A DNA stretch of 54,353 nt from an uncultured Acidimicrobiales bacterium (GTDB lineage: Bacteria > Actinomycetota > Acidimicrobiia > Acidimicrobiales > SHLQ01): the NCBI GenBank assembly GCA_905479685.1, contig CAJQNJ010000032.1, positions 1 to 54,353 on the forward strand, written 5' to 3'. Under the pieces are notes generated by a model. That model did not search any database. It saw nothing but the letters and a program-made list of their open reading frames with translations, and had not been told where the DNA came from. The translations under genes were made by a program, and so were the position numbers. Shown piece after piece: positions 1 through 54,353 of the stretch (positions are counted from its first letter, which is position 1; every line of letters begins with the position of its first letter).

Positions 1-46
1 CGACGGCGCGGATTGCGACAGTCGAGAACAGGAATCGCTGCCGAGA

Positions 47-733
47 TCAGGAATAGAAGGGGTTTTCGCCTTGGGTGTGATCGGTTGCATCGACGACCTC
101 GGTGACTTCGGGAATCGCATCCATGATCGACGTTTTGATTCCCTCGGTGAGCGTCTGGGCGCTCATCGAACAACCCTGGCAGCCTCCACCCATCAATACG
201 TGCACGATCGTTTCGGCCTCGACCTTCACGAAACTGGCGAAACCACCATGCGCGGCCAGGGCCGGGTTGATGCTGAGATCTAGCAGCTGCTGCACCTTCT
301 CGGGCAAGGTACCGGTGAGATCAATGTCCTCAGGCGCAAGCACCGGGGGTCGATTCGGGTTACGGATGACGAGGCCGCCCTGCATCGGATTCGACGGGAG
401 GTCGAGCGTGGACCCACGCATGTCGTCCACGCTGTCGGAAGGGATGATCACCGTCAGATCGCCCACCTTGTAGAAGGTCGAATCCTCTGGCATCTCGGCG
501 ATGTCTTCGAGCGACAAGTCGTAGTCGAACTCGACACCGCGAGTTCCCACGACCATGACACGAAGCCCTGTTGCTTCTGGGTTGTCCTCGCCATCGCGAA
601 TCTCGAGAACCTTCGCCAACCCGGCGTCGGTGATCGACAAGATGAGGCCATCACCCTCGGCACTCGGGACCGGCGTCGTCGCCTCGTCCTCTGCATCGGA
701 TTCGTCGACTACGTCCTGCGTCGTTTCACTCAT
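47..733 (-). CDS. nfuA: NfuA/NifU-like Fe-S cluster carrier (HesB/IscA-like N-terminus plus NifU C-terminal domain)
   Basis: 228 aa; C-terminal GGGCQGCSMS CxxC motif typical of the NifU C-terminal domain; degenerate A-type carrier domain at the N-terminus. Confidence 0.85.
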   Translation of the reverse strand: MSETTQDVVDESDAEDEATTPVPSAEGDGLILSITDAGLAKVLEIRDGEDNPEATGLRVMVVGTRGVEFDYDLSLEDIAEMPEDSTFYKVGDLTVIIPSDSVDDMRGSTLDLPSNPMQGGLVIRNPNRPPVLAPEDIDLTGTLPEKVQQLLDLSINPALAAHGGFASFVKVEAETIVHVLMGGGCQGCSMSAQTLTEGIKTSIMDAIPEVTEVVDATDHTQGENPFYS

Positions 734-801
734 ACGATCAGGGTACGTGCGATTCTGAAATTTCTACGCGTCGATGTAAACCTCTTGCCAGGCCAGGGCG
801 T

Positions 802-1380
802 GTGTACAGCATGAGGACGCAATCCGCTGTCACTCCATTGACTCGAGAAAGGCTCCGTGTGACCAACACACCTCCGACGAGCCTTGAAGTGAACGACTCG
901 GTGTTCTCGTTTGACGACTTCTATCGTCAGGAGTTTCCAGCGATGGTTTTGCTGGCATCCACGCTGGTGGGCGGGTCAGCCGAAGACGTGGCACAAGAGG
1001 CGATGATTCGAGCGCATGATCGCTGGAGCCTCGTATCCACCTACGACAATCCGGGCACCTGGGTCCGCCGGGTCACGATCAACCTGGCCACGTCTCGCCT
1101 TCGTCGCCGAGCGACCCGAATCCGCAAGGCAAGCCGACTGCTGGACGGAATACCGACCGTCACGTGGGCGAAGCGGTTCGATGACGATCTGCTCGACGCG
1201 CTCGCCACGCTCCTCCGAAACCAGAAGGTCGCCGTTGTCTTGCATTACCTCGAGGATCAGCCGGTGAGCCAAATCGCCGACATCTTGGACTGCGCACCGA
1301 GCACGGCAAGAGTCCATCTTCATCGGGGCCGTCACGCGCTCGCACAGCGACTCGGCGCAGAAACAGAGGAGATCTCATGA
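802..1380 (+). CDS. ECF-type RNA polymerase sigma-70 factor (SigE-like family)
   Basis: FDDFYRQEFPAMVLLASTLVGGSAEDVAQEAMIRAHDRW region-2 pattern and region-4 HTH (QPVSQIADILDCAPSTARVHLHRGRHAL); true start may be downstream. Confidence 0.85.
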   Translation: MYSMRTQSAVTPLTRERLRVTNTPPTSLEVNDSVFSFDDFYRQEFPAMVLLASTLVGGSAEDVAQEAMIRAHDRWSLVSTYDNPGTWVRRVTINLATSRLRRRATRIRKASRLLDGIPTVTWAKRFDDDLLDALATLLRNQKVAVVLHYLEDQPVSQIADILDCAPSTARVHLHRGRHALAQRLGAETEEIS

Positions 1381-3422
1381 CCTTCGACGACGACATCCGC
1401 AAACAGTTCGACCAGATGAGTCCACAGATCGATGATCTCGATGCTGGCGCGGCCGCAGCCCAGCAGTCTGCGCATCGGCGGAGTACGGCGACCAGCGTGG
1501 CGCTCGGTGGAGCGGCGATCGTGGCACTTCTCATCGGCTTCGTGACGATCTCGAACCTGAACGACGACCAGACCGAGGTCCGCACCGCCGATCCGAACCC
1601 GACCGTCGCACCGGATCCGACGCCGGGCACAACGCCCGACACGATTCCGGGCACGATTCCGGGCACCACGACCCCGGGAGAACTCTCGACCACGGGTATC
1701 GCCACCGTCGACGTGAACGGCGTCGTGCGCCTCAATGGGGAGATCGTCGACGCTGAAACCTGGCTCCCGAGGCTCGAAGCGGCCGCTGCGGAATCCGCAG
1801 TCGGGCCGGACGGTCAGATCCTGATCACCGAGGAAATCGACGGATGCACCCGGATCTCGATCGTCGATGGCGAGGGCACCCCCCTGGATGACCATCCCGT
1901 CTCTTCGCTCTCTCGGTGCATAGCTGGCGAAATTGCGGAGTGGTCGAGCGCGGGACACGTCGTGCTCGTTGCGCCGACGGCGGAGGATGCATGGACCCTC
2001 ACGGTGTTGTCTGTGGATGGCGAAGCTGCCCAAATCACGAGTCCGGGAGCGTTTCAGCCAACCCAGCTCGATGTACACACCGACCGGTCGGGCCGCACGC
2101 AGGCGATCGTGCTCGGTACCGGGGAAGAACTCGTGTACGTCGACGTTGACGCGTTCCTCCAAGAATCGCCGCCCGAGATCGCGATCCGTGGCATATCGAA
2201 CCCCCAGAATCTCGTATCGGCTCGTTTCGTCGACGGGATCGAACAACACCCCTATCAGGCGCAGGTCGACGAGGTGATTGCCAGCAATGTCACCGTGCCC
2301 GACACCTCGACCGAGCCGTCGTCGCTGGTCTGGGCGGTGAGCAACGTGGCAGCTGACGACACCCTGAACGCTCGCTCGGGTCCAGGTACTGCCTTCGACA
2401 TCGTCTTCGAATTTCGTCCGGACGCCACCGGGGTGGTTCGAACCGGTGACGAAGCGACATCAGCCGACGGTGCCGAGTGGTTCGAGGTCTTTGCGCCGAC
2501 GTCGGGTACCGGCGTCGACACGGGGTGGGTCAACTCGGCCCTTCTCGTCGAGACTCCAGTGCCCGATGGCAGGCCATGCCTCTTCAACGGGCCACAGGAC
2601 CACTACATCGGCTTCGAGTGGACAAATCCGGATGGTTCACCCGACTCCGATGCCGCGGTGATCAGCAATATCGAGACCTACCGATTCGGTGGCTGCATCC
2701 GTACCGTCATCGAGTTCTCCGACGGCTGGTCGTATGAGGACGGCGGAGCAACGCGCGTCACCACTCTTCCCCACGACCTCAGGGTCTACCGACAAGACCA
2801 AGTGATCGTCGACCTCGGGAGGCTGATCTCGGGGGCAGAGGTTGCCGAGGCCCGATTCAGCGAATCGGTCGGAGTTGATCAATCGATCTTCATGGTCAAG
2901 GACGCGGGGCCCGACCACGTCGTCGGCTACCTGTTTTCGCCCACGACGACAACAACGGCGACCTTCGACAACACCAATGGAACCGTGATCATCGACATCG
3001 CCGACATCCGACTGACCCGCGACGCCGATCCAGCTGCCGTCGAGCAAGTGGGAGCTGCGGTTGAACCAATCGTCGACTCCAACGGTCTTGTTCTCACTCG
3101 CGTAAAGTCGAGCGACGCTGGCACGCGGTGGAGCGTTGCGGGGTTCGCTCGCCCGTTCGAGGCAACTCTGTCTGTGGGTGTGCGCACGTCGGGTGGTGAA
3201 GCGATCGATGTCGAATGGTTCGGTGCAGTCGCCGAAGGCCAACGTTCCGAGAATGGCGTCACAACCACCACGTGGACCGAGGCATGGGGTCAGTTCGGTT
3301 TCGCGATCTCGCTGCCAGACGGCGTCGAGCCCGCCGATGTCGTCATCGTGTTTGATCCATCGGGCGGTGCTGCCGACGATGTCCAGACGATCGATCTTTC
3401 GCTTGCCGACCACCTCGGCTGA
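1377..3422 (+). CDS. Single-pass membrane protein with short cytoplasmic N-terminus and large extracytoplasmic part (SH3-like, C-terminal Gmad2-like Ig domain); candidate anti-sigma/sensor
   Basis: ATGA overlap with the sigma factor gene; TM helix VALGGAAIVALLIGFVTI; 'LNARSGPGTAFDIVFEF' SH3b-like motif; C-terminal sandwich-like segment. Confidence 0.6.
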   Translation: MTFDDDIRKQFDQMSPQIDDLDAGAAAAQQSAHRRSTATSVALGGAAIVALLIGFVTISNLNDDQTEVRTADPNPTVAPDPTPGTTPDTIPGTIPGTTTPGELSTTGIATVDVNGVVRLNGEIVDAETWLPRLEAAAAESAVGPDGQILITEEIDGCTRISIVDGEGTPLDDHPVSSLSRCIAGEIAEWSSAGHVVLVAPTAEDAWTLTVLSVDGEAAQITSPGAFQPTQLDVHTDRSGRTQAIVLGTGEELVYVDVDAFLQESPPEIAIRGISNPQNLVSARFVDGIEQHPYQAQVDEVIASNVTVPDTSTEPSSLVWAVSNVAADDTLNARSGPGTAFDIVFEFRPDATGVVRTGDEATSADGAEWFEVFAPTSGTGVDTGWVNSALLVETPVPDGRPCLFNGPQDHYIGFEWTNPDGSPDSDAAVISNIETYRFGGCIRTVIEFSDGWSYEDGGATRVTTLPHDLRVYRQDQVIVDLGRLISGAEVAEARFSESVGVDQSIFMVKDAGPDHVVGYLFSPTTTTTATFDNTNGTVIIDIADIRLTRDADPAAVEQVGAAVEPIVDSNGLVLTRVKSSDAGTRWSVAGFARPFEATLSVGVRTSGGEAIDVEWFGAVAEGQRSENGVTTTTWTEAWGQFGFAISLPDGVEPADVVIVFDPSGGAADDVQTIDLSLADHLG

Positions 3423-3441
3423 TCGAGGTTCGACAACTCCG

Positions 3442-5199
3442 TCAGCTCTCGGCTTCTTCGGACAACTCGAGCCAGCGTTCTTCGAGGCCATTGATCTCGT
3501 CCACGACCGGCGTGAGTTCCGCGCCGATCCGCACCAGCGCTTCGTGGTCTGACCCCGCAGCCTCGAGCTCGGAGGTCAGCGAGGTCCGTTTCTTGTCGAG
3601 GCGAGCCATGTCCTTTTCGACCGTCTTGAGTTCGTGACGGATCGTGCTCGCCGAACGACCGTCTCCGATGCTCTTGTGCTTCGTCTTCTTCGGACCCGAC
3701 GACGTCTGGCGAGTCGAGTCGTTCTTCATGGAGGACGCCTGGTGTGTGCGTAGCCGCTCGTAAGCCTCGTACCCGCCAGGGAGACGGCCGACCGTGCCCG
3801 TCCCGTCGAACACGATCACATCGTCGACAGTTCGCTCGAGAAATGCCCTGTCGTGGCTGACGACCACGACCGCGCCCGGGTAGTTCTCGAGGAAGTCCTC
3901 CAACACTCGAAGGGTGTCCAGATCGAGGTCGTTGGTCGGCTCGTCGAGGAGCAGGACATTTGGACGCTTCGCCAAGGTGATCAACAATTGCAGCCGGCGT
4001 CGTTCGCCACCGCTCAACAATTCGATCGGGGCGTACTGTGCGTCGCTGTCGAACCAGAAGCTCTCCATCAAGGCGGTGTCATGCCAGTCGGGTTTCGGCG
4101 CATCCCCAACGACCGCTTGCCACACACGCATCGCAGGGTTGAGCTCGATTCCCCGCTGATCGAACAACTCCATCGACACCGTGGACCCAACGCGAACCGA
4201 CCCAGAGGTTGGGGATATCCGACCAGAGATGACGTCGAGAAGTGTCGATTTACCGGTGCCGTTCGACCCGACGATGCCCAAACGCTCTCGGGGATCGAGG
4301 GAGAGCTCAACATCTGTGAACAATGGCTCGTGATCGGGATACCCGAAGGACACATGGTCGAGTTCGACAACGTCGTTGCCGAGGCGCGGAGTTCCGAAAT
4401 GCAGATCGAGCGACCCTGTGCGAGCGGCTTCTTCCGGACGAGCCGTCACAATCTCAGTGGCCGACCGAATTCGAGCCTTGGCTTTACTCGTACGGGCAGG
4501 GGCACCTCGCCTGAGCCACGCGAGTTCGGTTCGCGCGAGATTCGCTCGAACTCGTTCCTGCTGTTGGGCCTGTTCCTCACGGAGCGCTCGCCCCTCGAGG
4601 TACGCGTCGTAACCACCTTCGTGCACATATGCCCGGCCCCGGTCGAGCTCGAGCACGCGGTTGGTGACTCGATCGAGAACGTGTCGATCGTGCGTGACCA
4701 GTAGTAGACCACCCTTGTAGGCAGCCAGTCGGTTCTCGAGCCACTCGATCGCGTCGACATCGAGGTGGTTTGTCGGTTCGTCGAGAATGAGGAGATCGCT
4801 CGGATGGACCAGCGCTCTGGCGAGAGCCACTCGTTTCGCCTCTCCACCGGAAAGCTGGGCTACGGGGGTCTCGCTTCGTCCGCCCATACCGAGCCTGTCG
4901 AGCACAGCGTCGATTTCCCAGGACTCGCCCGCGACACCTTCGACAGCGTCGCGGACCGTGCCCGAACCTAGGTCTGGGTTCTGATCGAGTGCAGCGATTC
5001 GCACGTCTCGACCTCGTCGCACCGTTCCGCTCTCCGGATCTCGTGTTCCGATCAGGACATCGATCAGCGATGATTTCCCGGTGCCATTCAATCCAACGAG
5101 GCCAATACGTTCCCCATCGGAAATCGTGACCGAAACGTCCCGAAAGAGGTCCCGTCCAGGACGAATCATCGTCACGTCAGTTGCGTCGATGAGGATCAT
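3442..5199 (-). CDS. ABC-F family ATP-binding protein (Uup/EttA-like)
   Basis: Two ABC cassettes (GLNGTGKSSL, GSNGTGKSTL; LSGGEAKRVALARAL, LSGGERRRLQLL), no TM domain, C-terminal coiled coil. Confidence 0.92.
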   Translation of the reverse strand: MILIDATDVTMIRPGRDLFRDVSVTISDGERIGLVGLNGTGKSSLIDVLIGTRDPESGTVRRGRDVRIAALDQNPDLGSGTVRDAVEGVAGESWEIDAVLDRLGMGGRSETPVAQLSGGEAKRVALARALVHPSDLLILDEPTNHLDVDAIEWLENRLAAYKGGLLLVTHDRHVLDRVTNRVLELDRGRAYVHEGGYDAYLEGRALREEQAQQQERVRANLARTELAWLRRGAPARTSKAKARIRSATEIVTARPEEAARTGSLDLHFGTPRLGNDVVELDHVSFGYPDHEPLFTDVELSLDPRERLGIVGSNGTGKSTLLDVISGRISPTSGSVRVGSTVSMELFDQRGIELNPAMRVWQAVVGDAPKPDWHDTALMESFWFDSDAQYAPIELLSGGERRRLQLLITLAKRPNVLLLDEPTNDLDLDTLRVLEDFLENYPGAVVVVSHDRAFLERTVDDVIVFDGTGTVGRLPGGYEAYERLRTHQASSMKNDSTRQTSSGPKKTKHKSIGDGRSASTIRHELKTVEKDMARLDKKRTSLTSELEAAGSDHEALVRIGAELTPVVDEINGLEERWLELSEEAES

Positions 5200-5283
5200 G
5201 AGGTCCAGTCAAATGGTCGAGCGGCTTCTAAAGCTACCGGGGTGATTCACACCTTTCTGTGTGGCCGGTTACGCTCAAGTGCC

Positions 5284-6744
5284 GTGAGTGACGTATGGCA
5301 AGGCCCCGGATGGTGGTTGGCTTCTGATGGCAAGTGGTACCCGGCAGATGCCGAACCAGGTGCTGTGTATGAGGGTGATCTTCAGAACAACGATGCTCCC
5401 GCTGTCGATGCGGCCCAGCCCATCGCAGCTGATGTCTCGATTCCTGCTGAACCTGTGCCCCGGCTCGACGTGCCAGCGGAGCCAGCTTCGCCAGGGCCAT
5501 TCCCGATCGCACCAGCAGTTGCAGAGACGCCCGCGCCCGCTGTCCCACCCACCCCGGCGCCTGCGTTCGGCGCAGACCCCTTCGCGGAGATGCCCAATCC
5601 TGTAGTGCAGGAGTCAAAGGTTGGCGGCTGGCAAACGATCGAACCGCAGGCGCCGGTAGCGCCGTTCGAAGCAGTCCCGACGTCGCTCCGCGTCGCCGAA
5701 GATCCGACAGCCGAAGCGATCGGTGACGATGGCTGGACCAGCGCGTACGAGGAGCGTCACGAAGCCGACGTTTCCGGCGTCGTCAGCGCACCGATGCAAC
5801 CAATGCCCACAGCGCCTCCCGTCGATCCGCTGCCCCAGGCCCAGATCCCCGACGTCGCACCACCGACCCCAGTCATGCCCGACGCCCACATGCAACCGGT
5901 CGAGACACCCGAGGTCCAGGTACCGCCAGCGCAGATCCCTGACTCGCAGATCCAAGACCTACCTGACTCGCAGATCCAAGACCTAGCAGCACCGGTCGCG
6001 AGTGCAGCAGCAGTCGCAGGTGTAGCAGCGGTAGCCGGTCGCGACCCGTCGGTGCCGATCGAACGTGATGATGCCTGGCGAAAGCCCTCGGCACCCGATG
6101 AGACGCTCACGCGCCCGATCGTTGCCGAACCAACTGGTGTTCCCGATGTCGTCGACCTCGCCGTCATAGAAGAACCGCCGGCGTACGTTCCAGAACCGTC
6201 GCAACGGAACTGGACACTCGTCGGCGGGGTTGTCGTTGCGATCGCTGCGATCGTGGGAATCGCACTGCTTGTCGCATCGCTGCTCAGCAGTGGCGACGAC
6301 AATGCCGACACCTCGAACCCCAACAGTGGTGCAACGCCATCGAGCGAAGCATCCGCCCCGAGCACTGAAGCGGAGGACGATCCCACAAACGTGTCGGTCT
6401 TCGAACTTCGAGCCGGTGACTGCATCGTTGGCGACATCGGCGCCGGGCAAGTGACCAAGGTGATCAAAGTCGACTGCAAGCTGGAACACCAGTTTGAGGT
6501 GTATCGCGAAGCCCTGATCGATACTTCGATCACGAGCTTCAACGAAGAGGCCATCTCGGAATACGCGGAGGACGTCTGCCGGACGTCGCTCGAGGCGTAC
6601 ATAAGCGCCGATGACGACCGAGGTTTGAAGTTCAAGTTCCTCCAGCCGACAGAGGACTCGTGGAATCAGGTCGAGGATCCGGATCGGGTGATCACCTGTC
6701 TCCTGTTCGACGACGACGGTCCAATTATCGGAACAGCAGCATGA
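5284..6744 (+). CDS. DUF2510-like membrane protein with Pro/Ala-rich linker, one TM and an extracytoplasmic septum-formation-like domain
   Basis: N-terminal WQGPGWWLASDGKWYPAD; TM VGGVVVAIAAIVGIALLVASLL; GTG start chosen. Confidence 0.65.
   Translation: MSDVWQGPGWWLASDGKWYPADAEPGAVYEGDLQNNDAPAVDAAQPIAADVSIPAEPVPRLDVPAEPASPGPFPIAPAVAETPAPAVPPTPAPAFGADPFAEMPNPVVQESKVGGWQTIEPQAPVAPFEAVPTSLRVAEDPTAEAIGDDGWTSAYEERHEADVSGVVSAPMQPMPTAPPVDPLPQAQIPDVAPPTPVMPDAHMQPVETPEVQVPPAQIPDSQIQDLPDSQIQDLAAPVASAAAVAGVAAVAGRDPSVPIERDDAWRKPSAPDETLTRPIVAEPTGVPDVVDLAVIEEPPAYVPEPSQRNWTLVGGVVVAIAAIVGIALLVASLLSSGDDNADTSNPNSGATPSSEASAPSTEAEDDPTNVSVFELRAGDCIVGDIGAGQVTKVIKVDCKLEHQFEVYREALIDTSITSFNEEAISEYAEDVCRTSLEAYISADDDRGLKFKFLQPTEDSWNQVEDPDRVITCLLFDDDGPIIGTAA
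5941..5988 (+). repeat. 24-bp in-frame tandem duplication (DSQIQDLP / DSQIQDLA)
   Basis: gactcgcagatccaagacctacct followed by gactcgcagatccaagacctagca. Confidence 0.9.
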
Positions 6745-7067
6745 GTGCAGGAGCGGTTGACTTCTATTGGCGACCCGGGTGCGGATTCTGCATGCACTTG
6801 GAGCGCGGCCTCAACAAGCGAGGCATTCCACTGAACAAGAAGAACATCTGGGACAGTCCCGAAGCCGCGTCCACGGTGCGAAGCATCGCCAATGGGAATG
6901 AAACGGTCCCTACCGTCGTCATTGGTGATGCGGCGCTGGTCAACCCGAGTGCCGGGCAGGTCATCCAGGCGATTTCCAATCAGGCTCCGGAACTACTCCC
7001 CGCAGGGGTCGAGGTTCCCGAACCCGGCCAATTGAGTCGCCGAATCAACAAACTCCTCGGCGGGTAA
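6741..7067 (+). CDS. Glutaredoxin/mycoredoxin-like protein
   Basis: DFYWRPGCGFCMHLERGL CxxC active site and TVPTVVIGD; ATGA overlap with preceding stop. Confidence 0.85.
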   Translation: MSAGAVDFYWRPGCGFCMHLERGLNKRGIPLNKKNIWDSPEAASTVRSIANGNETVPTVVIGDAALVNPSAGQVIQAISNQAPELLPAGVEVPEPGQLSRRINKLLGG

Positions 7068-7168
7068 GCGGTCACACCTCGGGATTTCCACCCGATCAGA
7101 GGGTGATTTCTTGGTGCTGCGTGAAACGTTTTCGGCGCCTTCAGAAGTTTTTGCATCCAGCAGAGGCC

Positions 7169-7206
7169 TTTAGTGCTAAATTAAGTCACACGACTTAGTG
7201 CTAAAT
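7169..7206. promoter_or_regulatory. Palindrome-rich operator/promoter region upstream of the whiB/B12 regulator operon
   Basis: Direct repeat TTAGTGCTAAAT at 7170-7181 and 7195-7206 (each holds a TTAG-TG-CTAA dyad); between them TAAGTC-acac-GACTTA (7182-7197). Confidence 0.55.
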
Positions 7207-7231
7207 ACTTATCCGCTGTCGAAAGACTTCA

Positions 7232-7585
7232 ATGATCGATGACCTGTTCGCCGTTTCTGAAGCAAGACCCTGGACATCCACAGCCCTGTGCGTAGGCAAG
7301 CCTGACTTGTTCTTCGCTCCTCCTGGAGAACGGCGCACTCGTCGAAACAAACGGGAAGCCCTCGCACGGTCATACTGCGAAAACTGTCAGTCGTTGCTCC
7401 CCTGCCGGAGTTGGGCGCGAGTAAATCGAGAACATGGTTTTTGGGGCGGGGAAAGCGAAGAGCAACGTGCCGCCCTGGGTTATCCTCCGCGAAGCCCATC
7501 TCGCCGGGCGGTCGCCGAGATGGGAAGAAATGCTTCCCGAACCGGGGATGCCTCCGAGTTCGACGACGAAGTACTGGCAGGCTGA
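7232..7585 (+). CDS. WhiB-family Fe-S transcriptional regulator
   Basis: Four-Cys pattern LC...YCENCQSLLPC, followed by HGFWGGESEEQRA (WhiB G[V/I/F]WGG signature). Confidence 0.9.
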   Translation: MIDDLFAVSEARPWTSTALCVGKPDLFFAPPGERRTRRNKREALARSYCENCQSLLPCRSWARVNREHGFWGGESEEQRAALGYPPRSPSRRAVAEMGRNASRTGDASEFDDEVLAG

Positions 7586-8409
7586 TGACCGACCCGATCA
7601 CGCTCATCGATGTGGCGGACCGACTGGGTGTCCATTACATGACGGCGTATCGATATGTACGAACCGGTCGACTCCCAGCCGTCAAAGATTCTGGACAATG
7701 GCGGGTGTTCGAGAACGACCTCGCCGCGTTCGAGGCGAGGCCTGCCAAGGCGCCGCCCCGTAAGGACTTGCTTCCCACGCTCATCGAGGAACGCCTGCTC
7801 GCCGGTGACGAGAACGGGACCTATCAACTCCTCGAGAACGCACTGGCATCGGGAGCCGACGCGGAGGAGGTGTACCTCGATCTGATGTCTCCAGCAATGG
7901 TAGGCGTCGGTCGACGGTGGCATGAGGGAGACATCTCGATCGCTGACGAGCATGTGGCAACCTCGACTGCCCTGCGCGTCATCGCTCGACTTGGGCCACG
8001 CGTGTCCAGCAGAGGCCGGATGAAGGGCACGATCTTGCTGGCAACGATCTCCGACGACTACCACTATCTACCCACCGCAATGCTCCGAGATCTACTCCGA
8101 TTCCGCGGGTTCGACGTGCAGGACCTCGGAGCAAACACACCACCAGAGTCGATCTTTGATCGAGCCAGCGGTCTTGCCGACCTCTTGGCTGTGGGTGTTT
8201 CGGCAACCTCCTCGGGTCACGATCACGTCATGAGAGAAACGCTCTCGAAACTTGCTGGTTTGCATGTGCCGATCGTTGTTGGTGGAGCGGCCTTCTCGGG
8301 GCTGGACCACATCACGAGCCTCGGTCCGTGTATCCCATCGAACTCAGCCAGAGACGCACTTTCGATCTTCGAGACGATTCATGCCGAAGCGCGCTCCAAG
8401 GCCAGGTAG
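7585..8409 (+). CDS. HTH (MerR/excisionase-like) + cobalamin-binding domain regulator, CarH/LitR-like photoreceptor candidate
   Basis: HTH LIDVADRLGVHYMTAYRYVRTGRLPA; Wx9EH motif W-HEGDISIAD-EH; DxH (DDYHYLP) and VGVSATSS / VVGGAAF B12-binding elements; TGATG overlap with whiB. Confidence 0.8.
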   Translation: MTDPITLIDVADRLGVHYMTAYRYVRTGRLPAVKDSGQWRVFENDLAAFEARPAKAPPRKDLLPTLIEERLLAGDENGTYQLLENALASGADAEEVYLDLMSPAMVGVGRRWHEGDISIADEHVATSTALRVIARLGPRVSSRGRMKGTILLATISDDYHYLPTAMLRDLLRFRGFDVQDLGANTPPESIFDRASGLADLLAVGVSATSSGHDHVMRETLSKLAGLHVPIVVGGAAFSGLDHITSLGPCIPSNSARDALSIFETIHAEARSKAR

Positions 8410-8421
8410 CGTCGACACACC

Positions 8422-9213
8422 ATGCCAGAAGGCCACACGATCCATCGCTTGGCGCGAGACCTGAACCGGACCCTTCGTCCGGGAGCCGTCTCGGCCTCCT
8501 CTCCGCAAGGTCGCTTCAGCTCGGACGCTGCACTCCTCGACGGCAGGGCCCTCGAGAGGGCAAACGCGTGGGGCAAACACCTGTTCATGGAATTCGCCAA
8601 TGCCCCGATCCTCCACATTCATCTGGGACTCATCGGCAAATTGCGGAGCAAACCCGCCACCGATCCCGAACAAGGAGAAATTCGGCTCCGCCTCATCGGC
8701 GACGAACAACTCTGGGACCTCACCGGACCCATGATCTGTGCGCTCATCGATCCAGATGACGTCGACACGATCACAGCGAAACTCGGGCCCGACCCGCTGC
8801 GCAGGGATGGAAGGCCTGAGGACTTCGAGGCGCGTATGAGCGGCCGATCGGTCCCGGTTGCCGCCGCCCTGCTCGACCAGAGTGTGATGGCAGGTGTCGG
8901 CAACGTGTACCGATCCGAATTCTGTTATCTGTCCGGAATTGATCCGCGGACTCCTGCCAAGACCCTCGACGAGCAACAGACCCGCGCACTGTGGGACCTC
9001 GCAACCACCCAGCTCAAACTTGGCGTCCGACTGAACCGCATCGTCACCCGCGATCCAGATGAAGTTGGTACGAGCGTCGGAAAGATCGGTGACGAGGATC
9101 GCCTGTACGTCTACAAACGTGAAGGCCTTCCATGCCACCGCTGCGGAACCGAGATTCGTCTTCTCGAGATCTCCAAGCGGAAGGCCTGGTATTGCCCAAC
9201 ATGTCAGTCATGA
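8422..9213 (+). CDS. nei: Endonuclease VIII-like / Fpg-Nei family DNA glycosylase
   Basis: MPEGHTIHRLARDL N-terminus and C-terminal zinc finger CHRCGTEIRLLEISKRKAWYCPTC. Confidence 0.92.
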   Translation: MPEGHTIHRLARDLNRTLRPGAVSASSPQGRFSSDAALLDGRALERANAWGKHLFMEFANAPILHIHLGLIGKLRSKPATDPEQGEIRLRLIGDEQLWDLTGPMICALIDPDDVDTITAKLGPDPLRRDGRPEDFEARMSGRSVPVAAALLDQSVMAGVGNVYRSEFCYLSGIDPRTPAKTLDEQQTRALWDLATTQLKLGVRLNRIVTRDPDEVGTSVGKIGDEDRLYVYKREGLPCHRCGTEIRLLEISKRKAWYCPTCQS

Positions 9214-10250
9214 GCAGTTCTCAACCGGCGTCGTACGACGCAATTCTGATCGTTTCGTTCGGCGGACCCGAGGCCCCAGAAGATGTGGTTCCCTTCCTGG
9301 AAAACGTGACGCGAGGACGTGGGATCCCACGCGAGCGGCTCGAGCAGGTTGGCGCTCACTACCACCTGTTCGGCGGGCGAAGCCCCATCAATGACCAATG
9401 CCGTGCGCTCATCGCGGCGCTCGAACCCGCGCTCATGGAAGCGAGCATCGATCTCCCGGTCTATTGGGGCAATCGCAATTGGACACCGATGCTGACCGAC
9501 ACGGTGCAGCAGATGGCTGACGACGGCATCGAACATGCACTGGCTTTCGTCACGTCAGCGACCAGTTCGTACTCGGGATGCCGGCAATACCGAGAGGACA
9601 TCGAGCGAGCGCAGGCGGACGTTGGACCAGCCGCCCCGACAATTGACAAGATCCGCCAGTACTACGACCATCCGATGTTCATCGAGCCCATGGTGGACAA
9701 CACGGCCAAAGCCCTCCGCGGTACCGGTGACGACGCGCGCCTGGTATTCACGGCGCACTCGATTCCGTTGTCGATGGCATCAACCTCTGATTATGAGTCG
9801 CAGCTTCGAGAGGCTGCTCGCCTCATCGCGAGCGGTGTCGGACACGAGACCTTCGATCTGGTGTGGCAATCACGGAGTGGTCCGCCCCACGTGCCCTGGC
9901 TCGAACCAGACGTCAATGACCACATCGAATCCCTTGCGGCGGCTGGTACGACAAGCATCGTCCTCGTCCCGATCGGCTTCATCTCTGACCACATGGAGGT
10001 GATCTTCGACCTCGACACCGAGGCTGTCGCCACTGCAGCTCGCGTTGGGTGCGATCTCAGCCGCGCCTCGACCGTCGGCACCGACCCGCGGTTCGTGGCC
10101 GGCATCGTGGAACTGATCGAGGAGCGGCGTTCGGGTGTGCCCAAACGCTCCATGGGGAGCCTTGCGATCCGCCCAGACTTCTGCGCTCCCGGATGCTGCC
10201 CAGCGCCAACACGCCCGAGTATCCCCAAAGATACCGCCGCCAGTCGGTAG
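9201..10250 (+). CDS. hemH: Ferrochelatase (coproporphyrin-type, putative [2Fe-2S])
   Basis: ILIVSFGGPEAPEDV, VFTAHSIPLSM, SGCRQY internal Cys and C-terminal DFCAPGCCPAP cysteines; start 9201 or 9210 (ATGA overlap with nei). Confidence 0.9.
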   Translation: MSVMSSSQPASYDAILIVSFGGPEAPEDVVPFLENVTRGRGIPRERLEQVGAHYHLFGGRSPINDQCRALIAALEPALMEASIDLPVYWGNRNWTPMLTDTVQQMADDGIEHALAFVTSATSSYSGCRQYREDIERAQADVGPAAPTIDKIRQYYDHPMFIEPMVDNTAKALRGTGDDARLVFTAHSIPLSMASTSDYESQLREAARLIASGVGHETFDLVWQSRSGPPHVPWLEPDVNDHIESLAAAGTTSIVLVPIGFISDHMEVIFDLDTEAVATAARVGCDLSRASTVGTDPRFVAGIVELIEERRSGVPKRSMGSLAIRPDFCAPGCCPAPTRPSIPKDTAASR

Positions 10251-10284
10251 GTTCGAGTCGAGTCGGGAAACGAGATGGGCACGC

Positions 10285-10647
10285 ATGAACCATGCGCGGA
10301 TCGCACAACAGGCATTGCACTACCGCAATGCGATGGTTGTCGATTCCTATACCGCAGGACGCTTCGACCCCGCCGCCGTTGCGACGGTTGCGGTCGAATG
10401 TGGTGACCCGACGATCGATGCTGCGATTCGGCGAATCGGTACCGCCTGGATCCGTGGCGGCCTCGACCCTGAAGCACTCGTCGACACGTGGTCCGGCCCG
10501 CTGGTCGATCGGATCTTCGCCGAAGACCCGACGCTTCTCGATGCGATCGATGACATCATTCGCACGGTACACCGGGTGCAGTTCTCGCGGCCACGGGGCG
10601 GCGTGGCAGCCAAGCGGCCTGTACATCGGCCGGGATCGATGGGCTGA
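10285..10647 (+). CDS. Conserved-looking hypothetical protein
   Basis: ORF of about 120 aa with ATG start, colinear with the preceding operon. Confidence 0.5.
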   Translation: MNHARIAQQALHYRNAMVVDSYTAGRFDPAAVATVAVECGDPTIDAAIRRIGTAWIRGGLDPEALVDTWSGPLVDRIFAEDPTLLDAIDDIIRTVHRVQFSRPRGGVAAKRPVHRPGSMG

Positions 10648-10683
10648 TCACCGCATAATGCTGCCGTAGGACAGACTGAGTTC

Positions 10684-12300
10684 GTGTCCCCCGCTCCACA
10701 TACGTCTCATGGCCGCCACCGACGTCTCCTCACGGGGTGCATGCTGGCAGCGGTCACCTTGGTCGCGTGTGCAGCAGATGATTCCATCGACCCTTCTCTG
10801 GCGTCTCGATCTGAAACTGCGACCGCCGAACTCGACTCGACCAATGATGCCCCCGAAGCCGTCTCCACTCCGACGAGCACATCCACGACCGTGCCGGCAG
10901 CGCCAAACACCACATCGACGTCAACTAGCACGTCGACGACCGAGGCGCCCGGCAGCACAATCCTGCTGACCGACAATCTCGGTGGCGAAACGATCGGAGA
11001 TCCGTACTACCCCGATGTCGGCAATACGGGGTATGACGTTCGCTCGTATGACCTCGACCTGAAGGTGGACATCGAGGGACGTGACACCCTGAGCGGTGTG
11101 GCCACGATCGACGTGGTCACCACTGCCGCGCTCGACCGGTTGTCCTTCGACCTGGTCGAGCTCGAGGTCAAGTCGGTCACCATCGACGGAACAGAGGTCC
11201 CCCACACACAGACCGACGACAAACTCCGGCTCGCGCCACCGACGACGCTCGAACCCAATGCGGAGATCACCATCGCGGTGACCTACGCGGGCACGCCGAT
11301 CTCGATGCCCTCCCAGACTCGAATTGGACCCATCGGCTGGTTCGACATCGGGAGCACAGCGAGCGTTGCGATCGGCGAGCCGACTGGCGCTCGGACCTGG
11401 TTTCCTGTGAACGATCACCCCAGCGACAAGGCCACATACACGGTTACGATCGACGTCGCCGAGCCCCTGATCGGGGTCTCGAATGGAGAGCTCGTTCGTT
11501 CCGAGGCGGCGAACGGGCGCCGAACCACGCGTTGGGAAATGCGCCAACCCATGGCGTCCTACCTTGCGACGGTCTCGATCGGCGACTACGCCCTGATCAG
11601 CTCGGATCCCTCGGCAACAACGGGTGTTGCCGTCGAGGACGCCGTGGCGCAACGACTTGCAACGATCTTCGAGGGTGACTTCGAACAGACCGACGAAATG
11701 ATCGACATTTTCAGCGAACTCTTCGGCCCCTACCCATTCGACGAATACGGCGTGTTGATCGTCGACGCCGAGTTCGGGTTTGCGCTCGAGACTCAAGGTC
11801 GCAGCTTGTACAGCGAGTCGTTGATTGATGGGGATGGTTCCATCGAACGAATCGTGGCCCACGAACTTGCACATCAGTGGTTCGGAAACCACGTCAGCCC
11901 GTCGACATGGCAAGACATCTGGCTGAACGAGGGCTTCGCAAGTTATGCCGAGGATCTCTGGCTCGAGTTCGGTCGAGGACGCGATGTCGTGCAGCTGCAA
12001 ACACGATTGCTCGGCCGAGCCAGCGATGCGTTGTCACCTGCTCCACGAGACCCAGGACCGGAAGGTCTGTTCGCTCCCAGCGTGTATCGACGTGGCGGCA
12101 TCACTCTTCACGCGCTGCGACTCGAGGTCGGTGACGCGGTCTTCTTCGACATCTTGCAGACGTGGCTCCTACGATTCGGTGGCGGGGTGGCATCCACCGA
12201 AGACTTCATATCGCTGAGCGAGGAGCGCTCCGGCAACAACCTTCGAGGCTTCTTCGACGCATGGCTCAGCGACGGACCGCTTCCCGCCTTGCCGAGCTAG
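10684..12300 (+). CDS. M1-family zinc aminopeptidase, lipoprotein-like
   Basis: HELAHQWFGNH...NEGFASYAE zinc motif; N-terminal signal with lipobox-like LVACAAD; GTG start. Confidence 0.9.
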   Translation: MSPAPHTSHGRHRRLLTGCMLAAVTLVACAADDSIDPSLASRSETATAELDSTNDAPEAVSTPTSTSTTVPAAPNTTSTSTSTSTTEAPGSTILLTDNLGGETIGDPYYPDVGNTGYDVRSYDLDLKVDIEGRDTLSGVATIDVVTTAALDRLSFDLVELEVKSVTIDGTEVPHTQTDDKLRLAPPTTLEPNAEITIAVTYAGTPISMPSQTRIGPIGWFDIGSTASVAIGEPTGARTWFPVNDHPSDKATYTVTIDVAEPLIGVSNGELVRSEAANGRRTTRWEMRQPMASYLATVSIGDYALISSDPSATTGVAVEDAVAQRLATIFEGDFEQTDEMIDIFSELFGPYPFDEYGVLIVDAEFGFALETQGRSLYSESLIDGDGSIERIVAHELAHQWFGNHVSPSTWQDIWLNEGFASYAEDLWLEFGRGRDVVQLQTRLLGRASDALSPAPRDPGPEGLFAPSVYRRGGITLHALRLEVGDAVFFDILQTWLLRFGGGVASTEDFISLSEERSGNNLRGFFDAWLSDGPLPALPS

Positions 12301-12878
12301 GTCGGCCGCCCCCGTTGTGAGCTGTGCCAACTCGGCACGAGCCGTTCCAGAGCAACAAGCACCATCAACCCGAGCATCACTCCCAAGGAGTTCGCGCTGA
12401 TGTCTTCGGCTTCCATCGATCGCGAGGTCGTAACGAGCTTCTGTAGGAACTCGATACCGATCGACGACGCGAACACCCCAACCGCAAGATCTCCGAGGCC
12501 CCATCGCCGATGAAAGATCAACCCGACCATGATCATCACTGCGCCCCAGCCGAGCAGATGGGCGACCTCCTCGGCACCCCATGGGACGTCACTTCGATCG
12601 ATGATGTTGGTGTCGAGGCGACCCTCGACGCCACGCACGACGATGCGAGCACCTTCGGCGGCATCACCAACCGCGGCGAGGCCGCGGGATGACAGACTCA
12701 ACCACAGAACTGCGATGACGGTCACCGCCATCATCATGACGCCGAGTGCGGCCATGACCCGGGCACGTGAATCCTGCCGATCCATCATCTCGTCGACCTC
12801 CGATTCGATCACCACATCGTCTTCGCACGCATCATCGAGCAGGGTACATCGGTGCGGCCCACCCGGCCGCTCAGCCAT
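12297..12878 (-). CDS. VanZ-like membrane protein
   Basis: Hydrophobic protein with HLLGWGAVMIMVGLIF and VFASSIGIEFLQKLVTTSRSMEAEDISANSLGVMLG (VanZ family pattern). Confidence 0.7.
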   Translation of the reverse strand: MAERPGGPHRCTLLDDACEDDVVIESEVDEMMDRQDSRARVMAALGVMMMAVTVIAVLWLSLSSRGLAAVGDAAEGARIVVRGVEGRLDTNIIDRSDVPWGAEEVAHLLGWGAVMIMVGLIFHRRWGLGDLAVGVFASSIGIEFLQKLVTTSRSMEAEDISANSLGVMLGLMVLVALERLVPSWHSSQRGRPT

Positions 12879-12927
12879 TCGTCACATCGAGTTCGTGTCC
12901 TGACGCGCACCGTTCTACGATCTGGCG

Positions 12928-13995
12928 ATGTTGATCGAGTCACTCGACACGCGAATCGTCGAGCTGACGCTGCCCCGGCCGATCAGCACCTCGATCCATT
13001 GGATGCACTCGGTTGGGTGTGTCTTGGTCACTGCCCGCACCGACGACGGGCTCGTTGGACAGGGGTACGCCTTCACACTCAACGCAGACCGCATCGGGGC
13101 TTTTGACGAAACGATCCGTGGCCTTTCACACCTCGTCATCGGACAGGATCCACGAAATGTCGGAAAGGTGTTTGCCGACATCTGGGCAGCGCTGAACCCG
13201 ACTGGCCACAAAGGCATCACGATCGGCGCGTTGTCTGCGATCGACGTCGCACTCTGGGACATTGTTGGGAAGGCCGCCGAAATGCCCCTTTCGAAATTGT
13301 TCGGCGGTGTCCGGGACCGGGTCGACACCTATGCGAGCAGCGGCCTCTGGTTGTCGGATTCCATCGACGATCTCATGGCCGAGGCGGGCCGCTTCGTCGA
13401 TGCTGGGTTCGTGGGCATGAAGATGCGAGTCGGGTCGGACGCTCTCGAGACCGACGTGGAGCGCGTCCGAGCCGTGCGGGACGCCATTGGCCCCGAGACC
13501 GACCTGTACGTGGACGCAAATCAGGGCCTCACGCCGAAACAGGCGATAAAGCTCGGTCGTCGACTCGAGGAGTTCAACCTGGTTTGGATCGAAGAACCAG
13601 TTGCCTACAACGATCTCATCGGGCACGCCGAGATACGCGCCGCGCTCGACACTCCGGTCGCGTCAGGTGAGACCGAGTACACCCGTTTCGGGATGCAGGC
13701 GATCCTCGATGCCCGCGCCGTCGACGTGTTGATGCCCGATCTGCAGCGCGTCGGTGGTTTCAGCGAGTTCCGACGCGCAGCGGCGCTGGCCTCAACGCAC
13801 AACGTCGCCGTGTCGAGCCACTTCTTCACCGAGTACAGCCTCAGCCTCGCAGGCTCCCTGGCCAACTGCATCTCGGTCGAGCACATCGACTGGTTCGCTC
13901 CGCTGTTCAACGAGGCGCTGGAGTTCGATGGTGGCCAACTCGTCGTCGCGGACCGCCCCGGAACCGGCTTCACGTTCGATCAGTCGATCCGGTGA
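12928..13995 (+). CDS. Mandelate racemase / muconate lactonizing enzyme (enolase superfamily)
   Basis: GFVGMKMRVG, DLYVDANQGLT, VWIEEPV, ASGETEYTRFG metal- and base-residue motifs. Confidence 0.9.
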   Translation: MLIESLDTRIVELTLPRPISTSIHWMHSVGCVLVTARTDDGLVGQGYAFTLNADRIGAFDETIRGLSHLVIGQDPRNVGKVFADIWAALNPTGHKGITIGALSAIDVALWDIVGKAAEMPLSKLFGGVRDRVDTYASSGLWLSDSIDDLMAEAGRFVDAGFVGMKMRVGSDALETDVERVRAVRDAIGPETDLYVDANQGLTPKQAIKLGRRLEEFNLVWIEEPVAYNDLIGHAEIRAALDTPVASGETEYTRFGMQAILDARAVDVLMPDLQRVGGFSEFRRAAALASTHNVAVSSHFFTEYSLSLAGSLANCISVEHIDWFAPLFNEALEFDGGQLVVADRPGTGFTFDQSIR

Positions 13996-14117
13996 GACCG
14001 CGCGATCGGGCCACTCCACACGTCTGATCCGACCGACGTCGCATGGTTCGCACACCGGTGTCGTGGAGCCCCCTTGTTCACGCGTCAGGAGACTGCAATG
14101 TTCATGTCACACAACGG

Positions 14118-14132
14118 TGATAATGATTTGCA
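14118..14132. promoter_or_regulatory. Candidate Zur/Fur-family operator
   Basis: TGATAAT-G-ATTTGCA: 7-1-7 dyad, 5 of 7 arm positions complementary. Confidence 0.45.
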
Positions 14133-14251
14133 TCTCTTACCCGATTCTAAAACGTAGAAGGAATGAATCGAATGAACTAGTCGTTGTAGGTAGTGACTCC
14201 ACAGACAGTGCCTTCAACAACACCGAGTGGGAGAGGAAAACACACGTCATC

Positions 14252-14494
14252 ATGGCAATAACCGAAAATCCCCAAATCACCAGCGATCTCGCCGACCTGA
14301 TCAATGAACGGGTCGACAACCTTGCTGCGTTGATCACGGTCACAGCTGAACAGCTCGATGACCGTACTCGCGCAGGCGATGCACTCGACGCCGGTGCACA
14401 CCGAACAGCCGAACTCGTCGAACTCGTCTTCGGTGGGGCAACCCCATCGGTCGAGAACTACCTCGCTTCCCAGCACGAGCTCCAAGCCGCCTGA
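14252..14494 (+). CDS. Small hypothetical protein (80 aa)
   Basis: MAITENPQITSDLADLINERVDNLAALITVTAEQL...; GAGAGGA upstream; discrete transcription unit with a terminator. Confidence 0.65.
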   Translation: MAITENPQITSDLADLINERVDNLAALITVTAEQLDDRTRAGDALDAGAHRTAELVELVFGGATPSVENYLASQHELQAA

Positions 14495-14509
14495 CCAGGC
14501 AAAGAATGC

Positions 14510-14594
14510 ACGCTCGGGAACTCCCCCGTTCCTGAGCGTCAAAGACACAGACCGGGTCCGAATCCCCCTCCTCGGGCCCGGTCTTTGTCGTTTT
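14510..14594 (+). terminator. Tandem hairpins; the second is a rho-independent terminator
   Basis: Hairpin 1 ACGCTCGGGAAC-tccccc-GTTCCTGAGCGT (14510-14539); hairpin 2 AGACCGGGTCCG-N12-CGGGCCCGGTCT (14549-14584), then TTGTCGTTTT. Confidence 0.8.
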
Positions 14595-14734
14595 ACGACC
14601 CGTCGATCTCGCTTCACCTCGCGTCGATGGGCTGAACGCGTGCATCCCGTGTCCTTCACATGCCACCTGCGCGGCGTCCGTGCCCGCTACGGTCAAGCGC
14701 GTCGTGTGTGGAGGCCACCGAGCGTGGACTAACA

Positions 14735-14752
14735 TACGAACACCCGTTCGTA
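14735..14752. promoter_or_regulatory. LexA/SOS-box-like perfect palindrome
   Basis: TACGAAC-ACCC-GTTCGTA, matches the CGAAC-N4-GTTCG actinobacterial/Gram-positive SOS box; adjacent TACAAT -10-like hexamer at 14751-14756. Confidence 0.65.
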
Positions 14753-14857
14753 CAATTACCCTTCCGGGAGCAAGCTCGCAGGAACCCGAAGGGTTCCCGG
14801 TGACCACGTCGGTTGACCACGGTCCTCGAGCGGAAGTCTCGACAAGAAGAGAGCAAC

Positions 14858-17305
14858 ATGACTGACCAGCCAGGTCTTTTCAGCAACAACTTCGCCGCCG
14901 AGGTCATCGACACTCCGGTCGCCGATGAGATGAGCGAGAGCTTCCTTGCCTACTCACTCTCGGTGATCACCGCGCGTGCGATTCCCGACGTGAGAGACGG
15001 ACTGAAACCCGTGCAGCGACGGATTCTGTATTCCATGCTGCAACAGGGCATTCGTCCCGATGCCGACTTTCGCAAATGTGCTGGCGTCGTCGGCGACACG
15101 ATGGGCAAGTACCACCCGCACGGCGATTCGGCGATCTACGAAACACTCGTACGGATGGGGCAGGACTTCACTCGTGGACTCACCTTCATCACCCCACAGG
15201 GGAACTTCGGCACGCTCGACGACCCACCCGCCGCGTACCGATACACCGAATGCAAGTTGTCACCCGCGGCCATGGACATGGTCAGCGAGATCGATGAGGA
15301 GACAGTCGACTTCTCGCCCACGTTCGATGGCCTTCGGGACGAGCCAACGGTCCTGCCCGCGCTGATTCCCAATCTTCTGGTCAACGGCACGACCGGGATA
15401 GCGGTTGGCATGGCGACCAACATGCCCACGCACAACTTGCGAGAGGTCTACGCGGCCATCGAGCTGGTGATGAAGAAGCGTCGGCCCAAACCAACCGTCG
15501 ACGAGTTGATGGAGGTGCTACCTGGTCCAGATTTCCCGAGCGGCGGCATCCTCGTCGACGACGGCCTTCGAGAGGCATACGAGACTGGTCGAGGCACCGT
15601 TCGTATTCGAGCCAAGGCCGAGACGATCAAGCTCACGCGAAGCCGGGAAGCACTCGTCATCACCGAACTGCCCTACATGGTTGGACCCGAGAAGATCATC
15701 ACCAAGATCAACGAACTCGCCGCCGTCGGCAAACTCCCCGGCGTCGATGAGCGCGAAGGGGCAAAGAACCTGTCCGACAAGAATTCGGGCCTTCGTATCC
15801 AGATCGACCTACGCCCAGGGGCCAGCGCGAAAGCCGTGCTCGCCAACCTGTACCGAATGACGCCACTCGAAGAAACCTTCGGTATCAACAACGTTGTTCT
15901 GGTGGACGGCGTGCCGACCACGCTGGGCCTCTGGGACCTCTGCAACTACTACGTCTCACACCGCCTCGAGGTCATTGTTCGACGGACCGAGTATCGACTC
16001 ACGAAGTGGGAAGCTCGCCTGCACATCGTGGCCGGCATACTCATTGCGCTCGACAACATCGACCGGGTGATCGAAATCATCCGGTCGAGCCAGGACGGCC
16101 CCGAGGCCGAGACCCAGCTCATGGCCGAACTCGACCTCAGCCAGATACAGGCAAAGCACATTCTCGACATGCCGCTGCGCCGTCTGACCGCACTAGAGGT
16201 GCAGAAGCTCGAAGCTGAAGCCCAGGAGCTCGAGGAGAAGATTCTCGACGCGCAGAAACTGCTCGCGTCCGAGCAACGACAACGGACCGTCGTCCTGAGC
16301 GAATTGGCGAAGGCCGTCGACGAGTACGGTGTCGACCGCCGCACGATCATCACTTCTGAGGATGAGTTTGCAGCGATCGACCTCAGCAGCCTCGAGAGTG
16401 GTGGTGACGACGAGATCCCCGACGCCCCATGTGTCGTCACGTTGTCGACGAGCGGCTATGTCGGCCGGGCCCCGACCGAGGGCGCCAAGCGAGCCACGCC
16501 AGGGCGACACGACGTCATCGTCGCCTCGCGAATCGGCTCCACGCGTGCACCCGTGTTTGCAGTGACCAACGAGGGTTTTGCTCGCATGGCACTTGGACTC
16601 GAACTGAGCGAAGTGGGCGGGCGGTCGCGTGGCACCGAAACCCGTAAGGCCTTCGGCACCAACAAAGGCGAAGAGGTGCTCACGATCGTCACGCCGACGA
16701 CCGAGACGTCGGAGAACCTCGTACTCGTGACAGAAAACGGTGTGACAAAGCAACTGTCGGCTGAAGAGGTCGGCGGCACTCGACCCGGCCAGTCACTCAT
16801 CAATCTCAAACCACAGGACAGTCTCGTTGCCGCGTTCACTGCGCCCCCCGGCGCCGACGTTGTGATCGTCGCGAGCGACGGTCAGGTATTACGAACCGCT
16901 GTGGATGGCATCAGCCTGCAAGGACGTAATGCATCGGGTGTTGCGGGCATGAAGCTGAAGGATGGAGCCAAGGTCATCGCGGCGGGCGCAATCATCGGCG
17001 ACGAGCACATTCTCACCGTGACCGACAAGGCAACTGCCAAGCTCACGCCATCATCGGAGTTCGAGCGTAAGGGTCGCGGAGGCACCGGCGTGCGCGTCAC
17101 CCGCTTCACCACTGAGAAGGCCCTGACCTACGCCCACATCGGTGCTGTCGAGGACCTTTTGGCAGTTGTTGGTTCTGACGACGATCCCAGCAAGCCGGCT
17201 CCCGACCCAATCCCGGTCATCCTCGAGGCAACCAAGCGTGACCTCGTCAGTGCCGCTACCGATGCACCGATCCTCGTCGTCGGCGTCGCTCGCTTTGCGC
17301 GTTGA
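14858..17305 (+). CDS. Type IIA topoisomerase subunit A (topoisomerase IV ParC or GyrA-like)
   Basis: [28 protein letters not shown] catalytic Tyr; no canonical QRRGGKG GyrA box (has [14 protein letters not shown]). Confidence 0.9.
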
Positions 17306-17376
17306 TTTCGCTCGCTGAACGAGTTTCTCGCCTGGCGGCTCCACACATCGAACTCACATAGAATCAAGAAGAACCC

Positions 17377-19437
17377 ATGGCCAACACAACCACGAACGCA
17401 CCCACAACCGGCTACGACGCGGCCGACATCGAGACCCTCGAAGGCCTCGACGCTGTCCGCAAACGTCCGGGCATGTACATCGGTGGCACCGGATCGGCAG
17501 GTCTCATGCACCTGGTCTGGGAGCTCATCGACAACTCCGTCGACGAGGCTGCAGCTGGCGAAGCCAACAAGGTCTTCGTCACGTTTCATCGCGATGACTC
17601 GGTCGAAGTGACCGACAATGGCCGCGGTATCCCTATTGGGAAACATCCGAAGCGAAAAGTGTCAGCACTCGAGGTAGTGCTCACCGAGCTGCACGCGGGA
17701 GGCAAGTTCGGTGGCGGGGCGTACGCGTCATCGGGTGGCCTCCATGGTGTGGGTGCATCGGTGGTCAACGCATTGTCAGTGAAACTCAAGGCCGAGGTCG
17801 ACCGCGAGGGCAGCACGTGGGCTCTCGATTTCAGCGAGCGCGTACCCGGTCATTTCACCGGCTCCTCGTTCAAGAGGGGCCACGAACTCAAGAAGATCGC
17901 ACGCACGAAGAAGACCGGCACACGAATCCGCTTCTGGCCTGATACCGACATCTTCGACCCAGAAGCCGCCATCGAATGGGACGAGGTGGTCCGTCGCGTG
18001 AAGCTCGCCTGCTTTCTCGTGCCCGGACTTCGAATCACGCTCGAAGACAGGCGGACCGGTTCGAGGCGAGATCCGGTCGAGTTCCTGTCACGCGGAGGGC
18101 TCAAGGACCTTGTCAACGACATGGCCGGTGACAAAGGCACGATCACTGACGTGATCGCCTTGTCGGGCATCGACACCTTCGAAGAGAAGGTTCCCATCGA
18201 CGGCAAGATGACAATGGTCGAGCGGGAGTGCACCGTCGATGTTGCCCTGCGTTGGGTGGACGGATTCGACAGCCAGGTGATCACGTTCGTCAACACGATT
18301 CCCACGAATGAAGGCGGCACGCACCTCATCGGATTCGAGCGAGCCATGACCAAGGCAGCCAATGATGTGTTGTTGAAGGACATGCGCAAGCTGGCCAAGC
18401 TCGAGAAGAGCAACAAACACAAGGCGAACAAGGACGACGTGCAAGAAGGCCTCGTCGCCGTGTGCAAGGTCACGTTCCCCGAACCTCAGTTCCGTGGACA
18501 AACCAAACAGGAGTTGGGAACTCCGGGCGTTCAAAAGATCGTCTACGACGTCGTCAAGCAGGGCATGGTCGACTGGTACAACGGAGTGGGGTCGAAGAAG
18601 ACCCATGTCAACGGCGTCCGAGACAAGATCGCCATGGCGATCATCAACCGTGTCAGCACGAAGCAGGCGCTCGACAACAAACGAAAGCTCACCAGCCTCG
18701 GCAGCACGGGCATGCCGGGCAAGCTCGCCGACTGCCGCAATCACGGCCCCGATTCCGAGCTGCTGATCGTGGAGGGTGACTCGGCAGCTGGCCCCGCCAA
18801 ACAGGGTCGCAACGCGGAGTACATGGCAGTTCTGCCGCTTCGAGGCAAGGTCGTCAACGCCGGCAAGGCCACCCTCAAGCAGGTTCTCGACAACGCCGAA
18901 GCCCAGAATCTGTTCACCGCCATTGGGGGTGGCTCGGGCAAAGACTTCGACCTCACCCAGACCCGCTACGGCCGCATCATCATCTTGTGCGACGCCGACG
19001 TCGACGGCAGCCACATTCGATGCCTGGTTCTCACGCTGCTCTACAAGTACATGCGTCCCCTGATCGAGGCCGGGCGGGTGTATGCCGCACAACCACCACT
19101 GTTCAGCACGAAGGTTGGCGGGAAGGCCTACCGGGCCTTCACCGACGAACACCGAGACCAGATCACCGCTGAACTGTCCACGGGCAATCGCAAGGCCGAG
19201 AGCATCAAATGGCAGCGCTTCAAAGGCCTTGGCGAGATGAACGTCGATGAGCTCGAACACGCGGCGCTCAATCCCGACACACGGATCCTCCGTCGTCTCA
19301 CGATCGAAGACGCAGAGACCGAACGCCGCCGAGCCGAGACCATGTTCGACGTGCTCATGGGCTCCGATGTGTCCATCCGTCGCGACTACATCATCAAGAA
19401 CTCCGACGATTTCGACGCTGCAGCGCTGGACGTCTGA
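17377..19437 (+). CDS. Type IIA topoisomerase subunit B (topoisomerase IV ParE or GyrB-like)
   Basis: VRKRPGMYIGGTG, ELIDNSVDEA, ASSGGLHGVGASVVNALS, LIVEGDSAAGPAKQGR, ILCDADVDGSHIR. Confidence 0.93.
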   Translation: MANTTTNAPTTGYDAADIETLEGLDAVRKRPGMYIGGTGSAGLMHLVWELIDNSVDEAAAGEANKVFVTFHRDDSVEVTDNGRGIPIGKHPKRKVSALEVVLTELHAGGKFGGGAYASSGGLHGVGASVVNALSVKLKAEVDREGSTWALDFSERVPGHFTGSSFKRGHELKKIARTKKTGTRIRFWPDTDIFDPEAAIEWDEVVRRVKLACFLVPGLRITLEDRRTGSRRDPVEFLSRGGLKDLVNDMAGDKGTITDVIALSGIDTFEEKVPIDGKMTMVERECTVDVALRWVDGFDSQVITFVNTIPTNEGGTHLIGFERAMTKAANDVLLKDMRKLAKLEKSNKHKANKDDVQEGLVAVCKVTFPEPQFRGQTKQELGTPGVQKIVYDVVKQGMVDWYNGVGSKKTHVNGVRDKIAMAIINRVSTKQALDNKRKLTSLGSTGMPGKLADCRNHGPDSELLIVEGDSAAGPAKQGRNAEYMAVLPLRGKVVNAGKATLKQVLDNAEAQNLFTAIGGGSGKDFDLTQTRYGRIIILCDADVDGSHIRCLVLTLLYKYMRPLIEAGRVYAAQPPLFSTKVGGKAYRAFTDEHRDQITAELSTGNRKAESIKWQRFKGLGEMNVDELEHAALNPDTRILRRLTIEDAETERRRAETMFDVLMGSDVSIRRDYIIKNSDDFDAAALDV

Positions 19438-19481
19438 CTCCCCCGGAGCTTCACTCCCCCTGGCCCCACTAGGGTCTCGTG

Positions 19482-19892
19482 ATGGCGATTCGACCGGTCA
19501 AGGACATGATGGCGGCTGCTCGCGAGGAGATCGACAACATCTCCCCAACCGAAGCGCAACGACGTGTTGTCGAAGAGGGCGCACAACTCGTCGACATCCG
19601 AGACGTCAGAGAACTGCAACGAACCGGGGTGATTCCGGGAATGATGCACGCGCCGCGCGGAATGCTCGAGTTCTGGATCGACCCATCATCGCCCTATCAC
19701 AAGGCCGAGTTCGCCGAGGACCGAGAGTTCATCTTCCATTGAGCGGCTGGCAGCCGGTCAAGTTTGACCACCAAGATGCTCCAAGACATGGGGATGGAAA
19801 AGATCTCTCATATCGACTCTGGGTTCAACGGCTGGGTCGAAGCTGGTCTGACAACGATCGACTACGACTCCTGGAAGGCAGAGGACCGCTGA
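19482..19892 (+). CDS. Rhodanese-like sulfurtransferase with predicted selenocysteine (TGA at 19740-19742) at the catalytic position
   Basis: Frame open from ATG 19482 through TGA 19740-19742 to TGA 19890-19892: ...LVDIRDVRELQRTGVIPGMMHAPRGMLEFWIDPSSPYHKAEFAEDREFIFH-U-AAGSRSSLTTKMLQDMGMEKISHIDSGFNGWVEAGL...; UGA falls where rhodanese has its C-x-x-G-x-R-S Cys. Confidence 0.85.
19757..19770 (+). promoter_or_regulatory. Candidate bacterial SECIS hairpin core
   Basis: GGTC-AAGTTT-GACC; apical loop begins after 17 nt downstream of the UGA, possible outer UGG/CCA pairing. Confidence 0.55.
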
Positions 19893-19940
19893 CCGGACGA
19901 CCTTCGCTGGTTGTCATACACGCCTGCTAGAACTACAGCT

Positions 19941-20894
19941 ATGGAATTCGACGGCGATCTCGACACGACAGAGATGTTGTACGACGTTGGAGGCGAACGC
20001 CCTCATGACGAAGCAGACGTTCGTCTCGACGATCAGCTCACAGCACCGCCGTTGGGCCCACCGCCCTACCTCTCGCCGTCGAGCGCCAGCACCTTTCGTT
20101 CATGCGCCAGGCGATGGAAGTTTCGCTATATCGACCGTCTTGCCGATCCGGCTGGCGAGGCGGCACTCGCCGGCACCTTTGCACACCGGGTGCTCGAGAT
20201 ATTGATGGATGCTCCTGCATCGGAGCGGACCACCGATCGTGCTCGGGAGATCGCCCGGTCGGTCTGGCCCGAGACCGAGTCCGATCCCGATTTCGTTGCG
20301 CTTGCGCTCAACGATGTCCAGAAGCATCGGTTCCGTTGGCTCGGATGGACTGCGATCGAGGGATTGTGGCGGCTCGAGAATCCGGAGGACATCACGGTGG
20401 TGGCGACCGAACAAAAGGTCGACACCGTCCTCGGTGATGTGCCCTTTCGAGGAATCGTCGATCGGCTCGAACGCGAGAGCGCACGAGCAGATGCGGGACT
20501 GGTCGTCAGCGACTACAAGTCCGGTCGCGCGCCATCACCGCGGTTCCAGCAGGATCGGCTCGATCAAGTCATGTTGTACGCCGCAGCGGTCGAAGCATCG
20601 AGCGGCGAACGGCCACGCGCCGCACGTCTGTTGTATCTGGGGCAGTGCATCATCGAAACCGAAGTGACTCCTGAACTCCTCGACGCATCAATGGCTGCAC
20701 TGCACGACACCTGGTCGTCCATTGACCAGGCCGTGAGCTCGACAACCTACGAGGCGTCCCCCGGTCCGCTCTGCGGGTGGTGTCCATATGCGGGTCAGTG
20801 CGAAGAGGGTCTCGCTGAACTCGAGCTTCGCCGGTCTGCTGGGCGAATACGTTCATCGGCTCCTTCGCTGCGTTTTCTGGCTGCTGCGAGCTGA
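19941..20894 (+). CDS. PD-(D/E)XK nuclease superfamily, RecB-family exonuclease-like
   Basis: YLSPSSASTFRSCARRWKFRYIDRL, GTFAHRVLE, VSDYKSGRAP, QVMLYAAAVE, C-terminal CGWCPYAGQC. Confidence 0.88.
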   Translation: MEFDGDLDTTEMLYDVGGERPHDEADVRLDDQLTAPPLGPPPYLSPSSASTFRSCARRWKFRYIDRLADPAGEAALAGTFAHRVLEILMDAPASERTTDRAREIARSVWPETESDPDFVALALNDVQKHRFRWLGWTAIEGLWRLENPEDITVVATEQKVDTVLGDVPFRGIVDRLERESARADAGLVVSDYKSGRAPSPRFQQDRLDQVMLYAAAVEASSGERPRAARLLYLGQCIIETEVTPELLDASMAALHDTWSSIDQAVSSTTYEASPGPLCGWCPYAGQCEEGLAELELRRSAGRIRSSAPSLRFLAAAS

Positions 20895-20948
20895 CTACCG
20901 GACTCCCCGCTACACTCCGCAGCAATTTTGGTCGATATCATCACGGTC

Positions 20949-21776
20949 ATGTCGTCTCCCGAGCGGACTGCTCCACCCACCGGCCTTGCACCGGCAGCTA
21001 TCAGTCCCCCTCCGGCGCTCACACGTCGATCGACCCCACAAGTCGACCACCTCTTTGCCACGCTCGTCGATGCAGCGTTCGATCTGATCGAGGAGACCGG
21101 CGCGATCTCACTGTGTATCTATCTCCACGTCCCGCATGACGATCAGCCAATCCTGTTCAATCGAACGCCGACACTGGACATGTTGACGCCCACCGAGACG
21201 TTCCGGTTGATGCACACGATCACCATGCTTTCGAACGGTCGCAAGCCGGTTGCGGCATTTCGCCATGGAGCGTTGAGCGGGCACTACGTGCGAACCACCG
21301 GGCCACTCTCGGATGGCCTGTTCGTCTTTGGCGCAATTCAGAACGCCGATACAGCGAAGCGACTGACGCTGATCTCTCTTGCATTTTCGCGTGTACTGCA
21401 CCAGTTTCACCTCGACGATGGAGATGCAACATTCGAGCCGCCACTTCTCACGCTCGAGCAGCATGACGACATGTCCAAGGTGAGCGTGACCCTCGACCAC
21501 TCAGGCGCAGTCAGTGAAGGAACCGCCGTCGCCTCGACGCCCGAGGACGCTGTCGCCAGGGCGGTGGTCGCCGCTGTTGCACCTGGACACACCTTCGACG
21601 AGGTTCGAACCATCGAGGTCGGGACCCGGTCCGCGGTGCTGGTGGTCCTGCACGAACCGACGGGCGGTCTGCGTCTCGGCTTGGCGATCTCTGACGGTGA
21701 CGTACTACAGACCACCGCGGTTGCCACGCAGCGCGCGGTGATCGACCCGATCACGTACACCTCGTCGGCCCAGTAG
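20949..21776 (+). CDS. Hypothetical protein
   Basis: Long ORF of 275 aa with consistent codon usage; no family recognised. Confidence 0.6.
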   Translation: MSSPERTAPPTGLAPAAISPPPALTRRSTPQVDHLFATLVDAAFDLIEETGAISLCIYLHVPHDDQPILFNRTPTLDMLTPTETFRLMHTITMLSNGRKPVAAFRHGALSGHYVRTTGPLSDGLFVFGAIQNADTAKRLTLISLAFSRVLHQFHLDDGDATFEPPLLTLEQHDDMSKVSVTLDHSGAVSEGTAVASTPEDAVARAVVAAVAPGHTFDEVRTIEVGTRSAVLVVLHEPTGGLRLGLAISDGDVLQTTAVATQRAVIDPITYTSSAQ

Positions 21777-21796
21777 GTGCAGTCGACTCAGTAGCT

Positions 21797-22981
21797 TCAA
21801 CCCAACGCTGCGATCGCGGCATGGGGAAGTAACCAATGTGCGGCCTCACCCACCGCCCCATCGGCATCGAGAACGCCGGTGATCTGCCAGGAGAACAGCA
21901 TCTGCTCGAATGTCCAAGAGATTCGCGGCGCGTCCGCAGCTGGAATCGTCGTAGTGATCTCGGGTGCACGATTGATGAATCGGACCAGCACATCTCCGTC
22001 CACGGGAGTCCCAACGGGCGATCGACTGAGCCCCAGGATGACGCCGATCCAATCGGCGGGTTCGAGCTCGACCAGCGCGGTGAACTGTTGGTCGGTGTGG
22101 GCCCGCAGATCGACCGGGGCGAGGTATGCGCCAATGAGGCGAAGGAAGGTGTTCAGATCGACATCACTGGTGGGGTCAATTCCGGCAACCTCGAAGAGGA
22201 CCGTCGCGTCAGGATCATCGACTGCAAGACGATCCATGAATGTATGACGTGCGACAGTGACCTCGTCCGGGACCTCGGTGTCGAGCTGCGACCGCAAGGC
22301 CGATCTGATGAGCTCGGTGGCGTAGCTGTCATCGTCCCGGTCTCTCTCGGGCATCGTACGGTCGACCGATGTGCCGGAGTCTTTGAACTCATGATTCACA
22401 CCGAGCCGTCGCAGGAGCAGCGGGAGTGTGGCCTCAGCCGCTGGCGAAAGCTGCGAGGTTTGGCCGTTCAAGCTTTGTTGGACTTGTGACACAGCGATGT
22501 CGATATCGACTTCCTCGATTCGAAGCCCCCGCGCAAGATCGTCCTCAGCCGCTGCCGCGAGCCCCCCAGGACCCACGGACAATCCAACGACGACCCCGTC
22601 GACGGTCGTCACGGACAGATCGTGGCGGTCACCGCTCGGAGCCAGGTATTCGAAGATCCACCCGATCTCCGATGACTTCGATCCATCGATCAGCCTGACA
22701 GCACGCACCAGCACGTGTGCACCGATGTCTGCTACCCACTCAGCTCCGGAGTGAGGAGCCGCGCCACCCTCCAGCCAGTCGATCAACGCTCCGGCAAGTG
22801 GTGAACTGCCTTCGATGCGCGGCGCGAGCTGCCCTGGGGACCCACCAATCGATGCCCACTCCGCAACCGCCCCAGAAGCCCACGCCTCGGCAACCGCAGC
22901 CGATTCAACAGTCTCGAGCATGCGAGCCGAACCGATCAACTCGTCGATGTAGCGGGCACGAATTTGGTCGGTGGAAGTCAT
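21797..22981 (-). CDS. Hypothetical protein
   Basis: Long ORF from MTSTDQIRARYIDEL; divergent to fpg with a short gap; no family recognised. Confidence 0.6.
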   Translation of the reverse strand: MTSTDQIRARYIDELIGSARMLETVESAAVAEAWASGAVAEWASIGGSPGQLAPRIEGSSPLAGALIDWLEGGAAPHSGAEWVADIGAHVLVRAVRLIDGSKSSEIGWIFEYLAPSGDRHDLSVTTVDGVVVGLSVGPGGLAAAAEDDLARGLRIEEVDIDIAVSQVQQSLNGQTSQLSPAAEATLPLLLRRLGVNHEFKDSGTSVDRTMPERDRDDDSYATELIRSALRSQLDTEVPDEVTVARHTFMDRLAVDDPDATVLFEVAGIDPTSDVDLNTFLRLIGAYLAPVDLRAHTDQQFTALVELEPADWIGVILGLSRSPVGTPVDGDVLVRFINRAPEITTTIPAADAPRISWTFEQMLFSWQITGVLDADGAVGEAAHWLLPHAAIAALG

Positions 22982-23009
22982 CGAGAAGGCCGAGGATAGC
23001 GTGTTGATC

Positions 23010-23834
23010 ATGCCCGAGCTGCCAGAGGTCGAGACCATACGCCGGCAGCTCGCGCCGTTGATCCAAGGAGCGGTGATCGTGGGTGCAGATACCCACTGGA
23101 GCAGCAAGTTCACACCAGCGCTCGACGCCGTCGGGGCCACGATCCTGAACCTGTCCAGGCGAGGGAAATACCTTTTGTTCGAGCTCGACGATGGCAACGA
23201 ACTCGTCGCCCATCTCGGGATGACAGGTGCATTTCAGATCGTCGCACAACACGTCGCTGGCAGCCCGAGTTGCGCAGCCCATGGCCCACACACACGGGCG
23301 ATATGGGCGTTGGACGATGGCGGACAGCTGATCTTTCGCGACATCCGTCGATTTGGGCGGCTGCGAGTCGTCCCCGCTGGCGTCTACGAAGACATTCCAA
23401 CCCTGCTCACGATGGGCCCAGAGCCGCTCAGCGATGCCTTCTCGGGCCGCTCGCTGCACGCTGCTCTTCGCGGGCGGTCGCGCGCGATCAAGACCCAGTT
23501 GTTGAGCCAACGACCGGTCGCCGGGGTCGGAAACATCTACGCCGACGAAGCGCTCTTCAACGCGCGTATCGATCCCCGCGCTCACCGGATCGGACCCGAG
23601 CGATGTGAGGTGCTTGCGTCACAGATCAAGGCTGTGCTGCAGACAGGGATCGACAACGGAGGGACGACACTCCGAGATTATGTGGACGCGCGGGGTGGTG
23701 AGGGCGGGAATCAGCACGAACTGGTCGCATATGGACGAGCAGGAGAACCTTGTATCTCGTGCGGAAACCCACTGCATTCGATCGTGCTCGATGCGCGCAC
23801 GACCACGTTCTGTCGAACTTGCCAGCGGCGTTGA
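23010..23834 (+). CDS. mutM: Formamidopyrimidine-DNA glycosylase
   Basis: MPELPEVETIRRQLAPLI N-terminus; C-terminal zinc finger CISCGNPLHSIVLDARTTTFCRTCQ. Confidence 0.93.
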   Translation: MPELPEVETIRRQLAPLIQGAVIVGADTHWSSKFTPALDAVGATILNLSRRGKYLLFELDDGNELVAHLGMTGAFQIVAQHVAGSPSCAAHGPHTRAIWALDDGGQLIFRDIRRFGRLRVVPAGVYEDIPTLLTMGPEPLSDAFSGRSLHAALRGRSRAIKTQLLSQRPVAGVGNIYADEALFNARIDPRAHRIGPERCEVLASQIKAVLQTGIDNGGTTLRDYVDARGGEGGNQHELVAYGRAGEPCISCGNPLHSIVLDARTTTFCRTCQRR

Positions 23835-23913
23835 TGTCCAGGAGTGGTGGCCGACTACTATGGCCGACGACATGCTGTCGGCAACCACTTCCTTGATGAC
23901 CACACGCACGCAC

Positions 23914-25407
23914 ATGTCCCGACTCCTCACAATTCTGCTCATCATCGTGGCACTCGTCGCCACGCCGTCCGGATTCGTCGGAGCCCAAGGTGGAACCACC
24001 GATGATGAAGATGCGCTTCTTGCGCGCGAGACGGCACTCTTCAGTCAGGTCGCCTCCACCCGCGCCACCCTCGACGAGCTCGCAGCGGAGCGCTCACAGG
24101 TCCTGGTAGACATCGATACGACGTCCGCCGCGATCGAGGGATCAGCTGACGCGTTGGAGCTGCTCGCGCTCGCGCGTCGTGAACCGGCGCAGGTACGCCT
24201 GATCGTTGCGCTGGAGCGGTTCGTGAACGGCGAGCCAGCATCGACCGCGTTCACTCGAGAGCTCCGCGCACTCGAACACGACAGCACTCCGTTCCAACAC
24301 CAAGAGGTTCTCGGCTCGATTCTCGAGGCAGCCGATGCCGAGATAAAACGAATCGACGCAGGGATTGCTTCACTAGCCGCCACAGTTCCAGAGCTCCAGA
24401 GCTCACGCTCGGCCCTTGTTGATCAGCTGTCGACAATCGATGCTGCAACGCTCGAGCTCGGGGTGGTACTCGATGAGGCAGAAGCAGAACTCGAAGAGGT
24501 CACCGAAGGGCTCGCGTGGTACCGAAGTTCAGGTGGCAGGTCGCCTCTCTCCGGCCGACCAAACGCGAACGGTAACAACAGACCAGCACTTGTCGTCAAG
24601 ATCGACAACGTGCCGCGGGCCCGCCCACAAGCAGGGATCAACGATGCAGATGTGGTCTACGTCGAGCTGGTCGAGGGCGGGGTGACACGTTATGCGGCGG
24701 TCTTTCACTCCGAAGAAGTCTCCACTGTCGGCCCTGTCAGATCGATGCGGACCACCGACATCAACCTGCTGCGACCGCTCAACAAACCTTTGTTTGCCAA
24801 TTCAGGAGGCAACGCCCGAACGACACGTGCGATCAACGACTCGCCACTGGTGAACATCGGTCACGCGACGAGTGCCGGTGGCGCGTACTACCGCAACAAC
24901 AATCGCCGAGCACCCCACAACCTCTTCACATCGACGGCGGCTCTCCGACGTGCTGGAGGGACCTCAGGCGGATCACCCCCCGAACTCTTCACCATTCGAC
25001 GTCCGGGCACGGCGCTTGCGAACACCGCAACGGCGTCTACGGGGGTGCGAGTCTCGTACCGCAACACGTCGGTCTCGTACACGTGGGACGGATCGGGATG
25101 GGCTCGATCACAAGACGGCGCAGCAACCGTTGACACCGCTGGGGTACGAGTGGCCCCAGAAACCGTCGTCGTGCAGTTCACGCCGTATGGGGTGAGCCCA
25201 GCCGATCGCAACTCGCCAGAGGCGAACACCGTTGGAAGTGGCAAGGCATGGATCTACACCGAAGGTGTGCTGATCCGAGGCAGTTGGTCGAAGCCAACGG
25301 CCAACAGCGTGACTCTCTATCGAGATTCCGAAGGGAACGAAATCCAGCTCTTGCCAGGCCGCATATGGGTCGAGCTGCCCAAGCCCGGCAATGCCTCCGT
25401 CCGCTGA
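23914..25407 (+). CDS. DUF3048 (YerB-like) secreted protein with N-terminal coiled coil
   Basis: Signal peptide MSRLLTILLIIVALVATPSGFVGAQ; PALVVKIDNVPRARPQAGINDADVVYVELVEGGVTRYAAVFHS...VGPVRSMR. Confidence 0.85.
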   Translation: MSRLLTILLIIVALVATPSGFVGAQGGTTDDEDALLARETALFSQVASTRATLDELAAERSQVLVDIDTTSAAIEGSADALELLALARREPAQVRLIVALERFVNGEPASTAFTRELRALEHDSTPFQHQEVLGSILEAADAEIKRIDAGIASLAATVPELQSSRSALVDQLSTIDAATLELGVVLDEAEAELEEVTEGLAWYRSSGGRSPLSGRPNANGNNRPALVVKIDNVPRARPQAGINDADVVYVELVEGGVTRYAAVFHSEEVSTVGPVRSMRTTDINLLRPLNKPLFANSGGNARTTRAINDSPLVNIGHATSAGGAYYRNNNRRAPHNLFTSTAALRRAGGTSGGSPPELFTIRRPGTALANTATASTGVRVSYRNTSVSYTWDGSGWARSQDGAATVDTAGVRVAPETVVVQFTPYGVSPADRNSPEANTVGSGKAWIYTEGVLIRGSWSKPTANSVTLYRDSEGNEIQLLPGRIWVELPKPGNASVR

Positions 25408-25431
25408 TCCAGGGCCCGCTACCCTGACTCG

Positions 25432-26874
25432 ATGACCCGCCTCCCCTACCGCTCTTCGCCCGCTCAAGCGGTCATCGCTGAGGGACTCGAGGCGTTGCGT
25501 GTGGAGCTCGAAATACCAAGCGCCTTTCCCGCTGACGTCCTTTCTGAATCAGTCGAGAGTGCAGCGAGGGGTCCACAGATACCTCCCGGCAGCGCGGCGA
25601 CCAACATTGTCGATCGCACCGAACTCGAATTCATCACCGTCGATCCACCGGGTTCAATGGATCTGGACCAAGCCGTGCACGCGGCGCAGACCCCTCAGGG
25701 CTGGCGGGTTCACTACGCGATCGCCGATGTCGCCGCGTGGGTGCCTCCGGGCGGAGCGGTCGACCTCGAATCGCAGAACCGAGGGTTGACCATGTACAGC
25801 CCCGATAGTCGGGCGGCCTTGCACCCGACACCACTCAGCGAAGACGCTGCCAGCCTGCTGCCAAACCTCGAACGCCAGGCCTTGTTGTGGACCATCGACC
25901 TCGATGATGCCGGCCACATCCTCGACGCACACCTGGAGCGTGCGCGTGTGCGATCCAGAGCTCAGCTGTCCTACCGTGAAGCTGCCGCGCTCATCGAATC
26001 GCGCGAGTCGAACGTGTTGATGGCAGTCAGGGAAGTCGGCCGCCGTCGAGAACAGCTCGAGATCGAACGAGGGGCGGTCTCACTGCGTCTTGCCTCCCAA
26101 GAGGTCATCTCGACGCCGACGGGATTTGCGCTCGAATACGACGAGTCGCTTCCAATCGAGGGGTGGAACGCCCAGATCAGCCTGCTCACCGGTATCGCAG
26201 CGGCATCCATCATGATCAAGGGCGGTGTCGGGTTGTTGCGCACTCTGCCTCGGCCTGACGATGGAACGGTTCGTGATCTTCGACGTACGGCACGAGCTCT
26301 TGGTATCGAGTGGCCAAAATCTCGCTCCTACGCGGAGGCCGTGCGGAGGCTGGACCCCAACGAACCACGCCAAGCGGCGCTGATCGCCCAGTCAGCACGT
26401 GGATTACGTGGCGCTGGGTACGAAGCGTTCGACGGCGAACTGCCCGAGCACACCGAACACTCTGCGATCTCAGCCGACTACGCCCACGTCACGGCGCCCC
26501 TTCGCCGACTGGGTGACCGATACGCCAACGAGTGCGTCCTGGCTGTCATCGACGGATCAAGGCCCCCTGAGTGGGTCCTCGAGACACTTCCTCTTCTGCC
26601 GAGGCTTCTCGGGCGCGCGAGAAACCGCGAAGGCTCCCTCGAGCGAGCGGTTCTCGATCTTGTCGAGGCGGCACTGCTCGTCGACCGCGTCGGTCAAGTG
26701 TTCTCCGGGTTGGTGACGGCCGTGGATGCGTCGAAGAATCGGGTGCGGGTACAACTCCAGTCGCCAGCTGTCGTTGCGTACGCCGATGGAGACGCCGATC
26801 TTGGAGACGAGGTCGCCGTACACCTCGATGAGGTCGACGTCCGACGGCGACGTGTCGAATTCTCGCTCGCGTAG
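25432..26874 (+). CDS. RNase II/R family exoribonuclease (RNB domain)
   Basis: ELEFITVDPPGSMDLDQAVH...HYAIADVAAWVPPG; HSAISADYAHVTAPLRRLGDRYANE. Confidence 0.9.
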   Translation: MTRLPYRSSPAQAVIAEGLEALRVELEIPSAFPADVLSESVESAARGPQIPPGSAATNIVDRTELEFITVDPPGSMDLDQAVHAAQTPQGWRVHYAIADVAAWVPPGGAVDLESQNRGLTMYSPDSRAALHPTPLSEDAASLLPNLERQALLWTIDLDDAGHILDAHLERARVRSRAQLSYREAAALIESRESNVLMAVREVGRRREQLEIERGAVSLRLASQEVISTPTGFALEYDESLPIEGWNAQISLLTGIAAASIMIKGGVGLLRTLPRPDDGTVRDLRRTARALGIEWPKSRSYAEAVRRLDPNEPRQAALIAQSARGLRGAGYEAFDGELPEHTEHSAISADYAHVTAPLRRLGDRYANECVLAVIDGSRPPEWVLETLPLLPRLLGRARNREGSLERAVLDLVEAALLVDRVGQVFSGLVTAVDASKNRVRVQLQSPAVVAYADGDADLGDEVAVHLDEVDVRRRRVEFSLA

Positions 26875-26884
26875 CGTTTGCGTC

Positions 26885-27838
26885 CTACTTGACCGCTTCG
26901 ACAGGCTTTGGGGCGTACAGTTCGGCGGCGGTCGTGCCATCGCTGGCAACGGTGAGGAGCTCGTGTCCCGAATCGGTCACCACGAGCGTGTGCTCGAATT
27001 GTGCCGATCTGCGGCCGTCCATCGTCAGCGCCGTCCAATCGTCATCCCAGAGGTAGAGCGATGGATCACCAAGCGTGAGCATCGGCTCGACGGTGAACGT
27101 CATTCCGGTCGTCAGCTCCGTCCGGGCCCGAGGATCGTAGTAATGGGGAATCTGGAGGTCCGAGTGGAACTCGGTGCCGACGCCGTGGCCAATGAACTCC
27201 CGCACGACACCGAGGTTGTGTGCACGTGCGTGGCGTTCGATCGCTCGCCCGATGTCATGCACCTTCGACCCGTTACGGACCGTCTTGATGCCCTCCATCA
27301 TCGACACGTAGGTTTCGGTCACGAGCCCGCGCGAGAGCGCGTCGACGTCACCGACGAGGAACGTGCAGGAATTGTCACCGTGCACACCGTCGATGTACAC
27401 GGTCACATCGATGTTGATGATGTCGCCATCGAGCAGCTGCCGTGTGTCAGGAATCCCATGACAGATCACTTCGTTCACCGACGTACAGACGGACTTCCGG
27501 AACCCTCGGTAGTTGAGCGGTGATGGATAGGCACCGCGACGAATCGTCTCGTTGTGCACGATCTCATCGATCTTGTCGGTGGCGATTCCTGGTTCCACGA
27601 ACGAGCCAGCGTGAATGAGAACTTCCGCAGCGATCGCTCCCGCCTTTCGCATCGCGTCGAGTTCGGCTGGAGTGCGCACGAGCGAAGACACCGAAGGTCC
27701 GGGCTCACCTGAGTCGGCATAGGGCGGCTTCACGATCCCCGCGGGCACCGTGCGACTGAGGCCGATGATTCCAGGCCGAACAGGTGGCTCAGAAGGCGGG
27801 GCCGCTACGGCGTTCCTTTTTCGCTTTCGTTTTGCCAC
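26885..27838 (-). CDS. map: Type I methionine aminopeptidase with N-terminal extension
   Basis: RTPAELDAMRKAGAIAAEVL, CHGIPDTRQLLDGDIINIDVTVYIDGVHGDNS, GHGVGTEFH. Confidence 0.93.
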   Translation of the reverse strand: MAKRKRKRNAVAAPPSEPPVRPGIIGLSRTVPAGIVKPPYADSGEPGPSVSSLVRTPAELDAMRKAGAIAAEVLIHAGSFVEPGIATDKIDEIVHNETIRRGAYPSPLNYRGFRKSVCTSVNEVICHGIPDTRQLLDGDIINIDVTVYIDGVHGDNSCTFLVGDVDALSRGLVTETYVSMMEGIKTVRNGSKVHDIGRAIERHARAHNLGVVREFIGHGVGTEFHSDLQIPHYYDPRARTELTTGMTFTVEPMLTLGDPSLYLWDDDWTALTMDGRRSAQFEHTLVVTDSGHELLTVASDGTTAAELYAPKPVEAVK

Positions 27839-27929
27839 GGGTTCCTCCGGATCGAACGAGCTGGCTGTTCAAGTGTAGAAGCTTGTACTCGGCGTCCGCA
27901 TGGCCATGTGGGACCTGCCTTCGGCTTCT

Positions 27930-28613
27930 TCATGCAAGACCCGACAGTCGGGCCGCTCGTTCCACCAGTGCGTTGCGATCGAGGATTGTCATCACCGAAC
28001 CCTTCGTTTCGACGATGCCCTGCTCGCGCAGCTGACCGAGTTCTTTCACAACGGCCTGGCGCGAAATGCCTGCCCAATCTGCGATCTCTTGTTGGGTGAT
28101 CGGGGATTTCACCCGAACGACACCGTCTCGCATGCGCCCAAACCGTCGATCGAGCTCGAGTAAGCGGCGAGCAACTCGTCCCGCGACGTCATCGAGGGCA
28201 AGTTCGAGTTGATGAGATGATGCGTTGCGAACTTTGCGAACCATTTCGTCGAGGAGCGACCGAGTGAAGTGTTGGTCGGTGTCCACGAGGGTACGAAAGT
28301 CGCGGACCGACAGCACGAGCACCTCGGTCGGCGTTGTCAGCGAGAAGGCGCTTGCAGAACGAACCGAGTTGTCGATCAGCCCCATCTCGCCGATGATGTC
28401 ACCAGTTCCGCGAATCTCGAGCAGCACTTCGCGGCCATCGTGGGACCCAACAGTGATCTTGATGTGGCCTCGTTGGATCAGGAGGACCTCCGAAGCCGAG
28501 TCGCCTTCGAGAAATAACGTGGCACCACGTCGATACGTACGGCGTGCCGAACGCGCGTCGATCAACTCTCGTTCCCGTGGTGATAGTCGTCCAAGAAAGT
28601 CCTGAGAAGACAT
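27930..28613 (-). CDS. Crp/Fnr family transcriptional regulator
   Basis: cNMP-binding fold (GDSASEVLLIQRGHIKI...GTGDIIGEMGLID) and HTH ITQQEIADWAGISRQAVVKELGQL. Confidence 0.92.
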   Translation of the reverse strand: MSSQDFLGRLSPRERELIDARSARRTYRRGATLFLEGDSASEVLLIQRGHIKITVGSHDGREVLLEIRGTGDIIGEMGLIDNSVRSASAFSLTTPTEVLVLSVRDFRTLVDTDQHFTRSLLDEMVRKVRNASSHQLELALDDVAGRVARRLLELDRRFGRMRDGVVRVKSPITQQEIADWAGISRQAVVKELGQLREQGIVETKGSVMTILDRNALVERAARLSGLA

Positions 28614-28681
28614 GCTGTCAAGACGGTATCGATTTGCCTTGGAGCTCACCAATGCGACCGGCCAACCGTCTCGCATCAGCA

Positions 28682-28718
28682 TTGACAGCACTGACGGCGT
28701 GATCGTCAGTATCGTCAA
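28682..28718. promoter_or_regulatory. 37-bp two-step dyad in the divergent crp/lipoprotein intergenic region
   Basis: TTGAC-N4-CTGACG-N7-CGTCAG-N4-GTCAA. Confidence 0.5.
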
Positions 28719-28721
28719 GAG

Positions 28722-29450
28722 GTGATCCGCCTGCGCGTGCCCTCCATCGCACGACTCATACGATGCAGTGTCTTCCTTCTGGCAGCAACGATCGTGCTCT
28801 CGTCGTGCGCTGAGGACGAAGTCCGTGAGCTCCGTTTGACTCCGACGTCGACGGTCGAGACCGGAGTTCGCGTCCTGGCCGACAACTGTCCCGGCCCGGA
28901 CGCCGTCTACTTGTCTGTGCGAGAGGAGGTGTTGTGGACGATCGAACGGATTCCGACCGTCGAGGAGTCCGGGGGAGAAGTCATCGAGCAAGACACAACA
29001 ACAGCTGTGGCCGAGCCGATACCAGGATTGGTCGAGTTTCTCATCGGGAGAGCCCCAGACAATTGGCGCACAACGACCGCCCTGGCCGAACCGCTCACCC
29101 CCGGTATCCGCTATACGGTCCGCACCGAGCCCGATGGTCAGTCGATCGACTTCAGTACGCCAGATCTCTCCCCCGGACTGCTGTGGGATGGAACCGGCAA
29201 CGCACAGTTCAATCCGGACCTGATCCAAGTCGAGTGCTCACAACCCGCAGACGTCGAGGGATTCGCACGAAACATCGTGGTACTGCTGGCCCTCTGGGTG
29301 ACCACCGCGGCGATCATCATGGTCGCGATCATCTTGGTGCTCTTCGTGATCACGCGTCGATTCAGCCGAGTACGAAGCCTGCAAAAGCGCGCAGAACGCG
29401 AGGCTCTCGCCCAAGGTGGTAAGAGTCCGAGCGCTCGTTCGAAGCGCTGA
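28722..29450 (+). CDS. Lipoprotein-like protein with C-terminal TM helix
   Basis: Lipobox-like signal VFLLAATIVLSSCAED; C-terminal TM IVVLLALWVTTAAIIMVAIILVLFVI; GTG start uncertain. Confidence 0.6.
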   Translation: MIRLRVPSIARLIRCSVFLLAATIVLSSCAEDEVRELRLTPTSTVETGVRVLADNCPGPDAVYLSVREEVLWTIERIPTVEESGGEVIEQDTTTAVAEPIPGLVEFLIGRAPDNWRTTTALAEPLTPGIRYTVRTEPDGQSIDFSTPDLSPGLLWDGTGNAQFNPDLIQVECSQPADVEGFARNIVVLLALWVTTAAIIMVAIILVLFVITRRFSRVRSLQKRAEREALAQGGKSPSARSKR

Positions 29451-29505
29451 GTGTGGTGTCATCGTGCGCGGCGTGGGATACGTCGACGATCTGCGCACAG
29501 GGACC

Positions 29506-30864
29506 TCAAAAACTGGGCGTGTGACGAAGTAGGTAGTCGTTCGCGGTTCGCTCGCGGCGTTCACGAATCTGTCGCGCCCTGGCGGTCAGATCGCCCGTCA
29601 CGGCAGCCGCGGGACCAAAGATGTCGTGGGTCTGGTAGCTGCGACCGAGAACATCGGAACTCGAACCGCCGAGCACGTCCTCGATCACCGTTGCGTAGAT
29701 CTGGCGAAAGTCCATGCTGACCCTGAGGTCTCCACGATCGTCGAGCGACCGCAGCGGCGGCGGATCACCATAGAGACCACCCTTGACTCGACGTCCGAGG
29801 AAGAAGACATGGTTGGCGGTGCCGTGATCGGTTCCGCTGGAGCCGTTGGGTTCCACGCGTCGACCGAACTCGCTATAGACCATGACGATCACCCGTGGGG
29901 CCGTCGCGGCCGAAAGCGTGCTGAAAAAGGAGTCCAGCGCGGCGTCGAGCTCGGTCAGAAGATCGGCATGATCACCAACGCCGGAGTTCCCTCCGATTTG
30001 ATTGTCGTGAGTGTCGTACCCGCCATGCCAGACGTTCAACACGCGTGTCCCCAGATTGAGGTTCACCAACCTGGCAGCGAGAACCATGTCTGAGAGCAGC
30101 CGACCCTCCGGCAGGTCGTTTCTGTACGCACCAGCCACCGACTGTGCTGCGTTGATCGAGAGCGCATTGACTTGCCCCACGCGGTTCACCCACGCTGGCC
30201 TGTCTGATTCCTCACCCATTTGACGGATCGCCCGATACATCCGTTGATCGCGCTGATCGGACCGATCAGACCCGTACAACCCGCCACCGTGACGCGGAAG
30301 GTCCGTGACATCTGTTGCGGTACCTCGCAGATGCAACGGCACCCCCCGTCCACCGATCGCAACGCCGGTGAACTGACTGGTTTGTGCAGCGTCGAGCCAA
30401 CGGCCAAGCCATCCAGTCCCGGCAATTCGACCGTCGGGGAGACCTGTCTGCCAGCGAGCGAGGTTCGAGAAATGGCTGCGGTCGAGCAGTGGATCACCGA
30501 CGCCACGGACAACGGCGACGTCACCTCGGCGAAAGCGTGTCGCAAGTCGTCGGAGGCTCGGGTGAAAGTACTGGCTCTGGCCAGCGCTGTGCGCCCCAGC
30601 GACGTCGATGGCCATCGGCCCGCGAAGGTCTCGATAGGTTCCGCTCCCGAATGGGCCGAACGTGTTGATTCCGTCGTTTCCTCCACTCAGCGTAACGGTG
30701 ACGAGAATCGTGTCGCTGCCCGTAGATGCGGCGCCGGCGAGGTCAGTGAACAGTGTGGGACCAGCAGCGACCGCACCACCCGCGGCCAGCGCTCCTTTGA
30801 GAAACCGTCGACGCTCCATCAATGACATGGGACGTTCTGGGTCAAGTTCTCGAATCATGCGCAC
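29506..30864 (-). CDS. DUF1501 family exported protein (Tat-type signal)
   Basis: ERRRFLKGALAAGGAVAAGPTLF twin-arginine-like leader; VTLSGGNDGINTFGPFG; YSEFGRRVEPNGSSGTDHGTANHVFFLG. Confidence 0.9.
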   Translation of the reverse strand: MRMIRELDPERPMSLMERRRFLKGALAAGGAVAAGPTLFTDLAGAASTGSDTILVTVTLSGGNDGINTFGPFGSGTYRDLRGPMAIDVAGAHSAGQSQYFHPSLRRLATRFRRGDVAVVRGVGDPLLDRSHFSNLARWQTGLPDGRIAGTGWLGRWLDAAQTSQFTGVAIGGRGVPLHLRGTATDVTDLPRHGGGLYGSDRSDQRDQRMYRAIRQMGEESDRPAWVNRVGQVNALSINAAQSVAGAYRNDLPEGRLLSDMVLAARLVNLNLGTRVLNVWHGGYDTHDNQIGGNSGVGDHADLLTELDAALDSFFSTLSAATAPRVIVMVYSEFGRRVEPNGSSGTDHGTANHVFFLGRRVKGGLYGDPPPLRSLDDRGDLRVSMDFRQIYATVIEDVLGGSSSDVLGRSYQTHDIFGPAAAVTGDLTARARQIRERRERTANDYLLRHTPSF

Positions 30865-32165
30865 TGCACCTCCGGCATGAACATGCCAACGGCGAACGGC
30901 TCATAGGCCATTGCCCACGGCCGTTCCTCCCGGGTGGTCACGATCAACTCCCGCATGTATTCCTTGGTTCGGTCGGAAGCATCGAAGATGGAAAAGAACG
31001 TGGTGATGACATTGACAACCTGATCCGGGTTCAGGGCATCGAGATTCTGGAGGATGCCGCGCTCATCGGACTTCCACTTCAAATTGTTGGTGAACCGGGA
31101 CTTCGTCCATGCGCTGGCGGTGCTGAGCCAGAACCCGTTCTGTCCCCATCCGGCGACGGTCGGCGGGTCGAACAGGGTCATTCCCATCCCTTCCATGCGC
31201 CACCGCACACTGTCGTCCTGGCTTCGGAGACCACACCGACGCATGACGTCGACCATGTACTCGACCGGACTCTTGACCAGTGCGTACCGACTGTCCACCG
31301 CCCAGAACTCGTCGTGCATCAGCACGGCGCGAACGAGGCGCTTGATGTCGAGATCGCTCGCCCGGAAGTCTGCCGCAAGGTCGTCGACCACCGCTTGGGA
31401 TGGATTGGTGTGCACAAAGAACTTGAACACCTTCCTGGCGAAGAAGTCCGAGGTCGCTGTGGCCTTCACCCCGGAGCAGAGTTCGTCGAGGGTGTCGTGC
31501 GCGTTCCAATTCTTGCGAATGCCGAAGAGAGCCTTCGTGCCGTGGTCGTGTTCTTCGGAGTTGTATCGGTAGCGCGGGTCGTATTGCCAGTTGTTCTCGC
31601 GGGTCGCGCCAATGGTGTTGTGTCCGGTCCAGGCACGTGCCATTGCCACCACGTCACCCTCGGTGAAGCGCCCGTTACCCACTGTGTGGAGTTCCATGAG
31701 CTCCCTGGCGAAGTTCTCTTGCTCGGCACCCTTCTTGTTCGATTCATTGTCGAGGTAGATCAACATGGCCGAGCCGAGCGAGATCTTCTCGAGGAGCGCG
31801 CGAAACGACCCCTGCCCGAAGTTCCGTAGGACCATGTGCTGATCCCACATGAGCCTCGAGTCCTCCACTTTCTCCCGACCCGTCGCGAAGTGCGAGTGCA
31901 AGAAGAGCGTCAGCTTCTCGTCGATCGTCGGTGGTGCGGTGATCATGCGATCCACCCACCATTCGATCATCTTTTCTTGCGCCTGCCAGTGCTGGTCGCC
32001 TGAGTCGAATCGACCCCAGTCAGGTAGTCCCGGTATGGCTGTGTCGAACAATCGATCGACGGCGTTCGCACGGGTCATACCGACGAACGAGTCGATCATC
32101 GAGGTCGTGCCACCCATTGCCCCGCGGCGCAGCAGATGTGCTGCTTCTGGTCGTGTTAACGGCAT
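30855..32165 (-). CDS. DUF1800 family protein
   Basis: LTRPEAAHLLRRGAMGGT; WWVDRMITAPPTIDEKLTLFLHSHFATG; NFARELMELHTVG; overlaps the DUF1501 gene. Confidence 0.9.
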   Translation of the reverse strand: MPLTRPEAAHLLRRGAMGGTTSMIDSFVGMTRANAVDRLFDTAIPGLPDWGRFDSGDQHWQAQEKMIEWWVDRMITAPPTIDEKLTLFLHSHFATGREKVEDSRLMWDQHMVLRNFGQGSFRALLEKISLGSAMLIYLDNESNKKGAEQENFARELMELHTVGNGRFTEGDVVAMARAWTGHNTIGATRENNWQYDPRYRYNSEEHDHGTKALFGIRKNWNAHDTLDELCSGVKATATSDFFARKVFKFFVHTNPSQAVVDDLAADFRASDLDIKRLVRAVLMHDEFWAVDSRYALVKSPVEYMVDVMRRCGLRSQDDSVRWRMEGMGMTLFDPPTVAGWGQNGFWLSTASAWTKSRFTNNLKWKSDERGILQNLDALNPDQVVNVITTFFSIFDASDRTKEYMRELIVTTREERPWAMAYEPFAVGMFMPEVQCA

Positions 32166-32267
32166 TCCTGTACCCGTTCCGTGATCCTCGAGCCGTTCTT
32201 CGGCACCACGTTCGATTTTCTTGAATCACGCCAGCACAGAACAGGTATGGAGGGACGACGGTTCTCG

Positions 32268-33650
32268 TCACATCCTGCTTGGCAGGTCTGCCACGATGTC
32301 GAATCCCACGACGGAACCACCGTGCTCGCGGTTTCGAGCATGGGTTGTTCCCCCGTGTGCTGCCGCCACCTCGGCCACGATCGCCAGACCCAGACCAGAA
32401 CCAGGCATGGTCCGCGTTCGATCCGAGCGGTAGAAACGGTCGAAGATTCGAGCCTCTTCCCCATCGCCGATACCCGGCCCGCGATCGAGCACGTCGATGG
32501 AGGCTTCGCCCACAATGATGTCGATGGGCGTGTCAGCCGGGCTGAACTTCACGGCATTGCCGACCAGATTCCCTATCGCCCGCTCGAGTCCCCTGGGGTC
32601 ACCGAGGACACAGGCGAACGGCGGAGCATCGACCGAAACCATACGACCGGTCCGGCGAGTCGTTCGTTCGGCGGCATCTTGGGCCAACTCGACCAGATCG
32701 ACTTCTACGAATGCATCGGGAGCGAGCGCGACTGAATTGGTTGCCAGACTGACAAGCTCGGTCACCAAGGTCGTCAGCTCCCGGACTTCGCTGTCCATCT
32801 CTTCGATGATCGAGTCGCGTTGGTCCGGAGCGAGCTCTGATCCTCGACGACGGAGGACATCAACGTTCGTCCGAAGACTGGTGAGTGGGGTTCGCAGTTC
32901 GTGATTCGCGTCTCGAACCAACCGTTCTTGTTGGTCTCGAGACGCACGAAGCGTCGACAACATGGTGTTGAAGCTTCTCGCCAAGGCGCCGAGCTCGTCG
33001 GAGCCTTCAACTCGAAGGTCGGCATCGAAACGGCGAGTTTCGGCGACTTGTTCGGTCGCGGCGGCGAGCCGGGCGACTGGCCGCAGGACTCGATCTGCGA
33101 CCAACCAGCCGAGAAAACCTGCTGCGAGCGAACCCGTCACACTGATGACAACCAGCCAGCCGCGCAACCCATCGAGCGTTGATTCGACGTCGGCGAGTGA
33201 TCGCGCCACCATGAGCGCTCCAGTCGGATTCGAAGAGGTGAGAACCCGATACGGCACGCCGGCGATCTCTCGATCGAAAGCGATGCGCTTCACTGCAGAT
33301 CCGGGCGGGAGGTTCGCCACTGCCACATCTGCCTCGGTCACCGGGATGCGAGTTCCTGAGATGAGCAGGGTCCGTCGACCTTCTGCTGACACGATCTGGA
33401 TGCTTGCGTCGGCCCGAGTCAAGGCGGTCAGCGTCCCGGCTTGAAAGCCCGCACTCTCCGGCGACGCAATGGGAAGGTTGGATGCCGCTGCCAGCCCCAA
33501 TTCCGTTTCGCGCGAGCGTGTGAGTAGAAACTCACTCACCTGGCGATTCAGCTCACTTTCGGCGCTCACGTACGAAAGGAAGCTGGCACCGAACAACATG
33601 ATTGCGACAACACCACCAATCACGGCGGTGAGTCGCCAACGCAGGCTCAT
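32268..33650 (-). CDS. Sensor histidine kinase (HAMP, HisKA, HATPase)
   Basis: RDANHELRTPLTSLRTNVDVL; NLVGNAVKFSP; GLGLAIVAEVAAAHGG. Confidence 0.92.
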   Translation of the reverse strand: MSLRWRLTAVIGGVVAIMLFGASFLSYVSAESELNRQVSEFLLTRSRETELGLAAASNLPIASPESAGFQAGTLTALTRADASIQIVSAEGRRTLLISGTRIPVTEADVAVANLPPGSAVKRIAFDREIAGVPYRVLTSSNPTGALMVARSLADVESTLDGLRGWLVVISVTGSLAAGFLGWLVADRVLRPVARLAAATEQVAETRRFDADLRVEGSDELGALARSFNTMLSTLRASRDQQERLVRDANHELRTPLTSLRTNVDVLRRRGSELAPDQRDSIIEEMDSEVRELTTLVTELVSLATNSVALAPDAFVEVDLVELAQDAAERTTRRTGRMVSVDAPPFACVLGDPRGLERAIGNLVGNAVKFSPADTPIDIIVGEASIDVLDRGPGIGDGEEARIFDRFYRSDRTRTMPGSGLGLAIVAEVAAAHGGTTHARNREHGGSVVGFDIVADLPSRM

Positions 33651-34345
33651 CAGCTTCGAGCCGTGTACCCGACGCCGCGAACCGTGTGTATCAATCGGGG
33701 CAATCCGTCGACCTCGGTCTTTCTGCGTAGATACCCGATGTACACATCGAGCGACTTCGAATTCGTCTCGAAGTCGTACCCCCAGATGCGCTCGTAAATG
33801 ACTTCGCGAGTGAGCACGATGCCGGTGTTGTGCATGAGTAGGGCCAAGAGTTCGAACTCGGTCTTGGTCAACTCGATGAGCTGACCATTGCGTCGAACTT
33901 CTCTCCGTGCGAGATCGAGAACCATGTCGGCGACTTCGAGCACTTCATGATCGGTCTCCACCACCGTTCCGCGTCGTACCAGAGCTCGCAACCGTGCGAG
34001 CAATTCCTCGAGATCGAACGGTTTCACAAGGTAATCGTCGGCACCCGCATCGAGGCCGGCGACTCGGTCTGCCACATCATGGCGGGCCGTCAACATGAGC
34101 ACGGGAGTACGAATGCCCTTCTCGCGAATGCGACGACACGCCGTGAGGCCGTCAACCGAAGGCATCATCACGTCGAGCACGATCACCTCAGGGTCGACCG
34201 AGAGCAGCGCTTCCAGTGCTTGGGCACCGTCGCTCACCGCATACACGTCGTACCCTTCGAACTTGAGCGCACGCTCCAGTGCCTCGCGAACGCTCCGATC
34301 GTCCTCAGCGAGGAGGAGCGTGGTCTGTTCGGTGGGGTTCGCCAT
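33650..34345 (-). CDS. OmpR-family response regulator
   Basis: LLLAEDDRSVREAL...VIVLDVMMPSVDG...DDYLVKPF; winged-helix VIYERIWGYDFETNSKSLDVYIGYLRRK. Confidence 0.93.
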   Translation of the reverse strand: MANPTEQTTLLLAEDDRSVREALERALKFEGYDVYAVSDGAQALEALLSVDPEVIVLDVMMPSVDGLTACRRIREKGIRTPVLMLTARHDVADRVAGLDAGADDYLVKPFDLEELLARLRALVRRGTVVETDHEVLEVADMVLDLARREVRRNGQLIELTKTEFELLALLMHNTGIVLTREVIYERIWGYDFETNSKSLDVYIGYLRRKTEVDGLPRLIHTVRGVGYTARS

Positions 34346-34489
34346 GCCTACAAACGTAGAAGAGCCCGGCATCACACGATGCGACACCGGGTTCTTCTTA
34401 GAGACTTCTTTGATGCCGATGATCCCGGCCTGAGCCCAACTTCCGAGCATCGAGGAGGCCCAGCCGATGGATCGCGACCGCGGCGAGCA

Positions 34490-35515
34490 TCAGCGCGCCT
34501 CGATCTCGATGCGACGACTCGCAACCTTGTCTTCGACGCCATCAACAAGAATCGGCTGAGACTCACCGAAGCCAATCGCCTCCAGGCGGCCAGCGTCAAC
34601 GCCACTCTCGACGAGGAATGCGAGCACCGACTCAGCTCGGGCCTGCGACAACGACAGGTTGCCCTCCTCGGAGCCACTGGTGTCCGTGTGACCTTCGATC
34701 ACGGCGTTCACACTCTCGTTCTCGGTGAAGAACACCACGGCCTTCTCGAGCTCTTCTTCGCCAGCGGTGGTGATGATGGCCGAACTCACCTCGAACTCGA
34801 TGTTCTCCAGCCCGATGACCTCATTGATCGTCGGAGGGTCCAACACGGTGTCGATGATGTGGACGATGCCGTTGTCCGCACCAAGATCCACCGAGGTGAC
34901 CATGCTTGTTTCGTTCAAGAACACGTCGCCGCCGACCACACTGATTTCGAGTGGCAGGCCTGTTCGAGTCGTCACGGTCTCTCCGTCGAGCGCCACCACA
35001 TCTTCAGCGGTCAGCACACCATCGATGAAGTGGTACCCAACGAGGGCAGCCGCCCCGTCAGGATCGGCTGCAAGCGCACCGAGATCGGCTGGATCGAGCT
35101 TGCCGAGAGCGTCGTCCGATGGAGCAAAAAGCGTGCGCTGAACGGGAGTACCGTCGGCATCCTCGAGCGCCTCGAGATCATCCTGAAGTCCGAGCGCTCC
35201 ACCGATCGTCACGAACTGCACTGCTTCTCCCGACTCCACCAGGGCGTCCCACATCGTCACGACCTCAGTAGCGGCTGCCTCTGTGGTCTCGGGCGCTTCG
35301 GTGGTCTCTGCGGGGGCCTCCGTCGTCGTCGTCTCTGGAGCTTGCGTGGTCGTCGTGGTCACAGCCTCGTCTTCTTCGGTCGTCTCGCCGGTGACCGTGG
35401 GCTCAGGGAGATCGTCACCGCTTCGAGCGACGACGCTGACGATCAGCAGAATCGCAGCGAGAACTCCGAGAACCAGGAGGAAGAATCCATTGTTTTCTTC
35501 TTCGTCATCGCCCAT
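34490..35515 (-). CDS. Membrane-anchored fasciclin (FAS1) + OmpA-like domain protein
   Basis: N-terminal TM, Thr/Glu-rich linker; FAS1 motifs TLFAPSDDALGKL, YHFIDGVLTAEDVV, NGIVHIIDTVL; OmpA EGHTDTSGSEEGNLSLSQARAESV...GFGESQP. Confidence 0.88.
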   Translation of the reverse strand: MGDDEEENNGFFLLVLGVLAAILLIVSVVARSGDDLPEPTVTGETTEEDEAVTTTTTQAPETTTTEAPAETTEAPETTEAAATEVVTMWDALVESGEAVQFVTIGGALGLQDDLEALEDADGTPVQRTLFAPSDDALGKLDPADLGALAADPDGAAALVGYHFIDGVLTAEDVVALDGETVTTRTGLPLEISVVGGDVFLNETSMVTSVDLGADNGIVHIIDTVLDPPTINEVIGLENIEFEVSSAIITTAGEEELEKAVVFFTENESVNAVIEGHTDTSGSEEGNLSLSQARAESVLAFLVESGVDAGRLEAIGFGESQPILVDGVEDKVASRRIEIEAR

Positions 35516-35596
35516 GTAACGCGTCCCTCTTTGTGACTAGATCTCGCCCGCATCATGACTGCGAGCCAGCCGAGATTGTAACTGGAACCGCGCTGG

Positions 35597-36226
35597 TCAG
35601 GCGTAGCTGACCTGACAGAACCCGTGGTTGCAGTATCCCATGGGGTTCTTCTCGAGGTACTGCTGGTGGTAGTCCTCGGCATAGTAGAAGGTGCCGGCGG
35701 GAGCGATCTCGGTGCTGATCTCTCCGAAGTGACCTGCAGACAACTTGGCCTGGTAGGCATCCCTCGACGCAAGCGCCGCCTCGAGTTGCTCTGCGCTCGA
35801 TGTGTAGATCGCGCTTCTGTACTGGGTTCCGACATCGCCGCCTTGGCGGTTTGCAGTAGTTGGATCGTGGTTCTCCCAGAACGTCGCGAACAAGGTGTCG
35901 AGGTCGGTCACGGATGGGTCGTAGATCACGAGCACGGCTTCGGTGTGGCCCGTGCGCCCGGTACAGGTCTCTTCATAGGTCGGGTTGGGGGTATACCCGC
36001 CGGCGTACCCCGCAGCGGTCGTATGGACGCCATCGAGCTTCCAGAAGAACCGTTCAGCACCCCAAAAGCAACCCATTCCGACAACGATCTGCTCCATACC
36101 GTCGGGAAACGGTGGGGTCATGGGCGTACCCAGCACCAGGTGTTGTGCCGCAACCGGCATTGATTCGGGACGTCCGGGAAGGGCGTCATCAGGAGTGATC
36201 ATCTCGGGTTCGCGTCGAAAGAACAT
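35597..36226 (-). CDS. msrA: Peptide methionine sulfoxide reductase MsrA
   Basis: [31 protein letters not shown]-terminal [12 protein letters not shown]. Confidence 0.95.
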
Positions 36227-36288
36227 GCCACGAGTCTATGGCTGATTCCCTGGCCGATACCGACGGTGCGAGAGCGTTCCTCGCTTGT

Positions 36289-38016
36289 TCAGCTCTCGGC
36301 GGCGGCTTGGGCACGAAGCTCTCGCTTCAAGACCTTCCCGTTCGGATTCTTCGGCAACGGGTCAGCGTGGACGAACACGTGCGCCGGAACCTTGAACGGC
36401 GCAAGCGCCTCGCTGGCGAACTGCTGAAGCTCGGCTACATCGATCATGCTTCCGTCGCTGAGGTGCACGGCCACTGCCACTTCCTCGCCGAGTCGTTCGT
36501 GCGGAACACCGAACACAGCACACTCGTGCACCGCTGGATGGCGAGCGATCACGGCCTCGACTTCAGCAGACCCAACGTTTTCGCCACCTCGTATCACGAC
36601 GTCTTTTGCCCGGTCTACGATCGACAAGAACCCATCCTCGTCGATCGTGGCGATGTCGCCGGTGTGGAACCATCCGTCGGTGTCGATCGCTGCGGCGGTT
36701 GCCTCTGGCTGGTTGTGATACTCCACAAAGATGTGCGGACCCCGAAGCAAGAGTTCGCCGCGCTCACCGGTTGGCACTTCGACACCGAGGTCATCGACGA
36801 CCTTCATCTGTCCGACGCGTGGCGCAAATCCTGCAGAGCCCGGCTTCTCGCTGTAGAACATCCCACCGTTGGCCGTAGCAATTCCGCTCACCTCGCTGAG
36901 CCCATATCCCTGCGCGGCTTGCGCGTTCTCGATCCGATCGTTGACCGCGTCGACCATGTGCGGGGGATTCGGCGCTCCGCCGCTTCCCATCGATTGCAGC
37001 GTCGATGTGTCTCGTGACGCGAAGTCTGGCGAGGCCAGCATGTCCATGGTCATCGTTGGCACGCCAGTGAAATTGGAGACCTTCTCTCGCTCGATGAGCT
37101 CGAGCGCTTTGGAGGCGTCCCACTTGTACATGAGAACGAGTTTTCCGCCCGTTGCCGTGATCGGAAGCATCACACAATGTGATCCGGTCACGTGAAACAG
37201 CGGAACGGCGACCAGCATCACGGTTTGAGGAGCCGCCTGGATCGCGCCCGCTGCAGCGAGCGGGTCGTTACCCCGTGCCGAGACCTCGGCAAGTCGTATC
37301 CCGAGGGTCAGGACAACCATGTTGAAGTGGTTCGTGACGACATTACGTTGCGAATGCACCACGCCCTTTGGGAACGCGGTCGTCCCCGATGTGTAGACCA
37401 TCACCGCGCGGTCCTCGGGACCGACCTCGACTTCGGGAACCGTTTCGGCGCCCACAAGCGCTTCCCAGCGAAGAGACCCTTCGGAGATTTCTCCGGTTGC
37501 GCGGGCGACGACCATCGTGAGATCGACACCACCGGCGCGAATCTCGTCGAGATGAGGTAGGAGTGCATCGTGTCGCTCTTGATCAACGATCATCACCGCT
37601 GATCCACTGTCGGTGATGCCGTAGGTCAGCTCATGGCCGTTCCAGAACGAGTTCATTTCGACAGCAACGGCTCCCGCCATCTGGATGGCCCACCATCCGA
37701 GAATCCATTCGGGATAGTTCCGTAACGCGAGGCCGACAGGGTCGCCTGTCCGCACACCGAGATCGTCGATCAGCGCGTTCGCGATCTGAAGTACTCGGTC
37801 TCGGGCCTCTCCGAACGTCAGTCGCTCGTCTTCGTAGACGAGATACTCGGCGCTGTCGTCTGCCTTTACGGCCATCCAGAGTTGGCGCACTTGAGACGGT
37901 GCGTTGGTATAGCCCGTGTAGGACTGGCCTCGGACCTCGATCTCGCCGGTTTCGAACGGCGAACCAGGCCCGTTCAAAACGTCGAAGACCCCGTTTATGT
38001 GGGCGACAGCTGACAT
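36289..38016 (-). CDS. AMP-dependent acyl-CoA synthetase/ligase
   Basis: MVYTSGTTAFPKGVVHS; GWFHTGDIATIDEDGFLSIVDRAKDVVIRGGENV. Confidence 0.93.
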   Translation of the reverse strand: MSAVAHINGVFDVLNGPGSPFETGEIEVRGQSYTGYTNAPSQVRQLWMAVKADDSAEYLVYEDERLTFGEARDRVLQIANALIDDLGVRTGDPVGLALRNYPEWILGWWAIQMAGAVAVEMNSFWNGHELTYGITDSGSAVMIVDQERHDALLPHLDEIRAGGVDLTMVVARATGEISEGSLRWEALVGAETVPEVEVGPEDRAVMVYTSGTTAFPKGVVHSQRNVVTNHFNMVVLTLGIRLAEVSARGNDPLAAAGAIQAAPQTVMLVAVPLFHVTGSHCVMLPITATGGKLVLMYKWDASKALELIEREKVSNFTGVPTMTMDMLASPDFASRDTSTLQSMGSGGAPNPPHMVDAVNDRIENAQAAQGYGLSEVSGIATANGGMFYSEKPGSAGFAPRVGQMKVVDDLGVEVPTGERGELLLRGPHIFVEYHNQPEATAAAIDTDGWFHTGDIATIDEDGFLSIVDRAKDVVIRGGENVGSAEVEAVIARHPAVHECAVFGVPHERLGEEVAVAVHLSDGSMIDVAELQQFASEALAPFKVPAHVFVHADPLPKNPNGKVLKRELRAQAAAES

Positions 38017-38028
38017 CGGATGATCATC

Positions 38029-38775
38029 TCATGCGCAGCGGTCTGCGACCACTTCTACAGCAGGGTCGATCGATGCCACGAAATCGGCAATATCGGCGCC
38101 TCCCACCGCATAGCCGCGAGGAATTCCGTTGCGGTTCTTCGAGTGGATGAGCCCGATGACGTCATGGTCATTGATGAACAGGCCACTGCCAGAATCGCCC
38201 TTGCGAATCTCGGCGTCGATTCGGATTCCGTGAAAGACCGATTCGGTGTCGCGAAAGACGCCATCCCAATTCACGGTGACGGGTGCGTCGACGTCGAAGT
38301 CGATTTCATTGACGACCGGCGAACCCGCATCCGACCGAATCCCGATCGCTACCCCCGAAACCACCGGCACCTCGGTGACGACGTTCACCGGCTCGAGCAC
38401 CGCTTCGTTCAGACGAAGTGCGGCGAGATCGAGATCGAGATCGAACCCGACCAGGGTGGCCCCGATCTCTGTGCCATCCGACAAGATGATGCCGAGGGTT
38501 TCGGGATCACGGCCTGTGACGAGATGACCGCTGGTGACCACGACATCGGGCTGCACCGCAAACCCAGAGCCGAGCGCTGGAGCTCCGCAACCGAAGCCGG
38601 TGATGCGCACGATCGAATCGACGACCGCATCGGGAGTCGGCCGTTCGATTGCCCCGGTTGGCTCCGGGGTCGTTGAAACGGGCCCATCGACGGTCGACGG
38701 TGCGCTCGAACCCCCGCACCCCACGACGGATGCCACCACGATGCAGACGGCCGCGGCACCGCCCCGAAACATCAC
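38029..38775 (-). CDS. Trypsin-like serine protease lipoprotein
   Basis: GSGFAVQPDVVVTSGHLVTG, DLDLAALRLN, KGDSGSGLFIND triad; lipobox VVGCGGSS. Confidence 0.85.
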   Translation of the reverse strand: MMFRGGAAAVCIVVASVVGCGGSSAPSTVDGPVSTTPEPTGAIERPTPDAVVDSIVRITGFGCGAPALGSGFAVQPDVVVTSGHLVTGRDPETLGIILSDGTEIGATLVGFDLDLDLAALRLNEAVLEPVNVVTEVPVVSGVAIGIRSDAGSPVVNEIDFDVDAPVTVNWDGVFRDTESVFHGIRIDAEIRKGDSGSGLFINDHDVIGLIHSKNRNGIPRGYAVGGADIADFVASIDPAVEVVADRCA

Positions 38776-39984
38776 CTATCGGTCGGCATACTTCCGGAGC
38801 TCGCGACGTGCGAGCTGGCGACGGTGTACCTCGTCAGGTCCATCTGCGAAGCGGAGCGTGCGAGCTTGGGCGTACATCCCCGCCAACGGGAAGTCTTGCG
38901 AAAGCCCGCCACCGCCATGAGTTTGAATTGCGCGGTCGATCACACGGAGCGCCATGTTCGGAACGGCCACCTTGATCGCGGAGATCTCCATTTGTGCGGC
39001 CTTGTTGCCTACGGTGTCCATCAGCCATGCGGTCTTGAACACCAGGAGGCGGGCCTGTTCGATCTCGATCCGACTGTCGGCGACCCATTCCTGCACGACA
39101 CCTTTCTCGGCCAGTGTCGATCCAAATGTCGTACGTGCATGCGCCCGTAGGCACATGAGCTCGACCGCCCGCTCGGCCATGCCGATCAAGCGCATGCAGT
39201 GATGAATGCGACCCGGGCCGAGCCTCGCCTGGGCAATCGCGAATCCTCCACCCTCTTCACCGATGAGACTCGATTGCGGCACCCGCACGTCTTCGAGAAG
39301 CACCTCGGCATGCCCGTGTGGAGCATCGTCGTAGCCGAACACACCCAGCGGACGCAGAACCGTGACACCGGGAGTATCCATCGGAACCGCGATCTGGCTC
39401 TGTTGGAGATGACGGGGAGCATCAGGATCGGTCTTGCCCATGAGGATCATGATCGTGCAATGCGGGTGCATCGCCCCCGACGTCCACCACTTTCGTCCAT
39501 TGATGACGTAGTCGTCACCATCTCGCTCGATCGACGTCTCGATGTTCGTGGCATCAGACGAGGCGACATCGGGCTCGGTCATGCCGAAACAGGATCTGAT
39601 TTCGCCAGCGAGCAGCGGCACCAGCCACCGATCCTTCTGCTCCTCGGTACCGAAATCGTGGAACACCTCCATGTTCCCAGTGTCAGGCGCCGAACAGTTG
39701 AGGGCCTCGGGCGCAAGAAAGAGCGAACGTCCGGTGATCTCAGCGAGCGGCGCGTACTCGAGATTGGTCAGCCCAGCACCTTCCTCGGCTCGAGGCAGGA
39801 AGAGGTTCCACAACCCCTCGGTCTTCGCCTTGACCTTCAACTCCTCGATGATTGCGGGTTGTGCCCAGCGGTCGACTTCGATCTGGTCGTGCACCAATTG
39901 CTCGTTCGGATAGACGTGCGCATCCATGAATGCGTTGAGTTGTTCGGTGAGTTCGAGCACTCGCTTCGACTGAGAAAAGTCCAC
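38776..39984 (-). CDS. Acyl-CoA dehydrogenase
   Basis: [64 protein letters not shown]. Confidence 0.93.
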
Positions 39985-40047
39985 GTTTCATCTACCTCCG
40001 AGAGGTAGACCATAGCGTCCAGACGTGTCTCGATTAGAGTCGACCCC

Positions 40048-40689
40048 ATGCGAAACACGTGGGCTCGAGCCTGGCTCGCTGCGATCGTGCTGCTTGTCGC
40101 GGCGGGCGCAATCGCACGCAGCCGCCATTCGATGCTGCTCGAGGTCGAAGAGCCGGTGATGGACTGGCTTCTCGACGGAACGGACACGTCGGGGTGGGAA
40201 CGAGCATCAGCACTCAGCTCACCGTGGCTCATCATTGCCGGCACGATATTCCTCGCCCTCGTTGCATTATTCCTCGAGTGGAAGGTTTCTCTGGCAATCG
40301 TCTTCACGAGCATCTTCGCCACCGTGCTTGCGTCAGTCGTCGAAGGAATCGTCGACAGGCCGGCGCCCGAGAGCGGTGTTGCGGGCTCCTTTCCGAGCAC
40401 GGAGATTGTCCAGACAGGTGTGTTCTGGGGTCTCGTTGTACTTGCGATGTGGTGGATCGGCACTCCGCGGCTTGTGTGGCAGATCGGTCTCGAAGTCGCG
40501 ATCGTGATCGTCTTGCTCGTGTCGATCAATCTGGTCGTATCGGGGGAGAATTGGCCGAGCGATGCAGTGGGCTCGGCGCTCGTGATGGCCGTGGCACTGA
40601 TCCTCGCTGCGATCGTGTTCGAGGCCTTCGCCCCCCGGGTTCCCTGGCTGAAGAAACGTGAGCCAGTCGAACACTCCGTGGCTGCCTGA
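40048..40689 (+). CDS. PAP2-like membrane protein with degenerate active site
   Basis: Multi-TM; RPAPESGVAGSFPSTEIVQTG and NWPSDAVGSALV resemble PAP2 motifs but SGH is replaced by STE. Confidence 0.6.
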   Translation: MRNTWARAWLAAIVLLVAAGAIARSRHSMLLEVEEPVMDWLLDGTDTSGWERASALSSPWLIIAGTIFLALVALFLEWKVSLAIVFTSIFATVLASVVEGIVDRPAPESGVAGSFPSTEIVQTGVFWGLVVLAMWWIGTPRLVWQIGLEVAIVIVLLVSINLVVSGENWPSDAVGSALVMAVALILAAIVFEAFAPRVPWLKKREPVEHSVAA

Positions 40690-41153
40690 TGGCAACGTTG
40701 GGTCGTGGGCTCGCGCTTTTGCTGGTCGTGTTGTCGAGTGGTTGTGCGAGCGACGGGTCCGATGACCTGACCAGCACCTCCAGCGCCGCGTCCGGATCCA
40801 GCGCCGTGTCCGCATCGAGCAGCAACCCAGGCGCCGAATCCGTCAACGATGCGTTCCCGAGCATCATTGCGGCCGAGGCAACACTCGAAGATGCCGGCAC
40901 CTGGCGATTTGACGTGACGGTGTCGTCCCCGTACGACACGCCGGAGCGGTATGCCGACGCGTGGCGGGTCGTTGGACCCGACGGCTCGGAGTACGGCATT
41001 CGTGTTCTCACGCACGACCACGCGTCCGAGCAACCGTTCACCCGGTCCCAGGGCGGCATCGAGATCCCGGGCGACGTGACGATTGTGACCATCGAAGGCC
41101 GCGATCTCGCCAACGGCTGGGGTGGCGCAACATTGGACCTGCAGCTCGGCTGA
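40689..41153 (+). CDS. Small lipoprotein, function unknown
   Basis: Lipobox LLLVVLSSGCASD; TGATG overlap with preceding gene. Confidence 0.65.
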   Translation: MATLGRGLALLLVVLSSGCASDGSDDLTSTSSAASGSSAVSASSSNPGAESVNDAFPSIIAAEATLEDAGTWRFDVTVSSPYDTPERYADAWRVVGPDGSEYGIRVLTHDHASEQPFTRSQGGIEIPGDVTIVTIEGRDLANGWGGATLDLQLG

Positions 41154-41171
41154 GCCCCGACCGTTGGTGAG

Positions 41172-41618
41172 TTAGATCTTCTGCAATGCCTCGAGCGCCT
41201 GGTCGGCATGCACGTTCGCGTTGGTCTCCGACGAGATCTTGGCGAGAAGGGTGCGATCGGTACCGATGACGAAGGTGGCTCGCTTGCCAGGAAGTGGTCC
41301 GAAGCGGTGTGTACCGAACTGCCGCTGAATCTTCCCGTTCAGGTCGCTCAGCAGCGGGTAGTCGAGGGCGTTCTCGAGTTTGAATTCTTTTTGCAGATCC
41401 ACCGGATCTGCGCTGATTCCCACTCGCTGTGCGCCCAACGCTTCGAACGCGTCAGCGAGGTCACGGAAATGGCAGCTTTCCTTCGTTCAAAGGGGAGTTT
41501 TCGCCTTGGGATAGAAGAAGAGCACCACGGGACCCTTGTCGAGAAGGTCATACAGACCGACCCTCTCCCCGTCTTCGTTCACCGCGGTGAAGTCGTTCAC
41601 CGGATCACCAATGTTCAT
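41172..41618 (-). CDS. BCP/AhpC-type peroxiredoxin with predicted selenocysteine (TGA, plus coordinates 41487-41489) at the peroxidatic position
   Basis: Minus frame from ATG 41618: MNIGDPVNDFTAVNEDGERVGLYDLLDKGPVVLFFYPKAKTPL-U-TKESCHFRDLADAFEALGAQRVGISADPVDLQKEFKLENALDYPLLSDLNGKIQRQFGTHRFGPLPGKRATFVIGTDRTLLAKI...; U44 and C49 match the BCP C-x4-C pair; ORF track only reports the fragment 41172-41438. Confidence 0.9.
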
Positions 41619-43618
41619 GGCGCCACCGTATCGGCGCTCGATGCAACAGGGCGGACCCGAACCTCGACGTCGATCCGAGCCCAGTACAGACCTTCGTCGC
41701 CACGGCTGTCAGGAGCATCATGTCGTTCGACATCAACGTGGGCCAGCACAGCGCCTCGATGGTCGAGGCCCAGCGCCCGTTCGGCGAGAAATTCAGTCGC
41801 AACTTCCCGCGCCCACTGTTCTGCTCGCGAGAGCGCCTCGGTTGCGTCCGTGGCGGGCTCGGTACCGCGGCCGGTCACCACACGAAACTGCGCTGGACCG
41901 TCACTGTGCACCTCCGCGTGACTCCTGGCAACGACATGGCCAGCGGCAGCGCCGACGGCGTTGGCAACGAAAAATTGCTCGGGGATGACAAGCCGTGCCC
42001 CGCACCGATGCGCCACTTCTTCATAGAAGACCCGAGCGGGACCGCCGACTGCCACGATGGGATCGACAGGCTGCAGGTGTATGCCAACTCCACCAACCGA
42101 CCCCACCCCCGAGATGACCGCATCGAGCACAGGGTTCTCGAGGACAGGGCCGGCACGATCATCGAGCGCGACCTCGAGCACACATGCCGCGCTTCGACGA
42201 ACGGTCTCTGACCACACCCGACGCGCAAACTCGATTGCGCTGTCACCGGTGTACCAGCCCATCAGCGAGGCTGCGGCGGATGCGCCGCCGGACGACCAGT
42301 TGTCCTGCATCTCGAGCACATGGGCGGCGTCGGTGGGGGTGAACCCAGCGAGTTGCACGATCCCCTTCTCGACGAGCAGGGCCAGTGAACGCCGCTCCAG
42401 CACCCCAGCGGCGACACGCTGCAATGGCGTTGGGTCCGGGCCAAGGCTGTCGAGGAGCCGCTGCTCCACCGCTGACATCGCGCTGCCACTGGAAGTTCCA
42501 CCCACCTGTAAGACGAACACCGACGCGAAATCACGCGGTGGGGGTTCCTTCAGATCCAAGCGAAGTTGATCGATGATTCCGGGGTGCTCGAGCGCCAGGA
42601 GCGAGATCGGAATTCTCCGCTGCGGACCTACAACAATCGCCGTTCGATCTGTGTGGACTTCGCTGTCTCCCCCCAGACCGGTCGTCCGCACGTCGATTGC
42701 GTTGACCATGGTCCTCCATCCACCAACACGAGCGCCGTCGGATACGAGTTGAGGTCGTCCTGCGCGCAGCTGACCGACATCGGTCGTGGTGCCCCCTACA
42801 TCTGACAACACGAAGTCGGCCAATCCAGTGAGCGCAGCCGCGCCAACAATCGACGCTGCTGGACCCGAAAGTACGGTCTCGATCGGACGTTGGGCGACCG
42901 AATCGGCCGCGGCGAGCGAACCGTCTCCCTTCGCCACCATCACGGGAGCGTCGATTCCAATTGTCTCGAGGGAGCGCCGAACCGCATCGATCAGGTCTGT
43001 GATCCGAGAGAGAAGCCGGGCATTGAGGGCAGTGGTGAGGGCTCGACGGGGCGCGTCGAGCGATTCGCTCAAGGATGACGAGATCGTGACCGGCAGGCAC
43101 GTCCGTTCGATGACCACCTCTCGGATCGCTTCTTCGTGGGCTGGGTTGCGAACGGCGAACGTCGCTGCCACAGCCACGGCGCGTACTGCGCCTTGGTGGT
43201 CATCGAGTGCTCCGTTGATTGCATCCATGTCGAGAGGTGACATCTCCGCGCCGAAGTGGTCATGTCCTCCGTCGATTCGCACGACGATCGCGTCACGAAA
43301 CGACTCGGCAATTCCGGCGCGCGACACCATCGCTTCATCGAAGCCCACGAGGAAGATCAGCACGGGGCTCCCGTGCCCTTCTACAACCGCATTCGTCGCG
43401 AGTGTGGTCGAGACCGACACGAGCGAAACCTGCTCGGGATCGAATGATTCCGAGATCGCCTGCAGCGCGTTGGATACGCCGATGGCAAGGTCGTGCCGCG
43501 TTGTGAGCGCTTTGGCCGACGCTGTCACCTCGAGGGTGTCCGCGTCGAGCACAACGGCATCGGTGTATGTCCCTCCGGTGTCGACACCGAGCAGCAGGCG
43601 AGGTTCGGGATGGGTCAC
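41615..43618 (-). CDS. Hydantoinase/5-oxoprolinase family protein (HyuA-like)
   Basis: LLLGVDTGGTYTDAVVLDADT; VLSGPAASIVGAA; SDVGGTTTDVGQL; GTG start at 43618 chosen to avoid overlap. Confidence 0.88.
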   Translation of the reverse strand: MTHPEPRLLLGVDTGGTYTDAVVLDADTLEVTASAKALTTRHDLAIGVSNALQAISESFDPEQVSLVSVSTTLATNAVVEGHGSPVLIFLVGFDEAMVSRAGIAESFRDAIVVRIDGGHDHFGAEMSPLDMDAINGALDDHQGAVRAVAVAATFAVRNPAHEEAIREVVIERTCLPVTISSSLSESLDAPRRALTTALNARLLSRITDLIDAVRRSLETIGIDAPVMVAKGDGSLAAADSVAQRPIETVLSGPAASIVGAAALTGLADFVLSDVGGTTTDVGQLRAGRPQLVSDGARVGGWRTMVNAIDVRTTGLGGDSEVHTDRTAIVVGPQRRIPISLLALEHPGIIDQLRLDLKEPPPRDFASVFVLQVGGTSSGSAMSAVEQRLLDSLGPDPTPLQRVAAGVLERRSLALLVEKGIVQLAGFTPTDAAHVLEMQDNWSSGGASAAASLMGWYTGDSAIEFARRVWSETVRRSAACVLEVALDDRAGPVLENPVLDAVISGVGSVGGVGIHLQPVDPIVAVGGPARVFYEEVAHRCGARLVIPEQFFVANAVGAAAGHVVARSHAEVHSDGPAQFRVVTGRGTEPATDATEALSRAEQWAREVATEFLAERALGLDHRGAVLAHVDVERHDAPDSRGDEGLYWARIDVEVRVRPVASSADTVAP

Positions 43619-43647
43619 GACGCACAAGCGTGGCAGACTTTGGCCCA

Positions 43648-44820
43648 ATGGTCGAAGCGCTTCGAAATCCACGCCTCCAGGGGTTCGGGACCACCGTGTT
43701 CGCGGAGATGAGCGCGTTGGCCCAAAAGACCGGTGCGGTCAACCTCGGGCAGGGCTTTCCCGACACCGACGGTCCCCGTGAGGTTGCTGAAGTGGCTGCT
43801 CATGCCGTGCTCCACGGGCCAAACCAGTACCCGCCCCTCCTCGGTCAGCCAGGACTTCGAGCAGCGGTGGCCGAACACCAGCAACGTTTCTACGACCTCG
43901 AGTACGACCCCGACACCGAGGTTCTCATCACGGTAGGTGCTACCGAAGCCATCGCCGGTGCCATGTTCGGCCTGTGTGATTTTGGGGATGAGGTGATCAC
44001 CTTCGAACCGAGCTACGACAGCTACTCAGCGTCGATCGCCATGGCTGGTGCGATCAAACGTACGGTATTGATCGAAGCGCCACACAACACCTTCGACATC
44101 GATGCGTTCCGTTCAGCGGTTGGACCGAAGTCACGGGCCATTCTGCTCAACACGCCCCACAACCCGACGGGCAAGGTCTTCACCCGAAATGAACTCGAGC
44201 AGATCGCTGCAGTTGCGATCGAGCACGACCTTGTCGTCGTGAGTGACGATGTCTACCAACACATGGTCTTCGACGGAGAACACATTCCGATCGCTGCGCT
44301 TCCGGGCATGCGCGAACGCACGATCAGCATCGGTTCGGCCGGCAAGACCTTCTCGTTCACGGGGTGGAAGGTGGGTTGGCTGACGGCGCCTCAACCACTT
44401 CGAGACGCGGTGATGGTGGCCAAGCAGTTCCTCACGTTCGTGAATGCCGCTCCACTCCAGCCAGCGATCGAAGTGGGCCTACGGCTCGGCGACGAGTACT
44501 TCGAAGGACTCCGAACCGATCTCCTGGCCAAACGAGATCGGCTACAGACCGGACTCGAGCTGGCGGGATTCGATGTCCTGCACACGCAGGGCACGTATTT
44601 CCTCACCGCAGACATCTCGTCGGTCGCGGCCAGAAACAACATGCCGGCGACAAGCATTGAGTTCTGTCTCGCACTCCCAGAAAAAGCTGGGGTCGTGGCC
44701 GTCCCGAGCGAAGTGTTCTACGAAACCAAAGAGGCGGGTCGACGACTCGTTCGGTTTGCGTTCTGCAAACGCGACGAAGTCCTCGACGACGCAATCGAAC
44801 GTCTCTCCGTTCTTGCCTAG
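43648..44820 (+). CDS. PLP-dependent aminotransferase class I/II
   Basis: AVNLGQGFPDTDGPREV; LLNTPHNPTGKVF; SDDVYQHMVFD; GSAGKTFSFTGWKVGW. Confidence 0.93.
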   Translation: MVEALRNPRLQGFGTTVFAEMSALAQKTGAVNLGQGFPDTDGPREVAEVAAHAVLHGPNQYPPLLGQPGLRAAVAEHQQRFYDLEYDPDTEVLITVGATEAIAGAMFGLCDFGDEVITFEPSYDSYSASIAMAGAIKRTVLIEAPHNTFDIDAFRSAVGPKSRAILLNTPHNPTGKVFTRNELEQIAAVAIEHDLVVVSDDVYQHMVFDGEHIPIAALPGMRERTISIGSAGKTFSFTGWKVGWLTAPQPLRDAVMVAKQFLTFVNAAPLQPAIEVGLRLGDEYFEGLRTDLLAKRDRLQTGLELAGFDVLHTQGTYFLTADISSVAARNNMPATSIEFCLALPEKAGVVAVPSEVFYETKEAGRRLVRFAFCKRDEVLDDAIERLSVLA

Positions 44821-45821
44821 GCGGCTGGACGTCGTCGTCGTCGTTCTCGGCGTTCCCCGCGACCGGCGCCACTGCCTGGGTCATCGTCGGGGCGGGTGGG
44901 CCCTGGTGCAGGAATCGATGGGGCCTCGATTGCCCCATCCATCACCCTTCGCATGAACGCGAGATGTTCGGTTGATGTGCCACAACAACCACCGATGATC
45001 GAGACGCCAGCGTCGATCATCCTCTGCACGTGTGCCCCCATCACCTCGGGGGACCCGCTGTAGATCAGCGAGTTGCCGCGAAACTCTGGAACACCGGCGT
45101 TTGACTTCACGATGACCGGCGTCTCGCCGGCGCCCATCAAGATCTGCAGTACCGCAGATTCGGTCTCTGCGATGTTGTTTCCACAGTTCGCTCCGATCGC
45201 CGAAAGGCCAAGCGCAGTCATCCGACGTGCGGCATCTTCGCCGGTCACGCCCATCATCGTGCGACCCGCAGTGTCGAAGCTCATGGTCGCAGCGATAGGA
45301 AGATCAGATGTGCGGCGAGCACCCACCACTGCAGCCTCGAGTTCATCGAGACTCGACATCGTCTCGATCCACAAGAGGTCGACGCCACCGGAGGTCAGAC
45401 CCTCGGCTTGCGCCGCGAATGCGGTGCTGCACGTTTCGGGCGTCATTGTTCCCATGGGCTCGAGCAGTTCACCCGATGGCCCCATCGATCCAGCCACGAG
45501 AACCTTTCGATCGGCTCGATCGGCTTGATCGGCAGCTCGTCGCGCGACAGTAGCTGCAGCCTGATTGAGCTCGAGCACCTGATCATCGAGTTTGTGAAGC
45601 TTCAACCGAAAGGCCGTACCGCCGAATGAGTTGGTGAGCACGATGTCCGAACCAGCGTCGATGTAGCCGCTGTGCACCGACGAGATGGTGTCTGGCATGT
45701 CGACGTTCCACGCTTCGGGCGGGTCCCCTGCAGTCAAGCCGCGAGCGAACAATTCGGTGCCCATCGCGCCGTCGACGAGAAGGGTGCTGCGTTCGGCCAG
45801 GAGCTCATCGAGAATCGCCAC
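44817..45821 (-). CDS. Homocysteine S-methyltransferase family protein
   Basis: LLVDGAMGTELFARG; IGANCGNN; GVSIIGGCCGTSTEHLAFM zinc Cys motif; GTG start inferred. Confidence 0.88.
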   Translation of the reverse strand: MAILDELLAERSTLLVDGAMGTELFARGLTAGDPPEAWNVDMPDTISSVHSGYIDAGSDIVLTNSFGGTAFRLKLHKLDDQVLELNQAAATVARRAADQADRADRKVLVAGSMGPSGELLEPMGTMTPETCSTAFAAQAEGLTSGGVDLLWIETMSSLDELEAAVVGARRTSDLPIAATMSFDTAGRTMMGVTGEDAARRMTALGLSAIGANCGNNIAETESAVLQILMGAGETPVIVKSNAGVPEFRGNSLIYSGSPEVMGAHVQRMIDAGVSIIGGCCGTSTEHLAFMRRVMDGAIEAPSIPAPGPTRPDDDPGSGAGRGERRERRRRRPAA

Positions 45822-45864
45822 CTGGCCATTGTGGCCGAACAATCCACGAAGTGGAGAAACCTGG

Positions 45865-47670
45865 TCAGCCAACCACCGCGTCGAGCTCGTCCAGCAACAC
45901 GTCGAGAAGTGCTGCTCCAGCGTCCTCGTCATCGGAGAACAAGGCCTCGTCGACGACGTCTCGGCCAAGTCGCGCATATGCGGCCTCGGCAAAGCTCCGG
46001 CAGACCACATCGATCTCCTCGGCGGAAAGGTCAGGCGCCTGGTCAGGGGCGATCGCTACGCAGACGTCGATGAGAATCTCGTCGTCCACGGCTCTCTCGC
46101 GACCACACGCTGCACCATTCTCGGGAAACTCGACGTCGAGGAGGACATCGTGTACGAACGCGTTCACGCACTCATTCGAGGGGTACACGGTGTGATCGGG
46201 GTGATCGACTTCGATGAGGACACCATTGGACAAGATGTCGTTCACCAACTCCTCGGATTCGCCGAACGATGTCACCGGATCCGAGCGGTTTCCGATGACG
46301 AGGATCGGCACCCCGCCACCATCGAATAGAGCGTCGAGCGGCGGTGGGTTGATCAGGTCGTAGAACGGACAGATCGATGTCGACTCGCTCTCGATCGCTC
46401 CGAGCAAGGGGTAGTCGGCGCTCAGCTGATCCTCCAGCTGGAGAAACTCCGCGTCTGACTGCAGTCGCGCCTCTCGATCGATCGCCGGTTGGAGCGACCA
46501 GCTGTCCAAACAATTGACGTGCGCGGTGAAGTTGGCCGCGCCGGGGTCATCGCCGAGTTGAAACTCTCCCAAACGAGCGAACAACGAGGGATCGTCACGC
46601 TCTTGGAGATCGGCGAGCGCCTCCCAGAGGGTTGGCCAGGATGCCTCGCTGTACAGGGTCGTGATGAGTGCAAGGAAGCCAGCATCGGGGTTGTCCGCCA
46701 TCGCCGCATTCACGAGTTCGAGCTTCGTGACCGCCTCGTAGTAATACCCCTCCGGGTCACCGCCGTTGTATATGGGACAAGACTCGTCGTCACAGGCGTT
46801 GATCGCTTGTTCGAGCAGCTCCGAGATCGGCTCGATCTCTTGACGCACACTGGCGAGCCGTTGCTCAGGGGAGTCGAGTTCGTCAACAGGATTGTTCGCA
46901 CCATCGATCACCATCGCGCGCACACGATCGGGAAACAGCGATGCGTACCAGACTCCGATGACCGATCCATACGAGAAGCCGAGAAACGAGACCTGCTCTT
47001 CGCCGAGTGCCTTGCGGATCTCGTCCATGTCGCGTGCGACGAAGTCGGTTCCCAACTTGCCTGCTACCTGACCCATCGAATCCGCACACAACTCGACAGC
47101 AGCGTGCACGGCGATGACCTCATCGGGTTCATCCACCAACTCGTCGATATCTGCGAGGAGCGCCAGCTGTTCTCCCGAGGCACCACATGCAAATTCCGGA
47201 CCCGAACCACCGACACCTCGCGGATCGAATCCGACGATGTCGAAGTTGTCGGTCAGCTCGGATGGAAACGCTCCGAACGCGAACGCCTCGGCAAAATCCA
47301 GCCCGGAAGCGCCAGGCCCTCCAGGATTGACCAACAACACCCCGAGCCGCCTGTCGGTGTCGGCGGCTCGAAGCATGTTCACCGCGATCGAGAGTGTCTC
47401 CCCTCCTGGGTCGTCGTAGTCGACCGGCACCTCGACCCTGCCACATTCGAGATCACCGCAGATCGTCCAGTCGATCGAAGTGGTGAGGGGCGGCGATGTC
47501 GTCGAGGTCGTCGATGAGGACGTGTCTGGCGCTTCGGTGGTCGGTGTTCCCAACATCGAGGTAGGGGGCGCTGTTCGATCAACCACGCGCTCGTCATCTG
47601 CCGAGCATGCTGCTGTGAACACAGCGAGCGCCACGACGATGGTGACCAGCTGCCAGGGACGACGTTTCAT
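45865..47670 (-). CDS. Secreted alpha/beta hydrolase (TAP-like tripeptidyl aminopeptidase family)
   Basis: Lipobox VFTAACSAD; LLVNPGGPGASGLDF; GFDPRGVGGSGP; FLGFSYGSVIGVWYASLFPD; C-terminal GNRSDPVTSFGESEEL. Confidence 0.88.
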   Translation of the reverse strand: MKRRPWQLVTIVVALAVFTAACSADDERVVDRTAPPTSMLGTPTTEAPDTSSSTTSTTSPPLTTSIDWTICGDLECGRVEVPVDYDDPGGETLSIAVNMLRAADTDRRLGVLLVNPGGPGASGLDFAEAFAFGAFPSELTDNFDIVGFDPRGVGGSGPEFACGASGEQLALLADIDELVDEPDEVIAVHAAVELCADSMGQVAGKLGTDFVARDMDEIRKALGEEQVSFLGFSYGSVIGVWYASLFPDRVRAMVIDGANNPVDELDSPEQRLASVRQEIEPISELLEQAINACDDESCPIYNGGDPEGYYYEAVTKLELVNAAMADNPDAGFLALITTLYSEASWPTLWEALADLQERDDPSLFARLGEFQLGDDPGAANFTAHVNCLDSWSLQPAIDREARLQSDAEFLQLEDQLSADYPLLGAIESESTSICPFYDLINPPPLDALFDGGGVPILVIGNRSDPVTSFGESEELVNDILSNGVLIEVDHPDHTVYPSNECVNAFVHDVLLDVEFPENGAACGRERAVDDEILIDVCVAIAPDQAPDLSAEEIDVVCRSFAEAAYARLGRDVVDEALFSDDEDAGAALLDVLLDELDAVVG

Positions 47671-47690
47671 GACCTGTCGATCTCGGAGGC

Positions 47691-48812
47691 CTAGAGCTGA
47701 TGGCGTTGGAAGAACTCCCACGCCAGTGCCGTGGCATCGATATCCATGTTGGTGACTCCGATGGAGGTGATCTCTGACGAAACGATCGACCCAGGCCACG
47801 TGTGTCCCCCACCGTCGATCGTGTAGAACCCGAGTTCGACGTCATCGGTGCAGCCAACCCATGAGGTGAGCGTCACCGAATCCGAGATCACCGAATCCGA
47901 GGACTCCGAGCAGCCGAAATCGGACGCGAACTCCGCAAATTCTTCGGGCATGACCTGCTCGAAGAACTCCCCACCCTCGGAGTCACTCAGCGTCGTTTCG
48001 CCGCCGCCTCGAAAAGGGATGGTCGTGTCATCTGTGCCGTGGAAGGCAAGGTACGACATGGCGCGTGCTGGAACACAAGACTCGTGGTGTGTCACGCCGG
48101 CGACCGATACCGCGGCTGCGATCGTGTTGCTGAGTTCGCACACGAGTGTCGAGGTGAACAACGCTCCGCTGGACATTCCCGTCGCATAGATCCTCGAGGG
48201 ATCGATACAAACGTTGGCCGCAACATGATCGAGAAGGTCGACGACCATGGCGATGTCGTCGCGTTGGTCGGACGCGAACTGCGGCAGCTCCCATGAGGCT
48301 CGTTCGTCCCCATCGATGCTGATACCGGTGGGTTCCACTGCAAGGAACCCCTCGGCTTCGGCGAGCGCCGCGAATCCGCTGAACACGGCCTGCTGGGCAC
48401 CATCACTTCCGATCGCATGGAAGTCGAGCACCACTGCGATCGGCGAGCCGTCGTACGTGCTCGGGACCGTCCACTGGTACTCGTACTCGAGCCCACCGGA
48501 GGTGATCGTGCCGGTCTGCAGCCCGACCTGCACCCGACCAAGCGTCGAACAGTCCACGGACACCGGCTCCGAGACCCGCTCGACGTCGACCACCGGAACG
48601 GTCGATGATGTCCCCGAGGACGACTCGGGGACATCATCTGAGCCTGTGACGATCTCTTGGGTGGAGGGGACGATTTCTTGGGTGGAGGTCGTCTCGGCTG
48701 GAGCTGTCGTCGGCGGTGCCGTCGACTCCGATCCGGCGTTGTCGCCACCAGGATTCGACCCACATGCACTGACAACGAGCGCCACCGCGAGTGCCAACGA
48801 TCGGGTGGTCAT
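47691..48812 (-). CDS. PHB depolymerase/LpqC-family esterase lipoprotein
   Basis: VVLDFHAIGSDG; IYATGMSSGALFT; FHGTDDTTIPF; IDGGGHTWPGS. Confidence 0.82.
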   Translation of the reverse strand: MTTRSLALAVALVVSACGSNPGGDNAGSESTAPPTTAPAETTSTQEIVPSTQEIVTGSDDVPESSSGTSSTVPVVDVERVSEPVSVDCSTLGRVQVGLQTGTITSGGLEYEYQWTVPSTYDGSPIAVVLDFHAIGSDGAQQAVFSGFAALAEAEGFLAVEPTGISIDGDERASWELPQFASDQRDDIAMVVDLLDHVAANVCIDPSRIYATGMSSGALFTSTLVCELSNTIAAAVSVAGVTHHESCVPARAMSYLAFHGTDDTTIPFRGGGETTLSDSEGGEFFEQVMPEEFAEFASDFGCSESSDSVISDSVTLTSWVGCTDDVELGFYTIDGGGHTWPGSIVSSEITSIGVTNMDIDATALAWEFFQRHQL

Positions 48813-48821
48813 GAGGACATG

Positions 48822-48908
48822 TTATTCGTCGACCAGCGCCAACAAGCCGACCACCGAGGCGACCAATGGCACGACGAGGCCGCCGAAGGTCGAGATCAGG
48901 GCAAACAT
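48822..48908 (-). CDS. 28-aa putative small membrane protein
   Basis: MFALISTFGGLVVPLVASVVGLLALVDE*, TGATG overlap with the stop of the upstream PspC gene; not in the ORF track. Confidence 0.45.
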   Translation of the reverse strand: MFALISTFGGLVVPLVASVVGLLALVDE

Positions 48909-50191
48909 CAGCCGACCTCGGTCGTCGTCACGCCCAACGAGTTCCCACGTGCGACCACGATCTCTCCAGCGTTGAGGTCGAGTTCGAGATCGAGTTGCGG
49001 ATCGTCTTGAGCGATCGATCTCGATGGATTGATGCCCTCGTCGCTCGAACCGAACACGGTGACGTCTCCAAGGTCAGTCTCGGCATCGACGACCACACGA
49101 ACGTCCTGTGGAAGGAGCACCTCGATGCGACCGAGATCGAGTTCGACATCGACACGAAGCGGCTCGGCGTCCACGGCGAGGGTCGAGAAGTCCACTCTGC
49201 GAAGATCGAGAATGATCTCGCCGACGTCTTCTGAGATGTCGGTCGGGATATCTTCGACGCGGGCTGGCCGGTAGACGTATTCCCTATCGGTGTCGAAGTC
49301 GCCGCCGGTGATCACGGCGAACAAGATCAAGGGAACCGCAATGATCGCAAGGAGCAAGAGTCCAAGAAAGCTGAACAAGCCAATGATGCCGATCCGGCGG
49401 AACCCGGAGCGCTTCGGAACAGGCTGAGGAACCACAGTTGGCTGTGGAGCTGGTGCCGGCTGCGACGCCACCATGACCGGCTGTGCGGGAACAACCGGAG
49501 CTTGGGCGGTTGCACGATCTGGAGCCTCGATTTCAGGGTCACGTGGGCTTTGTATCAGAAGCCAGATTCCGCCCCCGACGAGGGCGAGAGGGACCAGTAC
49601 CGCTGCCGCCTCACCACTTCCGATACCGAGAACGACGAGCGCTCCCAGTCCGATGAGACCGATGCCGAGATCTCGCCCCGAAAGTCGGGTCCGAGATGTG
49701 GAAACACGTGCAGGAGGCCAGTGTGTTGCTCGCGGGATGATCAGCCATGCGAGCAGGTACGCGACGATCGCCGTTCCACCAGACACGATCAGCAGCACCA
49801 CGAAGGCGAGTCGAGTGAGGGACACGTCCCAGCCGTATCGATGTCCGATGCCCGAGAGCACTCCGCCGAAGGTGGCAAAGGGATCACGGGTCAGACGGTT
49901 GTCCTGCGGATGTTGGTATGGGGGCGGGATCGCGCCGGGTGGCGCAGGCTCGCTCTCCTGCCCTTCGTTGGCATCGGGTTCATCCACGGTGGCATCGACC
50001 ACGTCGTTCTGTATGTCTTCGGTGTCCGCGGTGTCTGCTACGCCTGGGCTGTCTTCAGCACGTGTGCCGTCCACGGCGTTTGGGGCTTCTTCAGTGTCCG
50101 CCATGTCCCCGGTGTTCGGGGCGTCAGCGTTCAGCGTGTCCTCGGCTTCGGTTGGTTCGGTTGGTTCTTCTTCGTTGTTGATGTCGTCCAT
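48908..50191 (-). CDS. PspC-domain membrane protein with acidic N-terminus and C-terminal toastrack/LiaF-like adhesin-type domain
   Basis: PFATFGGVLSGIGHRYGWDVSLTRLAFVVLLIVSGGTAIVAYLLAWLIIPR; C-terminal DLGRIEVLLPQDVRVVVDAETDLGDVTVFG. Confidence 0.8.
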   Translation of the reverse strand: MDDINNEEEPTEPTEAEDTLNADAPNTGDMADTEEAPNAVDGTRAEDSPGVADTADTEDIQNDVVDATVDEPDANEGQESEPAPPGAIPPPYQHPQDNRLTRDPFATFGGVLSGIGHRYGWDVSLTRLAFVVLLIVSGGTAIVAYLLAWLIIPRATHWPPARVSTSRTRLSGRDLGIGLIGLGALVVLGIGSGEAAAVLVPLALVGGGIWLLIQSPRDPEIEAPDRATAQAPVVPAQPVMVASQPAPAPQPTVVPQPVPKRSGFRRIGIIGLFSFLGLLLLAIIAVPLILFAVITGGDFDTDREYVYRPARVEDIPTDISEDVGEIILDLRRVDFSTLAVDAEPLRVDVELDLGRIEVLLPQDVRVVVDAETDLGDVTVFGSSDEGINPSRSIAQDDPQLDLELDLNAGEIVVARGNSLGVTTTEVG

Positions 50192-50330
50192 GTTTCCATC
50201 ATCGAGAACCGCGTGGGCGATGCCTATTGGGTGATCCACCCATCGGTCCCTGGTTTGTCGACCGCCTCTCAGGGTGACATCAGGGTTGACCCCTGATGTC
50301 TTATGGGGCCGATGGTGCGACAATGAGGAG

Positions 50331-51563
50331 ATGAACGCACCCCTGTCACGCGCACGCTGGCAGACCCCCCGCATCGACCGCAACGACCGTTGGGTCGGTG
50401 GAGTCGCTGCTGCGATCGCCAAGGAGATCGGGGTTCAACCGCTCGTCATTCGAGCAGCGTTCATCGTCCTCGCCCTCGTGGGCGGCTGGGGCCTCTTGCT
50501 CTACGTGTTGACATGGGCATGGCTCGCCATCTTTGCCCCGACCCAGATCAGCCCGTACCACCCGGTTCCCAAGGGTGCCACTGCTCTCCATCGCCATCTT
50601 GGTATTGGCATGGTCGTCGTGGGTCTGATGACGATGCTGGGGCAGCTGACGTCGTCGGCGTTCACCTCGATCAGTTGGCCCATCGGGTTCGTCTTCATCG
50701 GCGCGCTCATCGCGTGGTCTCGAGGGAACAACGAACCAGAGGGAATCTCCATCGTCGTTCGCATCGTTGCCGGCCTTGCTGTGGCAATCGGTGGTCTTCT
50801 CGCGTTCGCAGCCCTGTCGTATTCACTCTGGCAAGCAGTCGTGGCACTGATCTTTGGCATTGCGATCATCGGGGGCATCACGATCATCGCTGCACCGTCG
50901 GTTCTGCAGATGGCGCGGTCGCTCGACGGTGAGCGGCTCGATCGGATTCGGCTGGATGAACGAGCACGGATTTCGGCCCACTTGCACGACTCAGTGCTGC
51001 AGACGCTCACGCTGATTCAGCGCAACGCGGAGGATCCACAACGCGCATCCCAGCTCGCCCGACGTCAGGAGAGAGAGCTCCGCAACTGGCTGTATGGGCC
51101 AGATGCGACCTCGCCCGGTGGCGTACATCTGGGACCGGCGCTCGAGCAGGCCGCCATCGAGGTCGAGGAGACCTTCGGCGTCCAGATCGACGTCGTCGCA
51201 GTGGGAGACAACGGTGAACCGGTGCCAGGGGATCTCGTCACCCTCATCGCAGCAACGAAGGAAGCAATGACGAACGCAGCCGTGCACGCCGGCGTCGACC
51301 GCATCGATGTCTTCGCCGAACGCACACCGAGCGGGATCGAGATCTTCGTGCGAGATACGGGCGTCGGGTTCGATCCGCTCTCGATAGACGGAGATCGGCA
51401 CGGGGTGAAGGATTCGATCGTGGCAAGAATGGAACGCGCTGGTGGCGTTGCCTTGCTGCACTCGTCGCTAGGGGGAGGAACCGAGGTGGAGTTGAGCCTG
51501 CCCTTCGACAACCGCAGCGCTCCGAACCATGCGACCGCTGAACAGAATGGAGCCATCACATGA
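50331..51563 (+). CDS. PspC-domain sensor histidine kinase (HisKA_3/NarL type)
   Basis: RNDRWVGGVAAAIAKEIGVQPLVIRAAFIVLALVGGWGLLLYVLTW; ARISAHLHDSVLQTLTLIQRNAEDP; HATPase DTGVGFDP. Confidence 0.9.
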   Translation: MNAPLSRARWQTPRIDRNDRWVGGVAAAIAKEIGVQPLVIRAAFIVLALVGGWGLLLYVLTWAWLAIFAPTQISPYHPVPKGATALHRHLGIGMVVVGLMTMLGQLTSSAFTSISWPIGFVFIGALIAWSRGNNEPEGISIVVRIVAGLAVAIGGLLAFAALSYSLWQAVVALIFGIAIIGGITIIAAPSVLQMARSLDGERLDRIRLDERARISAHLHDSVLQTLTLIQRNAEDPQRASQLARRQERELRNWLYGPDATSPGGVHLGPALEQAAIEVEETFGVQIDVVAVGDNGEPVPGDLVTLIAATKEAMTNAAVHAGVDRIDVFAERTPSGIEIFVRDTGVGFDPLSIDGDRHGVKDSIVARMERAGGVALLHSSLGGGTEVELSLPFDNRSAPNHATAEQNGAIT

Positions 51564-52195
51564 CACGCATCGTCCTTGTCGATGATCATGCACTGGTGCG
51601 GGCGGGCGTTCGTGCTGGCCTCGAGAACGACTTCACGATCGTGGGCGAGGCGGGCGACGTCCCGGAGGCAATCGACGTGATCGTACGAGAGAAGCCTGAC
51701 GTCGTCGTGTGTGATGTCCACCTTCCGAGCGGAACGGCAGCCGATGTGATCTCGGGCGCGGTGGACCGTGGTGTCACGACGGTGTTCCTTGCGCTCTCGG
51801 TGTCCGATGCCGCCGAAGATGTCATCGCAGTGATCCGCGCTGGCGCCCGCGGGTACATCACCAAAGCGACCGATGGGGACGAGCTTGTCAACGCTGTCAA
51901 TCGGGTTGCGGCCGGCGATGCCGTGTTTTCCCCGCGGCTCGCAGGTTTTGTGCTCGATGCGTTTTCGACCGTACTCACCACTCCGACCGCCGACCCCGAG
52001 CTCGATCAGCTGACCGCCCGCGAACAAGAGGTCATGCGGCTGCTCGCCCGGGGATATGCCTACAAGGAGATCGCGCGACGGTTGACGATCTCGATCAAGA
52101 CTGTCGAATCACATGCGAGTTCGGTGCTGCGCAAGCTCCAGCTGTCGAACCGCAACGAACTGACTCGCTGGGCCGCCGACCGCCGAATCCTCTAG
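51560..52195 (+). CDS. LuxR/NarL-family response regulator
   Basis: IVLVDDHALVRAGVRAGLE; LTAREQEVMRLLARGYAYKEIARRLTISIKTVESHASSVLRKL; ATGA overlap with the kinase. Confidence 0.94.
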   Translation: MTRIVLVDDHALVRAGVRAGLENDFTIVGEAGDVPEAIDVIVREKPDVVVCDVHLPSGTAADVISGAVDRGVTTVFLALSVSDAAEDVIAVIRAGARGYITKATDGDELVNAVNRVAAGDAVFSPRLAGFVLDAFSTVLTTPTADPELDQLTAREQEVMRLLARGYAYKEIARRLTISIKTVESHASSVLRKLQLSNRNELTRWAADRRIL

Positions 52196-52252
52196 GTACC
52201 AAACACCGATGTCGGGTGGGCTTCGGGGAGCGCAGCGACCACGCCGACAACG

Positions 52253-53245
52253 CTATTGCGAGTTCCAGGCATCGCGAGAGGCTTCGGCAATCGTGCGCGT
52301 CGTCTCCCAACCGAGGACCGTATTGGCTTTGGTCGGGTCCGCAACACACTCCGCGATGTCGCCAGCGCGCCGGCTGGTGATCTCGTACGGAATCTCGAGT
52401 CCTGTTGCTCCCTCGACGGCCCGAATCAGCTCGAGGACACTTACCCCGCTGCCCTGACCGAGGTTGTACACCTCGTATCCGTTCTGCTGTTCGAGGTGCT
52501 CCAGCGCAGCGACGTGGCCTTCGACCAGATCCATGATGTGGATGTAATCACGCACCCCCGTCCCATCCGGGGTGGGCCAGTCGTCCCCGAAGACCATGAC
52601 CTTGTCGCGTTTGCCAGTCGCAACCTCCATGATCATCGGCATGAGGTTGTTCGGCCGACCCACGGGGGCCTCGGCGATGCGGCCGGACTCGTGTGCCCCG
52701 ACGGGATTGAAATATCGAAGTGAGGTGATCTTCCAGCGGTCATCGGAGGCGGACAGGTCTCGAATGATGAGCTCGATCATCTCCTTGGTCATTCCGTACG
52801 GATTGGTGGCGCCAACTGGTGCACTCTCAGGAATCGGACAGGATTCCGGGTCTCCGTAGACGGTTGCCGAGGACGAGAAGACAAATTTCCAGACGCCTGT
52901 ATTGCGCATGGCGTCGAGAGTCGAGATCGCCGATTCGAGGTTGTTCCCGTAGTACTCGAGCGGCATCTCGACCGACTCACCGACGGCTTTCAAGGCGGCC
53001 ATGTGGATCACTGCAGTGACGTCGTTCTCGCGCATCGTATGTTCGAGCATCTTGACGTCGCGGGCATCGCCTTCGACCACCACGATCTCTTGTCCCGTGA
53101 TGTCGGCTACAACGGCCAACGCATCGGGCTTTGCGTTCACGAAGTTGTCGACGACCACGACACGATGTCCTGCTGCGATCAACGCAAGCGCCGTATGGCT
53201 CCCGATGTATCCGGCACCGCCTGTGACCAGAACTGTTTCGCCCAT
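52253..53245 (-). CDS. galE: UDP-glucose 4-epimerase
   Basis: VLVTGGAGYIGSHTALAL; SSSATVYGDPESCPIPE; NPYGMTKEMIE; RYFNPVGAHESG. Confidence 0.95.
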   Translation of the reverse strand: MGETVLVTGGAGYIGSHTALALIAAGHRVVVVDNFVNAKPDALAVVADITGQEIVVVEGDARDVKMLEHTMRENDVTAVIHMAALKAVGESVEMPLEYYGNNLESAISTLDAMRNTGVWKFVFSSSATVYGDPESCPIPESAPVGATNPYGMTKEMIELIIRDLSASDDRWKITSLRYFNPVGAHESGRIAEAPVGRPNNLMPMIMEVATGKRDKVMVFGDDWPTPDGTGVRDYIHIMDLVEGHVAALEHLEQQNGYEVYNLGQGSGVSVLELIRAVEGATGLEIPYEITSRRAGDIAECVADPTKANTVLGWETTRTIAEASRDAWNSQ

Positions 53246-53345
53246 GAATTCCTCACCTCGTCGATGCCGCACTTGCCCGCATCCCCAACTCATCGGCACC
53301 CACAGAACCGTCCTTGACGCTTTGTGGGCCCGATACGGTGCGACC

Positions 53346-53921
53346 GTGTCTCTCATTCTTGCCTCTGGATCGCCGCGAAGACGTGCGCTACTCGAAGAAC
53401 TCGGATTGGTTCCCGACGTCTGCCCGACCGACATCGACGAGACACCACTCCCGGGCGAAGATCCCTCCGCCTACGTCGAACGATTGGCGCTGGAGAAAGG
53501 TGCTGCGATCTCGTGTGAGCCCGACGATGTGGTCGTTTCCGCCGACACGATCGTGACGATCGACGGCCAGCTCCTCGGCAAGCCGACAGACGATGCACAC
53601 GCTACACAGATGTTGCACACCCTCAGCGGACGAACACATCAGGTGATGACAGGTGTTGCCGTCCGACACGGTGCAACGACCGAGTCCTTCGTCGAGAGCA
53701 CGGTCGTCCGATTCGCCGATCTCACCGACGAAGACATCGCCTGGTACATCGCTACCGGTGAACCAACGGACAAGGCGGGCTCCTACGCCATGCAAGGCCG
53801 CGGTGGCCTCTTCGTGACATCGATCGAAGGCAGCTATGACAACGTGATCGGCCTGCCCCGTCACCGGCTTCGACAGGTGCTGAACGGCCTGGGCGAGAAT
53901 CCGGGCAAACTGTTGAGGTGA
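53346..53921 (+). CDS. maf: Maf-like nucleotide pyrophosphatase
   Basis: LILASGSPRRRALLEELGL; VVSADTIVTIDGQLLGKP; GKAGSYAMQGRGG-type motif (DKAGSYAMQGRGGLFV); GTG start. Confidence 0.93.
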   Translation: MSLILASGSPRRRALLEELGLVPDVCPTDIDETPLPGEDPSAYVERLALEKGAAISCEPDDVVVSADTIVTIDGQLLGKPTDDAHATQMLHTLSGRTHQVMTGVAVRHGATTESFVESTVVRFADLTDEDIAWYIATGEPTDKAGSYAMQGRGGLFVTSIEGSYDNVIGLPRHRLRQVLNGLGENPGKLLR

Positions 53922-54353
53922 TTCCCAGCTCCTTGTCGATCGGCCGAATGACGGTTTCGCCTCCCGTCGTGTTGGCACCCATGGCAGGTGTCACGACCGC
54001 TCCCTATCGCACCCTGTGTCGACGATTCGGCAATGGCATTGCGTTCGACGATCCATCGCCACCGCCCGGCGACGCCGTGACGGCGGCCGGCGGTTTGTAT
54101 GTCAACCAGATGATCACCGCTCGCGCCCTCATGGAGGGTCACGCAAAGATGTTGCACTCCGCGGAGTTCGCAGAAGGAGAGACTCCGCGCAGCATCCAGC
54201 TCTATGGCACAGACCCGTACTGGATCGGAGAAGCGGTCAAGAAGCTGGTCGGCGAAGGCAAGGTGGACCACATCGACATGAACCTCGGGTGTCCGGTGCC
54301 CAAGGTGACTCGGCATGGCGGAGGAAGTGCACTTCCGTGGCACCACAATCTGC
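53918..54353 (+). CDS. tRNA-dihydrouridine synthase, 5' portion (truncated by window end)
   Basis: SPPVVLAPMAGVTTAPYRTLCRRFG; IQLYGTDPYWIGEA; IDMNLGCPVPKVTRHGGGSALP; GTGA overlap with maf. Confidence 0.88.
   Translation, partial: MIPSSLSIGRMTVSPPVVLAPMAGVTTAPYRTLCRRFGNGIAFDDPSPPPGDAVTAAGGLYVNQMITARALMEGHAKMLHSAEFAEGETPRSIQLYGTDPYWIGEAVKKLVGEGKVDHIDMNLGCPVPKVTRHGGGSALPWHHNL

Follow-up and report, generated by a model that had tools for sequence, protein, structure and literature searches.

Our analysis of the window, the whole 54,353-nucleotide stretch of DNA from an uncultured Acidimicrobiales bacterium, suggests that a compact whiB operon is probably controlled by a B12-dependent light sensor with an HTH_17 DNA-binding domain: the dark, AdoCbl-bound form of this regulator would repress the operon via tandem palindromes, light would release it, and WhiB would form a second tier of regulation. 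The computed support for this explanation comprises the gene order, the residues and fold of the sensor, the predicted operator, its association with the regulator among genomes, and the genes found behind it in relatives. The operon lies on contig C32 of the source assembly (3.2 Mb, 85% complete); among named relatives, MAGs of Acidimicrobiales come closest. The operon and its surroundings hold the following features:

6744..7067, + strand: mycoredoxin/glutaredoxin-like gene (Mrx), the syntenic upstream neighbour (Pfam Glutaredoxin 38.9 bits)
7089..7105, + strand: terminator-like hairpin between the Mrx gene and the operon
7169..7180, no strand: predicted operator copy 1, a perfect palindrome (TTTAGTGCTAAA); no other TTTAGNNCTAAA match occurs in the 3.2-Mb assembly
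7194..7206, no strand: predicted operator copy 2, CTTAGTGCTAAAT, 25 bp from copy 1
7232..7585, + strand: whiB (PF02467, Whib, 44.3 bits, above cut-off)
7585..8409, + strand: B12 regulator (Pfam HTH_17 42.1, B12-binding_2 59.7 and B12-binding 54.2 bits, above cut-offs)
7918..7953, + strand: codons of Wx9EH (W112...E122-H123), an exact match to the motif
8062..8064, + strand: codon of His160, the putative lower axial ligand of cobalt, invariant in A1 and aligned with the corresponding photocobilin His
8422..9213, + strand: nei, a DNA glycosylase of the Nei/Fpg family (H2TH, Fapy_DNA_glyco and zf-FPG_IleRS above Pfam cut-off)
9210..10250, + strand: ferrochelatase gene, cpfC (Pfam Ferrochelatase 285 bits; NF000689 463.5 vs cut-off 408)
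10285..10647, + strand: conserved hypothetical gene, syntenic, with inverted orientation in L047 and L055

The four tightly packed genes of the original prediction were recovered with their junctions: whiB and the regulator gene have one base in common (TGATG), 12 bp separate the regulator gene from nei, nei and the ferrochelatase gene overlap at ATGA, and all four products scored above the Pfam cut-off. The Mrx gene, whose product reached 78.1 with the NCBIfam mycoredoxin model (cut-off 89.5), is probably a separate transcription unit. The hairpin behind it is by itself not above shuffle expectation, and in several relatives a GC hairpin followed by a T run is visible at the same place. A scan for sigma-70-like promoters found none. 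The gene at 10285..10647, for which a Pfam search gave no match, is a possible last member of the operon.

The order Mrx-whiB-regulator-nei-ferrochelatase was kept in 10/10 of the same-genus genomes sampled, with junctions ranging from -13 to +39 bp (start codons picked by script). Most genomes of the same family keep the order as well, some of them without nei: whiB-regulator-nei-ferrochelatase was found in L052, L055 and L056, nei is absent from the cluster in L046 and L047, and a short contig (L063) carries regulator-nei-ferrochelatase. The recurrence of the order in every same-genus genome sampled and in most same-family genomes shows that the association of the four genes is not due to chance. 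Restriction of the synteny to one strain, which had been named beforehand as a result that would speak against the original prediction, did not occur, and the order extends in part to other families of Acidimicrobiales. Two genomes of family f17 (L186, L187) carry whiB-regulator-nei-cpfC, and L189, a third genome, yielded whiB, regulator and cpfC. In family f18, two near-operators precede whiB in L243, followed after 49 bp by cpfC, with no nei, and L244 has WhiB and ferrochelatase genes close together on the same strand (WhiB placed by tblastn; cpfC start uncertain). Neighbouring genes in relatives were called with our own codon-usage ORF caller, which fails in AT-rich genomes (G148); since several genes were overlooked or came out too short, neighbours are reliable only if a Pfam or BLAST match supports them. 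As a side observation, a regulator in the genome of L243 (G124) is flanked directly by a mycoredoxin gene and by gyrA/gyrB-like genes, which recalls the neighbourhood in the window, and a second regulator match is found there near whiB-cpfC.

The regulator, with the architecture HTH_17, B12-binding_2 and B12-binding, is presumed from its sequence to be a B12 photoreceptor and repressor. The AdoCbl-photoreceptor signature Wx9EH that had been read in it is exact (W112, E122, H123). The regulator shares with CarH and class I LitR, the AdoCbl photoreceptor repressors of the MerR type, a B12-binding_2 plus B12-binding sensor with W, EH and the ligand His. All four residues W112, E122, H123 and H160 are retained in 87/92 homologues and in every regulator with an operator nearby (32/32). 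A structure search with the AlphaFold2 model (pLDDT 92.6) returned photocobilin 8J2W and CtMerR 8JBS as best matches, then CarH (5C8F/E/D), with methionine synthase behind; sequence searches likewise ranked photocobilin first among solved structures, and the W and EH of the regulator align with photocobilins, whereas methionine synthase lacks them. The SignatureFinder survey of light-responsive CBDs, which also lists CBD-HTH fusions, defines four motifs, GxxW, EH, GxxH and GxxxP (PMC11796333). Three of them are kept in the regulator (GRRW, EH, GANTP), whereas GxxH is replaced by DDYH, with the His kept, and the regulator thus falls short of the full set of four. The Gly of GxxH is kept in 72/92 homologues and replaced in the source genus. 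Beyond DDYH, the regulator differs from the SignatureFinder CBDs, CtMerR and the photocobilins, its closest solved structures, by its HTH_17 domain and by having no bilin domain (PMC11796333). Homologues without W/EH that retain the HTH were also seen (L060, L061, L065); these are possibly light-insensitive members.

The DNA-binding part belongs elsewhere. HTH_17 scored 42.1 bits against a cut-off of 27, the MerR model of Pfam 16.5 against 28.2, and the NCBIfam CarH model NF052513 gave 52 against 400; the HTH_17 domain and the two sub-cut-off scores rule out membership in the MerR-type CarH/LitR group. No PDB entry was matched when the HTH part alone served as sequence query. The label CarH-like, given to the protein earlier, holds for the sensor domain and fails for both the DNA-binding domain and the operator, a palindrome. 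CarH/LitR proteins bind tandem 11-bp direct repeats, nnnnTnnACAn (PMC9304148), or TGTACA (PMC9758184), whereas the element here, judged on its conserved part alone, is the palindrome TTTAGYRCTAAA and not a direct repeat. BldC, a compact MerR-related helix-turn-helix class that resembles the regulator by description only, has no sensor domain and binds AATTXXXX(C) direct repeats (PMC5859096), again in contrast to the palindromic operator.

The palindrome TTTAGYRCTAAA occurs just upstream of whiB, usually in two copies. Relatives have one or two copies, with a pair spacing of 16-21 bp vs 25 bp in the source, and in G002 the copies are degenerate. In the scanned genomes of the genus and family, exact copies are found mainly at the whiB operon. 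In loci outside the cluster-bearing group, 1.05 Mb in total, 32 TTAGYRCTAA sites vs 1 control site were counted, and almost every site stands ahead of a gene start. Another palindrome, similar to TGAGCNNNNGCTCA, was noticed after or near the operator in genus g4 of the family (upstream of whiB in L052, L055 and L056; also in L047).

The genes behind the operator in relatives include the regulator genes themselves, among them ones without a linked whiB, as well as operons for FAD oxidase, DUF1365 and CFA synthase. A photolyase gene is first behind the operator in L164 and third in L184; RpoD-like sigma genes (L120, L135, L193), ECF-type sigma genes (L137, L147) and a GAF-ANTAR protein gene (L162) also follow it. 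In G112 the operator is flanked by crtE-crtI-like-crtB and, on the opposite side, by a hydroxylase gene and two lycopene-cyclase genes. Closer to the source, a carbonic anhydrase gene follows an extra operator site in G004, a sigma factor gene in G006 has TTTAGTCCTAAA some 220 bp upstream, and one extra site in G003 has no gene assigned to it. DUF4397 genes stand behind the operator in G005 and G006 and also, within family f17, in G123 and G154; the loci L077, L084, L185 and L188 represent these four species of two families, with Pfam confirmation for L185 only. No operator was found in the photolyase regions of four family genomes. Since the operator is confined almost entirely to the whiB operon in the genus and is absent from these photolyase regions, the classic light genes are, by their sequence context, not direct targets there.

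These genes also bear on the possibility that the regulator senses the AdoCbl level, that is B12 sufficiency, and not light, adjusting haem synthesis and WhiB to the cobalamin supply. B12-binding domains do occur in light-independent proteins such as methionine synthase, the Gly of GxxH is lost in the source genus, and ferrochelatase belongs to tetrapyrrole metabolism. However, the intact Wx9EH fits photocobilin and CarH rather than methionine synthase, and photolyase and carotenoid genes lie behind the operator in relatives, which makes this explanation unlikely. The photo-oxidative stress circuit of the original prediction gains from the photoreceptor residues and fold of the regulator and from the photolyase, carotenoid and FAD-oxidase/DUF1365/CFA-synthase genes that the operator precedes in relatives, and it loses the CarH-like DNA-binding domain and operator.

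Among 199 genomes of the order, TTTAGYRCTAAA was present in 24/39 with the regulator (E<=1e-60) vs 16/160 without it (Fisher p=7e-11; p=3e-8 with the source's own family excluded), and a reversed control pattern showed no association with the regulator (p=0.63); as the genomes are related, such p-values overstate independence. The exact operator is absent in 15/39 regulator genomes. The WhiB group, its presence set by a self-chosen bit-score line of ~120, is associated with the regulator as well (19/39 vs 5/160, p=1e-11, likewise overstated by relatedness). The operator was present in 8/20 genomes with the regulator alone, in 16/19 with regulator and WhiB, and in 0/5 with WhiB alone; therefore the regulator appears the likelier binder, and the palindrome is disfavoured as a site of WhiB. 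WhiB proteins can contact promoter DNA together with the principal sigma factor, and the operator stands upstream of WhiB genes in several families; it is thus conceivable that WhiB or another factor binds the palindrome and that the B12 protein is merely a co-regulator. This is improbable in view of the operators in regulator genomes that gave no match to the WhiB group, their lack in WhiB-alone genomes, and the sites upstream of regulator genes without a linked whiB.

The WhiB protein has the PF02467 domain, the four Cys (C, CxxC, C), invariant in 14 sequences, and G-x-W-G-G; it belongs to a distinct WhiB group (GFWGGESEEQRAALGYPPRSP), and, by sequence, WhiB3 and WhiB1 are its nearest relatives of solved structure. 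In the WhiB tree, the operator-linked WhiBs, which come from several families, group in a single set of 25 rows (support 100/100), together with two operator-less paralogues (L229, L230); taken alone, the operator-linked rows require two changes on the tree and are therefore not shown as one clade by themselves. In family f54, WhiB is not beside the regulator, the operator lies ~100 bp upstream of it, and a photolyase gene adjoins. Nei starts with MPEG and has the N-terminal P-E, H2TH and zinc finger of the Nei/Fpg family; the NCBIfam equivalogs for its subtype were below cut-off. The ferrochelatase is probably of the coproporphyrin type (CpfC), as suggested by its ferrochelatase domain and a nearest solved relative named coproporphyrin III ferrochelatase, and its conserved Cys ligand set, SGC plus C-x3-CC, could hold an Fe-S cluster. 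It is the only ferrochelatase match in the source assembly; each of 5/5 genomes searched had one match, which in four family members is the operon gene. This counts against full dark repression: either the operon should keep some basal expression or a second promoter should serve cpfC. An ordinary haem and redox housekeeping operon, with a degenerate regulator riding along and light irrelevant, would suit this single ferrochelatase per genome and the adjoining mycoredoxin gene and yet is very improbable, given sensor residues and an operator conserved across the genus and beyond.

In the preferred light-switch explanation, AdoCbl-bound regulator would sit in the dark on the tandem TTTAGYRCTAAA upstream of whiB and repress the operon, including its own gene. 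Light would break the Co-C bond, the regulator would leave the DNA, and whiB, regulator, nei and cpfC would be expressed; dark repression and release by light are proposed by analogy with CarH. WhiB could then act as a second-tier regulator where related species have sigma factors; the role of CpfC would be to reduce photosensitising porphyrin and that of Nei to repair oxidised bases. We infer AdoCbl binding, the response to light, repression rather than activation, the WhiB output and the physiological purpose. Counted against this reading are DDYH for GxxH, the low CarH score, the regulator genomes without an exact operator and the missing photolyase operator in the family.

Several elements have counterparts in known systems. 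The carotenoid cluster, a target of CarH/LitR, is matched in one relative here. The LitR-type set of Pseudomonas comprises phrB, SDR, FAD oxidoreductase, ufaM and cryB (PMC9758184), and FAD oxidoreductase, CFA-like synthase, SDR and photolyase genes are common to it and the operator-bearing relatives. In the LitR-LitS-crt cascade of Streptomyces coelicolor, a B12 light sensor acts through a sigma factor (PMC12705666), which resembles the relatives in which the operator precedes RpoD-like or ECF sigma genes; here the second tier would be WhiB, encoded together with the sensor, nei and cpfC in a single operon. Fusions of light-responsive B12 domains to HTH domains are already known (PMC11796333). 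What appears to be new, as far as sequence can indicate, is a predicted B12 photoreceptor with another DNA-binding domain, another operator and another second tier. The well-studied B12 repressors are of the MerR type. None of the open-access papers covered joined WhiB, CarH and light; with the search confined to these papers, priority is not established.

The wider proposal is evenly balanced in our judgement: an undescribed class of B12 photoreceptor repressors (HTH_17, TTTAGYRCTAAA operator) would run a regulon for light throughout the Acidimicrobiales, and in several families light would pass through B12 to a distinct WhiB group co-transcribed with ferrochelatase. Hence, light may reach gene expression via WhiB in the source group, which consists mostly of uncultured Acidimicrobiales. 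The findings describe a group of regulators outside the MerR type, from Actinomycetota that are mostly uncultured, for which an operator, a regulon and a second tier, either WhiB or a sigma factor, are predicted; if the proposal is true, WhiB proteins gain a light input and a ferrochelatase gene comes under photoreceptor control.

A second group of regulators (L124, L133, L140, L145, L150, L153, L167, L168 and others), compared in part through N-terminal fragments of mostly 160 residues, lies between a gene for ~153 aa and an ImuA-like gene, which is followed by an ImuB-like (IMS domain) gene; the ImuA label is without Pfam confirmation. Neither a TTTAG operator nor any other shared palindrome was found upstream of these mutasome-linked regulators. 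Among the loci, L121 is labelled Bifidobacterium breve and L112 Acidobacteria; these labels, and that of L104, seem out of place for close relatives of an Acidimicrobiales protein, and the genomes are possibly mislabelled MAGs.
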